Source: Gemmatimonadetes bacterium T265 (GTDB lineage Bacteria; Gemmatimonadota; Gemmatimonadetes; Gemmatimonadales; Gemmatimonadaceae). Taken from it: a stretch of DNA of 64,000 nucleotides. The translations under genes and the position numbers were made by a program. The notes under the pieces are model-generated. The model ran no database searches and was not told the origin of the DNA. It saw only the letters and a list, made by a program, of their open reading frames with translations. The stretch is taken from NCBI GenBank assembly GCA_019973575.1, contig BPUI01000002.1:1302001-1366000 (forward strand), read 5' to 3'. Positions 1 through 64,000 of this stretch are shown one piece after another (within the stretch, counting starts at the first letter, position 1; every line of letters starts with the position of its first letter).

Positions 1-426
1 GTCGGTTGCGTCGTGAACGGCGCGGGCCTCGCGATGGCGACGATGGACCTCGTGAAATACTACGGCGGCGAGCCGGCCAACTTCCTCGACATCGGCGGCT
101 CGTCGAACCCGGAGAAGGTCGTCAACGCGCTCCGCATCATCACCGCCGACCCGAACGTCAAGGCGATCCTGTTCAACATCTTCGGCGGCATCACGCGCAC
201 GGACGACGTCGCGAACGGCATCGTGACCGCGACGAAGCAGAACCCGCTGCAGGTGCCGATCGTCATCCGCCTCACGGGCACCAACGAGGAGGTCGCGGTC
301 CGCATCCTCGAGGAGAACGGCTTCTCCGCGATGACGGACATGGACACCGCCGTGCAGAAGGCGGTGGAACTCGCGACCGGCAACGCCGCGACCGGCGGGG
401 CCGCGACGGCGGGGGCGGCGGCGTGA
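1..426 (+). CDS. sucC: Succinyl-CoA synthetase beta subunit, C-terminal part (cut by window edge)
   Basis: Only the last 141 codons are present; the reading frame is open from base 1. The beta subunit of succinyl-CoA ligase carries the nucleotide-binding ATP-grasp fold and pairs with SucD to convert succinyl-CoA to succinate with NTP formation in the TCA cycle. The visible part has the conserved [12 protein letters not shown] segment and the FNIFGGI segment of the C-terminal CoA-ligase domain. An Ala/Gly-rich tail ends the protein. Its TGA overlaps the GTG start of sucD by four bases, so the two subunits are translationally coupled. Identification is firm; the 5' end is missing. Confidence 0.96.
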
Positions 427-1295
427 GCGTCTTCGTCGACAAGAACACGCGCCTCGTGGTGCAGGGCATTACCGGGCGCGACGGCTCGTTCCACGCGCGC
501 CAGATGTTGGAGTACGGGACGAACGTCGTCGCGGGCGTCACGCCGGGGAAGGGCGGGCAGACGTTCCAGGACACCGTCCCGATCTTCAACACGGTCGAGG
601 ACGCGGTCCGCGAGACCGGAGCGAACACGAGCGTCATCTACGTGCCGCCGCCGTTCGCGGCCGACGCGATGATGGAAGCGGCCGCGGCCGGCGTCAAGCT
701 GGTCGTCTGCATCACCGAGGGCGTCCCCGTGGTCGACATGCTCCGCGTGCGCCCGTACGTGATCGCGCAGGGCGCCCGCCTGATCGGGCCGAACTGCCCC
801 GGCCTCATCACGCCGGGCGAGGCGAAGGTCGGCATCATCCCCGGCCGCATCTGCACGCCGGGGAACGTCGGCGTCGTCAGTCGCTCGGGCACGCTCACCT
901 ACGAAGTCGTCTACCACCTCACGCGCGCGGGGCTCGGCCAGAGCACGTGCGTCGGCATCGGCGGCGACCCGATCAACGGCACGGGGTTCCTCGACGTGCT
1001 CGAGGCCTTCGAGAACGACCCCGCGACGAAGGCCGTCGCGATGATGGGCGAGATCGGCGGGACCGACGAGCAGGACGCGGCGACGTTCGTCAAGGAGCGC
1101 ATGACGAAGCCGGTGGTCGGCTTCATCGCCGGGCAGACCGCGCCGCCGGGGCGCCGGATGGGGCACGCCGGCGCGATCATCTCGGGGTCGTCGGGGACGG
1201 CCGCGGAGAAGATCGAGGCGTTCCGCGCCGCGGGCATGGGCGTCGCCCAGCGCCCGATCGACTTCGTCGAACTCGTGCGCGAGCGCCTCGCCTAA
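423..1295 (+). CDS. sucD: Succinyl-CoA synthetase alpha subunit
   Basis: This is the 290-residue alpha subunit, the normal length for SucD. The N-terminal CoA-binding Rossmann domain shows [15 protein letters not shown] near residues 15-29. The ligase domain ends with GHAGAIISG; His248 is the expected phosphorylated residue, and [12 protein letters not shown] is also intact. The GTG start at 423 was chosen because it overlaps the sucC stop in GTGA fashion and gives the family N-terminus; a longer reading frame upstream is only a shadow of sucC. SucCD makes succinate and NTP in the cytoplasmic TCA cycle. The stop lies in a GCCTAAC heptamer, and a strong hairpin follows. Confidence 0.97.
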
Positions 1296-1308
1296 CGATT
1301 CGCCCGGC

Positions 1309-1336
1309 CGGCGCGCGGGGCGTGTCCCGCGCGCCG
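1309..1336 (+). terminator. GC-rich hairpin after sucCD
   Basis: An 11-bp perfect stem, CGGCGCGCGGG pairing with CCCGCGCGCCG, closes a 6-base loop just after the sucD stop. No T-tract follows, so it could be a weak or protein-assisted terminator, or a 3'-end stabiliser of the sucCD transcript. Confidence 0.5.
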
Positions 1337-1361
1337 CCGGCGCGTCGCCGGGCCACCGCCG

Positions 1362-2252
1362 ATGCAACTCAGCGATTACGTCAGGGCCGACCGCGTCGTG
1401 CTGCCGCTCGCGGGCGCGACGCTGCACGACGCGGGTCGCGTGCTCCTCGGCCGGCTCGTCGCGACCGGCGCGGTCGCGAGCCCGGACCGGCTGTGGGCTC
1501 GGGTCGACGAGGAACGACCCGAGGACCTCGTCGCGATGAGCGACCGGGCGTTCCTGCTCCACTACCGCAGCGACGCCGTGCGCGAACTCGCCGTCGCGAT
1601 CGGGACCTCGACGGCCCCGGTCTCGCGCGAGCTGGGTGAGAGCGACGAGCGGCAGGAGGCGCGCATCGTCTTGCTCGTCGCCGCACCGCCGAAGCAGGCG
1701 GCCCGCTACCTCCAGGTCGTCGGCGCGCTCGCGCGGCTCCTGTCGCGCGACGACGTCGTCGACGCGGTCCTGCGCGCGCCCGACGCGGCCGCGGTGGCCG
1801 CGCTCCCCGCGTTCGCGGACATCATGCTCCGCGACCAGCTCACGGTGCGCGACCTCATGACCGAGCGTCCGCGCTCGATCGCGCCCGAGACGCCGCTCCG
1901 CGAGGCGGCGCTTGCGATGACGCGTGCCGGCGTGGCGGGGCTCCCCGTCGTCGAGTCCGACGGGCGCGTGATCGGCCTGCTCGGCCAGCGCGAACTCCTC
2001 CAGCACCTCCTGACCGAGTACCTTGACCGCGCCGGCGCGGCGCGCGGCGCGGCGCCGCTCGAGCAGCGGCCGCGCGCCGTGCGCGACGTGATGACGCGCC
2101 AGGTACTCTGCGTCTCGCCCGACCAGCCGCTCGCGGAAGTCGCGGCCATGATGACCAACAAGGACGTCGATCGCGTGCCGGTCGTGCGGGAAGGACGGCT
2201 CACGGGCTTCCTCACCCGCGGCGACATCGTGCGCAAGCTGATCGGCTCGTAA
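1362..2252 (+). CDS. PTS IIA-like domain fused to a CBS domain pair
   Basis: A 296-residue soluble protein. Residues 1-150 resemble the PTS EIIA type-2 (fructose/nitrogen) fold: the segment LLHYRSDAVRELAVAIG around residues 65-81 sits where the phosphorylated His motif (usually PHARTDAV) occurs, and His67 is retained. Residues about 155-296 form two CBS repeats, each starting with a (V)RDLMTxxP or VRDVMTRQ motif, which normally bind adenine nucleotides. The combination suggests an energy- or nitrogen-sensing regulator, but no substrate or partner is visible. It lies between sucCD and ndk with gaps on both sides. The domain architecture is clear, the function is not. Confidence 0.75.
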   Translation: MQLSDYVRADRVVLPLAGATLHDAGRVLLGRLVATGAVASPDRLWARVDEERPEDLVAMSDRAFLLHYRSDAVRELAVAIGTSTAPVSRELGESDERQEARIVLLVAAPPKQAARYLQVVGALARLLSRDDVVDAVLRAPDAAAVAALPAFADIMLRDQLTVRDLMTERPRSIAPETPLREAALAMTRAGVAGLPVVESDGRVIGLLGQRELLQHLLTEYLDRAGAARGAAPLEQRPRAVRDVMTRQVLCVSPDQPLAEVAAMMTNKDVDRVPVVREGRLTGFLTRGDIVRKLIGS

Positions 2253-2265
2253 CCCTCCTGCCTTC

Positions 2266-2279
2266 TTATACGCCGCCGT
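2266..2279 (+). promoter_or_regulatory. Probable -10 element of ndk, leaderless arrangement
   Basis: TTATAC at 2266-2271 is followed by exactly 8 bases and then the ndk ATG, with no Shine-Dalgarno sequence between. Transcription would begin at or within a base or two of the start codon. No clear -35 element is seen. Confidence 0.45.
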
Positions 2280-2696
2280 ATGTCCGACCGCACGCTCGCC
2301 ATCGTCAAGCCCGACGCGTTCGACGCCGCCAAGGCGGGCAACATCCTCGCCCTGCTCGAGAGCAAGGGGTTCGCGCTCCGCGCCGCCCGCGTGCTTCACC
2401 TCACCGCCGATCAGGCGGGTGAGTTCTACGCGGTGCACAAGGGGCGCCCCTTTTACGAAGACCTGGTCTCGTTCATGACCTCCGCGCCGTGTATGCCAGT
2501 CGTGCTCGAGAAGGCGGGCGCAGTCGCCGCACTCCGTGAGGCGATTGGCGCGACCGACCCGGCCGAAGCCGCCGAGGGCACCGTGCGGAAGCTGTACGCG
2601 GAGAGTAAGGGTCGAAATGCAATCCACGCGTCGGATTCGGACGAGAACGCCGCGCGCGAGATCGGATTTTTCTTCGCCGCCGCCGACATCGCGTAA
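2280..2696 (+). CDS. ndk: Nucleoside diphosphate kinase
   Basis: A 138-residue protein of normal length for Ndk, which transfers the gamma phosphate between NTPs and NDPs through a phospho-histidine. The N-terminal TLAIVKPDAF and the active-site motif RNAIHASDS are present, with His116 as the catalytic residue. The RPFYEDLVSFM segment of the nucleotide-binding site is also intact. The ATG at 2280 is the only sensible start and follows a -10-like box with no ribosome-binding site. It works in the cytoplasm and feeds nucleotide and lipid synthesis; its neighbours are not functionally linked. Confidence 0.97.
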   Translation: MSDRTLAIVKPDAFDAAKAGNILALLESKGFALRAARVLHLTADQAGEFYAVHKGRPFYEDLVSFMTSAPCMPVVLEKAGAVAALREAIGATDPAEAAEGTVRKLYAESKGRNAIHASDSDENAAREIGFFFAAADIA

Positions 2697-2731
2697 GTCG
2701 CGGTCGCGCTTAGACTTGCTCGCGCTCGGTC

Positions 2732-2768
2732 TTGAAAACAGGGCCGAACGCCCGTAGGTTGGACGGTT
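2732..2768 (+). promoter_or_regulatory. Sigma-70-type promoter for the yceD-rpmF-plsX cluster
   Basis: TTGAAA (2732-2737) and TAGGTT (2755-2760) are separated by an ideal 17 bases. The yceD ATG begins 8 bases after the -10 box, so the transcript would be essentially leaderless. This is the best-looking promoter in the chromosomal half. Confidence 0.7.
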
Positions 2769-3287
2769 ATGCTGTCCTTCGACCTTCGCGCGCTCGAAGC
2801 TCGGGCCGCCGTGGTCGACGGCGCGCTCGCGCCGTCGGATCCCATCTGGGACGCGGCCGATCCGCGTCCGCTCGAACCGCTCCGGGTGACGGGGCGACTC
2901 TCGAGCGCGGGCGCGGGCCACTTTTATTTCCGGGGCCGCGTGGAAGGCGTCGCCGCGGGCGAATGCCGCCGGTGTCTGACCGACGTCACGACCGCGGTCG
3001 AGCTCGACACTCACCTCGTCTTCGTCGCGGCCGACGCCGAGGGCGCCGACGAGGAGTCGGACGCCTACGCGTTCGACCCCGAGGCCGGGGAGCTCGACCT
3101 TCGCCCGGCGCTTCGCGAGGAGTGGCTGCTGCACGCGCCATCGTTCCCGCTCTGCCGGGACGATTGCCGCGGGCTCTGCCCGACGTGCGGTGCCGACCGC
3201 AACCTCGCGGCGGACGCCGGCGGATGCGCGTGCCGGCCCGCGCTCGATCCGCGCTGGGCCGCGCTTCGCGGCGCCACGACCGACTGA
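2769..3287 (+). CDS. yceD: YceD/DUF177 family protein
   Basis: A 172-residue member of the YceD (DUF177) family, which is almost always encoded just upstream of rpmF, as here. In other bacteria YceD has been linked to 23S rRNA/L32 handling; that role is family knowledge, not visible here. The sequence has a CRRC pair near residues 66-69 and a Cys-rich C-terminal segment (CRDDCRGLCPTCG followed by CAC), suggesting metal binding. The acidic stretch in the middle is typical. The ATG follows a promoter directly, without a Shine-Dalgarno sequence. Confidence 0.85.
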   Translation: MLSFDLRALEARAAVVDGALAPSDPIWDAADPRPLEPLRVTGRLSSAGAGHFYFRGRVEGVAAGECRRCLTDVTTAVELDTHLVFVAADAEGADEESDAYAFDPEAGELDLRPALREEWLLHAPSFPLCRDDCRGLCPTCGADRNLAADAGGCACRPALDPRWAALRGATTD

Positions 3288-3338
3288 CCGCACGCGGGCG
3301 GGCTTCGCACCCGCCCTCACCCTACTCCCGACCGACCC

Positions 3339-3524
3339 ATGGCCGTCCCGAAGCGCCGTACCTCCAAGCGGAAGAAGCGCGCCCGCAACACGCACAAGGC
3401 CGCCCCTGCGATCGCCATTCAGGCATGCCCGCAGTGCCGCAGCATGAAGCGCCCGCACCGCGTGTGCGGCGAGTGCGGCTACTACGACGGCGAGCCCCGG
3501 ATCGAGACGCAACAGGACGCCTGA
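3339..3524 (+). CDS. rpmF: 50S ribosomal protein L32
   Basis: A 61-residue basic protein beginning MAVPKRRTSKRKKRARN, the L32 signature. Four cysteines in CPQC and CGEC form the zinc ribbon of the zinc-containing form of L32. It sits between yceD and plsX, the conserved order. The plsX TTG start comes one base after its stop, so the genes are cotranslated. Confidence 0.97.
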   Translation: MAVPKRRTSKRKKRARNTHKAAPAIAIQACPQCRSMKRPHRVCGECGYYDGEPRIETQQDA

Positions 3525-3525
3525 G

Positions 3526-4578
3526 TTGGCGCGCGTCGCGGTGGACGCGATGGGGGGCGATCTCGCCCCCCGCGCCCCGGTCGCGGGCGCGCTGCTCGCC
3601 CTGGCCGAGCTGCCCGGCGAGCACACGATCGACCTCGTCGGCCAGACGGGCGTGATCGAGGCGGCGCTCGACGATTTACTCGGCGGCGAGTTCGCCGCGC
3701 ACGCCGCCCAACGCGCACGCGTGCACGTGATCGAAGCGCCGGACGTGATCGCGATGAGCGACAAGCCGCGCGTCGCGATCCGCGGCAAGCCGAGGAGCAG
3801 CATGGTCGTCGGGCTCCGCCGCCAGGCGGAAGGCCTCGCCGACGCGTTCGTCTCGGCCGGGAACACCGGGGCGCAAATGGCCGCCTCGATGTTCTTCCTC
3901 GGGTTGCACGAAGGGCTCACGCGGCCGGCCATCGGGACAGTTCTCCCGACCACGCGCAAGCCGCTCGTCATGCTCGACTCGGGCGCGAACGTCGACTGCT
4001 CGGCGGAGGAGCTCGTCCAGTTCGCACGTCTCGGTGCCGTGTACGCGGAAGACGTCCTCGGCCGCCCGGAGCCCGCCGTCGGACTGCTGTCGATCGGCGA
4101 AGAACCCGAAAAGGGCAACGCGGTCGTACAGGAGGCGCACCGAATGCTGCGCGCCGAGCGCGGCCTCGCCTTCCTCGGCAACGTCGAAGGGCGCGACATC
4201 CCTGGGGGCGCGTGCGACCGCGGGCCGATCGACGTCGTCGTGTGCGACGGCTTCGTCGGCAACGTCGTGCTCAAGTTCTACGAAGCGCTCGCGCCGACGC
4301 TGATGGGCGTGTTCGCGCGCGCGCTCGGCGCCGAGCGCGAGGTGCTCGCCGAGGCGTTCAAGGAGCTCGACTACTCCGAGCACGGCGGTGCCCCCCTGTT
4401 AGGCGTCAAGGGCGTCAGCATCATCTCGCACGGGAAGAGCAGCCCGCGCGCGATCAAGAACGCGATCAAGGTCGCCGTGCGCGTGGTCGAGGCGCGCATG
4501 AGCGACCACGTCGGCAAGCGGCTCATCGACGCGGCCGCTGCCGCCGCCAGCACGCCTCCCGCGGCCTCCCCGGCCTGA
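3526..4578 (+). CDS. plsX: Phosphate acyltransferase PlsX
   Basis: A 350-residue peripheral membrane enzyme that converts acyl-ACP to acyl-phosphate, the first step of phospholipid synthesis via PlsY. The N-terminus VAVDAMGGDLAPRAPVAGAL and the segments SAGNTGA and LLSIGEEPEKGN are characteristic. The TTG start at 3526 lies one base past the rpmF stop and gives the normal N-terminus. A GTTAGGC heptamer in frame encodes Leu-Gly near the C-terminus. The C-terminal tail is Ala-rich. It starts the fatty acid/phospholipid gene cluster. Confidence 0.96.
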   Translation: MARVAVDAMGGDLAPRAPVAGALLALAELPGEHTIDLVGQTGVIEAALDDLLGGEFAAHAAQRARVHVIEAPDVIAMSDKPRVAIRGKPRSSMVVGLRRQAEGLADAFVSAGNTGAQMAASMFFLGLHEGLTRPAIGTVLPTTRKPLVMLDSGANVDCSAEELVQFARLGAVYAEDVLGRPEPAVGLLSIGEEPEKGNAVVQEAHRMLRAERGLAFLGNVEGRDIPGGACDRGPIDVVVCDGFVGNVVLKFYEALAPTLMGVFARALGAEREVLAEAFKELDYSEHGGAPLLGVKGVSIISHGKSSPRAIKNAIKVAVRVVEARMSDHVGKRLIDAAAAAASTPPAASPA

Positions 4579-4644
4579 CCCGACCGTGCGCTGGCCCCCG
4601 GCCGCGCCCGCCGTCTCTCTTCCCTCGTCGTCCGCAACGCGCCC

Positions 4645-5658
4645 GTGAAGCGTCCCGTCGCCTACATCGCCGGCACCGGCCGCGGCGTCCCCGCCGCCGT
4701 CATGACCAACCACGACTTCGGCGCGCGCGGGATCGAGACCACGCACGAGTGGGTCGTCGAGCGGACCGGGATCCACGAGCGTCGGATCGCGGACGACGCC
4801 ACGACGACGGCGATGATGGCCGCCGACGCGAGCCGCGCCGCAATGGCCAAGGCCGGCGTGCAGGCCGGCGAGCTCGACGCGATCGTGCTGAGCACGGCGA
4901 CGCCGGACCGGCTCCTCCCGTCCACCGCCGTCGACGTTCAAGCGGCGCTCGGCGCGACGCGGGCGGCCGCGTTCGATCTGTCGGCCGCGTGTTCCGGCTG
5001 GATCTACGGGTTGACTGTCGCCGAGGGACTCATCGCCACCGGGACGGCCGAAACAGTCCTCGTGATCGGCGCCGAGAAGATGAGCGCGATCATCGACTGG
5101 TCCGACCGCGCGACGTGCGTGCTGTTCGGCGACGGTGCGGGGGCAGCGGTGTTGAAGCGGCACAAGCCGACCGTGGCAGCCGCCCTCCGCGCGCCGAAAG
5201 GCATCCTCTCGTCGTTCATGCGCTCCGACGGGACACTCGCCGAGTTGCTCTGGCGCCCCGGCGGTGGCGCGAGCGTCCCGTTCACCGAAGCGGTACTGGC
5301 CGAGCGCTCGCACTACGTCAAGATGGCCGGGCGCGAGGTGTTCAAACACGCGGTGCGGTCGATGAGCGAGGCCGCCGACCGTGCGCTCGACGCGGCGCGT
5401 CTCACCGGAACCGACGTCGATCTGATGATCCCGCACCAGGCGAACGTGCGCATCATCGAGGCGACGGCGAAGCACGCGAGCATCTCGATGGACAAGGTGT
5501 TCGTGAACGTGAACCGGTACGGCAACACGTCGTCCGCTTCGATCGGCATCGCGCTCGACGAGGCGATCGAGTGCGGGCGCGTGAAGGAAGGGTCGACGGT
5601 GCTCCTCGTCGCTTTCGGCGCCGGGCTCACGTGGGCGTCGATGGTCGTCCGCTTCTGA
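4645..5658 (+). CDS. fabH: Beta-ketoacyl-ACP synthase III
   Basis: A 337-residue thiolase-fold enzyme that condenses acetyl-CoA with malonyl-ACP to start fatty-acid synthesis. The catalytic Cys116 lies in DLSAACSGWIYG, and the His and Asn of the triad in PHQANVRI and NRYGNTSSAS. The GTG start at 4645 gives the family N-terminus (VAYIAGTGRGVP). Its stop overlaps the fabD ATG by one base. The 66-base gap after plsX has no evident terminator, so it probably belongs to the same operon. Confidence 0.97.
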   Translation: MKRPVAYIAGTGRGVPAAVMTNHDFGARGIETTHEWVVERTGIHERRIADDATTTAMMAADASRAAMAKAGVQAGELDAIVLSTATPDRLLPSTAVDVQAALGATRAAAFDLSAACSGWIYGLTVAEGLIATGTAETVLVIGAEKMSAIIDWSDRATCVLFGDGAGAAVLKRHKPTVAAALRAPKGILSSFMRSDGTLAELLWRPGGGASVPFTEAVLAERSHYVKMAGREVFKHAVRSMSEAADRALDAARLTGTDVDLMIPHQANVRIIEATAKHASISMDKVFVNVNRYGNTSSASIGIALDEAIECGRVKEGSTVLLVAFGAGLTWASMVVRF

Positions 5659-6611
5659 TGGGTGAGCCGTCGCCCGTCGTCTTGCTCTTCCCCGGGCAGG
5701 GATCGCAGATCCCGAGCATGGCCGCTGATCTCGCGAACGCGTACCCCGCCGCGCGCGAGGTGCTCGACGCCGTGGACGCCGCGCTCGCGGTCCCGCTCAG
5801 CCGGTTGATGGCCCATGGACCGGCAGACGAACTGACGCGCACCGACAACGCGCAGCCGGCGCTCCTCGCGCACGGCGCGGCGCTGTGGGTCGTCCTCCGC
5901 GACGCCCTTGCCGGTCGCGTCGTTGCGGCCGCCGGGCACTCACTCGGCGAGTTCACGGCGTACCACGCGGCCGGCGCGTTCCCGCTGCCCGCGGCCGTGC
6001 GCCTCGTCCGCCGCCGCGGCGAGCTGATGTTCGCGAGCGGGACCGAGCGACCGGGCGCGATGGCCGCGTTGCTCGGCGATCCTTCGCATCCGATCGAAGC
6101 GATCTGCGCGGAGGCCACGGCGGAGGCGGGAACCGTCGTGCCCGCGAACTACAACTGCCCCGGCCAGCTCGTCATCTCGGGCGAGGTTGGCGGGGTCGAA
6201 CGTGCGATGGCGCTCGCGAAAGCCGCCGGGGTCAAGCGTGCGGTCCGGCTACCAGTGAGCGGCGCATTCCACTCGCCGCTCATGCAGGACGCGCAGCACG
6301 GACTGGACGCCGCGCTGGCGGGCGTCAGTTTCGCCGATCCGTCGTTCCCGGTTTATGCGAACGTCACCGCGCAACCCGTTACGACGGCGGACGTTGCACG
6401 CGCGCTCCTCTCGCAGCAGTTGACATCGCCCGTCCGCTGGACCGAGACGGTCGCGGCGCTTGCGACCACGTATCCGGACGCGACGTACCTCGAACTCGGT
6501 CCGGGGACCGTGCTCGCGGGCCTCGTGCGGAAAACCGCGCCCGGCGTGCGCGCGGTCTCGTGCGGAACCGCGGCGCAGGTGGACGCACTGCTCACCGACC
6601 TGACGTCCTGA
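5658..6611 (+). CDS. fabD: Malonyl-CoA:ACP transacylase
   Basis: A 317-residue transacylase that loads malonyl groups onto ACP. The nucleophile Ser95 is in GHSLGEF, the catalytic His205 in GAFHSPLM, and the N-terminal FPGQGSQ motif is intact. The ATG at 5658 overlaps the fabH TGA, in frame with the longer open frame that begins inside plsX; the upstream part is not real coding sequence. Its length matches the family. It is followed after four bases by fabG. Confidence 0.97.
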   Translation: MGEPSPVVLLFPGQGSQIPSMAADLANAYPAAREVLDAVDAALAVPLSRLMAHGPADELTRTDNAQPALLAHGAALWVVLRDALAGRVVAAAGHSLGEFTAYHAAGAFPLPAAVRLVRRRGELMFASGTERPGAMAALLGDPSHPIEAICAEATAEAGTVVPANYNCPGQLVISGEVGGVERAMALAKAAGVKRAVRLPVSGAFHSPLMQDAQHGLDAALAGVSFADPSFPVYANVTAQPVTTADVARALLSQQLTSPVRWTETVAALATTYPDATYLELGPGTVLAGLVRKTAPGVRAVSCGTAAQVDALLTDLTS

Positions 6612-6615
6612 CCGC

Positions 6616-7365
6616 ATGCGAATCGATCTTTCGGGGCGCACCGCGCTCGTGACCGGCAGCACACGCGGCATCGGCCGCGCGATCGCCGCGGCGCTGCTCG
6701 ACTGCGGCGCGCGCGTCGCGGTGGTGGGACGCGACGCCGAGCGGGCGGCGGTCGCGGCCTCGGAGCTGGGCGGCGGCGACGCCGACCGCGCGCGCGGCTT
6801 TGGCGCCGACCTCGCCGACGTGACGCGCGCGGCGACGCTCGTCGCCGACGTCGAGCGCGCGTTTGGCGCCTGCGACGTGCTCGTCAACAACGCCGGGCTC
6901 ACGCGCGACAATCTGCTCATCCGCCTCAAGGACGAGGATTGGAGCGACGTCTTGGACACGAACCTGCGTGCCGCGTTCGCGACGACGCGCGCGGCGGCGC
7001 GCGGCATGATGAAGCGCCGGTGGGGGCGCGTGATCAACATCGCGAGCGTCGTCGGGATCACCGGTAACGCGGGGCAGGCGAACTACGCGGCGAGCAAGGC
7101 CGGACTGATCGGCTTCACGAAGAGCGTCGCGAAGGAGCTCGCGACGCGCAACGTGCTCGCGAACGTCGTCGCGCCGGGATTCATCGAAACGGACATGACG
7201 GCCGCGATGCCCGCCGACGCGCGCGCCAAGCTCGCCGGCGCGATTCCGGTCGAGCGGTTCGGACGCCCCGAGGACGTCGCGGCGACGGTCGCGTTCCTCG
7301 CCTCCGACCTCGCGGCCTACGTCACCGGCCAGGTACTCGTCGTCGACGGCGGGCTCGTCATGTGA
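6616..7365 (+). CDS. fabG: 3-oxoacyl-ACP reductase
   Basis: A 249-residue short-chain dehydrogenase that reduces 3-ketoacyl-ACP with NADPH. The cofactor motif TGSTRGIG is at residues 13-20, NNAG at 91-94, and the catalytic Ser144, Tyr157 and Lys161 (YAASK) are present. The C-terminal PGFIETDMT and VTGQVLVVDGG segments are typical of FabG rather than other SDRs. Its place between fabD and acpP settles the assignment. Confidence 0.97.
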   Translation: MRIDLSGRTALVTGSTRGIGRAIAAALLDCGARVAVVGRDAERAAVAASELGGGDADRARGFGADLADVTRAATLVADVERAFGACDVLVNNAGLTRDNLLIRLKDEDWSDVLDTNLRAAFATTRAAARGMMKRRWGRVINIASVVGITGNAGQANYAASKAGLIGFTKSVAKELATRNVLANVVAPGFIETDMTAAMPADARAKLAGAIPVERFGRPEDVAATVAFLASDLAAYVTGQVLVVDGGLVM

Positions 7366-7486
7366 CGCGTCGCGCGGGCGCGCCACGGCCCGCGCCCGCG
7401 CCGTTCCACCGCGCCCCGGCGACCACTAAGTTACCGCGCCGTTTCCCCCCACTGGCACCGACGCACTACACCCACCAGCCCTGACC

Positions 7487-7726
7487 ATGGCCGACCATTC
7501 CGCGAAAGTCCGCGACATCATCGAGCGCGAGCTCGGCGTCGAACGCGAAAAGCTCACCGACTCCGCCAGCTTCATCGACGACCTCGGGGCGGACTCGCTC
7601 GACATCGTCGAGCTGGTGATGGAATTCGAGAAGGAGTTCAACATCGACATCGCCGACGAGGAGGCGGAGAAGCTGCGCACCGTCGGCGACGCGGTCGAGT
7701 ACCTGAACGAGAAGGTGCCGGGGTGA
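7487..7726 (+). CDS. acpP: Acyl carrier protein
   Basis: A 79-residue acidic protein with the [16 protein letters not shown] motif; Ser37 is the phosphopantetheine attachment site. It carries the growing acyl chain between Fab enzymes. The 121-base gap upstream contains a TAAGTT-like box about 60 bases before the ATG that could be an internal promoter; high acpP expression is usual. Its last codons overlap the fabF GTG. Confidence 0.98.
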
Positions 7727-8985
7727 CGCGTCGCCGGGTCGTCGTCACCGGGCTCGGCGCGGTGACGCCCGTCGGGAACGACGTGGCGACGACCTGGCGC
7801 GCGCTGCTCGAAGGGCGCTCCGGCGGCGCGCCGATCACGAAGTTCGACGCGACGAACTTCGCGGTGCGCTTCGCGTGCGAGGTGAAGGGATTCGACACGG
7901 CCGCGTACATGGACCGGAAGGAGGCCAAGCGCGCCGACCAGTACGCGCAGTACGCGCTCGCGGCCGCCGTGCAGGCGATGCAGGACGCGGGCTTCGCCGC
8001 GGGGATCGGGCCGGGCACGGGCTACACCCCCGAGGAGACCGGCGTCATCATCGGCAGCGGCGTGGGCGGGCTGCGGACGTTCGAAGACCAGCACACGATC
8101 TACATGGAGCAGGGCCCGCGGCGCATCTCGCCGTTCTTCGTCCCGATGTTCATCACCGACATCGCGGCCGGGATCGTCTCGATGCGCTTCAACTGCAAGG
8201 GGCCTAACTTCGCGACCGTGAGCGCCTGCTCGACGAGCGCGCACGCGATCGGCGAGGCGTTCCGCACCATCCAGTACGGCGACGCGCAGGTGATGCTCGC
8301 GGGCGGGTCGGAGGCGGCGGTCACGCCGATGGCGATCGGCGGGTTCGCGAGCATGGGCGCGCTCTCGACGCGCAACGATTCGCCCGCCACCGCCTCGCGC
8401 CCGTTCGACGCGACGCGCGACGGGTTCGTACTCGGCGACGGCTCGGGCGTCGTCGTGCTCGAGGAGCTGGAGCACGCGCTCGCGCGCGGCGCGCGCATCT
8501 ACGGCGAGGTCGTCGGGTACGCGGCGACGGGCGACGCGTACCACCTCACGGGCCAGCCCGACGCGCACGAAGGCCTGCAGCGCTCGATGCGCCGCGCGAT
8601 GGCGGACGCGGGCGTCGGCCCCGCGGACGTCGACTACGTCAACGCGCACGGCACGTCGACGCCGCTCAACGACCCGAACGAGGCGGCCGCGATCCGCGCC
8701 GTCTTCGGCGAGTACGCGGACCGGCTCTCCGTCAGCTCGACGAAGTCGGCAACCGGGCACATGTTAGGCGCGGCCGGCGTCGTCGAGTTCGTCGTCTGCG
8801 CGAAGGCGATCGAGACGGGCGTGATCCCGCCGACGATCAACTACGCGACGCCCGACCCCGAAATCACGCTCGACGTCACGCCGAACACGCCGCGCGAGCG
8901 CTCGGTCGAGGTCGCGCTGAGCAACAGTTCGGGGTTCGGCGGCCACAACGCGACGCTCGTCCTCCGGCGCTACCGGCCCGGGTGA
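7723..8985 (+). CDS. fabF: Beta-ketoacyl-ACP synthase II
   Basis: A 420-residue elongating condensing enzyme. The active-site Cys169 is in [12 protein letters not shown]; the two histidines are in [11 protein letters not shown] and [10 protein letters not shown]. Length and motifs match FabF. The GTG start overlaps the acpP stop (GTGA). Two GTTAGGC/GCCTAAC heptamers lie in frame, one at the conserved HMLGAAG site. It completes the elongation gene set. Confidence 0.97.
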
Positions 8986-9476
8986 CGTTCACCGCCCCCG
9001 AGTTCCGGACGGGCGTCGGGTACGACTCGCACCGGTTCGGCCCCGGCGGCCCGATGCGGCTCGGCGGGGTCGACGTCGCCGCCGACGTGCACTGCGCCGG
9101 GCACTCCGACGGCGACGCGGTCTGCCACGCGCTCACCGACGCGCTACTCGGCGCCGCGGGCCTCGGCGACATCGGCGAGCTCTACCCGGACACCGAGCCG
9201 GCCAACCGCGGCCGCGATTCGGTCGAGATGCTCGGGGCCGCGCTCGTCCTCGTGCGGCGCGAGCGGTTCCGCGTGGTCAGCGTGGACGTCGCAATCGTTG
9301 CGGAACGTCCGAAAATCGGCCCGCAGCGCGCGGCCATGCGCGCCCGCCTCGCCGCGGCGCTCGGCGTCGACGAGCGCGCGGTCGGGATCAAGGGAAAGAC
9401 GAACGAAGGCATGGGCTGGATCGGGCGCGGCGAGGGGCTCGCGGTGATCGCCGTGGCGACGCTCGCGCGCGGCTGA
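8982..9476 (+). CDS. ispF: 2-C-methyl-D-erythritol 2,4-cyclodiphosphate synthase
   Basis: A 164-residue enzyme of the MEP isoprenoid pathway that cyclises CDP-ME 2-phosphate. The zinc-binding Asp and His are in GVGYDSHRF (residues 11-18) and in the GHSDGDAVCHALTDALLGA segment near residue 41. The C-terminal KTNEGMGWIGRGEGLA is also typical. Odd detail: the loop LYPDTEPANRGRDS differs from the usual FPDTDPxxKGADS. The GTG start overlaps the fabF stop. Confidence 0.95.
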   Translation: MTFTAPEFRTGVGYDSHRFGPGGPMRLGGVDVAADVHCAGHSDGDAVCHALTDALLGAAGLGDIGELYPDTEPANRGRDSVEMLGAALVLVRRERFRVVSVDVAIVAERPKIGPQRAAMRARLAAALGVDERAVGIKGKTNEGMGWIGRGEGLAVIAVATLARG

Positions 9477-9500
9477 GCGCCGCGCGGGACGGATGCGCCG

Positions 9501-10112
9501 GTGTTGCAGACCCTCCTGCGGTGGCTGCACGGGCTCCGCCCCGTCGCCCTCTACACGGTCGCGGCGGTCGCGGCCGCCGTCGAGAACGTCTTCCCGCCGC
9601 TGCCGTCGGACGTGGTCGTCGCGTTCAGCGCTTTCGCGGCCGCGCGCGGGCGCGGGTCGGCGGCGGGCGCGTTCGCGGCGGCTCTCGTGGGGAACGTCGC
9701 CGGCGCGATGCTCATGTACGCCGTCGGAGCGCGGGTCGGCTCGCGGGCGGTGCTCCGGAGGTTCGGGGCGGGGGACGCGCAGGAGCGGAAGCTCCGCGAG
9801 TGGTACGGCCGCCGCGGGCTCGTCGCGATCGCGGCGAGCCGGCTGCTCCCGGGCGTGCGCGCGATCGTGCCGCCGGTGGCCGGTGCGTTAGGCGTCGGCG
9901 CGGTGCGGTCGGCCGCCGCGATGGCGCTCCCCTCGGCCCTGTGGTACGGGGCGATCACGTACGTCGCCTTCACCGCGGGCGGCGACTTCGACGCCCTGCT
10001 CGCACGCGTCGGGGCCGGCCAACGCTGGGCGACGATCGGCGCCGGCGTCGCGCTCGTCGGCGCGGGCGCGGCGTGGTGGCGGCATCGTCGACGCGCGCGG
10101 AGTACGGCATGA
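9501..10112 (+). CDS. DedA/VTT-family membrane protein
   Basis: A 203-residue integral membrane protein of the DedA (SNARE-associated, VTT) superfamily. Markers are ENVFPPLPSDVVV near residues 29-41 (family ExxxPxxPxE region), GNVAGAMLMYAVG, and the amphipathic SRLLPGVRAIVPPVAG loop. Related proteins help flip undecaprenyl-phosphate or phospholipids; the substrate here is not visible. Several hydrophobic helices and a basic C-terminal end (WWRHRRRAR) are present. The stop overlaps the next gene's ATG. Confidence 0.82.
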   Translation: MLQTLLRWLHGLRPVALYTVAAVAAAVENVFPPLPSDVVVAFSAFAAARGRGSAAGAFAAALVGNVAGAMLMYAVGARVGSRAVLRRFGAGDAQERKLREWYGRRGLVAIAASRLLPGVRAIVPPVAGALGVGAVRSAAAMALPSALWYGAITYVAFTAGGDFDALLARVGAGQRWATIGAGVALVGAGAAWWRHRRRARSTA

Positions 10113-11041
10113 CGGCGGCAGAGATCGCGCCGGGCATCCCGGACGCGGCCGCGCGGGCCTTCCGCCTCGAGCAGTTCCACGACTACCTCGCCGTCGAGAG
10201 GGGCGCCGCCGCGAACACGCAGCTCGCGTACGCACGCGACGTCGCGCGCTTCGTCACGTACGCGACCGTCGCCGGCGTTCCCGGCCCGGAGCGCGTCCCG
10301 CCGCGCGCGCTCCGCGAGTTCGTCTACCACCTCAAGGACCTCGGCCTCGCCCCCGCGTCGATCCGGCGCGGCATCAGCGCGCTCCGCACCTATTACCGCT
10401 TCCTGCTCGACGAGGGGCACGTGACGGAGGACCCGAGCGAGCGGCTGGAGCCGCCGGCGCGGTGGGCGACGCTCCCCGGCGTGCTCAGCGTCGCCGACGT
10501 CGAACGCCTGCTCGCCGCGCCGTCGCTCGACGATCGGTTTGCGTTCCGCGACCGCGCGATGCTCGAACTCGCCTACGGCGCCGGGCTGCGCGTTTCGGAG
10601 TGGATCGGGATCGGCGTGCGCGACGTCCGCTTCGACGAGCAGTTGCTCCGGGTCTTCGGGAAGGGGTCGAAGGAGCGCCTCGTGCCGATCGGCCGTGCGG
10701 CCATCGGCGCGACCGCGGTGTACCTCCGCGAACTCCGACCGCGGCTGGAGCGCGGCGCCGGACGGGGCGTGTTGTTCCTCAACGCGCGCGGCGAGCCGCT
10801 GACCCGGATGGGCGCGTGGAAGATCCTCCGTAAGCACGTCGACGCGGCGGCGATCACCACGCACGTCACGCCCCACACGCTGCGCCACAGTTTCGCGACC
10901 CACCTGCTCGAAGGCGGCGCGGACCTCCGCGCGGTGCAGGAAATGCTCGGACATGCGAGCATCGCGACGACGCAGATCTACACGCACGTCGACCGTGAGT
11001 ACCTCCGCGGCGTGCACCGTCAGTATCACCCGCGCGCCTGA
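10109..11041 (+). CDS. xerD: Tyrosine recombinase XerC/XerD
   Basis: A 310-residue tyrosine recombinase of the length used by chromosomal Xer proteins. The N-terminal SAM-like DNA-binding domain covers residues 18-105. The catalytic residues are Arg161 (GAGLRVSE), Lys185 (GKGSKER), His256/Arg259 (HTLRHSFATH), His282 (LGHASI) and Tyr291 (IYTHVD). It should act with a partner at dif to resolve chromosome dimers; a dif-like site is present at 32179-32206. Its place in a housekeeping run and the match to XerD argue against a phage integrase. XerC versus XerD is not certain. Confidence 0.85.
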   Translation: MTAAEIAPGIPDAAARAFRLEQFHDYLAVERGAAANTQLAYARDVARFVTYATVAGVPGPERVPPRALREFVYHLKDLGLAPASIRRGISALRTYYRFLLDEGHVTEDPSERLEPPARWATLPGVLSVADVERLLAAPSLDDRFAFRDRAMLELAYGAGLRVSEWIGIGVRDVRFDEQLLRVFGKGSKERLVPIGRAAIGATAVYLRELRPRLERGAGRGVLFLNARGEPLTRMGAWKILRKHVDAAAITTHVTPHTLRHSFATHLLEGGADLRAVQEMLGHASIATTQIYTHVDREYLRGVHRQYHPRA

Positions 11042-11074
11042 CCGTCGCGCCCGCACCCGCGCCGACCCCGACCG

Positions 11075-11704
11075 ATGATTCTCGTCGTCGACAACTACGA
11101 CTCGTTCACGTACAACCTCGTCCAGTACCTCGGCGACCTCGGCGCCGACGTCACCGTGCGTCGCAACGACGCGATCACTGTCGACGAGGTCGGGGCGCTC
11201 CAGCCGCGCGCGGTCGTGCTGTCGCCCGGCCCGTGCACGCCGCGCGACGCGGGCGTCACCGTGCCGCTCGTTCAGCGCTGGGGCGCCGAGATCCCGATCC
11301 TCGGCGTCTGCCTCGGCCACCAGGCGATCGGCGAGGCGTACGGCGGTCGCGTCGTGCGCGCCGGCCGCATCATGCACGGCAAGACGTCGGCGCTCGACCA
11401 CGACGGGACGGGGCTCTTCCGTCGCCTGCCCCGGCCGCTCACCGTGATGCGGTACCACTCGCTCGTCGTCGAGCCCGAATCCGTGCCGGACGTTCTGCGC
11501 GTGACCGCGCGCGCGGTGGACGCGCCCGCCGAAATCCACGCCGTCGAGCACGTGCGTGATCCCGTCTGGGGTGTCCAGTTCCACCCGGAGTCGGTGCTCA
11601 CCGAGGGCGGGCGCGAACTGGTCGCCAACTTCCTCGCGCTCGCCGACGAGTTCCACGCGCGGGCGCGGCCAGTCGCGCCGTCCGCTTTGCAGCTGACCGA
11701 TTAA
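11075..11704 (+). CDS. pabA: Class I glutamine amidotransferase, PabA/TrpG type
   Basis: A 209-residue amidotransferase subunit that supplies ammonia from glutamine to chorismate for 4-aminodeoxychorismate (folate) or anthranilate (tryptophan). The triad is Cys79 in GVCLGHQAIG and His170/Glu172 in FHPES. The N-terminal VVDNYDSFTYNLVQYLG is diagnostic of this group. No pabB or trpE lies nearby, so its partner is elsewhere and it may serve both pathways. The TAA overlaps the next ATG by one base. Confidence 0.9.
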   Translation: MILVVDNYDSFTYNLVQYLGDLGADVTVRRNDAITVDEVGALQPRAVVLSPGPCTPRDAGVTVPLVQRWGAEIPILGVCLGHQAIGEAYGGRVVRAGRIMHGKTSALDHDGTGLFRRLPRPLTVMRYHSLVVEPESVPDVLRVTARAVDAPAEIHAVEHVRDPVWGVQFHPESVLTEGGRELVANFLALADEFHARARPVAPSALQLTD

Positions 11705-13353
11705 TGACCGACGATCTGACCGGCGCGTCGCCGGCCCGGACCGCCCCGAGGCGTCGATGGTACGGCCGCCTGAGCGGCGACCGACGGCCCGGCGCGGCCG
11801 CCCGCGTCGTCATGCCCGTCTCGGTCGCGGCGGCCGCGTTGGTCGCGGCCGCGCCGGCACGCGCGCAGCGGACGCCCGCGGACACAGCGGGGCAGGGCGC
11901 GATCGCCGCCGCCGCGGCGCACGCGCGCGAACTCGTCGTCGACGATCCCGGGCCGGGCATTGCGGGGCGCACGTTGGCCGCGGTGCTCGACCGCCCGCAC
12001 GTCGTGCTGATCTCGCCCGACACGGGTCTTACGCTCGGCCGCGACGTGCACGTCGACCGTGCGCTCGTCGTGAATCACGGCCCGCTCCGGCTGGCGGGCC
12101 GGGTCGAAGGCGACGTGGTCGTCTTCGGCGACCTGTTTCTGCGCCCCGGCGCACAGGTCACGGGCCGCGTGATCGCGATCGGCGGCGGCGTTTACGGCTC
12201 GGCCCTGGCCCTCGTCCGCGGGGAGGTGCTCGCCTACCGCGACCTCGCCGTCGCGCAGCGCACGACGGAGACGCGCATCACCGTCGCGATCAGCCGCGCG
12301 GCCGCGGTCCCGGGCCCACGCGTGACGCTGCCCGGCGTCGTCGGCTTCCGCGTCCCGACGTACGATCGGATCGACGGACTCTCGGCACCCCTCGGTCCCG
12401 AGTTCGTCCTCGACACCGGTCGGGTACGGGTCGACCCGACGGTCACCTACCGCAGCCACCTCGGCGCGTTCGACCCCGCTGTGCGCGCGCACGCGGAGCT
12501 CGGGCGGCGCATCGTGGTCGACGCCAGCGCGGAGCGCGCGACCCTCACGAACGACCGGTGGATCCGCGGCGACTTCACCAGCTCGCTCTCGATGTTGGGC
12601 AGCGGCGAGGACGTCCGCAACTACTACCGCGCGACCCGGGTCGACGCGACGGTCGGCAGCCGGTACGAGCTCGGCGCGGGCGTGTTCGAGCCCTACGTCG
12701 GCGGGCTCACCGAGGAGGCGAGTTCCGTCGCGCGCGACACGGGGAGTAACTCGTACCCGTGGAGCTTCCTTTCGCATCGTTCGCTCGAGGGGTCACGCCG
12801 CGCGAATCCGGCCGTGACGGGCGGCCGCATCACGTCCGCACTCGCGGGGGCGCGGTTCGCATTCGAGAGCCCCCGCGTCGTCGGCCGGGCGGGCGCGCGG
12901 GTCGAGCAGGCGCTCGACGTCGCACGCGGCGCCCGCTTCACGCAGGTGACCGTCGACGCGGCGCTCGCCTTACCGACGAACGACGAGCACCTGTTCGAGT
13001 TCCTTGCGCACGGCGTCGCGACCAGCGGCGGCGCGGGCGTGCCGACGCAACGGTATGCCTACCTCGGCGGCAGCGGGACGTTGCCGTCGCTCTTTCTACT
13101 CGCCGAAGGCGGGACGGAGCTCGCGTGGGCGGAGGCACGGTACACCGTGCCCGTGCGCGTCATCCGCGTCCCGTTCGGCGTGCCGACGATCACGGCGCGC
13201 GCGATGGCCGGCAGCGCGGGGGTGAACACGCTCCCGGCGTTCACGCCGAACCTGGGCCTCCGGGCCGCCGTGTCGATCGTCCGCGCCGACTTCGTCTTCG
13301 ACCCGCGCGGGCGCGGGCGACGCGTGTTCACCCTCGGCGTCGGCCTCCGTTAG
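11704..13353 (+). CDS. Putative outer-membrane protein, polymer-type beta repeat plus beta-barrel
   Basis: A 549-residue exported protein. After an unusually long basic N-terminus, residues about 38-55 form a signal-like hydrophobic stretch ending APARAQ. Residues about 105-165 carry short beta repeats (GRDVHVDRALVVNHG, GRVEGDVVVFGDLFLRPGAQVTGRVIAIGG) resembling bactofilin-like polymer-forming domains. The rest has alternating beta strands as in an outer-membrane barrel and ends in a FTLGVGLR strand. A later start nearer the signal peptide is possible. No specific function is recognisable. It ends in a 4-base convergent overlap with the TerC-type gene. Confidence 0.6.
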   Translation: MTDDLTGASPARTAPRRRWYGRLSGDRRPGAAARVVMPVSVAAAALVAAAPARAQRTPADTAGQGAIAAAAAHARELVVDDPGPGIAGRTLAAVLDRPHVVLISPDTGLTLGRDVHVDRALVVNHGPLRLAGRVEGDVVVFGDLFLRPGAQVTGRVIAIGGGVYGSALALVRGEVLAYRDLAVAQRTTETRITVAISRAAAVPGPRVTLPGVVGFRVPTYDRIDGLSAPLGPEFVLDTGRVRVDPTVTYRSHLGAFDPAVRAHAELGRRIVVDASAERATLTNDRWIRGDFTSSLSMLGSGEDVRNYYRATRVDATVGSRYELGAGVFEPYVGGLTEEASSVARDTGSNSYPWSFLSHRSLEGSRRANPAVTGGRITSALAGARFAFESPRVVGRAGARVEQALDVARGARFTQVTVDAALALPTNDEHLFEFLAHGVATSGGAGVPTQRYAYLGGSGTLPSLFLLAEGGTELAWAEARYTVPVRVIRVPFGVPTITARAMAGSAGVNTLPAFTPNLGLRAAVSIVRADFVFDPRGRGRRVFTLGVGLR

Positions 13354-14297
13354 GCGTCGGATCCGACCCGGCGCCGCGGGAACGCGAGCGACGCGCCGAC
13401 CGCCGCGCCCAGCACGCCGACGACCACGCCGAGCGAGACGAGCGTCGGCACCTCCCAGACGCCCGAGACGAGCATCTTCGCGCCGACGAAGGCGAGCACG
13501 ACCGCGAGCCCGTAGCGCAGGTAGTGGAACCGGTCCATGACGCCGGCGAGCAGGAAGAAGACGGAGCGCAGCCCGAGGATGGCGAACACGTTCGACGTGT
13601 AGATGAGGAACGGGTCGCGCGTGACCCCGAAGATCGCCGGGATCGAGTCGACCGCGAAGACGAGGTCCGTGGTCTCGAGCAGGACGAGCACGACGAAGAG
13701 CGGCGTCGCGGCGCGACGTACGGAACCGTCCGGCGCGCGCTCGCGGACGAAGAAGTGCGGCCCGGCGACGTCGCGCGTCACCGGCATCACGCGCCGCACC
13801 AGCCGGAGCGCCGGGTTGTCCGAGGGATCATACTCGTCGTCGCCGGCACGACGCAGCGCGAGCCGCACGCCGCTGACGAGCAGGAACGCGCCGAAGACGT
13901 ACGTCGCCCAGGCGAACGCCTCGACGAGCGCCGTGCCCGCGCCGATCATCGCGCCGCGCAGCGCGAGCGCGCCGAAAATGCCCCAGAACAGCACCCGGTG
14001 CTGGAACTCGGCGGGTACGCGGAACGCGGAGAAGATCAGCAGAAAGACGAACAGGTTGTCGACCGAGAGCGCCTCCTCGACGACGTAGCCGGTCGCGAAC
14101 TCGAGCGCGGCGGCTGCGCCTAACGTCACGGCGATTCCGGTGCCGAACGCGGCGGCGAGCGCGAGCCACGCGGCGCTCCACAGCGCCGCCTCGCGCAACG
14201 ACGGGCGGTGCGCGCGGCGGTTGACGACGCCGAGGTCGAGCCCGAGCAGGGCGAGCACGCACGCGGCGAAGGCGAGCCAGAGCCAGACGTGGGTCAT
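13350..14297 (-). CDS. TerC-family integral membrane protein
   Basis: A 315-residue membrane protein of the TerC/Alx family with about nine predicted helices. Family signatures are the EEALSVDNLFVFLLIFSAF segment (with the conserved acidic residues), LLETTDLVFAVDSIPAIFGVT and FAILGLRSVFFLL. Such proteins have been tied to metal (manganese) export or tellurite resistance; the substrate cannot be read from sequence. The ATG at 14297 gives a TM-like N-terminus (MTHVWLWLAFAACV); the longer antisense frame upstream is a shadow of kdsB. It is the only chromosomal gene here on the minus strand before dapF. Confidence 0.88.
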   Translation of the reverse strand: MTHVWLWLAFAACVLALLGLDLGVVNRRAHRPSLREAALWSAAWLALAAAFGTGIAVTLGAAAALEFATGYVVEEALSVDNLFVFLLIFSAFRVPAEFQHRVLFWGIFGALALRGAMIGAGTALVEAFAWATYVFGAFLLVSGVRLALRRAGDDEYDPSDNPALRLVRRVMPVTRDVAGPHFFVRERAPDGSVRRAATPLFVVLVLLETTDLVFAVDSIPAIFGVTRDPFLIYTSNVFAILGLRSVFFLLAGVMDRFHYLRYGLAVVLAFVGAKMLVSGVWEVPTLVSLGVVVGVLGAAVGASLAFPRRRVGSDA

Positions 14298-14399
14298 GCC
14301 GCGAGAAGCTAAGACGCGCGGCCGCGGTGGATTGTCCGCGCGCGTCCGCCTCGCTACCTTAACTGGCGTGAAATTTGCGTCCGCGAGCTCAAGGAACGG
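14298..14399. promoter_or_regulatory. Divergent promoter region between the TerC gene and kdsB
   Basis: On the minus strand TAGCTT (14306-14311) lies exactly 8 bases from the TerC ATG, a leaderless layout. On the plus strand TACCTT (14355-14360) is a plausible -10 for the kdsB-lpt operon, followed by a purine-rich AAGGAA before the ATG at 14400. No -35 boxes are convincing. Confidence 0.4.
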
Positions 14400-17831
<3,432 letters not shown>

Positions 17832-17835
<4 letters not shown>

Positions 17836-18410
17836 CCGGGATCGAGCCCGCGCTGGCGCGCCGCATCCGGTGGGTCGGCTTCGACGTCGACGGCGTGCTC
17901 ACCGACGGCGGCGTCTACCTCGGCGACGTGGACGGCCGCCGCCTGGAGTTCAAGTGCTACGACGTCCAGGACGGGACGGGCGTGCTGCTGCTCCGCATGG
18001 CGGGGCTCAAGATCGGCATCGTGACCGGGCGCGTGAGCGAGAGCGTGCGATTGCGCGCGGCCGAACTCGGCGCGGACGACGTGGTGCAGGACCCACGTGC
18101 GCGCAAGCTGCCCGCGCTGCGAGCGATCGCCTCCAAACACGGCATCGGCCTGCACGAGATGGCGTTCGTCGGCGACGACCTGCCCGACGTCCCGGCGCTG
18201 CGCGCGGTCGGACTCGGCGTCGTCGTCCGGAACGCGACGGACGATGCGGTCGGCGCGGCGGACGTACGCCTCACGCGCGCGGGCGGCGCCGGCGCGGTAC
18301 GTGAGTTCGCCGAGCGGCTGCTCCGCGCGCGCGGCGAGTGGGACGAGGTCGTCGCGCGCTACGTCGAGAGCCGGAGCGCCGACGTCGAGCCCGTCGGCGT
18401 GGTGCCGTGA
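17832..18410 (+). CDS. kdsC: KDO-8-phosphate phosphatase (HAD family)
   Basis: A 192-residue HAD phosphatase that removes the phosphate from KDO-8-P. The nucleophile motif is FDVDGVLTDGG (Asp18 and Asp20), and VGDDLPDVPAL carries the metal-binding acids. The small size, lacking a cap domain, is typical of KdsC tetramers. Both ends overlap neighbours in GTGA fashion, which places it firmly in the KDO operon. Confidence 0.95.
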
Positions 18411-19423
18411 CGGCGGTCGCCGACTACCCGACCCCGACGCCGTCGAGCGCGGTACCGCTCGACGACGCGGCGCTGCTCGCGATCGGACGCCAGGTCCTCG
18501 GCGTCGAGTCGGACGCGGTCGCGGCGGCGCGCGCCCGCTTGGACGACGCATTCGCGCGCGCGGTGCGGCTCCTCGTCCGCGCGCGCGGCCGCGTCATCGT
18601 CAGCGGGGTCGGAAAGTCGGGCCACGTCGCGCGGAAGATCGCCGCCACGTTCACGTCGACCGGCACGCCCGCGAGTTTCCTCCATCCGGTCGAGGGGCTC
18701 CACGGCGATCTCGGCATGGTCGGGCCGGACGACGCCGCGCTCCTCGTCTCGAAGAGCGGCGAGACGGCCGAGCTGCTGCCCCTGTTGGAGCAGTTGGAGC
18801 GGTTCGGCGTGCGCACGGTGGCGATCGTCGGGCGGCTGGATTCGACCATCGGCCGGCACTGCGACGTCGCGCTCGACGCGGGCGTGCGCGAGGAGGCCTG
18901 CCCGCACGACCTCGCGCCGACGACGAGTACGACCGTCGCGCTCGCGCTGGGCGACGCGCTCGCGGTCGCGCTGCTGCAGGCGAAGGGGTTCCGGCGCGAG
19001 GACTTCGCGCGGCTGCACCCGGGCGGCGCGCTCGGTCGACAGCTCTTCACCCGCGTCGCGGACGTGATGCTGACGCGCGACCTGCCCGTCCTCGGCGAAC
19101 GCGCGACGATGCGCGACGCCGTCGTCGCGCTGTCGCGCGGCCGCGGCCTCGTCGCGATCGTCGACGCGCGCGAGCGGCTGGCCGGCGTGATCACGAGCGG
19201 CGACCTCACGCGGCTGGTCGAACGCGTCGAGGCGTTCGCCGACGTCCCGGTCGCCGGCGTGATGCACCGCGCACCCAAGACGGCCCGCCCCGACGAACTC
19301 GGGAGTGCGGTCGTCTACCGCATGGAGCACGTCGGGATCATCGCGATGCCGGTCGTCGACGCGTCCGGCCACGTCGTCGGCGTCGTACACCTCCACGACT
19401 TGCTGCGGGCGGGGGCCGCCTGA
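18407..19423 (+). CDS. kdsD: D-arabinose 5-phosphate isomerase
   Basis: A 338-residue KdsD/KpsF isomerase that makes arabinose 5-phosphate from ribulose 5-phosphate. The SIS sugar-isomerase domain covers residues about 45-185 (GVGKSGHVARKIAATFTSTGTPASF, SKSGETAEL) and two CBS repeats follow to the C-terminus (DVMLTRDLPV, GVMHRAPKT). All four KDO-making steps up to CMP-KDO are thus in one operon (kdsD, kdsA, kdsC, kdsB). The GTG start overlaps kdsC. Confidence 0.96.
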   Translation: MTAVADYPTPTPSSAVPLDDAALLAIGRQVLGVESDAVAAARARLDDAFARAVRLLVRARGRVIVSGVGKSGHVARKIAATFTSTGTPASFLHPVEGLHGDLGMVGPDDAALLVSKSGETAELLPLLEQLERFGVRTVAIVGRLDSTIGRHCDVALDAGVREEACPHDLAPTTSTTVALALGDALAVALLQAKGFRREDFARLHPGGALGRQLFTRVADVMLTRDLPVLGERATMRDAVVALSRGRGLVAIVDARERLAGVITSGDLTRLVERVEAFADVPVAGVMHRAPKTARPDELGSAVVYRMEHVGIIAMPVVDASGHVVGVVHLHDLLRAGAA

Positions 19424-19425
19424 CC

Positions 19426-20127
19426 GTGCGTCGCCGCAACGCGGCCGCGGCCGCGGCGCTCACGGGGGCGTTAGGCGTCGCGGCGTGCCGGTCGAAGCCG
19501 CCGACCGGGATCGCGGCGAGCAGCGCGATCCCGGACTCGGCGGAGCAGGTCATGTACGGACTCCGGCTCCAGCAGACGAACGCGGGCGTCCGCAAGTCGA
19601 TCCTGTTCGCCGACACCGGGTTCTTTTACAACGACAACACGCTCGTCGACCTCCGGCGCGTGCGCGTCGTGTTCTTCTCGGCCGCCGGCGACTCGAACGC
19701 CGTGATGACGGGGCGCACGGGCCGGTACGACACGCGCGCGCAGCGCGTCGAGGGGCGCGGGGACGTGGTGGTGACGAGCACCGACGGGCGGCGCCTCACG
19801 TCGCCGCACCTCATTTACGAGCGGGCGATCAACCAGATCACGAGCGACACGAACTTCACGTTCACCGAGCCGGGACGGACGCTCGAAGGCGTGGGATTCC
19901 GCTCGGACCCGCAGCTGCGGAACGTGCAGGTCCTCAAGGCAGCGCGCGGCCGCACCGTGCTGCCGCCCTCGACCGACTCGCGCCCGGCGGTCGGTGCGGC
20001 TGGGGCGACGCCGGCTACGCCGGCCGCCGCGCCGCCGGTCCCGAGCGCGGTTCCGCCCGCGGCGAGCACCGCGGGGCCGACACCCGCCCCTGACCCGCGG
20101 CCTCCGTCGGCCACCCCGCCGCGATGA
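19426..20127 (+). CDS. lptC: LPS export protein LptC
   Basis: A 233-residue protein with a lipoprotein-like N-terminus (LGVAAC, Cys21) rather than the uncut anchor of the E. coli form. The core beta-jellyroll of the LptC family covers residues about 35-185 (YGLRLQQTNAGVRKSILFADTGFFY). The C-terminal 50 residues are Pro/Ala-rich. LptC bridges LptB2FG in the inner membrane to the periplasmic LptA. Start chosen: GTG 19426, two bases after the kdsD stop. The order lptC-lptA-lptB is conserved. Confidence 0.85.
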   Translation: MRRRNAAAAAALTGALGVAACRSKPPTGIAASSAIPDSAEQVMYGLRLQQTNAGVRKSILFADTGFFYNDNTLVDLRRVRVVFFSAAGDSNAVMTGRTGRYDTRAQRVEGRGDVVVTSTDGRRLTSPHLIYERAINQITSDTNFTFTEPGRTLEGVGFRSDPQLRNVQVLKAARGRTVLPPSTDSRPAVGAAGATPATPAAAPPVPSAVPPAASTAGPTPAPDPRPPSATPPR

Positions 20128-21857
20128 CGCGCGTAACTCCGGTCACGCGCGGGGCGCGGCCGACGCGATCCACGCGCGCGCGCGGGTGCGCGCTACTCGC
20201 CGTCGCGGCGGCGGTCGCCGCCGCGGCGTGCGGGCGCGCTACGCCGCGTACGGCCCCGTCGCCGCGCGCCGCACGGGGCGACACGTCCACCCGCGACACG
20301 AGCGTCGGCGCCCGCGGCGATACGGCGCGCGCGCCGATCGTCGTCCCGACCGCGCCGGCGACGACCGCCCCGGCCCAACGTCGGACGTCGGCGCAACGGC
20401 AGCGGAGCAACGCCGGGGCCGCCGCGCAGTGCCGCGTCGTCAACTTCAACCAGCTGCCCGGCGACCCGAGCGCCCGCCTGAACAGCAACAAGGACGCGCA
20501 GAACCAAAACATCGTCTACGTCGGCGGCGGCTCGGTCGCACGCTGCGAGGGCGTGAACAACCGCCTCGCGTCCGACAGCGCCGAGTACTACCAGGCCGCC
20601 GGGCTGCTCGTGCTCATCGGGAACGTCGTGTACGACGAGCCGGCGCGCGCGCACATGACCGCGCTCCGCAGCACGTACTACACGAAAGAGGAGCGCATCC
20701 TCGCCGAGGGGAACGTCGTCGTCACGCTCCCGAGCGGCACGACGATGACGGGGCCTAACGCCGAGTACCTGCGCCCCGTCCCGCCGATCCGCACGACGAG
20801 CCGCCTCACCGCGACGGGCCGGCCGACGATCCGCCTGATCGGCGGGACGCAGCCCGACGCCCGACCGGCCTCTCCGACGGCGAACGCCCGGCCGGACACG
20901 TCGACGACCGTGATCGTCGCGAACACGGTGGTCGACGAGGCCGACAGCGTCGTGTACGCGTCGGGGCAGGTCGACATCACGCGCACCGACGTGCTGGCGA
21001 ACTCGGACTCCGCCGTGTTCGAGCAGGAGAGCGAGACGGCGCACCTGCTACGCAACGCGCGCATCCGCGGGACGCAGGGGCGGCCGTACACGCTCACCGG
21101 GCAGATCGTCGACCTGTACACGCGCGAGCGGCAGCTGTCGCGCGTCTTCGCCCGCCCCGACGCGCAGGTGACCAACGACAGCCTGACGCTCACCTCGGAC
21201 ACGGTCGACCTGCGCCTCACGGCGGGGGTGGCCGACCGCGCGTTCGCGTGGGGCCCAAAGCGCGCGACCGCCGTCTCGCCCGACCGCGACCTGATCGCCG
21301 ACTCGATCGCGGCGTACCTCCCGAAGCAGCGGGTGCGCGAAATCCACGCGCTCCGGAAGGCGGTGGCGCGCTCGGTGCCCGACACGGCGCGCGTGCGATC
21401 GACCGAGCGGGACGTCCTGCGCGGCGACACGATCGTCGCGCGGTTCGACACGCTCGCGGCGCTGCGCGACACGAACAAGACGCCCCCGCTGCGCCAGCTC
21501 GTCGCCGTCGGAAGCGCGACGGCGTTCAACCAACTCGCGTCGCGCGAGGGGCGCGAGGGGCGCCCCGCGCTCAACTACGTCCGCGGCCGGATCATCACCG
21601 TCGACCTCGACAGCGGGCAGGCGCGCGAGGTGACGGTAATCGGTCGTTCGGACGGCGTGTACCTCGAGCCGTCCGACACGACCCGCCCGGCCGACTCGAC
21701 GGCGCCGCCGAAGCGCGCGCCCGCGCGCGGCGGCCGGCCGGGCGGCCGGCCGTCGCGCGGCCCGAATCCCGACTCGCCCGACGTCGTCGCGCCGCTGACC
21801 GTCGCGCCGCGCGGCGCCGAAGCGGTCGCGCGCGCGTCGACCGGATCGTCCCGATGA
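20124..21857 (+). CDS. lptA: LptA/OstA-like periplasmic LPS transport protein, long form
   Basis: A 577-residue protein, much longer than the usual roughly 180-residue LptA. A lipobox-like AAAAC (Cys36) follows a basic N-terminus. Repeated OstA-type beta strands are seen (RLASDSAEYYQAAGLLVLIGNVVY, ILAEGNVVVTLPSGTTMTGPNAEYL, VYASGQVDITRTDVLANSDSAVF), as in the shared LptA/LptD-N fold. The C-terminus is Arg/Gly/Pro-rich. It may form a longer bridge or combine LptA with an LptD-like N-terminal part, but no barrel is seen. Position between lptC and lptB supports the role. Confidence 0.75.
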   Translation: MTRVTPVTRGARPTRSTRARGCALLAVAAAVAAAACGRATPRTAPSPRAARGDTSTRDTSVGARGDTARAPIVVPTAPATTAPAQRRTSAQRQRSNAGAAAQCRVVNFNQLPGDPSARLNSNKDAQNQNIVYVGGGSVARCEGVNNRLASDSAEYYQAAGLLVLIGNVVYDEPARAHMTALRSTYYTKEERILAEGNVVVTLPSGTTMTGPNAEYLRPVPPIRTTSRLTATGRPTIRLIGGTQPDARPASPTANARPDTSTTVIVANTVVDEADSVVYASGQVDITRTDVLANSDSAVFEQESETAHLLRNARIRGTQGRPYTLTGQIVDLYTRERQLSRVFARPDAQVTNDSLTLTSDTVDLRLTAGVADRAFAWGPKRATAVSPDRDLIADSIAAYLPKQRVREIHALRKAVARSVPDTARVRSTERDVLRGDTIVARFDTLAALRDTNKTPPLRQLVAVGSATAFNQLASREGREGRPALNYVRGRIITVDLDSGQAREVTVIGRSDGVYLEPSDTTRPADSTAPPKRAPARGGRPGGRPSRGPNPDSPDVVAPLTVAPRGAEAVARASTGSSR

Positions 21858-23107
21858 CCGACGGCGCGCTGCCGAACGGATCGAACGGCGCGAACGGGTC
21901 GCCGCCGTCGCAGGACGTGCGCGCGCTTCGCGACCTCCTCAACGCGGCGAGCGCGGGCGATCGGTCGGCGGCGCTCGCGTTGCACGCGGTACTGCACGAG
22001 GCGGACGACCGCGGGAGCGCGTCGTTCGACGCGGTCGCGCGCTGCTACTGGGACGACTACCTCGCCGCGGTCCGTAACGACGGCCGCGATTCGGCGAGCG
22101 AGGCGGGCCGGCTCAGCCTCGACGAGGTACGCGACCACCTCGGCGCATCGGTACTCCCGCGACTCGCCGCGCGCGGCGTGCTCGCGCTCGAGTTCGGAGC
22201 GGACGGCGGCGCCGGCGTCTCGCGCGTGCGCATCCAGGACGCGCTCTGGCAGGAAGTCGCGCCGCGGCGCGCCGGCGTCGAGGCCGCGCTCGAGCAGACC
22301 GGCGAGCACCGGGCGTCCACTCCGACCGCCGAACCGGTCGCGCCGAGCGGAAGCCGGCTCGCGGCCGAGGGGCTCGTCAAGGTCTACCGCCGGCGGCGGG
22401 TCGTGAACGACGTCGCGCTCGAGCTCCGTCAGGGGGAGATCGTCGGCCTCCTCGGCCCGAACGGGGCGGGGAAGACGACGACCTTCTACATGATCGTCGG
22501 CTTGATCGAGCCCGATGCCGGCCGCATCGTGCTCGACGGCGAGGACGTGACGTCGATGCCGATGTACAAGCGCGCGCGCCGCGGCGTCGGCTATCTCTCG
22601 CAGGAGCCGTCGATCTTCCGGAAGCTGTCGGTCGAAGAGAACATCCTCGCGATCCTCGAGACGCTCGACATCCCGAAGCGCGAGCGCGAGGAGCGGCTCG
22701 ACGGGCTGCTGGACGAACTCAGCATCCGGCACCTCCGCGCGAGCAAGGCGTATCAGCTGTCCGGCGGCGAACGGCGGCGACTCGAAATCACGCGCGCGCT
22801 CGTCACGCGCCCCAAATTCATGATGCTGGACGAGCCGTTCGCCGGGGTCGACCCGATCGCCGTGCACGACATCCAGACCATCGTCTCCGGGCTCCGCCAG
22901 CGCGACATTGGAGTCCTCATCAGCGACCACAACGTCGAGCAGACGCTCGACATCGTGGACCGCGCGTACATCATGTTCGACGGGCAGGTCAAGGTGGGCG
23001 GCCCCGTACGGGACCTCGTGTTCGACGATACGGTGGCCGACATCTACCTCGGCCCGACCCTCACGGCGCGCCTGCGCGCGCGCTTTTCCGCGGACGGATC
23101 CCAATGA
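21854..23107 (+). CDS. lptB: LPS export ATPase LptB with a novel N-terminal extension
   Basis: A 417-residue protein. The ABC ATPase occupies residues about 168-417: Walker A GPNGAGKTTT starting at 201, Q-loop YLSQEPSIF, signature LSGGERRRLE, Walker B MMLDEPFAGVD and an H-loop SDHN, all as in LptB. It powers extraction of LPS from the inner membrane with LptFG. Residues 1-167 are not part of normal LptB (about 240 residues): an Asn/Gly-rich start, then a mostly helical region (DVRALRDLLNAASAGDRSAAL and later) of unknown fold. No internal start nearer the ATPase is obviously better, as ATG 21854 overlaps lptA. Confidence 0.9.
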   Translation: MTDGALPNGSNGANGSPPSQDVRALRDLLNAASAGDRSAALALHAVLHEADDRGSASFDAVARCYWDDYLAAVRNDGRDSASEAGRLSLDEVRDHLGASVLPRLAARGVLALEFGADGGAGVSRVRIQDALWQEVAPRRAGVEAALEQTGEHRASTPTAEPVAPSGSRLAAEGLVKVYRRRRVVNDVALELRQGEIVGLLGPNGAGKTTTFYMIVGLIEPDAGRIVLDGEDVTSMPMYKRARRGVGYLSQEPSIFRKLSVEENILAILETLDIPKREREERLDGLLDELSIRHLRASKAYQLSGGERRRLEITRALVTRPKFMMLDEPFAGVDPIAVHDIQTIVSGLRQRDIGVLISDHNVEQTLDIVDRAYIMFDGQVKVGGPVRDLVFDDTVADIYLGPTLTARLRARFSADGSQ

Positions 23108-24579
23108 AGGCCGGCCTGAATCAGAGCACGCAGCTCAAGCAGGAGTTAAAGGTCAACCCGCGCCTGTACCAGGCGATGGACCTGCTCTACATGCCCCTGC
23201 TCGACCTGCAACAACACCTCAAGCAGGAGCTGCTCAACAACCCGTTCCTCGACATGGTCGAGGCGGAGGACGAGGACGACGAGGAGGGCACCGACACGGA
23301 CTCGGAGCCGGAGCCGACGCAGGCCGAGGAAGAACGCAAGGAGAAGGACGACGAGATCGACTGGGAGGAGATCCTCCTCGACGGGTTCGACACGGGCGGG
23401 CGCCGCGAGGAGCACGAGGAGAAGGAGTACTACGAGCCGGTGACCGTCGCCGAGCGCGACCTCCTCGACCACCTCCGCGACCAGATCACCCTCCTCGACC
23501 TCTCACCGCGTCAGCTGATGTTGGCCGAGGAGTTCCTCGGCAACATCAACGAGGACGGCTACGTCGACTGCCCGATCGAGCAGATCGTGCAGGGGATCAA
23601 CGACGTCATCCGCGACTCCGCGCAGGAGCGCGGCGTCGACCCGGACGACGCGCCGGTGTACACCACGGGCGAGGCCGAAGCGATGCTGCGCATCGTCCAG
23701 GCGCTCGACCCGGCGGGCGTCGGGGCGCGCGATCTGCGCGAATGCCTCATGCTGCAGCTCCGCGACGCGGGGCTCGAACATTCGGTGCCGTATCGGCTCG
23801 TGCGCGACTGCTTCGACGAGCTGATCGCGCACCGCTGGAGCGAGATCTCGAAGCGCTTCGGCATCAGCCCCAACGACGTGCAGCACGCGGCCGACGAGAT
23901 CGCGAAGCTCGACCCGAAGCCCGGGCTGCTCTACGCGTCGGCGAAGGACAACTACATCATCCCGGACCTCGTCGTCGAGAAGATCGACCAGAAGTACCAC
24001 GTCTTCCTGAACGACGCGAACCTGCCGCGCCTCAAGCTGAGCCGCGCGTACCAGGAGATCGCGCGCGACAAGAAGAAGTTCGACGGCGAGAGCAAGGAGT
24101 TCATCAGCTCCAAGCTCAACTCGGCGAACTGGATGATCCAGGCGATCGAGCAGCGCCGGCAGACGATGCTCAAGGTGATGAACTACATCGTCGACCGGCA
24201 GCGGGAGTTCTTCGAGAAGGGCGTGCAGTACCTCAAGCCGCTCACGCTGCGCGAGGTCGCGGAGGTCATCAACATGCACGAGAGCACGGTCAGCCGCGTG
24301 ACGAACGAGAAGTTCGTCCAGACGCCGCGCGGCGTGCTGCCGCTCAAGTTCTTTTTCTCGTCCGGCCTCTCGACCACCGACGGCGAGGACGTGTCGGCGC
24401 GCGGGATCAAGGACCAGATCCAGAAGCTCGTCCAGGGCGAGGACCCCAAGAATCCGCTCACCGACCAGGCGATCGTCAACATCCTGAAGAAGACCGGCGT
24501 CAACATCGCGCGGCGCACGGTCGCCAAGTACCGCGACCAGCTGGGCGTGCTTTCGGCGCGCATGCGCAAGCGGGTGTGA
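23104..24579 (+). CDS. rpoN: RNA polymerase sigma-54 factor
   Basis: A 491-residue sigma-54. Region I is Gln/Leu-rich (QSTQLKQELKVNPRLYQAMDLLYMPL), region II is strongly acidic (residues about 55-100), and region III ends with the RpoN box ARRTVAKYR near residue 475. The helix-turn-helix segment TLREVAEVINMHESTVSRVTNEKF is intact. It directs transcription from -24/-12 promoters with enhancer-binding activators. The lptB-rpoN order is common in diderms. The ATG overlaps the lptB stop. Confidence 0.97.
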   Translation: MKAGLNQSTQLKQELKVNPRLYQAMDLLYMPLLDLQQHLKQELLNNPFLDMVEAEDEDDEEGTDTDSEPEPTQAEEERKEKDDEIDWEEILLDGFDTGGRREEHEEKEYYEPVTVAERDLLDHLRDQITLLDLSPRQLMLAEEFLGNINEDGYVDCPIEQIVQGINDVIRDSAQERGVDPDDAPVYTTGEAEAMLRIVQALDPAGVGARDLRECLMLQLRDAGLEHSVPYRLVRDCFDELIAHRWSEISKRFGISPNDVQHAADEIAKLDPKPGLLYASAKDNYIIPDLVVEKIDQKYHVFLNDANLPRLKLSRAYQEIARDKKKFDGESKEFISSKLNSANWMIQAIEQRRQTMLKVMNYIVDRQREFFEKGVQYLKPLTLREVAEVINMHESTVSRVTNEKFVQTPRGVLPLKFFFSSGLSTTDGEDVSARGIKDQIQKLVQGEDPKNPLTDQAIVNILKKTGVNIARRTVAKYRDQLGVLSARMRKRV

Positions 24580-25598
24580 GCGCGGGCGCGCGCCCGTCGT
24601 CCGCGCCGGCGTTCGCCGCGTCCGACCTGGCCTCGGCGGCGACGCGTCGTCGCGCGGTCGACGTCTCCGTCCTCGTGCCGGCACGCGACGAGGCGGAGAA
24701 CCTGCCGCTGTTCATGGCGCAGGCGGCCGAGGCGTTCGCGGGCGACCCGGACGTCGGCTACGAGGTCGTGGTCGTCGACGACGGGTCGTCCGACGCGACC
24801 TGGGCCGTTCTCGGTCAGCTGCAGCGCGAATACCGCTTCCTGCGCGCGGTGCGGCACCGCGTCGGCCGCGGGATCGCCGACGCGCTGCGCACCGGGTTCC
24901 TGCACGCGCGCGGCGACGTCATGGTGTTCTACCCGGCCGACCTGCAGTTCAAGCCCGAGGACATCCCCCGGCTCGTCGCGCCGATTCTGTCGGGCGACAG
25001 CGACATGGTCACCGGCTACAAGCAGGGGAAGTACGAAAAGGCGTTCGTCTCGCGCATCTACAACCGGCTCAGCCGCACGCTGTTCGACGTGCGCGTGCGC
25101 GACCTGAACAACGTCAAGGCGTACCGGCGCGAGGTGATGGAGGGCCTGCCACTCCGCCCCGACTGGCACCGCTACATGATCGTCCTCGCGGCCGCGCAGG
25201 GGTACTCGGTGAGCGAGATCCCGGTCCCGCTTTACGCGCGCCACGCGGGACGCTCCAAGTTCGGGATCGGCCGCATTCCGATCGGCGTCCTCGACATGCT
25301 GGCCGTCTGGGTCGAGCTGCGGTTCGGGCGCAAGCCGCTCCTCCTTTTCGGCGTGCTCGGCGCCGCGCTCTTCGCGTTAGGCCTCGTCGCCGGCCTCGGC
25401 GCGCTCGGCTGGCTCGCGGCGACCGGGCGCGGCCTGCGCGCGGTCTGGACCGTCGTGCAGACCTGTCTACTGCTCGGCGGCGTGTTCTTCACGGGCGGGA
25501 TCGTCGGCGAGATGATCGCCGGACAGCGCGCGGAGCTGGCCGAGCTGCGGCGCGAGTTGGACGCCGGCCGCACGCCGGCGTCGGGGGCGGACGACTGA
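24576..25598 (+). CDS. Family 2 glycosyltransferase with C-terminal membrane helices
   Basis: A 340-residue GT2 enzyme. The GT-A domain shows VSVLVPARDEAENLP near residue 30, VVVDDGSSDATW, and the FYPADLQFKPED metal-binding region. Two hydrophobic helices (about residues 255-290 and 295-315) follow, as in polyprenyl-phosphate sugar transferases (ArnC/DPM-like). The sugar donor and acceptor are unknown. The GTG start overlaps rpoN by four bases, so it is cotranscribed with the Lpt genes. Confidence 0.85.
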   Translation: MSAGARPSSAPAFAASDLASAATRRRAVDVSVLVPARDEAENLPLFMAQAAEAFAGDPDVGYEVVVVDDGSSDATWAVLGQLQREYRFLRAVRHRVGRGIADALRTGFLHARGDVMVFYPADLQFKPEDIPRLVAPILSGDSDMVTGYKQGKYEKAFVSRIYNRLSRTLFDVRVRDLNNVKAYRREVMEGLPLRPDWHRYMIVLAAAQGYSVSEIPVPLYARHAGRSKFGIGRIPIGVLDMLAVWVELRFGRKPLLLFGVLGAALFALGLVAGLGALGWLAATGRGLRAVWTVVQTCLLLGGVFFTGGIVGEMIAGQRAELAELRRELDAGRTPASGADD

Positions 25599-26794
25599 GC
25601 GAGCCGCGCGCCGCGCGCGGCCGCCCGCTCCGCGCGCTGTTCCTCGCGCACTCCTTCCCGCGCTTCGACGACGACGTCGCCGGGTCGTTCCTCCTCCGAC
25701 TCGCGGTCGCGCTCGCGGACGTCGACGTCGAGGTGCGCGTGCTGGCGCCCGCGGCGGCCGGTCTCGCATCCGACGCGACGTTGCGGGGCGTCGCCGTCCG
25801 GCGGTACCGCTACGCCGCGCGCCGGGACGAGACGCTCGCCTACACCGGCGCGATGGCCGAGACGGCGCGCGGCTCGTGGCGCGGCGCGACCGCGCTCGCG
25901 GGGCTCGTCGCCGCCGGGGCGCTCGCCACGCGCGAGACGGCGCGCGCGTGGCGGCCGGACGTCGTGCACGCGCACTGGTGGTTCCCGGGCGGGCTCTCCG
26001 CCGCGCTGCCGGGAGTGTTAGGCGGACGCCCGCTCGTCGTCACGATGCACGGTTCGGACGTGCGCCTCGCGCGCCAGGCGCGTTCCGCACACCGCCTGTT
26101 CGACGTCGTGGTCCGGCGCGCGGCCGCGGTCACCGCCGTCTCGAGCTGGCTGTGCGCCGAAGCACGGACGATGGCGCCGCGGGTCGCGTGTCACGTCGCG
26201 CCGATGCCGGTCGACGCGGCGCGGTACTCGCCGCCCCCGGCCGGCGCGCCGCGGAGCGGGCTGCTCTTCGTCGGCCGGCTGACCGCGCAGAAGGGCGTCG
26301 CGCAGCTCCTCGACGCGTTTGCGCGCATGCGCGCGCGGACGACGCTCGACGTCGTCGGCCGCGGCTCCGAAGCCGCGGCACTCCGCGCCCGCGCCGAGGC
26401 GGCCGGCGTCGCCGACCGGGTCCGCTGGCATGACCCGCAGCCGCCGACGTTGCTCGCGCCGTGGTACCGCGCGGCCTCGGCGCTCGTCGTGCCGTCGACC
26501 GAAGAAGGGTTCGGGCTCGTCGCCGTCGAGGCCATGCTCTGCGCGACGCCGGTGGTCGCCTTCCGCTCCGGAGGGGTGACCGACGTCGTGCGCGACGGGG
26601 AGACGGGGCTGCTCGCACCCGCTGGCGACGTCGACGCGCTCGCTCGCTGCCTCGACCGGATCGTCACCGACGACGTGGTCGCTCGAAAGCTCGGGACCGC
26701 TGGACGCGTCGACGTCGCGGCTCGCTTCACGCCGGCCGCGGTCGCGAACCGATACCGAGCGCTCTACGACGCCGTCGCGCGGACTACTCCGTGA
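25595..26794 (+). CDS. Group 1 (GT4) glycosyltransferase, probable CTG start
   Basis: A GT-B fold glycosyltransferase of about 399 residues. The family N-terminus LFLAHSFPRFDDDVAGSFL lies upstream of the first in-frame ATG/GTG (25733), so the real start must be earlier. The only candidate in the expected place is CTG at 25595, which overlaps the previous TGA in the same 4-base style as its neighbours and has GGGGG about 7 bases upstream. The C-terminal domain has LLFVGRLTAQKG and the EEGFGLVAVEAM motif (ExxxxxxxE). Role: addition of a sugar to a surface glycan, substrate unknown. Confidence 0.82.
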   Translation: MSEPRAARGRPLRALFLAHSFPRFDDDVAGSFLLRLAVALADVDVEVRVLAPAAAGLASDATLRGVAVRRYRYAARRDETLAYTGAMAETARGSWRGATALAGLVAAGALATRETARAWRPDVVHAHWWFPGGLSAALPGVLGGRPLVVTMHGSDVRLARQARSAHRLFDVVVRRAAAVTAVSSWLCAEARTMAPRVACHVAPMPVDAARYSPPPAGAPRSGLLFVGRLTAQKGVAQLLDAFARMRARTTLDVVGRGSEAAALRARAEAAGVADRVRWHDPQPPTLLAPWYRAASALVVPSTEEGFGLVAVEAMLCATPVVAFRSGGVTDVVRDGETGLLAPAGDVDALARCLDRIVTDDVVARKLGTAGRVDVAARFTPAAVANRYRALYDAVARTTP

Positions 26795-27771
26795 GCACCG
26801 CCCGCGAGCGGCCGGCGCCGACGGCCCGCGGCCGCGCACGCACGGCGTTCCTCGTCGTCGCGGTCGCGGCTGTCGCGTGGTTCCTCGTCCGGCACGTGGC
26901 GGGGCAGTGGGGCGCGTATCGCGCCGTCGCGCTCGCGCTGCGCCCACGCTGGCCGCTCGTGGTCGGAGCGAGCGCGCTCGTCCTCGGCACCTACGCACTC
27001 CTGATTCAGAGTTGGCGGGCGCTCGTGACCGGATGGGGCGGCCGGCTCGCGTACTGGACAGGCGTCCGGATCTGGACGGTCTCCAACCTCGCGCGCTACG
27101 TCCCGGGAACGCTCTGGTCCATCGGGGCAATGGGGCTCCTCGCCGAGAACGCCGGCGTGCCTCCGGGTGCCGCGGCCGGCGCGGCGATCCTGAACACGCT
27201 GCTGAACCTCGCCGCCGGGTGCGTCGTGCTCGCGGTCGCGGGCGGCGACTACGTCGCGCGTGTCATACCGGGTATCGCGCACCCGCGGCTACTCGGCGCG
27301 ATCGTCGGCGTCGCCGGCGCCGTCGCGCTCCCCGTCGCGCTCCCGCTGCTCACGGCGCTCGCCGCACGCGTGCTCCGGCGCGATCGGCCGGCGCCGCTCC
27401 CGTTTCGCAACGTCGTGGGCGCGTTCGTCGCAAACCTTGTCGCGTGGGTCGCGTACGGACTCGCGTTCGGCTGGTTCGCGCGGGGAATGCTTCCGTCGAT
27501 CGGCCGTAACTGGGCGGGGTACGTCGCGGTGTTCACCGGGTCGTACCTCACCGGCTTCCTGGCACTGCTCGCGCCCGGCGGGTTATTCGTCCGCGAGGCG
27601 GCGATGGTCGTCGCGCTGACGACGACCGGCATGGCGTCGCGGACCGACGCGGAAGTACTCGCGATTGCCCAGCGGCTCTGGCTCACGGTGCTCGAAATTA
27701 TCCCCGGGCTCACATTTCTTGCCGCGGGCGCACTTCGCTCCCGGCGCGCTGCCCGCCACGCGCGCGAGTAG
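26791..27771 (+). CDS. Flippase-like / lysylphosphatidylglycerol synthase TM-domain protein
   Basis: A 326-residue polytopic membrane protein of the LPG-synthase TM region (UPF0104) family, without the catalytic aminoacyl-transferase domain. Markers are the NLARYVPGTLWSIGAMGLLAENAGVP segment and the FLALLAPGGLFVREAAMVVAL segment. Such proteins are proposed to move lipid-linked intermediates or lipids across membranes. The GTG start overlaps the GT4 stop, which suggests a joint role in glycan or lipid export. Confidence 0.75.
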   Translation: MSTARERPAPTARGRARTAFLVVAVAAVAWFLVRHVAGQWGAYRAVALALRPRWPLVVGASALVLGTYALLIQSWRALVTGWGGRLAYWTGVRIWTVSNLARYVPGTLWSIGAMGLLAENAGVPPGAAAGAAILNTLLNLAAGCVVLAVAGGDYVARVIPGIAHPRLLGAIVGVAGAVALPVALPLLTALAARVLRRDRPAPLPFRNVVGAFVANLVAWVAYGLAFGWFARGMLPSIGRNWAGYVAVFTGSYLTGFLALLAPGGLFVREAAMVVALTTTGMASRTDAEVLAIAQRLWLTVLEIIPGLTFLAAGALRSRRAARHARE

Positions 27772-27828
27772 CCTGGCGCGTCGTACGTTTGTCGCTTCGT
27801 TCCGGACCGTTCTTCCGACCACCGAATC

Positions 27829-30312
27829 GTGGCTTCCGTTTCCCAACCGCTTCCGCGCGCCGCGGCGTCGCGCCCTCGCGCGGGCCGCGTTGCCGACGCG
27901 CGCGCGGAGTTCACGCCGTACGAGCCGCGCCGGGCCGGTTGGCTCGCGACGCTCGTATTCGCCGCGGCGTCGCTCCTGCTCGGCGCGCCGGCGCTCGTCG
28001 GCAAGTTCCTCGTTAACCCGCACAGCGATCAGTACATCGCCGGATACGCGTTCCGCGAGTTCGCCGCGGCGTCGCTGAAGCAGGGCGCAGGATTCCCGCT
28101 CTGGAACCCGTACCTGTTCGGCGGGATGCCGTACGTCGCGGCGATGCACGGCGACGAGTTCTATCCGCCGTCGCTCGTCCTCCGGTTCCTGCTGCCGACC
28201 GACGCGGCGATGACGTGGGGCTTCATCCTTCACGTGTTCCTCGCCGGGGCGTTCACGTACGCCTTCCTCCGCGGAGCGCTCCGCCTGTCATTCTTTCCGG
28301 CGCTCATCGGCGGGCTCGCGTACATGCTCGGCGGGAACGTGGCCGGACTCGTCTCCCCGGGGCACGACGGCAAGTTGTACCTGGCGGCGCTCCTTCCCCT
28401 GGTGCTGCTCCTCGTGCATCGGCTCGTGGTGAACGGGCGCGCGTGGGCGGCCGGGGCGCTCGGCCTCGCGATCACCTTCGCGGTGCTGACCCCGCACCCG
28501 CAGCTCCTGCAGTACCTGCTCCTGCTGGCGGGCGCGTACGGCCTCTTCGCCGCGTTCGGACGCACGGACTCCGATGACGCGCGTCTGCAACGTGGAACCG
28601 CGGTACGGCGGCTCGCCGCCGCGGCCGGAGCGGTCGTGCTCGGCTTCCTCGGCAGCGCCGTGCAATACTGGCCGGTGTTCGAATACACCCCGTGGTCGCC
28701 GCGGGCGGGGGGGAAGGGATACGAGCATGCGATTTCGTACTCCATGCCGCCCGAAGAGCTGATCAACACATACGTCCCCGAATTCTCGGGGATCCTCGAC
28801 CACTACACCGGCCGGAACCAGATCCACCTGCACAGCGAGTACATCGGTGCAGCGGTGCTGGTCCTCGCGACGATCGCGTTCGCCAGCCGCGGGTACTTAC
28901 GTCGCCAGCTCTGGTTTTGGATCGGGGCCTTCGCCATTGCGACGCTCTGGGCACTCGGCGGCTACACGCCGTTCTTCCAACTGATCTACGCGCTCGTGCC
29001 CGGTACGAAGTTCTTCCGTGCGCCCAGCACGATGCTCTACATCGTGTCGTTCTGCACGGCCCTCTTTGCGGCGCTCGGCGCGCAGGTCGCCCTCAGTCGT
29101 CCGATCGCGCGGCGGTACATGATCCCGTGGAGTGCAGTCGGCGTCGGGGTCGCGTTGCTCGCGACCTCGGGGGCCTTGTCGAACCTCGCAGCCGATTTCG
29201 TCTTCCGCCCGGAGTACGCGCCGCTCGTCGACGAGAACAAGACGGCACTCACGCTCGGCGCCTGGCGCGCGTTGCTAATGGTCGGGTTCGCCACAGCCGG
29301 GTTGTTAATCGCCGCCACCGGTCGCGTCCGACAGGCGGGGATCGTGCTCTCGGCGACTGTCGCACTCGACCTCTGGTCAGTCGGGCGCCGTTACTGGCAG
29401 TTCTCGCCGCCCGCGGCTCAGCTCTTCGCGAGCGATCCCGTCATCGAATACCTGCAGCGCGTTCCGCAACCCGGGCGCGTCGCGCCGCTGGCGACCGGTG
29501 ACCAGGTGGCGAGCGACCCGTACTTTGGCGGCGGTGACGGGCGCGCCGACGGCCTAATGGTGCATCGGATTCGAAGTGTCGCGGGGTACCACGGCAACGA
29601 GCTCGGACGCTACCTGTCCTTCAGCGGTTGGCCGGAGAGCGACAACCCCGGTGACTGGCCACATCAGGTCGCGAACCCGAACTTCGCGCGTCTCAGCAAC
29701 TTACAGTTCATCTACTCGAACGCGTCTCAACCGCCGATCCCCGGCATGCAGCTGGTCGCCGGCCCGGCGCGGAACGTCGGCGGGAACATGGTCTATCTGT
29801 ACCGCTTCCCGGAGGACAACCCGCTCGCCTGGGTGACGCCGATCGCGGTGAAGGCGCCGGACGACAACGTACTCGCTACGGTGCTCGACCCGCGGTTCGA
29901 CGTCCGACGGGCGGCCCTTTTCGACACGGCCGCGCAGGTGAGCGCGCAACCCGTTCCGGGGCAACTACCAGCGCCGCTCAATCTCACGACGCGCGTAACG
30001 CGCTACGCGCCAGGGCAGATCGACCTCGTGCTGAGCGCGCCGGCGCCGGCCGGCGCTTCGCTCGTCGTCTCGGAGAACTACTACCCGGGGTGGACCGCGA
30101 CCGTCGACGGACGACCCGCTGCCGTCGGTCGAGCCGACTACGTCCTGACCGGCGTGTCGCTGCCGGCCGGCGCACGGAACGTTTCGCTCCGGTTCACGAG
30201 CCCGCGCTTCCAAACCGGCCTGCTCGTCAGCGCGGCGGCCGTCGCCCTGTCGTTCGCGGCGTTTGGCGCCGGGCTCGTCGTCCAGCGTCGGCGCGGGCCG
30301 AGCCCGAGCTGA
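27829..30312 (+). CDS. YfhO-like large membrane protein
   Basis: An 827-residue protein of the YfhO family (GT-C-like membrane fold). About 12 hydrophobic helices cover residues 40-530, with an early extracytoplasmic loop SDQYIAGYAFREFAAASLKQG and FPLWNPYLFGGMP. A large soluble domain (about 530-790) precedes a final helix. In Gram-positive relatives YfhO decorates teichoic acids; here a surface-glycan glycosylation role is likely but unproven. A 57-base gap without terminator separates it from the flippase-like gene. The codons are less extreme in GC than its neighbours. Confidence 0.75.
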   Translation: MASVSQPLPRAAASRPRAGRVADARAEFTPYEPRRAGWLATLVFAAASLLLGAPALVGKFLVNPHSDQYIAGYAFREFAAASLKQGAGFPLWNPYLFGGMPYVAAMHGDEFYPPSLVLRFLLPTDAAMTWGFILHVFLAGAFTYAFLRGALRLSFFPALIGGLAYMLGGNVAGLVSPGHDGKLYLAALLPLVLLLVHRLVVNGRAWAAGALGLAITFAVLTPHPQLLQYLLLLAGAYGLFAAFGRTDSDDARLQRGTAVRRLAAAAGAVVLGFLGSAVQYWPVFEYTPWSPRAGGKGYEHAISYSMPPEELINTYVPEFSGILDHYTGRNQIHLHSEYIGAAVLVLATIAFASRGYLRRQLWFWIGAFAIATLWALGGYTPFFQLIYALVPGTKFFRAPSTMLYIVSFCTALFAALGAQVALSRPIARRYMIPWSAVGVGVALLATSGALSNLAADFVFRPEYAPLVDENKTALTLGAWRALLMVGFATAGLLIAATGRVRQAGIVLSATVALDLWSVGRRYWQFSPPAAQLFASDPVIEYLQRVPQPGRVAPLATGDQVASDPYFGGGDGRADGLMVHRIRSVAGYHGNELGRYLSFSGWPESDNPGDWPHQVANPNFARLSNLQFIYSNASQPPIPGMQLVAGPARNVGGNMVYLYRFPEDNPLAWVTPIAVKAPDDNVLATVLDPRFDVRRAALFDTAAQVSAQPVPGQLPAPLNLTTRVTRYAPGQIDLVLSAPAPAGASLVVSENYYPGWTATVDGRPAAVGRADYVLTGVSLPAGARNVSLRFTSPRFQTGLLVSAAAVALSFAAFGAGLVVQRRRGPSPS

Positions 30313-30322
30313 CCGCGCGGTC

Positions 30323-31210
30323 GTGTCCGAAATCGACGAGCTGCCGCCGGCATCACCGACGGACGCGACCCGCGCGCGGACCCCGGCGCATGCCTACCGC
30401 GCGCTCCGGCCCCCGCGCGACGTTGCGGCGCCGGTGCTGCGCGCCAGTCGGGTCACGCGATCCGGGACCGCCGAGCGCGGCGCGCACGACCGCGGCGTGG
30501 TGATCATTCCCACCTACAACGAACGCGAAAACGTTCGCCGCATCGTCGCCGACGTGCTCCACGAAAGCGAGCGGCTCGACGTCCTGATCGTCGACGACGG
30601 CTCGCCCGACGGGACGGGCGAGATCGCGGATGCGCTCGCGGTCGAGTACGCGCCGCGCGTTCACGTGGTCCACCGGGCAGGGAAGTTCGGGCTCGGCACC
30701 GCGTACGTCGCGGGGTTCCGCTGGGCACTGGAGCGCGACTACGCGCTCGTCTTCGAAATGGACGCGGACTTCTCGCACGACCCGTCGCACCTGCCGCAGT
30801 TCCTCGCCGCGGCCGACGCGGGCGCCGACGTCGTGCTCGGCTCGCGCTACCAGGGCGGGAAGGTCACGGTCGTGAACTGGCCGATCAGCCGCCTGATCCT
30901 CAGCTACGGCGCGAACCTGTACGCGCGCGCCGTCACGGGCCTACCGGTGTACGACGCCACGGGCGGCTACAAGTGCTTCCGTCGCGAGGTCCTCGCGGCG
31001 CTCGACCTCGCGGACGTGCGGTCGAACGGGTACGCGTTCCAGATCGAGATGAGCTACCGGGCGTGGCTTCACGGGTTCAAGCTCGCCGAGATCCCAATCG
31101 TGTTCGTGGACCGGACTGAAGGACAGAGCAAGATGTCGCGCGCGATCGTGCGCGAGGCGATCTGGATGGTATGGCGCCTTCGCTGGTGGGCGCTCCGGGG
31201 CCGGTTGTGA
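30323..31210 (+). CDS. Dolichol-phosphate mannosyltransferase-like GT2
   Basis: A 295-residue GT2 enzyme. After about 55 disordered Pro/Arg-rich residues, the catalytic domain shows VVIIPTYNERENV, LIVDDGSPDGTGEIAD and EMDADFSHDPSHLP, the DPM1 hallmark motifs. No C-terminal helices, as in the soluble DPM1 type. It likely charges a polyprenyl phosphate with a sugar that the YfhO-like GT-C protein upstream could use. The start at GTG 30323 lies ten bases after the previous stop; its stop overlaps dapF. Confidence 0.85.
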   Translation: MSEIDELPPASPTDATRARTPAHAYRALRPPRDVAAPVLRASRVTRSGTAERGAHDRGVVIIPTYNERENVRRIVADVLHESERLDVLIVDDGSPDGTGEIADALAVEYAPRVHVVHRAGKFGLGTAYVAGFRWALERDYALVFEMDADFSHDPSHLPQFLAAADAGADVVLGSRYQGGKVTVVNWPISRLILSYGANLYARAVTGLPVYDATGGYKCFRREVLAALDLADVRSNGYAFQIEMSYRAWLHGFKLAEIPIVFVDRTEGQSKMSRAIVREAIWMVWRLRWWALRGRL

Positions 31211-32076
31211 GCGGGGCAGGGGACCACCTCTACGCGTCGCTCGCCGGGCGCGCGTTCTACAAGCTCACCGGCTCGGGGAACGACTTCGTGTTCTTCGACG
31301 AGCGCGCCGGATCGGACGTCGGCGGCAACTCGGCGGCGCTCCGCACGCCGGAGGTCATCGCCGCGGTGTGTGATCGAAGAAACGGGATCGGCGCTGACGG
31401 CGTGGTATTCCTGGAGGTCGCGGACTCGGCCGAGGTTCAGATCGCGTACTACAACCGCGACGGCAGCCGGGCGGCGCTGTGCGGGAACGCCACCCTGTGC
31501 ACCGCGCGGCTCGCCGCGGTGCTCGGTGCGGTGCCGGACCCGCGCGCCCCGTTCGTCGTCGCGACCGACGCGGGGCGAATCGAAGCGCGGGTCGACGGGT
31601 CCGCGGATCCCGTGATCGCGCTCGGACCGGTGCGCGACGTCGCCGCGATCGCGCCCGGTGCGGTCCCCGAATCGGGGGAGCGTGCGATCGGGTACGCGCT
31701 GGCCGGGGTTCCGCACCTCGTCGTCCTAGTCGACGACGTGGACCGTGTTCCGGTCGACGCCCGCGGGGCCGCGCTCCGCGCGCCGACGAACGACCGTCCG
31801 GACGGTGCGAACGTGAACTGGGTGGCGCCGGTCGGAGATCGGTGGCGGATGCGGACCTTCGAGCGGGGCGTCGAGGGCGAGACGCTCGCGTGCGGGACCG
31901 GCGCGGTCGCGACGGCGACCTTGATCGCGCAATGGACGGGGTCCACGAGCCCGGTCGTGCTCGTGACGTCGTCGGGTCGAGCGGTCGAGGTCACGCCGAC
32001 GACGGAGGACGGCGGGGCGGCGTTACTGGCGGGCGAGGGTCGGTTGGTCTTTGCCGGGCGTCTCGCGGCTTTGTGA
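31207..32076 (+). CDS. dapF: Diaminopimelate epimerase
   Basis: A 289-residue epimerase that converts LL- to meso-diaminopimelate for lysine and peptidoglycan. The N-terminal YKLTGSGNDFVFFDE motif, the first catalytic Cys92 in ALCGNATLC and the second Cys229 in ETLACGTGAVATA are present. Oddity: the usual CGNGxRC around the first cysteine is CGNATLC here. Start chosen at GTG 31207, overlapping the previous TGA; a start 36 bases earlier is possible. It faces a convergent gene across the dif-containing spacer. Confidence 0.92.
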   Translation: MSGAGDHLYASLAGRAFYKLTGSGNDFVFFDERAGSDVGGNSAALRTPEVIAAVCDRRNGIGADGVVFLEVADSAEVQIAYYNRDGSRAALCGNATLCTARLAAVLGAVPDPRAPFVVATDAGRIEARVDGSADPVIALGPVRDVAAIAPGAVPESGERAIGYALAGVPHLVVLVDDVDRVPVDARGAALRAPTNDRPDGANVNWVAPVGDRWRMRTFERGVEGETLACGTGAVATATLIAQWTGSTSPVVLVTSSGRAVEVTPTTEDGGAALLAGEGRLVFAGRLAAL

Positions 32077-32224
32077 ACCCGGTCGGCGCGGACTTCGGAC
32101 GCGCGACCGTCGAGAACGATGTAAGTCTGCAGACTATAACGGATTAGCGCACGCTATCCACAATTATCCACGGCTCTTAGTTTACATAACACATATTATG
32201 TATTATCGTCGCGGGCGCGGGCGG
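32077..32224. other. AT-rich intergenic island between convergent genes
   Basis: This 148-base spacer is strikingly AT-rich for this genome. It holds a 12-bp perfect palindrome AGTCTGCAGACT (32124-32135), two TATCCAC copies one helical turn apart (32154-32172) and the dif-like site (32179-32206). No coding sequence is seen. Confidence 0.7.
32179..32206 (-). other. dif: Probable chromosome dimer resolution site dif
   Basis: Read on the minus strand, the 28 bp divide into an 11-base XerC-side arm ATAATACATAA, a 6-base centre TATGTG and an 11-base XerD-side arm TTATGTAAACT. The XerD arm equals the one I recall for the Bacillus subtilis dif site and matches 9 of 11 bases of the E. coli arm; the inner CATAA/TTATG core is the conserved Xer dyad. 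It sits in a short AT-rich spacer between convergent genes. A Xer recombinase gene is present at 10109. No search was run. Confidence 0.72.
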
Positions 32225-32914
32225 TCACCTCGCACGCGCGTTCAACTCGCCGACGCGCACCCGGGCTTCGTCCGCCACCCCGCGCGCGCCGGTGTCGACC
32301 AGCGTTTGCCAGACCCGCCGCGCGTTTGCCAAATCGCCTGCTCCCTCGTACGCGCGCGCGGCGTCTCCGAGCAGCGCTGCCCGCGCGTCCGGCCCGGCGT
32401 CCGTCGCGAGCCGCTCGAACACCACGGCCGCCGCCTTCGGACGTCCGGCCCCCTCCTCCCCAACGGCGCGCAACCGTTCGGTCGCCTCGCGCCAGTCCGC
32501 CGGCACCGAGCCGCTGCCCAGCACCCGCAGCCCGTCCGCGTATTTCTGCTGGTCGTAGTACGATTGCGCGAGCAACAGGCGCGCGTGCGCGCCGGCCGGC
32601 GTATCGCCGTACCGCCCGGACACCTGCTGCAACGCCTGGGCGGCCCCGGGATCCCCTTGAGCAAATCTCGCCTCCGCCTCGTACAGCGCGCGGTCGGCTC
32701 GCTCCGCACTCGCCTGCGACGACGCCCGCCACGCGAAGGCAGCCCCGATCGCGACCACCGCGACGAGTGCCGCGCCGCCGACCGCGCGCCCGTTGTGTTC
32801 CAGCCACGCGGCCGCGGAGTCGCCCGACGACCGCGCCGTCGGCACGCCGATCGGGCGCGGCGCGGGCGTGGTGTCGGCGACGTCGTAGCTGGGTGCGGTC
32901 GGCGGGACGGTCAT
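32225..32914 (-). CDS. Membrane-anchored TPR-like protein (YfgM-like)
   Basis: About 229 residues from ATG 32914: a disordered Pro/Ser-rich N-terminus, one TM helix (VGGAALVAVVAIGAAFAWRA) and helical repeats resembling tetratricopeptide units (ARLLLAQSYYDQQKYADGLRVL, ARAAYEGAGDLANARRVWQTLV). The layout resembles YfgM/TPR_21 envelope proteins that assist periplasmic folding. The longer frame starting at 33034 was rejected because it would run through the tRNA fragment. It is convergent with dapF. Function is inferred only from the fold. Confidence 0.65.
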   Translation of the reverse strand: MTVPPTAPSYDVADTTPAPRPIGVPTARSSGDSAAAWLEHNGRAVGGAALVAVVAIGAAFAWRASSQASAERADRALYEAEARFAQGDPGAAQALQQVSGRYGDTPAGAHARLLLAQSYYDQQKYADGLRVLGSGSVPADWREATERLRAVGEEGAGRPKAAAVVFERLATDAGPDARAALLGDAARAYEGAGDLANARRVWQTLVDTGARGVADEARVRVGELNARAR

Positions 32915-32957
32915 CGGTTCGGAGACGGGTGTGTGCTCGCGCGAAGACGACGCGCGA

Positions 32958-32997
32958 CGCCCCCGGCAGGACTCGAACCTGCGGCCAACGGTTTCGG
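32958..32997 (-). other. 3' half of a tRNA, probably tRNA-Arg(CCG): prophage attL core
   Basis: On the minus strand the segment reads, in correct register, CCGAA (34-38 of the anticodon loop), ACCGT (3' anticodon stem), a 5-base variable loop TGGCC, T-stem GCAGG, T-loop TTCGAGT, CCTGC, then CGGGGGC of the acceptor stem and a G discriminator; no CCA follows. Position 33 is G instead of the invariant T, and no 5' half (GCCCCCG acceptor strand, D-arm) lies upstream. Identity to a tRNA thus stops at the anticodon, as when a phage integrates there. The Arg(CCG) identity is inferred from the loop. Confidence 0.75.
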
Positions 32998-33324
32998 CAA
33001 ATCGCCCGAATCGCGCCAAGTAGCGACGGGACAAGAGCTTAGCGCGCGCGATTTAGCGCCGCAACCCCCCGTTTTCGCCGATTCTGGCGATTCCTCCCGC
33101 AACCGAGCCGCAACTCGGCAGGACGCCGCAGGCGCGCCGACGCCGGACATCCACCGCGGCCTGCACCGCGCGACGGCGCTCGTTGCGGAGGCCGCGCGGC
33201 TGCTCCGGGATCCCGACCCGGCCGCGGCGATCGCCGCCATGCGCGGCGCCGCCGCCATCGCCCGCCACCAGGCCGACGCGCTCGACGCGGTCGTCGCGCG
33301 GCTGACACCGGCGGGAGGTGCCGC
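32998..33324. other. Left prophage end, largely noncoding; possible small ORF
   Basis: No integrase or regulator is encoded here. There are TTAGCGC direct repeats near 33039 and 33053, a CCGAG/CTCGG hairpin near 33099-33117 and a CGCC/GGCG dyad near 33077-33090, which could be integrase arm or regulatory sites. An open frame ends at the TGA 33326-33328, overlapping the next GTG. It encodes an Ala-rich helix, but has no ATG/GTG/TTG until 33239, which would leave only 29 residues. Confidence 0.4.
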
Positions 33325-33627
33325 GTGAGCGCCGCGCTCCAGGAAGCCGCCCCTACCCCGCGGCACCCCTCGCCCGACCCGCGCCAGAACGCCGGGCGGT
33401 ACCCGAGCACCCCGCTCGGCGAGCGGATGCGCGAGGTGATGTCGGCGCTACAGCGCGCCTCGCACGCGGTCTGGTCGGGCTCGTTCGACGCGGACGGGGG
33501 CGACCACGAGGCGGCGGCGCGGCTGCTCGCCGAGGGGTGGGCGCACGTCGAGCGCGTGCGGGCCGAGGCGGATGCGTTAGCGATCGCCCTCGCGCTGCCG
33601 CATGGGGGGGAGGCGGCGCATGCTTGA
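33325..33627 (+). CDS. Small phage protein of unknown function
   Basis: A 100-residue protein without recognisable domain. Residues 1-35 are Pro-rich and disordered; residues about 33-90 look helical (LGERMREVMSALQRASHAVWSGSF, HEAAARLLAEGWAHVERVRAEADALAIALAL). The GTG start overlaps an upstream TGA, and its end overlaps the start of the J-domain gene, so it belongs to the early phage operon. It may be an accessory or regulatory protein; nothing more can be said. Confidence 0.6.
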   Translation: MSAALQEAAPTPRHPSPDPRQNAGRYPSTPLGERMREVMSALQRASHAVWSGSFDADGGDHEAAARLLAEGWAHVERVRAEADALAIALALPHGGEAAHA

Positions 33628-34270
33628 GTACCGCATCACGCCGCTGCCGCCCGTCTGGCCCGGGAAGAGCACGCCGGTGTATCAGCGGACCCGCGCGCCG
33701 TTCAAGACGCTCGAGACGCGGGCGCTCGCGCTGCTCGAGCGCGAGATCCGCATGCTGGGCGGGAAGCGCGTCGAGATCGCGGTCGACGCGGAGCCCCGGT
33801 ACATCCGGCAGGACGGGCAGCTCCGCGCCGACGCGCGGCCGAAGTCGCCGGCCGTGGTCGTGTCGTTCGACGTCCCCGAGGGGAAGCTGACGACGCGGCT
33901 GCAGTTCCCGGCCGACCAGTTCGCGCACTGGTGGTCGAACGTGGACGCGGTCGCGCGCGCGCTCGAGGCGCTCCGCCTGGTCGACCGCTACGGGGTGCAG
34001 CAGGGGCGGCAGTACTCGGGCTACAGGGCGCTGCCCTCGTCGACGGCGCCGACGCAGACCGCGGACGTCGCGGCCGGCGTGATCGCCTCGGCGCTCGACC
34101 TCCCCGGGGCACGGGCCGACATCCTCCGCGACGCCACGGTCGCGAAGCGCGCGATCGTGCGCGCGCGGGCCGCGACGCACCCGGACGCGAACGGCGGGGC
34201 GCGCGCGGCGTACGACGCCGTCGACGCGGCGGCGGCCGTGCTCACGAAGCACCACGGCGGTGCCTCGTGA
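33620..34270 (+). CDS. Phage J-domain-containing protein
   Basis: A 216-residue protein. Residues 1-140 form a conserved module (WPGKSTPVYQRTRAPF, ADARPKSPAVVVSFDVPEGK, FADHWW-type segment, ALEALRLVDRYGVQQGRQYSGYRALP) found, as far as I recall, in many actinobacterial and phage proteins annotated as J-domain proteins. The C-terminal part is a compact J-like helix pair around HPDANGG, carrying the HPD tripeptide needed to stimulate Hsp70. It could recruit host DnaK for replication or assembly. The ATG at 33620 overlaps the preceding gene. Function inferred from family. Confidence 0.75.
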   Translation: MLEYRITPLPPVWPGKSTPVYQRTRAPFKTLETRALALLEREIRMLGGKRVEIAVDAEPRYIRQDGQLRADARPKSPAVVVSFDVPEGKLTTRLQFPADQFAHWWSNVDAVARALEALRLVDRYGVQQGRQYSGYRALPSSTAPTQTADVAAGVIASALDLPGARADILRDATVAKRAIVRARAATHPDANGGARAAYDAVDAAAAVLTKHHGGAS

Positions 34271-34557
34271 GCGGCACCCTACCCCCGTCCGGCCCCATCC
34301 CGCCGCTCGGCCCCGATCCCCTCGACCCCGCGACCTACCCAGCCGAACCGTCGGCCGACGACGCGCGTGCGGCCGAGATCGCGGCGCGACTCGAAGGGGA
34401 TGGGCGCGGGTACCTGCTGCCCGGCGCGTGGGCGACGTACGACACGCGCGCGATGCGCACGGACGTCGCCTGGCTCCTCGAGCGGTATCGCCACCAGCGC
34501 ACCGAGCTCGCGCAGCTCGCCGTCCTCGCCAACGACCGAGGGCCGGCCGATGTGTGA
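34267..34557 (+). CDS. Small phage protein of unknown function
   Basis: A 96-residue protein: a Pro-rich N-terminus (residues 1-25), then a helical C-terminal half (DDARAAEIAARLEGDG, TDVAWLLERYRHQRTELAQLAVLAN) that may form a coiled coil. The GTG start overlaps the J-domain gene (GTGA) and its stop lies inside the start of the next gene. No family recognised. Confidence 0.6.
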   Translation: MSGTLPPSGPIPPLGPDPLDPATYPAEPSADDARAAEIAARLEGDGRGYLLPGAWATYDTRAMRTDVAWLLERYRHQRTELAQLAVLANDRGPADV

Positions 34558-34834
34558 CCACGACGCCGACGCCCTCCTCGTCGCGTGCACGACGTGCCAG
34601 GCCGCGGTCGGCGCGCCGTGCACGCGCGCGCACGACCGCGCCCCGCGGCACCCGCACCGCCTGCGCGTCACGCGGGGCATCCTCTTCTCAGCCGGCGTGT
34701 TCGCGCGCCACCCGGCCAGCCCGACGGCCGGACGCGCGCGGCAGCGGCCGTTCGTCGCTGCGGCCCCGGTGGGCCCGGACGGCGCGCCCCTCGTCGACGG
34801 GATCACGGACGACGCGCCACGGGGGCGGGTGTGA
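34550..34834 (+). CDS. Phage zinc-finger protein
   Basis: A 94-residue protein starting MCDHDADALLVACTTCQAAVGAPCTRAHDRAPRH... in outline: Cys pairs CTTC and a following GAPC, then spaced histidines (HDR, HPHRLR). This CxxC-x6-C plus H pattern is common in small phage and actinobacterial zinc-ribbon proteins with CxxCxxxxGxPC. It probably binds zinc and perhaps nucleic acid. It overlaps both neighbours and precedes the methyltransferase. Confidence 0.65.
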   Translation: MCDHDADALLVACTTCQAAVGAPCTRAHDRAPRHPHRLRVTRGILFSAGVFARHPASPTAGRARQRPFVAAAPVGPDGAPLVDGITDDAPRGRV

Positions 34835-35628
34835 GCGCGCCCCGGATCTACTACTCCGATCGGGCGATCGAGCTCTGGCACGGCGATGCGCTCCGAGTAC
34901 TCGACGCTCTGGTACCCGCGTCGGTCGACGCGCTCATCACCGACCCGCCGTACTCATCGGGCGGGTTCACGCGCGGCGATCGCGTGCTCGAGGTGCACAC
35001 CAAATACGTGACGAGTGGGACGGTGCAAGGCGGCCGCGGCGCGGCCGCCTTCGCGGGCGACAACCGCGACGCGCGCAGCTACCTGGCGTGGTGCACCCTC
35101 TGGCTCGGGGCCGCCCTCCCCGCCCTCAAGCCAGGCGGCCTCGTCGCGCTCTTCACGGACTGGCGGCAGCTGCCCGCGACGATCGACGCCTTGCAAACGG
35201 GCGGGTTCGTGTGGCGCGGGATCGTGCCCTGGTATAAGCGCGACGCGCGTCCACAGCGAGGACGGTTCACCAACGCGTGCGAGTACGTGGTGTGGGGCAC
35301 GGCGGGCGCGCGACCGCTCGAGGGCGCCGTGTACCCCGGCTTCTACGACATCACGACGCCGCGGGCGGCGGTCCGGGAACACATTACCGAGAAGCCGATC
35401 GCGCTCATGCGCGCACTGCTCGCACCGGTACCGCACGAGGGCCGAGTACTCGACCCGTTCGTCGGCAGTGGGACGACGCTCGACGCCGCAAAGCAGCTCG
35501 GCCTGCAGGCGGTCGGGTGCGAGCTGGTCGAAGACTTCTGTGCAGTCACCGCGCGTCGCCTCGCCGAAGGATCGAAGGCGACACGAGCCGCCGGTACCCG
35601 AGATCTCTTCGCGGAGCCAGCCGCATGA
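34831..35628 (+). CDS. Phage DNA methyltransferase (N6-adenine or N4-cytosine, beta class)
   Basis: A 265-residue methyltransferase. The catalytic motif IV DPPY is at residues 38-41 and the AdoMet motif I DPFVGSGTT lies near residue 217, so motif IV precedes motif I as in beta-class enzymes. HITEKP just before motif I is typical for phage enzymes. No restriction gene adjoins it, so it is a solitary methylase that could protect phage DNA or mark host DNA. The recognition sequence cannot be read. The GTG start overlaps the zinc-finger gene. Confidence 0.88.
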   Translation: MSAPRIYYSDRAIELWHGDALRVLDALVPASVDALITDPPYSSGGFTRGDRVLEVHTKYVTSGTVQGGRGAAAFAGDNRDARSYLAWCTLWLGAALPALKPGGLVALFTDWRQLPATIDALQTGGFVWRGIVPWYKRDARPQRGRFTNACEYVVWGTAGARPLEGAVYPGFYDITTPRAAVREHITEKPIALMRALLAPVPHEGRVLDPFVGSGTTLDAAKQLGLQAVGCELVEDFCAVTARRLAEGSKATRAAGTRDLFAEPAA

Positions 35629-36476
35629 CGCCCCGCCCCCGCCCCACCTCCCTCGCTTGGTTCCCGTACCTCGCCGACGAGTGGGAGAAGCGCTGCGAGG
35701 CGCTCTCGGCCGAGGAGGAGGGCCACCTCATGCGCGCCTGCCGCAAGGCGTGGCGCGCCGACGTCCCGTGCACGCTCGCCGACACGCCGGCCGCGTGGGA
35801 GCGCCTGTTAGGCGCGGCGTGGAAGCGCGCCGTCGCCGCGCTGCGCGTCGACTTCACCCCGGACCCCGACCAGCCCGGCCGCGTCGTCTGCCTCTGGCTC
35901 CGCGCGCTCTGGGAGCAGCAGGCCGGCATCTACCAGCGCCGGTCGACCACCGGCGCGAAGGGCGGCAAGGCGCGGAGCAAAGCCGGAGCAACCGACGAGC
36001 AAAGCGCAAGCAATGCTTCAAGCCATGCTGCGAGCAATGGTGAAGCATTGCTACAGCCGGGCCAGAGCAAAGCCGCCCCAGAAATAAGAAAGAAGAGGGA
36101 CTACGTCCCGACGTCCCTTCAGGACGTCGGGGACGTACGTCCCCCCGCGGCGGACGCCGCCGTCGCTGGCGCGCCCCCTGGAGGGGCGCTGGCGCCGTCG
36201 GCTGCCGCGGACGAGCGGGGCGCTGGCGCGCCGAACGGCGACGGCCCGCCCGACCCCGACGCGCTCCGACGGGCGCTCGCGGCCGAGCCGGCGCTCGCGG
36301 AGCTCCTCGGGTCGCGCGCGGCGCCGCCGGGGGGCGAGCGGCGCGAGGGCGGCGGGCTGGCCCCCGCATTCGGGGCGCCGCTCGACGACCGCCCGCGGCG
36401 CCGCACCCGCGAGGAGGCGAAGGCGCTGCTCGCGGCGTACCCGGACCCCGCGCCGGCGACCGAGGTGGAGCGATGA
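35625..36476 (+). CDS. DUF1376-type phage replication protein
   Basis: A 283-residue protein. Residues 8-75 match the DUF1376 pattern (SLAWFPYLADEWEKRCEALSAEEEGHLMRACRKAW), the N-terminal domain of many phage replication initiators (YdaU-like). A basic Gly/Lys stretch (TTGAKGGKARSKAG) and a low-complexity Ala/Pro region follow, then a helical C-terminus. The DNA coding for residues about 117-190 holds repeats and hairpins suggestive of a replication origin. ATG 35625 overlaps the methyltransferase stop; its stop overlaps the nuclease ATG. Confidence 0.72.
   Translation: MTPRPRPTSLAWFPYLADEWEKRCEALSAEEEGHLMRACRKAWRADVPCTLADTPAAWERLLGAAWKRAVAALRVDFTPDPDQPGRVVCLWLRALWEQQAGIYQRRSTTGAKGGKARSKAGATDEQSASNASSHAASNGEALLQPGQSKAAPEIRKKRDYVPTSLQDVGDVRPPAADAAVAGAPPGGALAPSAAADERGAGAPNGDGPPDPDALRRALAAEPALAELLGSRAAPPGGERREGGGLAPAFGAPLDDRPRRRTREEAKALLAAYPDPAPATEVER
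35975..36189 (+). repeat. Repeat and hairpin cluster inside the replication gene (candidate origin)
   Basis: GAGCAAAGC occurs three times (35975, 35997, 36065), with AAGCAATGCTT/AAGCATTGCT dyads between. An AT/purine-rich stretch (36080-36096) follows. Then come four perfect stems: GGGAC/GTCCC (36097-36109), GACGTCC/GGACGTC (36110-36128), the 16-bp palindrome GGGGACGTACGTCCCC (36129-36144), and GCGCCCC/GGGGCGC (36171-36189). Such an arrangement within an initiator gene recalls the lambda origin. Confidence 0.5.
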
Positions 36477-36937
36477 GCTTCGCCATCCCCGACCACATCG
36501 GCGGCATCGCGCGGCAGGCGCTCGAGCGCCAGCTGCGCGAGCAGGCCGACGAGGCCGAGCGCCGCCGCGCGCTCGCGATCACGGCGCGCGGCGAGGACGT
36601 CGCCGCCGTCGAGAAGGCCACGCAGCACGACGTCGTGAAGGTCTTCCGCGCCCTCAAGGGCGAGGTCTACGTCCTCTCGCAGGCGCGTGCCGCGAAGCAG
36701 ACGCCCGGCCTGCCCGACCTCTGGGTCGCGTGGCCCGCGCGCGGCGTCGCGGGCTGGTTCGAGACGAAGCGGCCAAAGGGCGGCCGCCTCTCGGACGAGC
36801 AGGTCGCGTTCGCCGCGCAGTGCCTCGCGGCCGGCGTCGCCTACGGCGTCGGCTCGCGGAAGGACGCGGAGGCGTGGGTCATCGCGCTCGGCCTCGCCTA
36901 CCGCGACGCGCACGGCGTGCTGGAGCCGGTCCGGTGA
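36473..36937 (+). CDS. VRR-NUC domain nuclease
   Basis: A 154-residue protein with the PD-(D/E)XK core of VRR-NUC nucleases: TPGLPDLWVAWP near residues 77-88 and WFETKRPKGGRLSDEQVAF near 96-115, where E and K are the catalytic pair. An N-terminal helical Arg/Glu-rich extension precedes it. Phage VRR-NUC proteins are often junction resolvases or replication-linked nucleases. It directly follows the replication gene, which supports that role. Confidence 0.8.
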   Translation: MSFAIPDHIGGIARQALERQLREQADEAERRRALAITARGEDVAAVEKATQHDVVKVFRALKGEVYVLSQARAAKQTPGLPDLWVAWPARGVAGWFETKRPKGGRLSDEQVAFAAQCLAAGVAYGVGSRKDAEAWVIALGLAYRDAHGVLEPVR

Positions 36938-36983
36938 CGGGCCGTGCGCCTCACACCTCCACCCGTGCGCCGGAGCGCGCCCC

Positions 36984-37622
36984 GTGAACCGCCTCCGCAT
37001 CCCGATCCCGACCTTCGCCGACGTGCGGGCCCTCGGTGCGCGCCTCGTCGCCGCCGAGCACCGGGCCGTCACCGCGGTCGGGCTCTGGTGGGCCCGGCGC
37101 CGGACGGCCGCCGCGCGTGCGACGCCCGGCCCCACGCCCGCGCCCCACGCCCCGGCCGCGCCGCCCGCGCTGCACCCGGCGTTCGCGCCCGACCCCGTGC
37201 CCGGCGTCCCGTCGGACGTCCCGCGCGGCACCACCCCGCTCGGCGTGACCACGCCGGGCTACGGCGCCGCGACCGCGGCGTCGCGTACCCCTTTGGAGAT
37301 CCTCCTCATGGCCGTCACCGCCGACCAAGTCACCATCCAGCACGCCGCCGACGATATCCGCAAGGCGGCCGCCGCCATCCAGGCGCGCGACCAGACGATC
37401 GCCGCGCTGAAGAAGCAGATCGCCGACCTGGGCGTCACCGCGCCCAACCTCACCGACCTCGCGGCCGCGTCCACCGCGCTCGACGCGCTGCTCAACCCGC
37501 CCCCGGCGCCAGCCCCCGCCCCGGCGCCCGCCCCCGCCCCGGCCCCCGCACCCGCGCCGGCTCCAACGCCTGCTCCGGCCGCGCCCACCGGCGTCACGGT
37601 GAGCGGGCCGACCGCCGCCTAA
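36984..37622 (+). CDS. Phage protein with coiled coil and Pro-Ala repeat tail
   Basis: From GTG 36984 it has 212 residues: a helical Arg-rich start, a Pro/Ala linker (residues 50-100), a coiled-coil-like segment (VTIQHAADDIRKAAAAIQARDQTIAALKKQIADL) and a C-terminal run of alternating Pro-Ala. Alternatively the true gene starts at ATG 37309 (preceded by GGAG) and encodes only the coiled coil and Pro-Ala tail. No domain is recognised. The Pro-Ala tail is encoded by an imperfect short repeat (about 37498-37580) that could vary in length. Confidence 0.5.
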   Translation: MNRLRIPIPTFADVRALGARLVAAEHRAVTAVGLWWARRRTAAARATPGPTPAPHAPAAPPALHPAFAPDPVPGVPSDVPRGTTPLGVTTPGYGAATAASRTPLEILLMAVTADQVTIQHAADDIRKAAAAIQARDQTIAALKKQIADLGVTAPNLTDLAAASTALDALLNPPPAPAPAPAPAPAPAPAPAPAPTPAPAAPTGVTVSGPTAA

Positions 37623-37630
37623 CCGGCCCG

Positions 37631-37654
37631 GAAAACAACGGCGAAAACAACGGC
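37631..37654 (+). repeat. Tandem 12-bp repeat
   Basis: GAAAACAACGGC occurs twice back to back in the spacer after the Pro-Ala protein. It is A-rich compared with its surroundings. It may be a regulator or spacer element; no promoter is evident. Confidence 0.6.
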
Positions 37655-37705
37655 CGGGCGTCGCACATTGGGCGTCCGGTCATCCCCGCACCCCGGAGTG
37701 TGTCC

Positions 37706-38110
37706 GTGCCCGCGACGCCCGCCCGCGCGATCGCCGCCCCCGAAGCGTACGCCCCGCACCCGTTGCCGTCGCCAGGCGGAGTGGAGCGCCGCGCCACGCG
37801 CCGCACCCGCTACGCACACGGCGACACCCGCACCGCGGGGTGGCTCGACGGGCCGATCGAGTCGGCGCTGTGCTGCGCCCGCGGTCACCACGTGAAGGAC
37901 GGCGCCCTCGTCACCGGGGAGCAACCGATCCGGTGCCCGCGGGACGACTGCCGCGGCCTCCTCTGGGTGATCGTCACCCGGTCCGGCGCGGTGTTCGTCG
38001 CCGAGGTGGACTGGAGCGACGTCCGCGCGATCAAGGCGCTCGCGTCCGTCGTGGAGACGCTCCGCTACCTCGGCGCGCCGATCTGGCCACGGCCAGCGGG
38101 GCGCGTCTAA
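37706..38110 (+). CDS. Phage protein with Cys-rich zinc-ribbon-like centre
   Basis: About 134 residues from GTG 37706, which has GGAG 7 bases upstream (GTG 37700 is the alternative). The N-terminal third is disordered. The centre has CC..GHH and CPRDDC with a following GLLWVIV strand, a plausible zinc ribbon. The C-terminus is helical. The family is not recognised. It is the last gene before the noncoding stretch with the CRISPR-like element. Confidence 0.55.
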   Translation: MPATPARAIAAPEAYAPHPLPSPGGVERRATRRTRYAHGDTRTAGWLDGPIESALCCARGHHVKDGALVTGEQPIRCPRDDCRGLLWVIVTRSGAVFVAEVDWSDVRAIKALASVVETLRYLGAPIWPRPAGRV

Positions 38111-38264
38111 CGCATACCGGGGACCTACACCCGACGTGCCGACACGCAAGCCGCCCCGTTCCCGGTGAACTTCACGATGGGGTCTGCCCCGCGTGCGCGG
38201 GGATGACGCCTAGTATTAGGCGGTACTCGCACCATTCACCCCGCGCACCAGGAGTGCAGCCGAA
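38111..38264. other. Noncoding stretch between two small phage genes
   Basis: No ORF is supported. It contains GTGAA-C-TTCAC (38165-38175), the CRISPR-like repeat (38182-38210), an adjacent CGCCTA/TAGGCG hairpin (38207-38222) and AGGAG for the next gene. A TAGTAT box at 38211-38216 could be a weak -10, but no -35 fits. Confidence 0.6.
38182..38210 (+). repeat. Solitary type I-E-like CRISPR repeat in the prophage
   Basis: The 29-base element starts GTCTG, then has the core CCCCGCGTGCGCGGGGATGA and ends CGCC. The CCCCGC-GTGC-GCGGGG hairpin followed by ATGA is the hallmark of type I-E repeats recognised by Cas6e. Cleavage after the hairpin would leave an 8-base handle ATGACGCC. Against typical actinobacterial I-E repeats I count about 22 of 29 matches by eye, and about 20 of 29 against E. 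coli. There is no second repeat, no array and no cas gene nearby. It may act as an RNA anti-CRISPR; a plain hairpin terminator is the main alternative. Confidence 0.55.
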
Positions 38265-38477
38265 ATGAACGACCTCACGCCAGTCGGCTGGTTGGTGATG
38301 GACATGGCTCCGGACGGTTTCGCCGCGCGGCGCTACATCGTCGTTTTTACCAAGGCAACTCCGGGCATGATGTTGGGTCCGGTCGCGGCTGGGCCCTTCG
38401 ATTCCGAAGAGGTAGCCCAGCGCGAGGCTGACAGGTTGGAAGCCGCCAACCCGCTGCTGGACGCCCGTTCGAAGTAG
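38265..38477 (+). CDS. Small phage protein of unknown function
   Basis: A 70-residue protein with GWLVMDMAPDGFAARRYIVVFTK at the start, likely two beta strands, and a short acidic helix (DSEEVAQREADRLEAAN) at the end. AGGAG lies about 10 bases before the ATG. The codons are less GC-biased than in the neighbours. It stands alone between the CRISPR-like element and a terminator-like hairpin, so it may be a separately transcribed early or accessory gene, possibly connected to the element. No family is recognised. Confidence 0.6.
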   Translation: MNDLTPVGWLVMDMAPDGFAARRYIVVFTKATPGMMLGPVAAGPFDSEEVAQREADRLEAANPLLDARSK

Positions 38478-38609
38478 GCAAGGCCCCGCTCCGCCGCGTC
38501 GCGCTTGCCGGAACGCATGACCCCGCCGTAACGTTTATCGCCGGCCGTCACGTTCGGCCCAGTCGCGCGTCTTCCGGCGCGCGCCCACAACTCGCTCGCC
38601 GCCTCCCAC

Positions 38610-38642
38610 GGCCCCGCCTCCCTTTCGGAGGCCGGGCCGTTT
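38610..38642 (+). terminator. Intrinsic-type hairpin before the terminase operon
   Basis: GGCCC-C-GCCTCC pairs with GGAGGC-C-GGGCC around a CTTTC loop (11 pairs, one C-C mismatch), followed by GTTT. The same architecture recurs at 42828. The rest of the 207-base spacer 38478-38684 shows nothing else. Confidence 0.6.
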
Positions 38643-38684
38643 CGCGTTGCCCCTCCCGCCCGTGCGCCTCGCCCCCTGCCCGCG

Positions 38685-38996
38685 ATGGCCGCCGCCCTCC
38701 CGCTCCCCGCGCCCGAGCACCTCCTCCTCGTGCACCTCGCCGCGCGCGGAGTGGCGGGCCGCGCCGCGCCGGTTCCCCCCGCGCCGCGCCTGCTCGCGCC
38801 GCCCGCCCCGGCCGACGACCCGGACGGCCTCGGCACGCTCGAGGCGCAGCTCGCTGGCGCACTGGCCGCGCAGGACGCGCTCCGGCACGCCCACGGCGGC
38901 GGGATGGGCACCATGCCGGCCGGGGTTGTGATCGCGTACGAGGCGTACGAGGCGCTGATCCGCCACCTCCGCGTCTACTGCCGTGGCGGCGCGTAA
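38685..38996 (+). CDS. Small phage protein upstream of the terminase
   Basis: A 103-residue protein: Pro/Ala-rich first half and a helical second half (LGTLEAQLAGALAAQDALRHAHGGG, IAYEAYEALIRHLRVYC). It overlaps the next gene by 14 bases. No domain is recognised. It could be a packaging accessory, but this rests only on position. Confidence 0.5.
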   Translation: MAAALPLPAPEHLLLVHLAARGVAGRAAPVPPAPRLLAPPAPADDPDGLGTLEAQLAGALAAQDALRHAHGGGMGTMPAGVVIAYEAYEALIRHLRVYCRGGA

Positions 38997-39405
38997 GGCG
39001 GCCGCGAAGGCCGCGGCGAAGGTCCCGGCGAAGCGTACGCGGCGGAAGGTGGCGACCGTCCCGCAGCCGCACGGGGGCGCGCTCGCCGTGCAGGGCACGC
39101 CCGGCAACCAGGGCGGCCCGGGGCGGCCGAAGAACGAGGTCCGCGCCGCGGCGCTCGAGGGCGCCGACGAGGCGATCCCCGTGCTGCGCGGGATCGTCCT
39201 CGACGCGAAGCTCCGTACGAAGCGGCCCGCCGTCGTGGTGCTCGCGGCCGACAAGCTGTTGAAGTACGGCCTCGGGACGCAGAAGGAGGTCAGCATCGAC
39301 GAGGTGAAGGGGCGGCTCCGCAAGACGATCGACCTCGCGCGCGAGCTCCTCCCGCCCGACCTGTTCCGCGACTTCGCGGCGCGGCTGCACACCGTATGGC
39401 GCTGA
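38983..39405 (+). CDS. Probable terminase small subunit
   Basis: A 140-residue protein. A Lys/Arg/Ala-rich N-terminus precedes GNQGGPGRPKNEVRAAALEGADEAIPVLRGI, a pattern frequent in phage proteins encoded next to the large terminase, and a helical C-terminal region (DKLLKYGLGTQKEVSIDEVKGRL). It overlaps the large subunit gene. The role in recognising phage DNA for packaging is inferred from position and the basic/helical make-up. Confidence 0.6.
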   Translation: MAARKAAAKAAAKVPAKRTRRKVATVPQPHGGALAVQGTPGNQGGPGRPKNEVRAAALEGADEAIPVLRGIVLDAKLRTKRPAVVVLAADKLLKYGLGTQKEVSIDEVKGRLRKTIDLARELLPPDLFRDFAARLHTVWR

Positions 39406-41132
39406 GCCGTACGGGCGGCGCGCCCTCGCTCTGGCCGGACGATCTCGACCCGGCCGGCGAGGTGTTCGCGCCCGGCGACCCGCTCGGCGACGCGGCCCGC
39501 GGGTCGAAGCTCGCCGCGCTCTACACGGCCGCGCTCGCGGACAGCGACGCGGCCGCCGTCGCGCGCCCGTTAGGCCCGCCGGCCGCCCCGCTCGTCGACT
39601 TCGTCCGCGGCGCGTGGGAGGTCCTCGAGCCCGACACGCCGTTCCTCCCCAATTGGCACGTCGACGCGGTGTGCGCGCACCTGGAGGCGGCGACGCGGAG
39701 CTACGCGCTCACCCGCCTCGACCAGCCCGACGTCGACGCGTGGTGGCGGCGGCCCGCGATTCGGGACCTCCTCATCAACATCCCGCCCGGGTTCATGAAG
39801 TCCCTGCTCGGCGCGGTGTTCTGGCCCGCGTGGGTGTGGACGTTCCTGCCCGGCTGGCGCGGCCTCTTCTGCTCGTACGCGATCGACCTCGCGCTCCGCG
39901 ACTCGGTGAAGTGCCGCACGCTGATCGAGAGCGACTGGTACCGCGACACGTTCCGGCCGACGTGGGCGCTCAGCGGCGACCAGAACGTGAAGAGCTACTT
40001 CGCGAACTCGGCGACCGGCTTCCGGCTCTGCGTGAGCGTCGGCGGCCGCGCGACCGGCTTCCGCGGGCACGCGATCGTCGTCGACGACCCGCTGAACGCG
40101 AACGACACGCACAGCGAGGTCGCGCGCGCCGAGGCGCGCACGTGGTGGGACCGGAGTATGTCCAGCCGCGTGAACGACAAGCGCACCGGCGCCCGCGTCG
40201 TCATCATGCAGCGGCTGCACCAGGAGGACCTGACGGGCCACCTGATCGCGCGCGGCGGTTACCAGCAGCTCATCCTGCCGCTCGAGTTCGAGCCGGCTCG
40301 GAAGGCGGTGACGTCGATCGGCTGGGAGGATCCGCGCACCGAGCCCGGCGAGTGCCTGTTCCCGGCGATGTTCCCGCCCGAGGTGATCGCGCAGACGCAG
40401 GCCGAGCTGCTCGACGACTACCCGGGCCAGTACCAGCAGCGGCCGAGCGCGGCCGAGGGCGGGATCTTCAAGCGCGATTGGTTCCGCACGTACGACACGA
40501 GCCCGCCCAAGCTGCACAGCGTGCTCCTCGCGTGCGACGCGAACGTCAAGGCGACGAAGAAAGGCTCGTACGCGGTGGTGCAGCTCTGGGGGCGCGTCAA
40601 CGCCGACCTCTTCCTCCTCGGCCAGATCCGCGCGCGGCTCGACTTCCCCGCCCTGCTCGACGCGCTCCGGTGGGCGAGCGCGTACCGCGTCGGCGCGCAC
40701 CAGCTGGCGGGCGCGAAGCTGATCGAGGACAAGGCCAACGGGCCGGCCGCGATCGCCACGCTCCAGAGGCAGCTGCCCGGCGTGATCGCCGTCCCCGTCG
40801 AGGTGAGCAAGGAGGCGCGCTGGCGCTCGGCATCACCCTACGTGCGTGCCGGCAACGTGTACCTGCCCGGCCCCGGGCCCGCGGCCGCGTGGGTGCGCGC
40901 GTGCGCGGGGCTTGTCGACGCCGGCACGATCACCCCGGCCGACAACAAGCCCACCTGGGTGCAGGATTTCGTCGACGAGCTGGCGACCGTGCCGACCGCG
41001 GCCGACGACGACCAGGCCGACACGGCGACGATGGCGATCCTCGAGCTGGCGCAGCCGCCGAAGCGCGGGGACGGCACGCCGATGCAGCGGCAGGCGTCGC
41101 GGGCGGCTGGCGCGATCGCAGCGATGGAGTAG
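39396..41132 (+). CDS. Terminase large subunit
   Basis: A 578-residue packaging ATPase-nuclease. The Walker A-like segment NIPPGFMKSLL is near residue 128, Walker B AIVVDDPL near residue 228, followed by a coupling motif region IMQRLHQEDLTG. The C-terminal RNase H-like nuclease has acidic residues in LLACDAN, LIEDKANG and DDDQADT. It drives DNA into the prohead and cuts it. ATG 39396 overlaps the small subunit. One in-frame TTA-GGC heptamer is present. Confidence 0.93.
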   Translation: MALSRTGGAPSLWPDDLDPAGEVFAPGDPLGDAARGSKLAALYTAALADSDAAAVARPLGPPAAPLVDFVRGAWEVLEPDTPFLPNWHVDAVCAHLEAATRSYALTRLDQPDVDAWWRRPAIRDLLINIPPGFMKSLLGAVFWPAWVWTFLPGWRGLFCSYAIDLALRDSVKCRTLIESDWYRDTFRPTWALSGDQNVKSYFANSATGFRLCVSVGGRATGFRGHAIVVDDPLNANDTHSEVARAEARTWWDRSMSSRVNDKRTGARVVIMQRLHQEDLTGHLIARGGYQQLILPLEFEPARKAVTSIGWEDPRTEPGECLFPAMFPPEVIAQTQAELLDDYPGQYQQRPSAAEGGIFKRDWFRTYDTSPPKLHSVLLACDANVKATKKGSYAVVQLWGRVNADLFLLGQIRARLDFPALLDALRWASAYRVGAHQLAGAKLIEDKANGPAAIATLQRQLPGVIAVPVEVSKEARWRSASPYVRAGNVYLPGPGPAAAWVRACAGLVDAGTITPADNKPTWVQDFVDELATVPTAADDDQADTATMAILELAQPPKRGDGTPMQRQASRAAGAIAAME

Positions 41133-41201
41133 GTTGCGCGCGGTGAGCGACGGACCCGACGCCCATCCTCACACCGCATCGAAAGACGACCGAGGTACTA
41201 G

Positions 41202-42329
41202 GTGCAGGCTCCCGGGGAGAAGCTCGCCGAGAAGATGTGGGAGACCCTGTTCGACAAGGGTATCGCCGCCATCCTTCGCCCCTTTCAAATGCGTCGAGTG
41301 GGAAGCGCGGCACTGGAGGTTAAACAGGAAGAGATCATCGGAATTGCGCTCGCGGAGACGCAGGCCGCGATGATCCGTGCGCAGCAACCAATGCTCGTCG
41401 CGGGAGGCGAGACCACCGCCGTTCATCCCTCGCCCGTGCGCCTCATTCAGTCCGCCGCCGACGCCGAGTCCAATCCGCGGCGTCTCATCCTGCAGGCCGC
41501 CGCGGAGAGCGGCGCGGCCGATGTCCTGCGCCGAGAGCTAAACGTCGCGCGTGCGGCCGTATTCGCCGATCAGGACCTCCGCCAGTTATCGGCGGGGAAT
41601 GCGCCTGACCTCCTCGAACCCGAGATCGTCGAACCCGAGATCGTCGAACCCGAGATCGTCGAACCCGAGATCGTCGAACCCGAGATCGTCGAACCCGAGA
41701 TCGTCGAACCATCAAGAGATTTCGTCGATTCCGATTGGCTCTACCGGTGGCGCGACGCCGCGAGTGAGGTGTCGCAAGAGGAGCTTCAGCGGCTGTGGGG
41801 ACGTATCCTCGCAGGTGAAGTCAGGACCCCGGGCGCGTTCTCGCTCCGTACCCTTGAGTTCCTTCGGAATATCTCGGCGGAAGAGGCAGAGAAGATCGCG
41901 CAGCTTGCACGGTTCGTAGCAGGCGGCTTCATATTCAAGTCGCCAAGCGGGTCGCTAAGTGCGGCCGGCTTCAACATGACCGCGATGCTTGGGATGCAGC
42001 ATCTCGGGTTGATCGCCGGGGTGGACGGGATTGGCCTAAAATGCCAGATGGGCTCGTCCAAGCCGGACGTGTATGAGCTGGCTGTACCCGCAACGAACCG
42101 GGTTCTGCTCCTGAGGGACCCGAATCCCGTTCGCATTTTTGCAGCGCCAGGCTATCCGATCACGAACCTCGGAAAGCAGGTGTTCCGACTGAGCCGTCAG
42201 CCGGTTTCGGAAGAGTACTTGACGGAACTGGGGATGACCGCGAAGGCGGACGGGTTTCAGGTATGGATCGGCGACTGCGTAGCAGCCACGGAGACCAACG
42301 TACAGTGCGCGAACCTGAACGAGCTTTGA
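41202..42329 (+). CDS. DUF2806 protein, probable phage cargo
   Basis: A 375-residue protein. Residues about 170-290 match the DUF2806 pattern ([54 protein letters not shown]). The N-terminal 130 residues are helical, and a tandem PEIVE repeat (six units) links the parts. The domain resembles proteins in mobile elements with unknown, possibly defensive, function. Its base composition is visibly lower in GC than the flanking phage genes, and it interrupts the terminase-portal order, so it looks like a recently acquired moron. GAGG lies 6 bases before GTG 41202. Confidence 0.7.
41616..41705 (+). repeat. Six tandem 15-bp repeats in the DUF2806 gene
   Basis: GAACCCGAGATCGTC is repeated six times without a single change, encoding EPEIV each time. 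The 15-bp unit preserves frame, so slippage would alter linker length without disrupting the protein. Confidence 0.95.
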
Positions 42330-42451
42330 GTGCGAACTCCCGGGTACGACGCCCCATCCCTGAACGCCTCAACCTCGCGCTCGTGGGTGGCGGCGTGACG
42401 TGGATCGTCGTGACGGTCGGGCTGGCGATCTACCGCGCGGGCACACGGTGA
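42326..42451 (+). CDS. Tiny single-span membrane protein coupled to the DUF2806 gene
   Basis: From TTG 42326 (overlapping the previous TGA as TTGA) it encodes 41 residues: a basic N-terminus ([13 protein letters not shown]) and one TM helix ([22 protein letters not shown]). The basic side would face the cytoplasm. Translational coupling with the DUF2806 protein suggests a two-component cargo unit, for example sensor/effector or toxin-like/anchor. The start codon is weak and the gene is short, so the call is tentative. Confidence 0.45.
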
Positions 42452-42534
42452 GCGACGTGTAGCGCGGAGTAGCGAGCGGCGGTAGGTTGTTCGCCCCGCC
42501 CTGGGGGGACCTCACCACCACCCGGAGCATGGCA

Positions 42535-42741
42535 ATGGCCGACGAAGCGCAAACCCTGGATGACCTGAAGCCCGCCGCCTTACGCTGCCTCAACGCGATA
42601 CTAACGCGCGGCGGGGGCGACGAGGTCGCACTCAAGACGGCGATGCTCGTTCTCGGCGTGAACGAGTACGGAAACGAGGTGAAGAAGCCGGTGGTGAACA
42701 ACAGCTTCGTACCAGGCAGTCGCGGCGCGACCTCCACGTGA
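42535..42741 (+). CDS. Small phage protein of unknown function
   Basis: About 68 residues from ATG 42535, chosen because GGAG lies 7 bases upstream (ATG 42529 is closer to the GGAG). It contains TLDDLKPAALRCLNAILTRGGGDEVALKTAMLVLGVNEYGNEVKKPVVNNS in outline: a helical first half and a polar end. No family is recognised. It stands between the cargo genes and the terminator before the portal gene. Confidence 0.5.
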   Translation: MADEAQTLDDLKPAALRCLNAILTRGGGDEVALKTAMLVLGVNEYGNEVKKPVVNNSFVPGSRGATST

Positions 42742-42827
42742 CACCCTAGCGCCCCCGCGCGTCCTGCACTAAGCTGACCGGCGCGCGCCCCCGCGGCGCG
42801 CCCCGACAATTCATCGCCGTCTCCCGC

Positions 42828-42865
42828 GGCCCTGCGCACCGTCTCTGGTGCGCCGGGCCGTTTTT
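42828..42865 (+). terminator. Intrinsic terminator before the portal gene
   Basis: GGCCC-T-GCGCACC pairs with GGTGCGC-C-GGGCC around a GTCTCT loop (12 pairs, one mismatch), then G and five T. It resembles the hairpin at 38610 in design and in the trailing GGCCGTTT. The preceding bases 42742-42827 show nothing else. Confidence 0.75.
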
Positions 42866-42891
42866 GCGTTTCGATCCCGCCGCCCGCGCCC

Positions 42892-45207
42892 GTGGCCGTC
42901 CCGAAGACGACGCTGCCCGCCCCGATCGCCGCGACCGGCACGACGACCATCAACCGGTGGGTCGTCGGGGACGAGTACGTCCGCGCCCTGCAGGACCTGC
43001 AGCAGCGCATGCGCGTCTACACCCGCATGCGTCGGGGCGACGGCGCGGTCCACACGTCCCTCCTCGCCGTCGAGAAGCCGATCCTCGGCGCGCGCTGGAC
43101 CGTCGACGGCGACGACGCGATCGCCGAGGCCTGCCGCGCCGAGCTGTTCGACACCGAGAGCGGCGACCCGTGGGATCCGCCCCTGCTCGAGCTGCTCCTG
43201 CAGCACCTGCTCGGCTTTCTCCAGTACGGCTTCGCGGCCGCCGAACCGCAGTGGACCCTGGGCGACGACGGGCGGGTGCACTGCCGCCGCCTGACGCTCA
43301 TCCGGCAGGAGAGCGTGCACACGTTCGAGCTGAACCCGGACGGCTCGCTCCGCTTCCTCAAGCAGTGGACGCAGCAGCTCGACCACGGCTGGGTCGAGCT
43401 CGACGTGCCGGCCGAGGGGCTCCTGCTCGCGGTGCACGCCCGGGACGGCGCCGACTACTCCGGCGTCGCGCTCATCCGGGCCGCCTACCGCGCGTGGCTC
43501 GAGCGCGACACGATCCGGAAGACACGGGTCTGGCACCACGACCGCTTCGGCGCGGGGACGCCGGTCGCCGAGTACCCGCCCAACGCCGGCGACGACGAGA
43601 AGCGCGAGATCGACCAGGCGCTCGAGGACTTCCGCGCCGGCGCCCGGACCTACCTCGCGCTCCCGAGCGGCACGAAGGTGCAGATCGTCGGCGGCCAGGT
43701 CACGGGCGACGTCGTCCCCGAACTCGCCTCGCTCGCGGCCGAGATCGCGAAGGTCACGCTCTCGCAGATCACCGAGTTAGGCACGAGCGGCAACAGCGGC
43801 AGCCGCGCGCTCTCGGCCAGCTTCGCCTACGTCCTCCGGAGCGCGTTGCAGGGGTACGCGGAGTACCTCGCGGCCGTGATCCGCCGACAGCTGCTGACGC
43901 CGTTCGTGCGGTGGAACTTCGGCGAGGCGGCGACCGTGCCCACGCTCAGCGTCCGCGTGTCGCTCGCCGGCGTGCAGGAGCTGCTCGATGCGATCGTGCT
44001 CGCCGTCGAGGCGGGCGTCGCGCTGCAGCCCGAAGACATCGCGCAGCTCCGGGATGAGATGGAGTTGCCCGAGATCGCGTTCGACGAGTTGAAGACGCGC
44101 ATCGCCGACGCGCAGGCCAAGGCCGACGCGGCCGCCGCGACGAGCGCCGCGAACCCACTGCAGGGCGCCGCGCGCGACCTCGCGAAGAAGCCGCCGACGG
44201 GCACCGTGCGGCGCCCGAAGGTGCCGCAACCGAACGCGGCGGGTGGCGCGGCGGCGCTCGCCGACGCGGCCGACGCGATCATGCTCGACGCGCCGGCGCA
44301 GCCGTCCGCGCTCGCCACCGCGCCCGACTATCTCGGTCGCCTGCGGCCCGCGCACGTGGTCGCGCTCGAGGACGCGGTGTTGAAGCCGGCGACGGTCGGC
44401 CCGCTGCTCGACCGCGAGGCGTTGCGGGCCGGAGCGGACGCGCACGACGTGCTCCGCGCGATCGACCGCGCGCTCGTCGACCGCGTGCGCGCGCTGGCCG
44501 CCGACCCCGCCGCGCTCCCCGGCAAGGTCGGGAGCCTCACCGCGCCGGCCGACCTCACCGACCGGCTGACGGCGGTTCTCACCGCGGCCGCCGCCCGCGC
44601 GGACGCGTTAGGCGGCGAGACGGTGCGCGCGGAGCTGGGGCGGCAGGGGCTCGACACGACGGCCGCCGACGCGACGACGCTGGCCGACCGGGTCGCGGCG
44701 CGGGTGCGCGCGGTGCTCTTCGCCGACCCGGCCAAGTACGGCGGCCTCCGGCGCCTGCTCCGCGCGCTCGTCGCGCTCTACGCCGCGCGCGAGGTGCAGC
44801 AGCGCGAGACCGCCGCGCAGCAAGCCGCACTGGCCGCGGTCGTCGGCGCCGCGAGCGCCCCGGACGACGACCCCGCGATCGTCGGGCGCATCGGGCAGGC
44901 GGTCGCCGACGTGCTCGCCGCGCGCTCGACGGCCGCGGTCGACGCGCGGCTGAGTGAGGTCATCAACGTCGCGTTCGGCCAGGGGCGAGCGCGCACCGCG
45001 CAGCTCTTCGGGCAGAGCATCGACCGCCAAGTGCGGAGCGAGGCGCTCGACGGCAACACCTGCGCATGGTGCGCCGCGCACGACGGCGACAACTACGCGT
45101 ACGGCGACCCCGAGGCGCCCGAGCTGCCCGATCCCGCGTGCGACGGCGGGTTTCGGTGCCGGGGCGTCTGGATTTTCACCCTCACGCCGCAGGCGGCCTC
45201 CCGATGA
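42892..45207 (+). CDS. Portal protein (Mu gp29/DUF935-like) fused to a MuF-like head morphogenesis domain
   Basis: A 771-residue protein. Residues 1-420 match the DUF935/Mu gp29 portal family (NRWVVGDEYVRALQDLQQRMRVYTRMRRGDGAVHTSLLAV and GSRALSASFAYVLRSALQGYAEYLAAVIRRQLLTPF segments). Residues about 640-765 resemble the Mu F minor head protein (FGQSIDRQVRSEALDGNTCAWCAAHDGDNY with further Cys in DPACDGGFRCRG). These are usually two genes. The Ala-rich middle links them. The portal forms the DNA channel; MuF is a minor internal head protein. GTG 42892 follows the terminator. Confidence 0.85.
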   Translation: MAVPKTTLPAPIAATGTTTINRWVVGDEYVRALQDLQQRMRVYTRMRRGDGAVHTSLLAVEKPILGARWTVDGDDAIAEACRAELFDTESGDPWDPPLLELLLQHLLGFLQYGFAAAEPQWTLGDDGRVHCRRLTLIRQESVHTFELNPDGSLRFLKQWTQQLDHGWVELDVPAEGLLLAVHARDGADYSGVALIRAAYRAWLERDTIRKTRVWHHDRFGAGTPVAEYPPNAGDDEKREIDQALEDFRAGARTYLALPSGTKVQIVGGQVTGDVVPELASLAAEIAKVTLSQITELGTSGNSGSRALSASFAYVLRSALQGYAEYLAAVIRRQLLTPFVRWNFGEAATVPTLSVRVSLAGVQELLDAIVLAVEAGVALQPEDIAQLRDEMELPEIAFDELKTRIADAQAKADAAAATSAANPLQGAARDLAKKPPTGTVRRPKVPQPNAAGGAAALADAADAIMLDAPAQPSALATAPDYLGRLRPAHVVALEDAVLKPATVGPLLDREALRAGADAHDVLRAIDRALVDRVRALAADPAALPGKVGSLTAPADLTDRLTAVLTAAAARADALGGETVRAELGRQGLDTTAADATTLADRVAARVRAVLFADPAKYGGLRRLLRALVALYAAREVQQRETAAQQAALAAVVGAASAPDDDPAIVGRIGQAVADVLAARSTAAVDARLSEVINVAFGQGRARTAQLFGQSIDRQVRSEALDGNTCAWCAAHDGDNYAYGDPEAPELPDPACDGGFRCRGVWIFTLTPQAASR

Positions 45208-46430
45208 CCGCGACGACGCTGCTCACGCCGAACCTCCCGCGGGCCGGCTACTTCAACGCCGGCCCCGCCACGCTCACGCCCGGGCGCGCGGTGGTGCGCG
45301 GGGCGATGCAGGGGAGCGTGGCGCTCGCGGGCGCCGGGGCCCGCGCGTTCGGCGTCGTCGCGGCCGAGCAGCAGGCCGAGCCCGGCGCGGTGGTGAGCGT
45401 GCACGTCGGCTTCGGCGGGGTCTGCTACGTCGAACTCGGCGCGCCGTGCGGCGTGGGCGACCCACTCGTGCCCGACGCCGCGGGCCGGTGGGTCGCGGCG
45501 TCCGCGGGACAGCCCGTGCAGGCCACGGCGGTCGGGCGCGGCGTGGTCGGCGACCTCGTGCTCGCGGTCCGGCACGAGGGGACGGAGGTCGACCCCGCGA
45601 GCGGCGGCGGCAGCACCGGCAGCACGGGCGGCAGCACGGGGAATAGCGGCGCGAGCACCGGGACGCCTACGCGGCCCGACCCGTTCGCGCTGCCCGCGCC
45701 CGCGCATCCGTCCGTCTTTGCGCTCCCGTTCGACGACGACCTCGGGGCGTACGACGACGCTTCGTTCGCAGCAAGTCCGGTGTGGGGCCACTACAGTAAT
45801 GCCCCCGTGTTTGTCGGCGGCTACTGCTGCGCGCCGACGCCGGGGACGGGCGATCCCGCGGCATCCGCGGTACCGCACGTGTACCCGCCTACCGGGGTCT
45901 GGCCGGACCGGGTGTGGATGGCCACGCGCGCGCGCGTGGCGATCAGCGGAGACCCCGCGGGGGCCGATGCCGGATCCACGGTGGAACAGGCAGTGCCCTT
46001 TCCGCAAGTCAGCGATAGCCCGGACGAGAACGAATCAACGTTCGTGTACGCCAGGGACGGTCGGTTCACGGCGGGGTATTACGACGCGGACGGGGATGGC
46101 CTGTATCCCGACACGGCGCGGCCCTACCCGGCCGTCCTGCTCACCGGCGGGGGCGTTGTTGACGCCGTGCTCTACTACGATCGCGCGGTCGGACGGCTCG
46201 TCCACTGGCTGTCGGTCGCCGGCTCGGCGTGGGTGTTCGCGGGCGACGTGACAGCCCCGAAACTGGCGCGCGCCACCATCGGAGAACTCATCCTCACCGC
46301 GCGCAACAACACCGTCGCCGCCGGCACCCTGCCGCTCGTGGTCGACCTCGGTCGCGTCCGCTTCGTCGCCGGCGACCTCGCGTCAGACCCGTTCGGCTTC
46401 GGGCCGGCCGGGCTGCTGCCCGGTGCCTAA
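45204..46430 (+). CDS. Decoration-like protein with large C-terminal extension
   Basis: A 408-residue protein. Residues 1-120 parallel the whole product of the 47610 gene (GVVAAEQQAEPGAVVSVHVGFGGVCYVELGAPC; AAGRWVAASAGQPVQA; LVLAVRHEG), a DUF2190-like capsid cement fold. A Gly/Ser/Thr linker (residues about 133-157) leads to a roughly 250-residue domain rich in aromatic residues and beta strands, maybe surface-exposed on the capsid. It is likely to decorate the head. The ATG overlaps the portal stop. Confidence 0.65.
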   Translation: MTATTLLTPNLPRAGYFNAGPATLTPGRAVVRGAMQGSVALAGAGARAFGVVAAEQQAEPGAVVSVHVGFGGVCYVELGAPCGVGDPLVPDAAGRWVAASAGQPVQATAVGRGVVGDLVLAVRHEGTEVDPASGGGSTGSTGGSTGNSGASTGTPTRPDPFALPAPAHPSVFALPFDDDLGAYDDASFAASPVWGHYSNAPVFVGGYCCAPTPGTGDPAASAVPHVYPPTGVWPDRVWMATRARVAISGDPAGADAGSTVEQAVPFPQVSDSPDENESTFVYARDGRFTAGYYDADGDGLYPDTARPYPAVLLTGGGVVDAVLYYDRAVGRLVHWLSVAGSAWVFAGDVTAPKLARATIGELILTARNNTVAAGTLPLVVDLGRVRFVAGDLASDPFGFGPAGLLPGA

Positions 46431-47607
46431 CGCGATGCCGACCGCGACGGCGCCGACGCGCGCCCCCCTCCGCCTCGCCTACGCGAGCGCGATCGCGCTC
46501 GCCGACGGGAGGCCCGCCGCGTGGCAGCAGATCCTCTGCGCCGGCACGTGGCAGCACCCGAGCTACGGGACGCTCGCCATCACGCCCGGCGACCTCGCCG
46601 AGTTGAAGGCGAACTTCGACGCCGGCGTCCGCGCGTTCGTGTACGCCGACTACGACCACGGGATTGCGAGCCCGAAAGGCGACGGCAACGCGATCGCCGC
46701 CGGCGAGGTCAAGGCCGTGGACCTTCGCGGCAACGGCCGGGAGCTGTGGGCGCTGTACGAGCCCACGCAACGCGCCGCCGACAAGATCGCCGCCGGCGAG
46801 TACCGCTTCACGAGCGCCGACTTCGAGACCGGCTACGTCGACCGCCGCACGGGCAAGCCCGTGGGCAAGGTGCTCCGCGGCTTCGCGCTCACGAACCGGC
46901 CGTTCGTCGAAGGCATGGCGCCGTTGACGCTGTCGGAAATCCCCGCCCTCCTCGACGCGGCGGCACCGGGGGCCGCCCTCCTCTGCGCCGAGTACCCGAA
47001 CGAGGCTGCGGCCTCCGGAGTCCCGATGTCCGTCAAGACGAAGCTCCAGCTCGCGGAGTCCGCGAGCGACGCCGACGTCGAGACCGCGGTCGACACGCTG
47101 CTCTCCGAGCGGCAGGCCGCGGCCCCGACCACCACCGCGCTCGGCGAGATGCGCACCGCCCTGCAGCTCAGCGACGACGCCCCCGCGGCCGACGTCGTGG
47201 CCCGCGTGCGCACGCTCGCCGACGAGAACGCCGCGCTCACCAAGACGAAGCGCGAGGGCGAGGCCGACCGGCTCCTCGACGACGCGGTGCGCGGCGGGAA
47301 GCTGACGCCCGCGGAAAAGCCGCACTGGCGCACGCAGCTCCTGCACGACGTGCCGGCGGTCGCGGACGGCGCGAAGACCCTGCTCGCGCAGATGCCGAAG
47401 CGCGTTCCGGTCGGCACCCGCACCGCGGACGCGACGAGCACGCAGGCGAAGCCGAGCGGCGAGCAGCTGCTCGACGACACGATCAAGGACCTCCAGAAGG
47501 CCGACCCGACGCTCACCTACGGCGCCGCGCTCGTCGCCGCCGAGCGGCAGCTCACCGCCGCGGGCACTCCGCCCAAGACCTCCCCAGCCGACGACGAGGC
47601 CGTCTAA
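46423..47607 (+). CDS. Mu-I-like prohead protease and scaffold
   Basis: A 394-residue protein. The N-terminal half matches phage Mu I protease (AWQQILCAGTWQHPSYGTLAITPGDLAELKANFDAGVR, FVYADYDHG, FTSADFETGY, RGFALTNRPFVEGM). The C-terminal half (residues about 200-394) is helical and charged, as in scaffolding proteins. Mu I is autoprocessed to give the scaffold. A start at ATG 46435 is equally possible. It overlaps the preceding gene by a few bases. Confidence 0.88.
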   Translation: MPNAMPTATAPTRAPLRLAYASAIALADGRPAAWQQILCAGTWQHPSYGTLAITPGDLAELKANFDAGVRAFVYADYDHGIASPKGDGNAIAAGEVKAVDLRGNGRELWALYEPTQRAADKIAAGEYRFTSADFETGYVDRRTGKPVGKVLRGFALTNRPFVEGMAPLTLSEIPALLDAAAPGAALLCAEYPNEAAASGVPMSVKTKLQLAESASDADVETAVDTLLSERQAAAPTTTALGEMRTALQLSDDAPAADVVARVRTLADENAALTKTKREGEADRLLDDAVRGGKLTPAEKPHWRTQLLHDVPAVADGAKTLLAQMPKRVPVGTRTADATSTQAKPSGEQLLDDTIKDLQKADPTLTYGAALVAAERQLTAAGTPPKTSPADDEAV

Positions 47608-47609
47608 CG

Positions 47610-48011
47610 ATGCCGAGCAACAAGCAGGTCAGCCCCACGCTCGAGAAGAAGGGCTTCGTCAACGAAGACGCGGCCGTGCTCCTCCCCGGGCTCGCCGTGA
47701 AGTACGGCCAGGCGGAACACGGCTGCGCGCGCGTCGCGGCCGCGAACGGCCGCGCGATGGGCGTCGTCGCGCTCGACCAGGCCCAGGGCCAGGGCGACAT
47801 GACGGCCGTGCACATCGGCTTCGGCGAGGCGTGCTACGTCCGCGCCGGCGCCGCGTTCGCGTACGGCGCCTACCTCACGACGGACGCGACCGGCCGCTGG
47901 GTCACCGCGGCGAGCGGCCAGCTCGTGCAAGCCGAGTCCCTCGGTGCCGCGGCGGCGATCGACGACCTCGTCGGCGCGATCCGGCACTCCGGCCTCTCCG
48001 TGGCGCCGTAA
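47610..48011 (+). CDS. Capsid decoration protein (DUF2190-like)
   Basis: A 133-residue protein with the DUF2190 pattern: LPGLAVKYGQAEHG, VVALDQAQGQGDMTAVHIGFGEACYVRAGAA, TTDATGRWVTAAS and GLSVAP at the end. It is similar to the N-terminal part of the protein at 45204, so one is probably a duplicate of the other. Cement proteins stabilise the expanded capsid. Its position before the major capsid gene supports this. Confidence 0.8.
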   Translation: MPSNKQVSPTLEKKGFVNEDAAVLLPGLAVKYGQAEHGCARVAAANGRAMGVVALDQAQGQGDMTAVHIGFGEACYVRAGAAFAYGAYLTTDATGRWVTAASGQLVQAESLGAAAAIDDLVGAIRHSGLSVAP

Positions 48012-48054
48012 CGGCCGCCCCTCCCCTCCCTTCCCTCCCCAGGAGTCCGCGGCC

Positions 48055-49032
48055 ATGCCCGCCCCGAATCAACTCAAGGTGAACACTCGGCTGACCAACG
48101 TCAGCGTCGGGTACAAGAACGACGGCTACATCGCCGACGAGGTCTCGCCCCTGCTGCCCGTGCCGAAGCAGGCCGGCCTCATCCTCGAGGCCGACAAGTC
48201 CATGCTCCAGGCCGACGACCAGGGCGACGACACGATCGGCATGGGCGAGGAGCCCGGCATCCTCAAGACCGAGATCCGGGACCGCACGTACAGCACGCGC
48301 GAGCGCGCGCGCGGCGTGACCGTGCACGACGACGAGGTCGACGCCGACAACGCCGAGGAGGCGCCGTACGAGGTCAAGGTCCAGAAGACCGAGGCGGCGA
48401 CCGAGCGGCTCGTCCTCAACCGCGAGCTCCGGGTCGCGATGGGCGCGCGCGCGGCGGGGATCCCGCAGTCGAGCCCCACCACCAAGTGGGACCAGGCGGG
48501 CGACGTGCTCGGCGACGTGACGCCGGCGAAGCTCGCGATCAAGAACGCGATCGGCGTCCCGCCCAACTACGCGGTCGTGCCGTGGGAGGTCGTCGAGCTG
48601 CTCAAGCAGAATCCGTCGCTCGCGAAGTTCTTCTCCGGCGGCGCGACGACGAGCACGCTCGCCGTGCTCACGTCGGGCGTGCTCTCCGCCATCTTCGGCG
48701 TGCCCAACATCCTCGTGCCGCGCGCGGGGCAGCTGACGGGCAACATGACCGCCGGCTTCAAGAGCGGCAGCACGACGAGCGTCTGGGGCGACAACGTGAC
48801 CCTGTTCTACCGCCCGCCCGTCCCGGCGCGGCAGATGGTGGCCGCGTTCTACACCTATGTGTGGAAGAACGCCTTCCGCGGCGCGGCGACTAACGCGAAG
48901 GGCCTCGTGGTCACCGAGAACTACGAGGCGCGGCAGCGCACGCTCTACATCGACGCGCGCCGGTACAGCGACGAGCAGACGCTCATCAGCGAGGCCGCGT
49001 ACACCCTCACCAACGTGCTCGCCAGCATCTAA
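48055..49032 (+). CDS. Major capsid protein
   Basis: A 325-residue protein. The N-terminal LTNVSVGYKNDGYIADEVSPLLPVPKQAG and the C-terminal FRGAATNAKGLVVTENYEARQRTLYIDARRYSD segments are characteristic of Mu-like and related HK97-fold major capsids. AGGAG lies 9 bases before ATG 48055, the clearest ribosome-binding site in the prophage, as expected for the most abundant structural protein. Confidence 0.9.
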   Translation: MPAPNQLKVNTRLTNVSVGYKNDGYIADEVSPLLPVPKQAGLILEADKSMLQADDQGDDTIGMGEEPGILKTEIRDRTYSTRERARGVTVHDDEVDADNAEEAPYEVKVQKTEAATERLVLNRELRVAMGARAAGIPQSSPTTKWDQAGDVLGDVTPAKLAIKNAIGVPPNYAVVPWEVVELLKQNPSLAKFFSGGATTSTLAVLTSGVLSAIFGVPNILVPRAGQLTGNMTAGFKSGSTTSVWGDNVTLFYRPPVPARQMVAAFYTYVWKNAFRGAATNAKGLVVTENYEARQRTLYIDARRYSDEQTLISEAAYTLTNVLASI

Positions 49033-49103
49033 GGCGAGCGGCGGCGACGCGCGCGGCCGCCACCCCGGCGCCGCGCGCCCGCCGTCCCGACGGGAGATCC
49101 GCC

Positions 49104-49283
49104 ATGAAGCTGACCGCCAAGACGCGCCTGCTGCACCGAGAGAAGGCCGACGAGATGCCGGTCCACGTCGAGATCGGCGAGACGTTCGAGTGCGACGCCA
49201 AGCGCGCCAAGGTGCTCGTCGACCAGGGCGAGGCCGAGGAAGTCGCGAAGGCCCCGAAGCCCGACACGCCCCCCGCCACCTGA
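49104..49283 (+). CDS. Small phage protein after the capsid gene
   Basis: A 59-residue protein, MKLTAKTRLLHREKADEMPV at the start and then VEIGETFECDAKRAKVLVDQGEAEEVA. Such short, acidic proteins with an ExFExDxxxAxxLvxxGxAe pattern are common after phage capsid genes, with unknown function. GGAG lies about 8 bases upstream of the ATG. It is supported by position and pattern. Confidence 0.7.
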   Translation: MKLTAKTRLLHREKADEMPVHVEIGETFECDAKRAKVLVDQGEAEEVAKAPKPDTPPAT

Positions 49284-49291
49284 GCCCCCCG

Positions 49292-49636
49292 ATGGACACC
49301 AACATCGTCGACCCCGTCGCCGCGCCGGCCGCCCCCGCGCCGGCCGCGGCCGCCGCCCCGGCCCCCGCCATCGCCCCCGAGGTCGCCGCGATCGAGCAGG
49401 CGATCGAGACGGCCGTCGCCCACGGCGCCGCGCACGTCGAGCAGCAGCTCGCCCAGCACGCGCCCGCCGAGGTCGCAATCGGGGGCACCGTCGCCGTGGA
49501 GGCGGTCGCGCACGCCACCGAGCGGTGGATCCACGCGGGCGTGCAGATGGCCGCGGGCGCGGTCGCGCACGTCACCCTCGACACGGCCGCCACCCTCGTG
49601 AAGCGCGGGCTCGCGAAGCTCCGCGCGGCGGTCTAA
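49292..49636 (+). CDS. Ala-rich small phage protein
   Basis: A 114-residue protein: an Ala-Pro-rich N-terminus (residues 10-30), then a helical segment (VAAIEQAIETAVAHGAAHVEQQLAQHAP) and a hydrophobic to amphipathic C-terminus (AVAHATERWIHAGVQMAAGAVAHVTLDTAATLVKRGL). A holin-like role is conceivable but its position inside the head-tail block argues for a structural or connector role. No family is recognised. Confidence 0.55.
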   Translation: MDTNIVDPVAAPAAPAPAAAAAPAPAIAPEVAAIEQAIETAVAHGAAHVEQQLAQHAPAEVAIGGTVAVEAVAHATERWIHAGVQMAAGAVAHVTLDTAATLVKRGLAKLRAAV

Positions 49637-49664
49637 CGCCGCGCCCGCGCCCGGACCCCGCGTC

Positions 49665-50129
49665 ATGCCCACGGTCTACGCCGCGCCCGCGGACGTCGCG
49701 CGCGAGCTCGTCGCGCTGCTGCCGGCCGGCTTCCCGGTCGAGCCGGCCGCGGGCGACAGCACGCCCAGCGTCGCCGACGTCGTGGCCGAGATCCAGAGCG
49801 TGACGACGGGGCTCCGGGTGCGCGTGGTGCGCGCGCTCGGCGCCGAACCGCAGTGGACCGACGACGCGGCCGCGCTCCTCACGCGGGGCGTCGTCCACAA
49901 GGTCTGCGCGTGGGTGCTCCGGCGCGTCACGACCGGCATGGCCGTCGTCGACGTCGTCAAGCTCACGCAGCCCTACGAGGACGTCTACCGCGACGTGCTC
50001 AGCGAAATCCAGCTCCTGCCGGACCTCTTCCGCGCGACGACCGTCCCGGAGCACCGCGTCGGGCGCCCCGCGGCGCCCCGGTGCCCCGTGCTCGGCGACG
50101 ACGCGGTCGGGCGGACCGACACGTACTGA
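49665..50129 (+). CDS. Head-tail connector, DUF1320/gp36-like
   Basis: A 154-residue protein. The helical core (VADVVAEIQSVTTGLRVRVVRAL, ALLTRGVVHKVCAWVLRRVTTGMAVVDVVKLTQPYEDVYRDVLSEI) resembles the Mu gp36/DUF1320 adaptors. It follows the capsid and precedes a gpG-like protein, as in Mu-type head clusters. A role in joining the head to the tail is inferred. Confidence 0.6.
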   Translation: MPTVYAAPADVARELVALLPAGFPVEPAAGDSTPSVADVVAEIQSVTTGLRVRVVRALGAEPQWTDDAAALLTRGVVHKVCAWVLRRVTTGMAVVDVVKLTQPYEDVYRDVLSEIQLLPDLFRATTVPEHRVGRPAAPRCPVLGDDAVGRTDTY

Positions 50130-50142
50130 CGCGGCCGCCCCG

Positions 50143-50751
50143 ATGCCCGGGTTCTTCCACCTCCGCTTCCGCGCCGATGGACTCGCCGAAGTCCGCGACG
50201 TCGCGCTGACCGCGCGGCAGCGCGTCGCGGACCTCCGGCCCGCGTTCGCCGTCGTGGCCGAGAACCTCCGCGCCTACCAGCGCCGAGTGTTCGACACCGA
50301 GGGCGCGGCGCTCGGCTCGCCGTGGGCGCCGCTCGCGGCCCGCACGGTGGCCGCCCGCACGCACGGCTGGGGACACTACCGCCTCGCCTCGACCGAGGGC
50401 CCCGCGCGCCGCGTCCTGCACTGGACGCACGGCCTCCGCGAGTCGCTCACCGCCGACGGCGCCGACGGCGCGATCGCGAGCATCAGCGCGACGACCCTCC
50501 TCTTCGGGACCGCGGTCCCGTACGCGGCCGCGGCCAACGCGCGCCGCCGCTTCTTCGACTTCCCCGAAGCGGTGCAGGTGACCGCGATGGTGCAGCCGGT
50601 GCAGCGGTACCTGCTCGGCGAGGACCCGCGTACGGGCCAGGGCCGGCGGCGCTCGCGCCGCGTCGGCAGTCCGATCGCGGACGTCGGCGGGACCGTCGTC
50701 GGCGTCCTCCGCCAGGCGCTGCCCGACCCCCTGAGCGAGGCGGCCGACTGA
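50143..50751 (+). CDS. Virion morphogenesis protein (Mu gpG-like)
   Basis: A 202-residue protein. The N-terminus (LRPAFAVVAENLRAYQRRVFDTEGAALGSPWAPLAARTVAAR) and LHWTHGLRESLT and GTAVPYAAAAN segments are typical of phage virion morphogenesis/tail completion proteins related to gpG of Mu. It overlaps the next gene by one base. Function is assembly of the head-tail interface. Confidence 0.75.
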   Translation: MPGFFHLRFRADGLAEVRDVALTARQRVADLRPAFAVVAENLRAYQRRVFDTEGAALGSPWAPLAARTVAARTHGWGHYRLASTEGPARRVLHWTHGLRESLTADGADGAIASISATTLLFGTAVPYAAAANARRRFFDFPEAVQVTAMVQPVQRYLLGEDPRTGQGRRRSRRVGSPIADVGGTVVGVLRQALPDPLSEAAD

Positions 50752-51326
50752 TGGGCATCGCGCGCGTACTCGAGGAGCTGCGCGAGGCGTCGGCCACGCT
50801 CCCGGACTACGTCCGCGGCGCGGCCGACGCCGCGGGCGTCGCGCTCGTCGACCGGGTGGCCGTCTACGACTGGTGGAAGACCGAGGCCGAGATGGCCCGC
50901 ACGGTGTTCCCCGCGCTCGCCTTCACGTGGGACGGCACGACGACGCGCGCGCGGCGTGCGCCGGCGGGTCGGCGGAGCGTGCACCGGATCACCGCGTCCT
51001 ACGCCTACCGCTCGGCGAACCTCGACGAGATCCAGCGGCACATCCTGCACGTGCCGGACGCGCTGCTCGCGTGGCTCGACGCGTTCCCGACCCAGAGCCG
51101 CGCGCCCGGCACCGGCCGGACCGTCGTCGCGGTGAACGTCGACGAGGCCGAGAAGGAGGTCGCCTACGAACTCACCCACGACGTGATGCCGCAGAAGGGC
51201 GGCGTCTTCGTCTGGAGCGCCGACGTCGCGCTCACCGTGCTCGCGTTCGACGCGGCCGCGATCCTCCCGCGCGCGCCCGACCCGGCGCCGCCGGCGGGCC
51301 TCACGCTCACCCCCGTCCCGGCCTAA
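50751..51326 (+). CDS. Probable tail completion/terminator protein
   Basis: A 191-residue protein with no firm family match. It lies where tail terminator or completion genes are found, between a gpG-like protein and the tail tube gene. It contains DEIQRHILHVPDALLAWLDAFP and a C-terminal VFVWSADVALTVLAFD strand. ATG 50751 overlaps the previous stop. Confidence 0.5.
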   Translation: MGIARVLEELREASATLPDYVRGAADAAGVALVDRVAVYDWWKTEAEMARTVFPALAFTWDGTTTRARRAPAGRRSVHRITASYAYRSANLDEIQRHILHVPDALLAWLDAFPTQSRAPGTGRTVVAVNVDEAEKEVAYELTHDVMPQKGGVFVWSADVALTVLAFDAAAILPRAPDPAPPAGLTLTPVPA

Positions 51327-51370
51327 CGGCCGGGCGTTCGCCCCACCGCTCCCCCACCCGGACCCGACCC

Positions 51371-52195
51371 ATGAAAGCGACGCCCTCCTCCGAACTGCTG
51401 GTGCTCGGCGCCGGCGAACTCCTGTTCGACCCGTTCACCGACGACGGCCTCTCGACCGGCTTCATCCACCTCGGCAACTGCGACAGCTTCTCGCTGACGA
51501 TCGCGACGACCGAGCTGGAGATGAAGAACTTCATGAACCGCCAGCGCGGCACGTACAAGAAGATCGTGAAGGAGACCGCGGTCACGGGCAAGATCGGCGC
51601 GATGGAGTTCGGCGTCGAGACGCTGGCGCTGGCCTACCTCGCCACGCAGGCGAAGACGGCGCAGGCGGGCGCGACGGTCACCGCCGAGGCGCTTACGCCC
51701 GCCGGCGGCGTGCTGCTCGGGCGCGCCTACAAGACCAAGCAGCGCGGCATCTCGGCCGTGACGGTCCACAAGGGCGCGACGGCGCTCGCGGCCTACAACG
51801 CGGCGACCGGCACGGGCGACTACAAGGTCCTCGACGCCCCGGGCGGGATGATCCAGATCCTGGACACGCCGAGCACGGCGGGGGTTGTCGACGGCGACGC
51901 GCTGACGGTCGACTACACCGCCGCGCCGCTCACCGGCGCGACCGCGCTCGACGTCCTGCACGGCGCGACCCGGCCGCAGCTGACGGGGACGCTCTTCTTC
52001 AAGAGCGACAACGTCACCGGCCCGAACTACGACGCGCAGGTCTGGCAGGCGACGCTCAAGCCGGACGGCGACCTCGGGCTCATCACCACCGAGTTCGCGA
52101 AGATGAACTTCGCGCTGACGGCGCTCGACGACTCCGCCGGCGCGCACGGCGGCTCCGTCGCGTCGCCGTTCTTCGACAAGGTCATCCGCGGGTAA
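51371..52195 (+). CDS. Major tail tube protein
   Basis: A 274-residue protein. The N-terminal LVLGAGELLFDPFTDDGLSTGFIHLGNCDSFSLTI segment followed by helical ELEMKNFMNRQRGTYKKIV and the C-terminal LTGTLFFKSDNVTGPNYDAQVWQATLKPDGDLGLIT are characteristic of tail tube proteins of Mu-like and related siphoviral tails. The position upstream of the chaperone and tape measure supports it. It forms the DNA conduit. Confidence 0.8.
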   Translation: MKATPSSELLVLGAGELLFDPFTDDGLSTGFIHLGNCDSFSLTIATTELEMKNFMNRQRGTYKKIVKETAVTGKIGAMEFGVETLALAYLATQAKTAQAGATVTAEALTPAGGVLLGRAYKTKQRGISAVTVHKGATALAAYNAATGTGDYKVLDAPGGMIQILDTPSTAGVVDGDALTVDYTAAPLTGATALDVLHGATRPQLTGTLFFKSDNVTGPNYDAQVWQATLKPDGDLGLITTEFAKMNFALTALDDSAGAHGGSVASPFFDKVIRG

Positions 52196-52266
52196 CGTTC
52201 TACGGCGCGCGGGCAGTACGTTAGGCACTCTCCCGCGCGTCGTCCTCGCTCCCACCCTCGCCGCCC

Positions 52267-52689
52267 ATGGACGACACCTTCGCGCCGCACACGCCCGAGC
52301 CCCAGTTCCCCGACCTGTCCGTGCGGGTGGCGATCGACGGCGTCGCCTACGTCTCGACCGCGGCCGACGCGCTCACCTTCGAGCAGTCGCTCGCGTTCCT
52401 CGCCGAGGCCGACGCGGCCGGGCTCACGCCCGAGCGCCGGGCCGAGTTCCTCGCCATCGGGGACGAGGCGACGCGCGCGCAGGTGTTCATGACGTTCGTC
52501 TACCGGAGCGGCCGGGCGTTCGACCTGCTCGCGACGTCGCTCGTGCGGGAGGGCGCGGCCTGGACGCCGGCGCAGGCGGCCGAGAACCGCGGCCGGTTCG
52601 CGACGGCCACAGGCGCCCGAAACCACCAGGCGCTCGCCCGCGCCCTCGCGTACGCCCTCTTCGCGCTTTTTCCCACCACGGGCGCCTAG
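52267..52689 (+). CDS. Tail assembly chaperone, short form (G-like)
   Basis: A 140-residue protein, MDDTFAPHTPEPQFPDLSVR at the start and helical after (LTFEQSLAFLAEADAAGLTPERRAEFLAIGDEATRAQVFM). It ends two dozen bases after CTTTTTCCC. The place between tube and tape measure is that of chaperone pairs with a programmed frameshift. The preceding spacer 52196-52266 has an intergenic GTTAGGC. Confidence 0.75.
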   Translation: MDDTFAPHTPEPQFPDLSVRVAIDGVAYVSTAADALTFEQSLAFLAEADAAGLTPERRAEFLAIGDEATRAQVFMTFVYRSGRAFDLLATSLVREGAAWTPAQAAENRGRFATATGARNHQALARALAYALFALFPTTGA

Positions 52690-53033
52690 AACGGCAGTAC
52701 GCCGACTGCTTCCAGGCGGAGTCGTCGACGCCGACGCTTCCCAGGTCCCCCGGCGGCCGCGCCCGACGCCGGACGTCCGTCGCCCCACCCCCGCCCCCGC
52801 CGGCGCGCTTCGGCCGCTGGTCCCCCGTCCTCGCCACCCTGTCGGGGCACGACCCCGACGCCGAACGCCGGATCCTCCGCTGGCCGCTCGCCAACGGCCT
52901 CGCCGCCTACCGCGACGCGCTCGTGCGCGAGGCCGAGGCCGCGTACCGCCACGCGACCCTGCTCTACGTGACGGCGGGCAACCCCGACGTCGACCCGCCG
53001 CCCCGCCCCGCCCTCCTGGGCGAGGACGCCTAA
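52267..53033 (+). CDS. Tail assembly chaperone, -1 frameshift product (GT-like)
   Basis: After the stop of the short form, the -1 frame stays open from before 52664 to TAA 53031-53033 and encodes about 120 residues: a Pro/Arg-rich linker, then FGRWSPVLATLSGHDPDAERRILRWPLANGLAAYRDALVREAEAAYRHATLLY. It has no ATG, GTG or TTG start before the structured part, so it cannot easily be made alone. A slip at CTTTTTCCC (codons CTT TTT CCC, P-site TTT re-pairs) near 52666-52674 would give a 255-residue fusion. This is like lambda G/GT. Confidence 0.65.
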
Positions 53034-53067
53034 CGCCCGCCGACCCCTTCGCCCGCCGCCCCGTTCC

Positions 53068-56000
53068 ATGGCCGACCAGACGTCGCGCGTCACCCTGACG
53101 CTCTCGGCCGTCGACGACGGCGCCACGCGCGTGGTCCAGGCGCTCGAGGCGGCGGCGACGTCGGCGGCGGGCGGGATCGCGGGCGCGCAGGCCGCGGCCG
53201 CCGCCGCGGGGGAGGCGGCCGCGGCCGACCTCGGCGCCTCCGGCGCCGCGGCCCAGGCGTCGGCCGCGGAGTTCGAGACCGCGGCGGCGGCGCTCAAGGC
53301 GCTCGGGATCGCGGCGAAGGTCACCGGGGACGACGGCGCGGCCTCGCTCCGGCAGCTCGTCGTCGCCGCCCGCGACGTCGCGAGCGCGAACGCCAGCTTG
53401 CAGGGCTTCGGCCTCGCGCCGAGGGCCGTCGACGCCGACACGGCGAAGGCGAACGCCGCCGCGGCGCGCGCGGCCGCGCAAGAGCGGGCTGCGGCGGCGC
53501 AGGAAGCGGCCGCGGCGTCCGCCGCGGCCGGGGCCGGCGCCGAGGCCGCCGCGGCCGGCGTCCGGGCGCTCACTCGGGCCGAGATCGAGCAGCAGGAGGT
53601 CATCCGGGCCGCGAACGCCGCGCTCCGGGACGAGGTCCGCGAGTCGCTCGGGCTGAACAACGCGGCCCGCGCCGCGGCCGCCGCGAAGGCGGAGGAGGTC
53701 GCCGCCCGGCGCGCCGCCGCCGAGGCGGCCCGGGTCGAGGCGGCCGAGAAGCGGACCGCGGACCAGGCCGCGACGGCGAGCGCGCGCGAGGCGGCGGCGG
53801 CGCAGGCGACCGCGAACCAGGAGGCGCTCGCGAGCGAGCGGGCCGCGACCGAGGCGGCGGGCGCCCGGCGCGCCGCGATCCTGGAGACGGTCAAGCAGAT
53901 CGTCATCCTCGAGGCGGCGTACGGCGCGCTCCACAAGGCGGCGCAGTTCGTCGAGACGGGGGTCACGTTCAACACGACCCTCGAAAGCGCGTCGCTCGGC
54001 ATCACCGCCGTGCTGAACGCGCAGGCCCAGCTCCGGGACGGCCAGGGGCGACAGCTCGAGGGCCAGGAGAAGCTGAACGCGGCCGAAGCGGTGGCCGACG
54101 ATCAGATCCGGAAGCTCCGGGTCGACTCGCTCCAGACCGCGAGCACGACGCAACAGCTCGTCGAGAACCTGCAGGCCGCCGAGGGCGCGGGCCTCCGGGC
54201 GGGGCTGACGGTCGACCAGATCCGGGGCCTCGTCGTCCGGATGACGCAGGCGGCGGGCGCGCTCAACGTGCCGTTCAGCGAGTTGAACGTGTCGATGGTC
54301 GAGCTGCTCTCGGGGCACGTCAACCTCCGGAACCGCCTGCTCATCGAGCTCGGCATCCGGCAGCAGGACGTCGCGCTCGCGAAGCAGCAGGGGACCCTCG
54401 TCGACTACATCACCGACAAGCTCGCCCGGTACGGCGACATCGGCACCCGGGTCGCCGGCAGCTTCAAGGGGATCAACAGCAACCTCACCGAGACGCTGCA
54501 CATAGTCTCGGGCGAGGCGACCCGGCCCCTGTTCGACGGGTTCAAGGCCGCGGCGCAGGACGCGCTGCACGGGCTCTTCGACTTCACGACGGCCGACGTG
54601 GCCACGCAGGTCAAGCCGCTCGTCGCCGGCCTGCAGGAGGGGTTCAAGGCCGGGGGCGCGCTGCTCGGCGACGTGTTCGTCGGCGCGGTGCACGGTGCGC
54701 AGGACCTCGCGCGGTGGCTGCAGGAGAACCGGAGCGAGATCACCCCGCTGGTGGCGAGCGGGCTGGAGCTCGCGCGCACGGTCGGCGGTCTCGCGGGCGA
54801 CGTCGCCGGCGTCGCGGCGGCGACCGTCCGCTGGGGCGTCGAGACCGGGACGGTGCGCGCGATCCTCGACGGCGTCCGGGACGTGATCCAGTTCGTGCGC
54901 GACCACCCGATCACGGCCGGGCTCGCGGTCGCGGCGTACGAGGGGGGCATCTTCGGCGCAGCTGGGGCGGCGCGCGCGGTCGCGGCCGTAGGGTCGATCC
55001 TGACGGCGGTCCGCGAGCTCACGGTCGCCGAACTCGCCGCCAACGCCGCCGCCGCGATCAACCCGTACGTGCTCGCGGCCGCCGGGATCGCGGCGCTGCT
55101 CGTCTACGTGGAGAAGCTCCGGGGGGAGCGCGCGGCGGAAGTCCAGCAGCTGACGGCGAGCAACACCGCGTACGGCGCGCAGACCGCGCACCTGGTGACG
55201 CTGACCCGCGAGTACCAGGCGCTGCAGGCGCAGATCGCCGGGGGCGCGCTCCAGGGGCAGGCGCTCGCGAGCGCGCAGCAGCGCCTCCGCGACCTGACCG
55301 ACGAGCTGGTGAAGCTCGACCCCGCCTACCGGAGCGCGCTCGCCTCGGCCGGCACCTCGCACCGCTCGCTCGCCGAGGCGATCCAGGCCGAGACCGACGC
55401 GCGGGTGCGGAACATCCGCACGGTGGCCGCCTCGGCGAGCGCCGCGCTGTTCGCGGCCGAGGACGCGCGCGACCAACTGTTAGGCAAGATCAGCCGGAAC
55501 GGCGCCGCGCTCGAGCTGCAGACCGACGGCACGTTCAAGGTCATCGGGAAGGACGCGGCGAGCCTGAACGCCGCGCTCGCGCCGCTGCAAGACCGGGTCG
55601 TCCGCGCGAGCCAGGAGCTCGGCGCGCTGCGGGGCGCCGTCGACGCGGTCGACCGCGTGCTCGCCGCGCCGAAGAGCCCGCCCACGGTCACCGCCCCGAC
55701 GGAGCCGCCCGACGGCCGGAAGGCCGCCGCCGACGCGAACAAGGACGCCGCGGGCGCGGTCCAGGACGCGAAGGCGAAGCTCGCCGAGCTGAAGGCCACC
55801 GAGGACGACCTCCTCGCGCGCTCGGCGATCTCGATCGCGACGTACGTGCGCACCGTCGCGGCCGGGATCACGGCCGCGTACGCCGCCGAGCGCGCCGCGC
55901 TCACGGCCGACCGCGACGCGCAGACCGACGCGGCGAGCCGACGGCGCGTCCAGGCCCGGCTCGACGCGTTAGGCAGTGAGGAACTCAAGGCGCGGGCGGA

Positions 56001-57456
56001 CCTCGACCGGAAGCGGGTCGACCTGGAGCGCGCCTTCAACGACCAGGTCGCCCAGCTCGACGCGCAGGCCGTGCGCGGCCGGGGCGACGTCGTGGGCGCG
56101 GCGACGCTGGCGTTGGAGCGCCAGTACGCCGAGCTCCGGAAAAAGGCCGCCGCCGAGGGCCGGCTCGACGTCGTCGCGACGATCGACCTCCGGGTGAAGG
56201 AGGGCGCGGGGCAGGCGGCGGTGCAACAGGTCGAGGCGCTGCTCCAGCGGACGGCGCAGGCGTCGGCGCGGGAGGAGCAGACGGTGCAGGCGCAGCTCGC
56301 CGCCGGCACGCTCTCGCACGCCGAGGCCCGCCAGCAGCTCGCGGCCGCCTACACCCGCGAGCGGGACGCGATCCTCGCGGAACTCCCCGCGCTCACCGCG
56401 TGGGCGCAGGCGACCGGGCAGGCGACCGACGCGGAGAAGGTCCTCGCGTACGCCGCCCAGGTCGACGGGCTCAACACGAAGATCCGCCAGTCGACCGACG
56501 AATACGCCCGGCTCGGGAGCAAGATCCGGGAGAGCGTGACGAACGACCTCGCCACCTTCCTGGGGAGCGGCATCGACAAGGTGCGCACGCTCGGCGAGGC
56601 CGTGCGCGGGCTGCTGCTGAGCGTGGCGGGCGACATCCAGCAGGCAATCGGCCGCTCGCTCGCGGAGACGGCCGTGGACAAGGTGCGCGGCCTGTTCGGG
56701 GCCGCGACCGGCGCGCAGCAGGGGACACAGCTCGCGAAGTCGAGCGCGGAGCTTGGAGTCGGGGGTGCTGTCGTGAAGGAGGGTGGCGACCGGGTGACGG
56801 CGGGCGCGGGCGCGCTCGCCGCGGCCGGCCAGGTGGTGCTCGCGGCGGCGAGCGCGATCACCGCGGCGGCCGCGGCGCTGGCGGCGGCGGGCGCGACGTC
56901 GGCCGGCACGTCCGTGGCCGGCTCGCTCGTGCCGTTCGCGTCGGACCTCGCGGGCGTCCCGGCCTTCGCCGACGGCGGCCGGGTGCCGGGCGCGTCGGCC
57001 CACGACCGGGCCGACAACATCCCGGCGTGGCTCACCGCGAACGAGTACGTGCACCCGGTGGCCGCGGTGCGCTACTACGGCGTGCCCGTCATGGAGGCGC
57101 TCCGCACGCAACAGATCCCGCGGGAGCTCTTCGCCGCGATCGGCGCGGGCCGGACCGCGGTGCGGTCGCTCGCCTCCGCGTCCGCCGTGCCAGGCGCCGC
57201 GCACGGCGCCCAGGGCTACGCGGCGGGCGGCGTCGTGGAAAACACCGTGGCGCGGATCGCGACCGCGCGCGCGCAGGCGCCGCCCGCGGCGAGCGGCGCG
57301 CACACGCTCGAGGGCGGCCTGACGCTCGACCTCGCGGAGGGACTCGTCGCGCGCCACATCACCGCGCACCTGAGTTCGCGCGACGGCCAGCGGCAGGTCC
57401 TCGACGTGCTGCACCGGAACGGCGGGACCGTGCGCGCGATCGCCAACCGCCGATGA
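53068..57456 (+). CDS. Tail tape measure protein
   Basis: A 1462-residue protein, the longest in the window. Residues 20-250 are very Ala-rich coiled coil (AAAEAARVEAAEKRTADQAATASAREAAAAQ in part). The centre has hydrophobic stretches (EGGIFGAAGAARAVAAVGSILTAV) and the C-terminal part is again coiled coil, with a FADGGRVPGASAHDRADNIPAWLT segment typical of tape measures. Its length predicts a tail of very roughly 200 nm if the common 1.5 angstrom per residue rule holds. Two in-frame TTA-GGC heptamers are present. Confidence 0.92.
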   Translation: MADQTSRVTLTLSAVDDGATRVVQALEAAATSAAGGIAGAQAAAAAAGEAAAADLGASGAAAQASAAEFETAAAALKALGIAAKVTGDDGAASLRQLVVAARDVASANASLQGFGLAPRAVDADTAKANAAAARAAAQERAAAAQEAAAASAAAGAGAEAAAAGVRALTRAEIEQQEVIRAANAALRDEVRESLGLNNAARAAAAAKAEEVAARRAAAEAARVEAAEKRTADQAATASAREAAAAQATANQEALASERAATEAAGARRAAILETVKQIVILEAAYGALHKAAQFVETGVTFNTTLESASLGITAVLNAQAQLRDGQGRQLEGQEKLNAAEAVADDQIRKLRVDSLQTASTTQQLVENLQAAEGAGLRAGLTVDQIRGLVVRMTQAAGALNVPFSELNVSMVELLSGHVNLRNRLLIELGIRQQDVALAKQQGTLVDYITDKLARYGDIGTRVAGSFKGINSNLTETLHIVSGEATRPLFDGFKAAAQDALHGLFDFTTADVATQVKPLVAGLQEGFKAGGALLGDVFVGAVHGAQDLARWLQENRSEITPLVASGLELARTVGGLAGDVAGVAAATVRWGVETGTVRAILDGVRDVIQFVRDHPITAGLAVAAYEGGIFGAAGAARAVAAVGSILTAVRELTVAELAANAAAAINPYVLAAAGIAALLVYVEKLRGERAAEVQQLTASNTAYGAQTAHLVTLTREYQALQAQIAGGALQGQALASAQQRLRDLTDELVKLDPAYRSALASAGTSHRSLAEAIQAETDARVRNIRTVAASASAALFAAEDARDQLLGKISRNGAALELQTDGTFKVIGKDAASLNAALAPLQDRVVRASQELGALRGAVDAVDRVLAAPKSPPTVTAPTEPPDGRKAAADANKDAAGAVQDAKAKLAELKATEDDLLARSAISIATYVRTVAAGITAAYAAERAALTADRDAQTDAASRRRVQARLDALGSEELKARADLDRKRVDLERAFNDQVAQLDAQAVRGRGDVVGAATLALERQYAELRKKAAAEGRLDVVATIDLRVKEGAGQAAVQQVEALLQRTAQASAREEQTVQAQLAAGTLSHAEARQQLAAAYTRERDAILAELPALTAWAQATGQATDAEKVLAYAAQVDGLNTKIRQSTDEYARLGSKIRESVTNDLATFLGSGIDKVRTLGEAVRGLLLSVAGDIQQAIGRSLAETAVDKVRGLFGAATGAQQGTQLAKSSAELGVGGAVVKEGGDRVTAGAGALAAAGQVVLAAASAITAAAAALAAAGATSAGTSVAGSLVPFASDLAGVPAFADGGRVPGASAHDRADNIPAWLTANEYVHPVAAVRYYGVPVMEALRTQQIPRELFAAIGAGRTAVRSLASASAVPGAAHGAQGYAAGGVVENTVARIATARAQAPPAASGAHTLEGGLTLDLAEGLVARHITAHLSSRDGQRQVLDVLHRNGGTVRAIANRR

Positions 57457-58889
57457 CGGTCCCGCTGATGGTCCCGCTGCTCCCCATCCCGCACGACTGG
57501 GTCGCCGACGTCGCGCGCACCCGCACGTGGCCCACCGCCGTGCTGCCGGCCCGCGACGGGTCGGAGGAGCGCCTCGGGCTCAGCGTCGGCCCGCGGGAGG
57601 CGGTGACGTACCAGCTCACCGTGACCGACCCCGAGGAGGGCGCGGCCGTCGACGCGGCGCTCCGGGCGGCGGCGGCCGGCCCCGACGCCGTCACCCGCCG
57701 CCTGGTCCGGGTGCCCCGGTGGGAAGACGCCCTCGTGCTCGGCGCCCCCGCGGCCGCCGGCGACGCCACGCTCGCGCTCCTCGCCGCGGGCGCCTTCGCC
57801 GATCAAGCGACGCTCGACGCGGCGGTCGTCGCCGCGCAGGCCGCCGCGTCGGCCGCCGACGCCGCCGCGCAGCCGGCGTACGAGGCGGCGGACGCGGCCG
57901 CGGCCCCGTGGTACGCGCTCGGGGACGCGATCTACGCCGCCGCGAGCCAGGCCGCGACGGACGCGTACACGGCCGCGATCGCGGCCGGCCAAACCGAGGA
58001 CCAGGCGAACGCGGCCGGGGCCGCCGCGTCCGCCGCCTACCTCGCGCAGCACGGCGCCGACGCGGACGCCGACTACGCGCAGGCCCAGGCCGCGTACGAC
58101 GCGACGCTCGCCGCGCCGGCGTGGGCGCCCCTCGTCGCCGCCGCGACGGCCGCGGACGACGCCGAGCAGGCCGCACGCGCCGCGCAGGCCGCAGGCCCGG
58201 TGGACCCGGCCGCCGACGACGCGGCGACGCTCCGCGCGTTCGCCGACGGCGGTGAGGTCGCCCTCTGGACGCCCGGGCGCCCCGTCGCCGCCGTCGCGCT
58301 GGCCCCCGCCGGCGCGGTCGCGGCCCACGCGCTCACCCTCGCCGCGCCACTCGCGGCGGGCGACGCCCCGGCGCCCTGGCCCCCCGGCACCCGGGTCGCG
58401 CCCGTGCACCGCGCCCGACTCCCCGAGGCCCTCGCGCCGGAGTGGTTGACCGACCGCGTCGGCGTCTACGCGCTCGCGCTGACCCTCGACCCGCCCGTCG
58501 CGGGCACGGTCGCCGAGCCAGATGCGCTGCCCGGACAGCCCGCGCCCGGCCGGGCGGAGGTCGCGGGCGTCGCCGCGCTCCGGATCGTCGACGACGCGGC
58601 CGGGAGCGCGAGCCTCGTGACCCTGTACGGCGGCTTCCAGCGCCGCCTCCGCGTGACGGCGGCGGACGCGGCCGGGGCGGAGGTCCCCGTGCCCGGCGTG
58701 CTCCAGTGGGCCGTCGACGACCCGACGCTGCTCACGGTCGTCGTGCCGGCCCCCGAGATGCCGATCGCCAACATCGAGGCGCTCCACCGCGCCGGCCTCG
58801 GGCTCGACGCGCCGATCGCGACCGTGACCGCGACCGACCCGGTGAGCGGGCTCGTCGCGACGTACCGCGTCGTCCACGGGGGGGGCTAA
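57453..58889 (+). CDS. Minor tail protein with Ala-rich inserted region
   Basis: A 478-residue protein downstream of the tape measure. The N-terminus (IPHDWVADVARTRTWPTAVLPARDGSEERLGL) and C-terminal strands (ASLVTLYGGFQRRLRV, TYRVVHGGG) suggest a beta-rich distal tail protein. Residues about 115-270 are a helical insertion dense in Ala and Tyr/Trp at intervals (AAAPWYALGDAIYAAASQAATDAYTAAIAAG). The function of the insertion is unknown. ATG 57453 overlaps the tape-measure stop. Confidence 0.65.
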   Translation: MTVPLMVPLLPIPHDWVADVARTRTWPTAVLPARDGSEERLGLSVGPREAVTYQLTVTDPEEGAAVDAALRAAAAGPDAVTRRLVRVPRWEDALVLGAPAAAGDATLALLAAGAFADQATLDAAVVAAQAAASAADAAAQPAYEAADAAAAPWYALGDAIYAAASQAATDAYTAAIAAGQTEDQANAAGAAASAAYLAQHGADADADYAQAQAAYDATLAAPAWAPLVAAATAADDAEQAARAAQAAGPVDPAADDAATLRAFADGGEVALWTPGRPVAAVALAPAGAVAAHALTLAAPLAAGDAPAPWPPGTRVAPVHRARLPEALAPEWLTDRVGVYALALTLDPPVAGTVAEPDALPGQPAPGRAEVAGVAALRIVDDAAGSASLVTLYGGFQRRLRVTAADAAGAEVPVPGVLQWAVDDPTLLTVVVPAPEMPIANIEALHRAGLGLDAPIATVTATDPVSGLVATYRVVHGGG

Positions 58890-58892
58890 CTC

Positions 58893-59558
58893 GTGTCCTT
58901 CCCCGCCCCCGTGGTCGTCGGCGGCGCCGAGCTGCTGCCCCTCGCGCCGCGCGCGCTCGACGATGCGACGCGCCGCGACGGCCTCGCCCTCCCGGGCGCG
59001 CGCTTCGCCGCGCCGTCGGGCGCCGGCGCCCTCGACGCGCCGCCGGCCCCCGCGGCCGACACGCTGGCCCTCACCTGGCTCTGTGTGACCCGCGCCGAGC
59101 TCGCCCGGCTGGACGCGTTCTTTCAACGCGTCGCGGGGCGCCGCACCGCGTGGTGGTGTCCGACCTGGCGCGAGCAGCTGACGGTCGGGGCGCGCCCGTT
59201 CGCGACGCAGCTCGTCGTCGTGGGCGCGGGGTACGCGGCCGAGTTCCCGGCGCGGGCCGCGCGCGGCGGGGGCGTCGACGCGCTGGCGCAGGTCGAGCCG
59301 TCGGGCGCGTGGGCGCTCCTCCTCGCGAGCGCGGCCGCCGCCCCGGGCGACGGCACGAGCGTGGTGACGGCGAGCCTCCCCACCGCGGCGGACCCGGCCG
59401 CCCCCCCGGTCCCGCGGACGGGCACGACCGCGACGGGCAGCCGCTTCGCCCGGGCGGGGCGGGTGCGGCTCGCCGACGACGCGGTGACGACGACCTTCGT
59501 GACCGGCGCCGTCGCGCGGGTCGAGGCGACGGTGGTCTTCCTCCCGTGGGAGGCCTAA
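58893..59558 (+). CDS. Minor tail / baseplate hub protein
   Basis: A 221-residue protein, beta-rich, with LTWLCVTRAELARLDAFFQRVAGRRTAWWCPTWREQLTV near the middle; the FW..P motif region is typical of distal-tail (DUF2460-like/gp53-like) proteins of siphoviruses with a BR0599-type neighbour. It follows the preceding gene by three bases, start GTG 58893. Function as part of the tail tip is inferred from position. Confidence 0.55.
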   Translation: MSFPAPVVVGGAELLPLAPRALDDATRRDGLALPGARFAAPSGAGALDAPPAPAADTLALTWLCVTRAELARLDAFFQRVAGRRTAWWCPTWREQLTVGARPFATQLVVVGAGYAAEFPARAARGGGVDALAQVEPSGAWALLLASAAAAPGDGTSVVTASLPTAADPAAPPVPRTGTTATGSRFARAGRVRLADDAVTTTFVTGAVARVEATVVFLPWEA

Positions 59559-59560
59559 CG

Positions 59561-60502
59561 ATGGCCGGCCCCACGCTCCCGGTCGAGTGCGTGACCTTCA
59601 CCCGCGGCAGCGGCCCCGCGGGGCGCGTCTGGCGCTACGCAACGGCCGACGTCGACGTCACCCTCGACGGGGTGACCTACCGCGCGGCCGCGCTCGCCCG
59701 CGGCGCGATCCGGCGCGCGCAGGAGTCGGCGCAAACGAGCTGCACCCTCACCCTCGCGACCGCGACGCCGTTCGTGCAGGACTGGCTCGGCGGCCGGGCC
59801 GCGCCGGACGAGAGCGCGCCCGTGATCGGCGTGACGGTCCGGCGGGCCGGCCTGCACGCCGACGGCAGCCCGGCCGCGGCCGGCGACGCGGACGCGCCCC
59901 CGGACGGGGGGCTCGTCTTCGTCGGCGCCGTCGCGGGACTCGAGGTGGACGGCCCGACCGCGACGCTCGCGTGCGAGTCGCTGCTCGACCGGCTCGAGCG
60001 CGACGTGCCGCGGCTCTCCCTCGCGCTCACGTGCCCGTGGGCGCTCTACGACGCCCGCTGCGGCGTGGACCCGGCCGCCGTCGCCGCCCCGGGCGTGCTC
60101 GTCGGACTCGGCACGGCCGCGACGGGCCCACTCGCCGGGCTCGCGACCGTGACGGTCGCGCTCGCGGTGCCCCCCAACCCGCCGGCCGCGCCCACGATCG
60201 GCCTCCCGCTCGCGCCCGACCCCGAGCGCTTCGACGGCGGCCAGTGCGTCTGGGGCGGCGGCACGGCGGCGGACCCGACCCGCCGGACCGCGATCCTACA
60301 GGCCGACCTCAGCGCGTGGCCCACGGTCGTCTGCGTCGTGCAGGGGCCGCCGCCGCTGGCCTTCCCCGGGGAGGCGATGACCCTGCTCCCCGCCTGCCAG
60401 AAGACGTTCGCCGTCTGCCGCGACCGCTTCGGGAACGGGCGCCGGTTCGGCGGCTTCGACCGCCTCCCGCACCGCAACATCCTCCAGGTGGGCCTCCTGT
60501 GA
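59561..60502 (+). CDS. Tail protein with DUF2163/phage_BR0599-type domain
   Basis: A 313-residue protein. The N-terminal half (WRYATADVDVTLDGVTYRAAALARGAIRRAQESA, LTLATATPFVQDWL) and the C-terminal CQKTFAVCRDRFGNGRRFGGFDRLPHRN are diagnostic for the DUF2163/BR0599 distal tail proteins. Conserved Cys residues in CPWALYDARCGVD may form structural bonds. It overlaps the tip gene by four bases. Confidence 0.8.
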   Translation: MAGPTLPVECVTFTRGSGPAGRVWRYATADVDVTLDGVTYRAAALARGAIRRAQESAQTSCTLTLATATPFVQDWLGGRAAPDESAPVIGVTVRRAGLHADGSPAAAGDADAPPDGGLVFVGAVAGLEVDGPTATLACESLLDRLERDVPRLSLALTCPWALYDARCGVDPAAVAAPGVLVGLGTAATGPLAGLATVTVALAVPPNPPAAPTIGLPLAPDPERFDGGQCVWGGGTAADPTRRTAILQADLSAWPTVVCVVQGPPPLAFPGEAMTLLPACQKTFAVCRDRFGNGRRFGGFDRLPHRNILQVGLL

Positions 60503-63462
60503 TCTGGGTGCTCCTCGCCGTCACCGCGGGCCTCTCGCTCGTCTCGTCGCTGCTCTCCGATCAGCGGACGAAGGTCAAGGCGTCCCCGGCCGAGGTCCCC
60601 GACGTGACGCCGGGCGACCCGATCCCGGTCGTGTTCGGGACGGTGCGCGTGCCCTGCCGCGTCGTCGAGTTCGACGGCTGGCGGGCCGAAGCGCATCACC
60701 ACGGCGCGCGGCCATACCTCTTTGGGCTCGTCGGCCCCAAGCCCGTCGTCGGCTACTGGTATCGCGTGAAGATGGTCACCGTGGTCTGCCAGGGACCCGT
60801 CGACGCGCTTCTCGACCTCCAGTTCAACGGGAAGAGCATCGCCAACCAGCCGCCGGAGCGCGTCTTCACGGGCTTCGCGACGCAGGGTGCCCCAGGGGGC
60901 GCCGGCCTCGCGCTCCCGGTCGCGCAGTACGCCCTCGTCACGCACGACACCACCTTCGAGCCCTACACCGACGCGGGCTCGTATTACATGCAGTTCGACG
61001 GCGCGTACACGCTCGCCCTCAACTCGCCCAACCTGCTCGGCGGCAACGACCCGCAGAGCGCCGGCGGCGCCGGCGGCGGGGTCGCCGGCGCCGTCACGTG
61101 GCGGAATGGGGCCGGGCACGCGACGCAGGTGCCGGCGCTCGTCGCGATGCGCGCCGCGGTCGCCGACGACGACCGCGGGCAGACGCCGGAATGGCGCCAC
61201 GTCGCGCACCTCGTCTGGGACGACGTCCAGCTCGGCAGCAGCCCGAACCCCCCGGCGATCCACGCCGTCGTGCGGCGGCGCGCCGGCTTCACGGGCGGCG
61301 ACACCTCGGGCGACGCGAACTGCGTCGACGTGCTCCGCGAGCTGCTCGTCTCGCCGCTCGCCGGCCTCGGGTTCCCGGCCGCGCTGCTCGACGACGACGA
61401 CGGCCCCGGCGGCGACTCGAGCTTCGGCCGTGCGTGGCGCGCGACCGCGCGACCCGACCCGCTCCAGGCCTTTGATGCCGATGCCGTCATGGGCGTCTCG
61501 TTCGTGCTCGACGCGAAGACGAGCGCGGCGCAGGTGATCCAGGACGTGCTCCGCGTGCTCGACGGGGCGCTCTACACGCACCCGACGACGGGGAAGCTCG
61601 CGCTGCAGCTCTTCCGCGGGCCGACCGACCCGGTCGTGGGCTACGACCCGGCCACGCTCCCGGTACTCGACCCCAAGGTCGTGACCGGCTGCACGTGGAC
61701 CGCCCCGGTCCCCGCCGCACGCGTCTCGAGCGTGCGGGTCACGTACACCGACCGGTCGCGGAACTACGCCCAGAACACGGTCACGGCGACGAACGACGCG
61801 CTCGTTCGGGCGCTCGGCGACGACGTGTGCGAGGACGTCGACTACCGCGGCGTCGCGAACGAGGCGCTCGCGCGGCGGCTCGCGGCCCGCGACCTCCGGG
61901 CCCTGACGACGCCGCTCGGCCGCGCGACGCTCGTCTGCACCCGCGCGCCGGCGGGCCTCGTGCCGGGCGGGCTCTTCCGGCTCCGCTGGCCGGAGCTGCA
62001 GCTCGCCGACCGCCGCATGCGGGTCATCGACATCGACGGCGGCACGCTCGAGCAGCCCGCGGTGACGCTGACCGCGATCGAAGACGTCTACGGCGTGCCG
62101 GGCTACCTCGCGACCCGGGTCGTCACGACCCCGTGGGTGAACCCGACCCCGCTCAACGGCATCATCCGGCCGCTCGTCGAGCCCGAGCAGTCGCAGGACG
62201 CGACCACGGGCACGCTCGCCCTCGCGATCGTGGACCCGCAGCAGCGCGTGACGCGCGTCGAGTTCTCGGTGCAGTCGGGCTACAACGCGGCCGGGCCCTT
62301 CGTGGCGGTGCCGCTGGTCGAGCCCTATCACGCCACCGTCTCGCTCTCGGCGACCGCGGAGAGCCGCATCGCGTGGCGTGTGACCTACGCGGACCCGGGG
62401 GCGGCCGCGACGTCCGACGCCACGGGCACGACGCCGGCCGGCTCGTCGACGATCGACGGCATCGAAGTGTTCACGCCGATGCGCACGCTCGCCGCGCCGA
62501 CGGTCGCGTGGCACTTCACCGCGCTCGCCGCGCTCGCGGCACGCGTCACCGCGCCGGGCGTGCCGAGCGACGTCGCGGGCATCCGGGTGCTCGCGCTCGT
62601 CGACGTGCCCCCGACCGAGACGCAGCTCCGGACGGCCGCCCTGCAGGCGGTCACGCCGGGCGCCGTCGTCGACTACACGCCCCTCCAGCAGCCCGCCGCG
62701 GGGCAAACGCTCTACCTCGCGGCCGCGGCCTACGCCGCGGACGGGTTCGCGTCGGCGCGGGTCGACCTCACGTACGTGGCGGGCGAGAACCTCGGACCGG
62801 GCGACCAGCAGCCGCCCCTCGTCCGGGACCTCTTCGACGATCCGCTGCCCGACGGGAGCGCGCACCTGCTCACGAACGGCTGGGCCGTCGACCCCGACTC
62901 GCCGGTCGGGACCGGCGAGGGGATGGTGGTGAACTGGGGGATGACGGGCGCGTACCCGACCTACGCGCCCCTCGGCAACAGCGCGGCGTGGGCCACCACG
63001 GAAATGTTGCCGTGCGGCTCGGCGAAGGGCTGCGGGATCCGCAAGACGTACACGGGGCTGCCGCCCAACCGCCGGCTCAACGTCTACTGCGAAGCCTGGG
63101 TCGTGCCGGTCTCGGGGACGTCGTTCCTCGCCGCTGTCGGCGCGACCGGCGCCCCGGACACCGGCGATTCCGACTCGACGAGTTCGCCGGCGGGGCGGAT
63201 CCTCGCGCTGTCGACGTCGACCGATGCCACCGGAACGTGCACGGTGGAGCTCTCCGTGAGCGGCCTGTCGCCCGCGTGCGTGCCGCCGACCTCGGGCCGG
63301 ACGCTGCTCGAGTTCACCGCCTACTTCCACAATCTCCGCATCTACGCGGCGCCGGCCGGGAGCGGCGGGACGGGCGGGAGTCCACCGGTCGCGAACCTCC
63401 TCGCCCCCGACGCCAGTCCGCTCACCGCCCCCGACGATAGCCCGCTCACCGTCCCCACCTGA
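60499..63462 (+). CDS. Tail tip / host-specificity protein
   Basis: A 987-residue protein. A short hydrophobic N-terminus (MIWVLLAVTAGLSLVSSLLS-like) precedes VTPGDPIPVVFGTVRVPCRVVEFDGWRAE, typical of tail tip proteins in this family. Central parts (VCEDVDYRGVANEALARRLAARDLRAL) recall lambda J-like hub domains; fibronectin-like beta domains and a Ser/Pro-rich repeat end (APDASPLTAPDDSPLT) follow. It likely contacts the host receptor. GTG 60499 overlaps the DUF2163 stop. Confidence 0.8.
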   Translation: MIWVLLAVTAGLSLVSSLLSDQRTKVKASPAEVPDVTPGDPIPVVFGTVRVPCRVVEFDGWRAEAHHHGARPYLFGLVGPKPVVGYWYRVKMVTVVCQGPVDALLDLQFNGKSIANQPPERVFTGFATQGAPGGAGLALPVAQYALVTHDTTFEPYTDAGSYYMQFDGAYTLALNSPNLLGGNDPQSAGGAGGGVAGAVTWRNGAGHATQVPALVAMRAAVADDDRGQTPEWRHVAHLVWDDVQLGSSPNPPAIHAVVRRRAGFTGGDTSGDANCVDVLRELLVSPLAGLGFPAALLDDDDGPGGDSSFGRAWRATARPDPLQAFDADAVMGVSFVLDAKTSAAQVIQDVLRVLDGALYTHPTTGKLALQLFRGPTDPVVGYDPATLPVLDPKVVTGCTWTAPVPAARVSSVRVTYTDRSRNYAQNTVTATNDALVRALGDDVCEDVDYRGVANEALARRLAARDLRALTTPLGRATLVCTRAPAGLVPGGLFRLRWPELQLADRRMRVIDIDGGTLEQPAVTLTAIEDVYGVPGYLATRVVTTPWVNPTPLNGIIRPLVEPEQSQDATTGTLALAIVDPQQRVTRVEFSVQSGYNAAGPFVAVPLVEPYHATVSLSATAESRIAWRVTYADPGAAATSDATGTTPAGSSTIDGIEVFTPMRTLAAPTVAWHFTALAALAARVTAPGVPSDVAGIRVLALVDVPPTETQLRTAALQAVTPGAVVDYTPLQQPAAGQTLYLAAAAYAADGFASARVDLTYVAGENLGPGDQQPPLVRDLFDDPLPDGSAHLLTNGWAVDPDSPVGTGEGMVVNWGMTGAYPTYAPLGNSAAWATTEMLPCGSAKGCGIRKTYTGLPPNRRLNVYCEAWVVPVSGTSFLAAVGATGAPDTGDSDSTSSPAGRILALSTSTDATGTCTVELSVSGLSPACVPPTSGRTLLEFTAYFHNLRIYAAPAGSGGTGGSPPVANLLAPDASPLTAPDDSPLTVPT

Positions 63463-63478
63463 CAGAGGACCTCTCCCC

Positions 63479-64000
63479 GTGGCAGACCGCACCCTCGTCG
63501 CCGGCGCCGGCATCACCTTCGACCTCTCGGTCCCGGGCCAACTCATCATCAGCGCAACCGGCGCGAGCACCGGCGGCGGCACCGGCGGCGGCACCGGCGG
63601 GGGCGGCACCGGGGGCAACACCGGCGGCGGCACCGGCCACCGCCACTGGCGCGTCCTGCTGCTGACGAGCGCGAGCGGCACCACGCCCTCGTGCGTCGCC
63701 CTGGAGTTCCGCACCGCGAGCGGCGGCGCGTCCGCGGCCACCGGCGGCACCCCGCTCGCGAGCAACCAGGCGTACGGCGCGGCCGCGAGCGCGTTCGACG
63801 GCGACGGCTCGACGTTCTGGGAGTCGAACGCGGCGGCCGTCGCGAACGAGTACCTCGGCTACGACTTCGGCGCGGGGGCGGCGCCCGCCATCGTCGAAAT
63901 CGCGTGGACCTGCCGCGCCGACGCCGGCGCGGCGCAGTCGCCGCTGACCGGCAAAGTGCAGTCGAGCGACGACGGCACGACCTGGGCGGACGCGTGGGCG
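63479..64000 (+). CDS. Receptor-binding-like protein with discoidin-type domain (cut by window edge)
   Basis: The first 174 residues are present from GTG 63479, preceded by AGAGGA. A beta-type N-terminus (TLVAGAGITFDLSVPGQLIIS), a Gly/Thr-rich linker (residues 28-56) and a F5/8-type C (discoidin-like) region follow: ASAFDGDGSTFWESN, YLGYDFG and VQSSDDGTTW. Such domains bind sugars. It is probably a tail fibre or surface-adhesion protein just after the tip gene. The 3' end is outside the window. Confidence 0.65.
   Translation, partial: MADRTLVAGAGITFDLSVPGQLIISATGASTGGGTGGGTGGGGTGGNTGGGTGHRHWRVLLLTSASGTTPSCVALEFRTASGGASAATGGTPLASNQAYGAAASAFDGDGSTFWESNAAAVANEYLGYDFGAGAAPAIVEIAWTCRADAGAAQSPLTGKVQSSDDGTTWADAWA

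Follow-up and report, generated by a model that had tools for sequence, protein, structure and literature searches.

What is a hairpin that closely resembles a type I-E CRISPR repeat doing on its own between two small genes of a prophage? The element concerned occupies 29 bases (GTCTGCCCCGCGTGCGCGGGGATGACGCC; 38182-38210, plus strand) of the window, by which we mean the whole 64,000-nucleotide stretch of the bacterium's DNA that was analysed, and it was taken in the preliminary description for a lone repeat of the kind that phages can express as RNA anti-CRISPRs. The reading that we put ahead, with barely better than even chances, is a different one: that a cargo slot of the prophage contains a decayed pair of the host's own CGTC-type REPs, arranged head to head, of which the element is the better-preserved member. 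Here and below the weights given to explanations are the authors' estimates and not computed posteriors.

The element in its prophage

On re-reading, the sequence and coordinates of the 29-mer and of the perfect hairpin that adjoins it proved exact, as did their placing in noncoding DNA inside a prophage. The spacer, 154 bases at 38111-38264, separates a 134-aa gene of coding-type composition (GC3 0.93) from a 70-aa ORF, and the surrounding gene block is genuine prophage, with PHROGs matches to large terminase, portal and DNA methyltransferase (Table 1). A further ORF, 37840-38268, runs across the element in a different frame and looks spurious, its GC3 being 0.57. The adjoining hairpin is real but on its own unremarkable, for the window contains 88 perfect 6-bp/4-nt hairpins, several of them in close pairs; a second perfect copy, as for a repeated operator, was not found in the window. 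The prophage element is the window's only CCCCGC-N4-GCGGGG hairpin. No Rfam family reached its gathering score in the window, and near the element there was only a chance snoRNA match.

Table 1. Positions of the element, its neighbours and the chromosomal hairpins that share its stem-loop
Feature	Position	Strand	Remarks
Upstream 134-aa phage gene	37706..38110	+	Zinc-ribbon-like cysteine motif by eye; kept in sister prophage
Stem-loop CCCCGC-GTGC-GCGGGG, 16 bases	38187..38202	+	Same as stem-loop of host I-E array repeat and of 8 chromosomal REP-type hairpins
Second perfect hairpin CGCCTA-GTAT-TAGGCG (CGCCTAGTATTAGGCG)	38207..38222	+	Between the two inverted arms
Degenerate inverted partner (plus strand TCACCCCGCGCACCAGGAGTGCA)	38236..38258	-	About 25 bases downstream of the element
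Probable Shine-Dalgarno AGGAG of the 70-aa ORF	38250..38254	+	From sequence and folds; in right arm of the long hairpin
70-aa ORF	38265..38477	+	Cargo in variable slot; GC below that of its neighbours
Large terminase subunit (39396-41132, phrog_38) and gene overlapping its start	38983..41132	+	Marks the surroundings as prophage
Eight hairpins with identical stem-loop, host genome	C1:305193, 573592, 574274, 643837, 1556736, 2542055, 2587891; C2:337657

A second genome of the family (G155) contains a sister prophage with the same gene order over 37.7-59.8 kb and a terminase that is 74% identical. The sister has other genes in place of the 70-aa ORF in the slot bounded by the 134-aa gene and the terminase genes, and for this reason the slot is considered one for variable cargo. 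Neither an element-like hairpin in the homologous slot of the sister prophage nor a Cas6e in its genome was found. By eye, the sister slot (L142 with L143, reverse complement, ~11350-13019) contains a gene resembling that of a sigma factor and, on the reverse strand, an ORF with hydrophobic stretches, and there is a strong hairpin ahead of the next small gene. The 70-residue protein had been suggested as an accessory, of which there is no indication: it could be matched to no family, and searches of viral contigs and of 395 genomes found no relatives. On its 3' side a strong inverted repeat (window 38608-38640; 14 bp, 93% complementary, 5-base loop) is perhaps a terminator for the cargo slot. 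Between the terminase and portal genes a 375-aa protein (window 41202-42329) carries a six- to seven-fold EIVEP tandem repeat and, since the sister prophage has no matching DNA, perhaps marks a second slot for variable cargo.

One stem, two repeat classes

The bacterium has on contig 5 a complete type I-E operon from Cas3 to Cas2. It comprises Cas3, a 535-aa protein in the Cas8e position (no Pfam match), Cse2 (below its Pfam cut-off), Cas7e, Cas5e, Cas6e, Cas1 and a Cas2-like protein assigned by position and by eye, and is followed by an array of 64 repeats with a 61-base period. The resemblance to a type I-E repeat that first drew attention to the element is thus well founded, since the stem-loop (CCCCGCGUGCGCGGGG) of the array's consensus repeat (GTCGCCCCCGCGTGCGCGGGGATGGACCC) is identical to that of the element, and the comparison with I-E repeats of related genomes that had been proposed also favours it: the element agrees with the array consensus at 24 of 29 bases (83% identity) and with the last, degenerate repeat of the array (GTCGCCCCCGCGTGCGCGGGGATGACTCC) at 26 (89.7%). 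Apart from the element itself, that terminal repeat is alone in having the exact 20-base core within the 5.63 Mb genome, and no other sequence in 395 genomes of the phylum comes within three mismatches. Host repeat and element have in common the GTC start, CCCCGCGTGCGCGGGGATG, CC at the end and the 29-base frame, and differ at positions 4-5 and 25-27 (ATGACG in the element, ATGGAC in the array); the element moreover lacks tandem copies and the 61-base period. Outside its own genome no copy of the 29-mer with up to three mismatches was found in the 395 relatives, though such collections may omit nearby records and absence from them does not amount to uniqueness. Nor were there exact or near-exact copies in 84,980 GTDB genomes (searched with two patterns), copies in viral contigs (IMG/VR) or lone hairpins in 80 related phage loci.

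The spacers of the array include none with a near-complete self-targeting match in the host genome, the best being 25/32 in the window. At the array's end (L009 ~13851-13935) come a degenerate repeat, ATGACTCC, and, at a distance of one unit, a much decayed 65th, GTCGCCCCCACGTGAACGAGGGTACACC. What remains of a second, different I-E locus (L010, G000:C1:944000-958000, ~9760-10509, minus strand) has two repeats (GCGTTCCCCGCACGCGCGGGGATGAACCG) 61 bases apart and a degenerate third, with an adjoining open frame resembling, by eye, a Cas3 HD domain.

The same stem has another home in this genome. The search with the 20-base core also yielded scattered sites with one or two mismatches, many in number, and these make up a family of about 50 hairpins dispersed over contigs 1-3, with the consensus TGGACCCCCGC-N4-GCGGGGGTGACG, on the other strand CGTC-AYCCCCGC-N4-GCGGGGRT-CCA; they are often arranged as inverted pairs, the clearest of which are 12-29 bases apart. 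The pattern CCCGC-N4-GCGGGNNTGAC has 30 matches in the host genome as against 0 for a reversed control pattern, and with up to two mismatches GTCACCCCCGC-N4-GCGGGGGTCCAC occurs there 34 times as against 0-3 times in each of 58 relatives (copies were present in three of these, with 1-3 each). Eight of the chromosomal hairpins have the identical 16-base stem-loop. Occurrence of the same hairpin at many unrelated loci had been named in the preliminary description as something that would speak against an anti-CRISPR, and such occurrence is what was found.

CGTC-1 REPs have a CGTC head, an 8-bp stem, a 4-nt loop and a CCA tail, and are mostly head-to-head dimers without a dedicated transposase, Neisseria dRS3 being one of them (PMC3733652). 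Judged by their sequence the host's dispersed hairpins have this architecture, and the REP-type transposase PF01797 was not found in the host genome. CGTC REPs are listed from five phyla only (PMC3733652). Viral contigs contain the REP consensus too, in 69 stretches, and phage DNA can therefore carry such hairpins.

To which of the two classes does the prophage element belong? Membership can be claimed for neither, because the element fails the rule for solitary repeats and is without the tail and outer stem pairs that a REP would have. The SRUFinder rule sets minima of 90% identity, 90% coverage of a known repeat and a bit score of 41.1. With blastn-short the element matches the array consensus at 100% over 19/29 bases (38.2 bits) and the terminal repeat at 100% over 21/29 (42.1 bits), and a coverage of 66-72% falls short of the published 90%/90% for the I-E repeats tested. 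As a solitary repeat should be, it is solitary, intergenic and on a mobile element, in a host that has CRISPR-Cas of the same subtype. A CGTC-tagged REP is defined by a terminal CGTC next to an 8-9 bp stem with complementary A/T at its first two positions, and a 4-5 nt loop (PMC3733652). The minus strand of the 29-mer, CGTC-AT-CCCCGC-GCAC-GCGGGG, corresponds to such a head and stem, with CGTC at 38208-38205 and then ATCCCCGC, and the many dispersed copies expected in the genome are there in the chromosomal hairpins. Its stem, though, has 6 bp around the 4-nt loop, the head-side A/T is without a complement (CAGACC, not RTCCA) and the tail side continues past the stem with CAGACC in place of a CCA tail; neither the outer REP arm (TGGAC) nor the last two stem pairs are present.

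Scoring gives a similarly divided picture. In profile searches the element reached 19.4 bits (E 6.5e-5) with a model of the host array and 17.7 bits (E 1.6e-4) with a REP model, for which it is the only good match in the window. A REP matrix gave it 11.9 bits against at least 22.4 for all 26 clear REPs. In a matrix of 19 I-E repeats, mostly read from plasmid loci and related genomes, it scored 23.9 and came first of 84, the best of 83 chromosomal hairpin readings having 23.4; on leave-one-out it outscored 3 of the 19 genuine repeats, which places it at their low end. The sequence of the monomer therefore leans to I-E, narrowly. One chromosomal hairpin equals the element's 24/29 to the array consensus, at the array's 13 flanking positions at least six do as well as the element or better, and the letters ACG at positions 25-27, by which it departs from the array repeat, are those of the REPs. 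A matrix from the host array only was discarded as evidence of CRISPR origin because it was too narrow (dispersed hairpins reached 14.8 and the element 18.3), and the 19-repeat model was used for the verdict in its place.

A degenerate partner and a predicted long hairpin

Downstream of the element, TCACCCCGCGCACCAGGAGTGCA can form 13 bp, interrupted by one bulge, with the element's GTGCGCGGGGATGA. This partner has the orientation and the loop sequence expected of a head-to-head REP dimer, and its distance falls within the range of the host's clear REP pairs. A partner this good would arise by chance with a probability of ~0.001-0.012 (0.7-1.2% of window blocks, 0.07% of local shuffles), and its score of 13 lies between those of paired (at least 19) and unpaired (at most 12) REPs. 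The spacers of REP dimers carry small stem-loops (PMC3733652). The likeness to CGTC-1 REPs (PMC3733652) extends from the CGTC head, adjoining A/T, CCCCGC stem and 4-nt loop of the minus strand to the probable head-to-head inverted partner, the small stem-loop in the spacer between the two, the many family copies in the genome and the site between co-directional genes; what differs is the want of the outer two stem pairs and CCA tail, and the degeneracy of the partner.

Folding predictions for the RNA give a single long hairpin, 38185-38258, in which the I-E-like stem is buried, as is most of the 70-aa ORF's ribosome-binding site (for 126 bases, z = -2.87 vs shuffles). In predicted folds transcripts ending by 38222 keep the short stem and those reaching 38248 lose it. 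We place little weight on this burial, since of 62 genuine array repeats only 17 retain the stem when predicted in pre-crRNA context, and the long hairpin was dropped as strong evidence against Cas6e recognition.

What puts the decayed REP dimer ahead is the sequence, the partner and the number of copies, together with how rarely prophages contain solitary repeat units. This reading would imply a common origin with the chromosomal REPs, and the likeness to the host I-E repeat would come from the CCCCGC-N4-GCGGGG stem common to both repeat classes in the genome. The inverted halves, whether as RNA or as single-stranded DNA, would fold into the one long hairpin, and if the modelled folds are a guide this may affect expression, at most as an ordinary REP-type structure does, by protecting an mRNA end, by attenuation or by covering the ribosome-binding site of the 70-aa ORF. 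Against it stand the missing outer parts, a REP matrix score below all clear REPs, an I-E score above the chromosomal hairpins and the intermediate score of the partner.

The element may instead be a solitary I-E repeat and, as such, a candidate RNA anti-CRISPR, whose transcript the host Cas6e would bind and would cut after G38202, with Cas6e and Cas7e tied up in dead subcomplexes. We regard this as unlikely, if deserving to be taken seriously. The host's complete operon and 64-repeat array, the identical stem-loop with its GTC start, 29-base frame and ATG after the stem, the restriction of the best matches among 395 genomes to its own genome, and the solitary intergenic position in a cargo slot all favour it; so do the scarcity of Cas6e, above cut-off in 7 of 179 genomes of the family, the residence of the element-free sister prophage in a genome without detected Cas6e, and the GTCT with which repeats of a related Bosea plasmid I-E system likewise start. 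RacrIF1, RacrIE1 and RacrIE2 (PMC10651486) are similar in being lone repeat-like hairpins in prophage spacers, with a host of matching subtype and the stem-loop of the host repeat. RacrIF1 needs its stem-loop but can do without its 5' handle (PMC10651486), a requirement which an identical stem with a changed handle fits, and by this analogy the element could, if transcribed, work like an RNA anti-CRISPR. It differs from the three in being 83% (terminal repeat 89.7%) identical and not at least 90% over 90%, in having look-alikes scattered over the chromosome and in that its RNA role is a predicted one. The stem-loop is not specific, since eight chromosomal REP-type hairpins have the same one, and were the element to work via it the same would hold for them; 24/29 to the consensus is background level, and the 19-21 aligned bases fail the coverage rule. 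No sigma-70-like promoter was found in 36900-39500 by a scan limited to that type and no terminator on the element's strand, viral contigs have no copy, and in long predicted transcripts the downstream arm displaces the I-E stem (many genuine array repeats also fold poorly). Of the anti-CRISPR proposal, then, the host I-E system and the identical stem-loop have stood up; about 50 dispersed look-alikes and the shortfall in coverage weigh against the rest.

The position of the ribosome-binding site in the right arm invites a quite improbable third reading, a cis-acting hairpin that regulates the 70-aa ORF locally and shares no descent with REPs or CRISPR, in which the long inverted repeat would cover the site and an alternative pair of short hairpins would expose it. 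AGGAG is mostly paired in the predicted fold with its z-score, and the dependence of the short stem on transcript end is as such a switch would have it; but searches turned up no relative of either the ORF or the spacer on which covariation could be judged, the REP profile match and head-to-head layout already account for the inverted pair, and the array control marks folds of GC-rich RNA as unreliable here. That the prophage captured a piece of the host array, such as its degenerate end, which is now decaying without function, is very improbable: the closest match anywhere searched is indeed the array's last repeat, but the flanking bases have no visible similarity to array flanks. Slighter still are the chances we allow a combination in which a REP-like palindrome has been put to use by the prophage as a CRISPR-sensing RNA, the long hairpin hiding the ribosome-binding site until capture of the I-E stem-loop by Cas6e flips the leader, so that the 70-aa ORF would be made while Cas6e is tied up.

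What a shared stem may mean

Were the element an RNA anti-CRISPR after all, it would be a further type I-E example and would extend host range rather than principle, because RacrIE1 and RacrIE2 have already been shown to work (PMC10651486). For GC-rich genomes there is a caution: CGTC-type REPs and I-E repeats can closely share the CCCCGC-N4-GCGGGG stem, and searches for lone repeats consequently need the host's REP family as background. The eight chromosomal hairpins are, from their sequence, potential Cas6e substrates because their stem-loop is exactly that of the host I-E repeat, and if the CRISPR-sensing reading were true they would be substrates also. Does the Cas6e of such hosts bind, or even cut, transcripts that bear REPs? 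It is the shared stem that raises this question.
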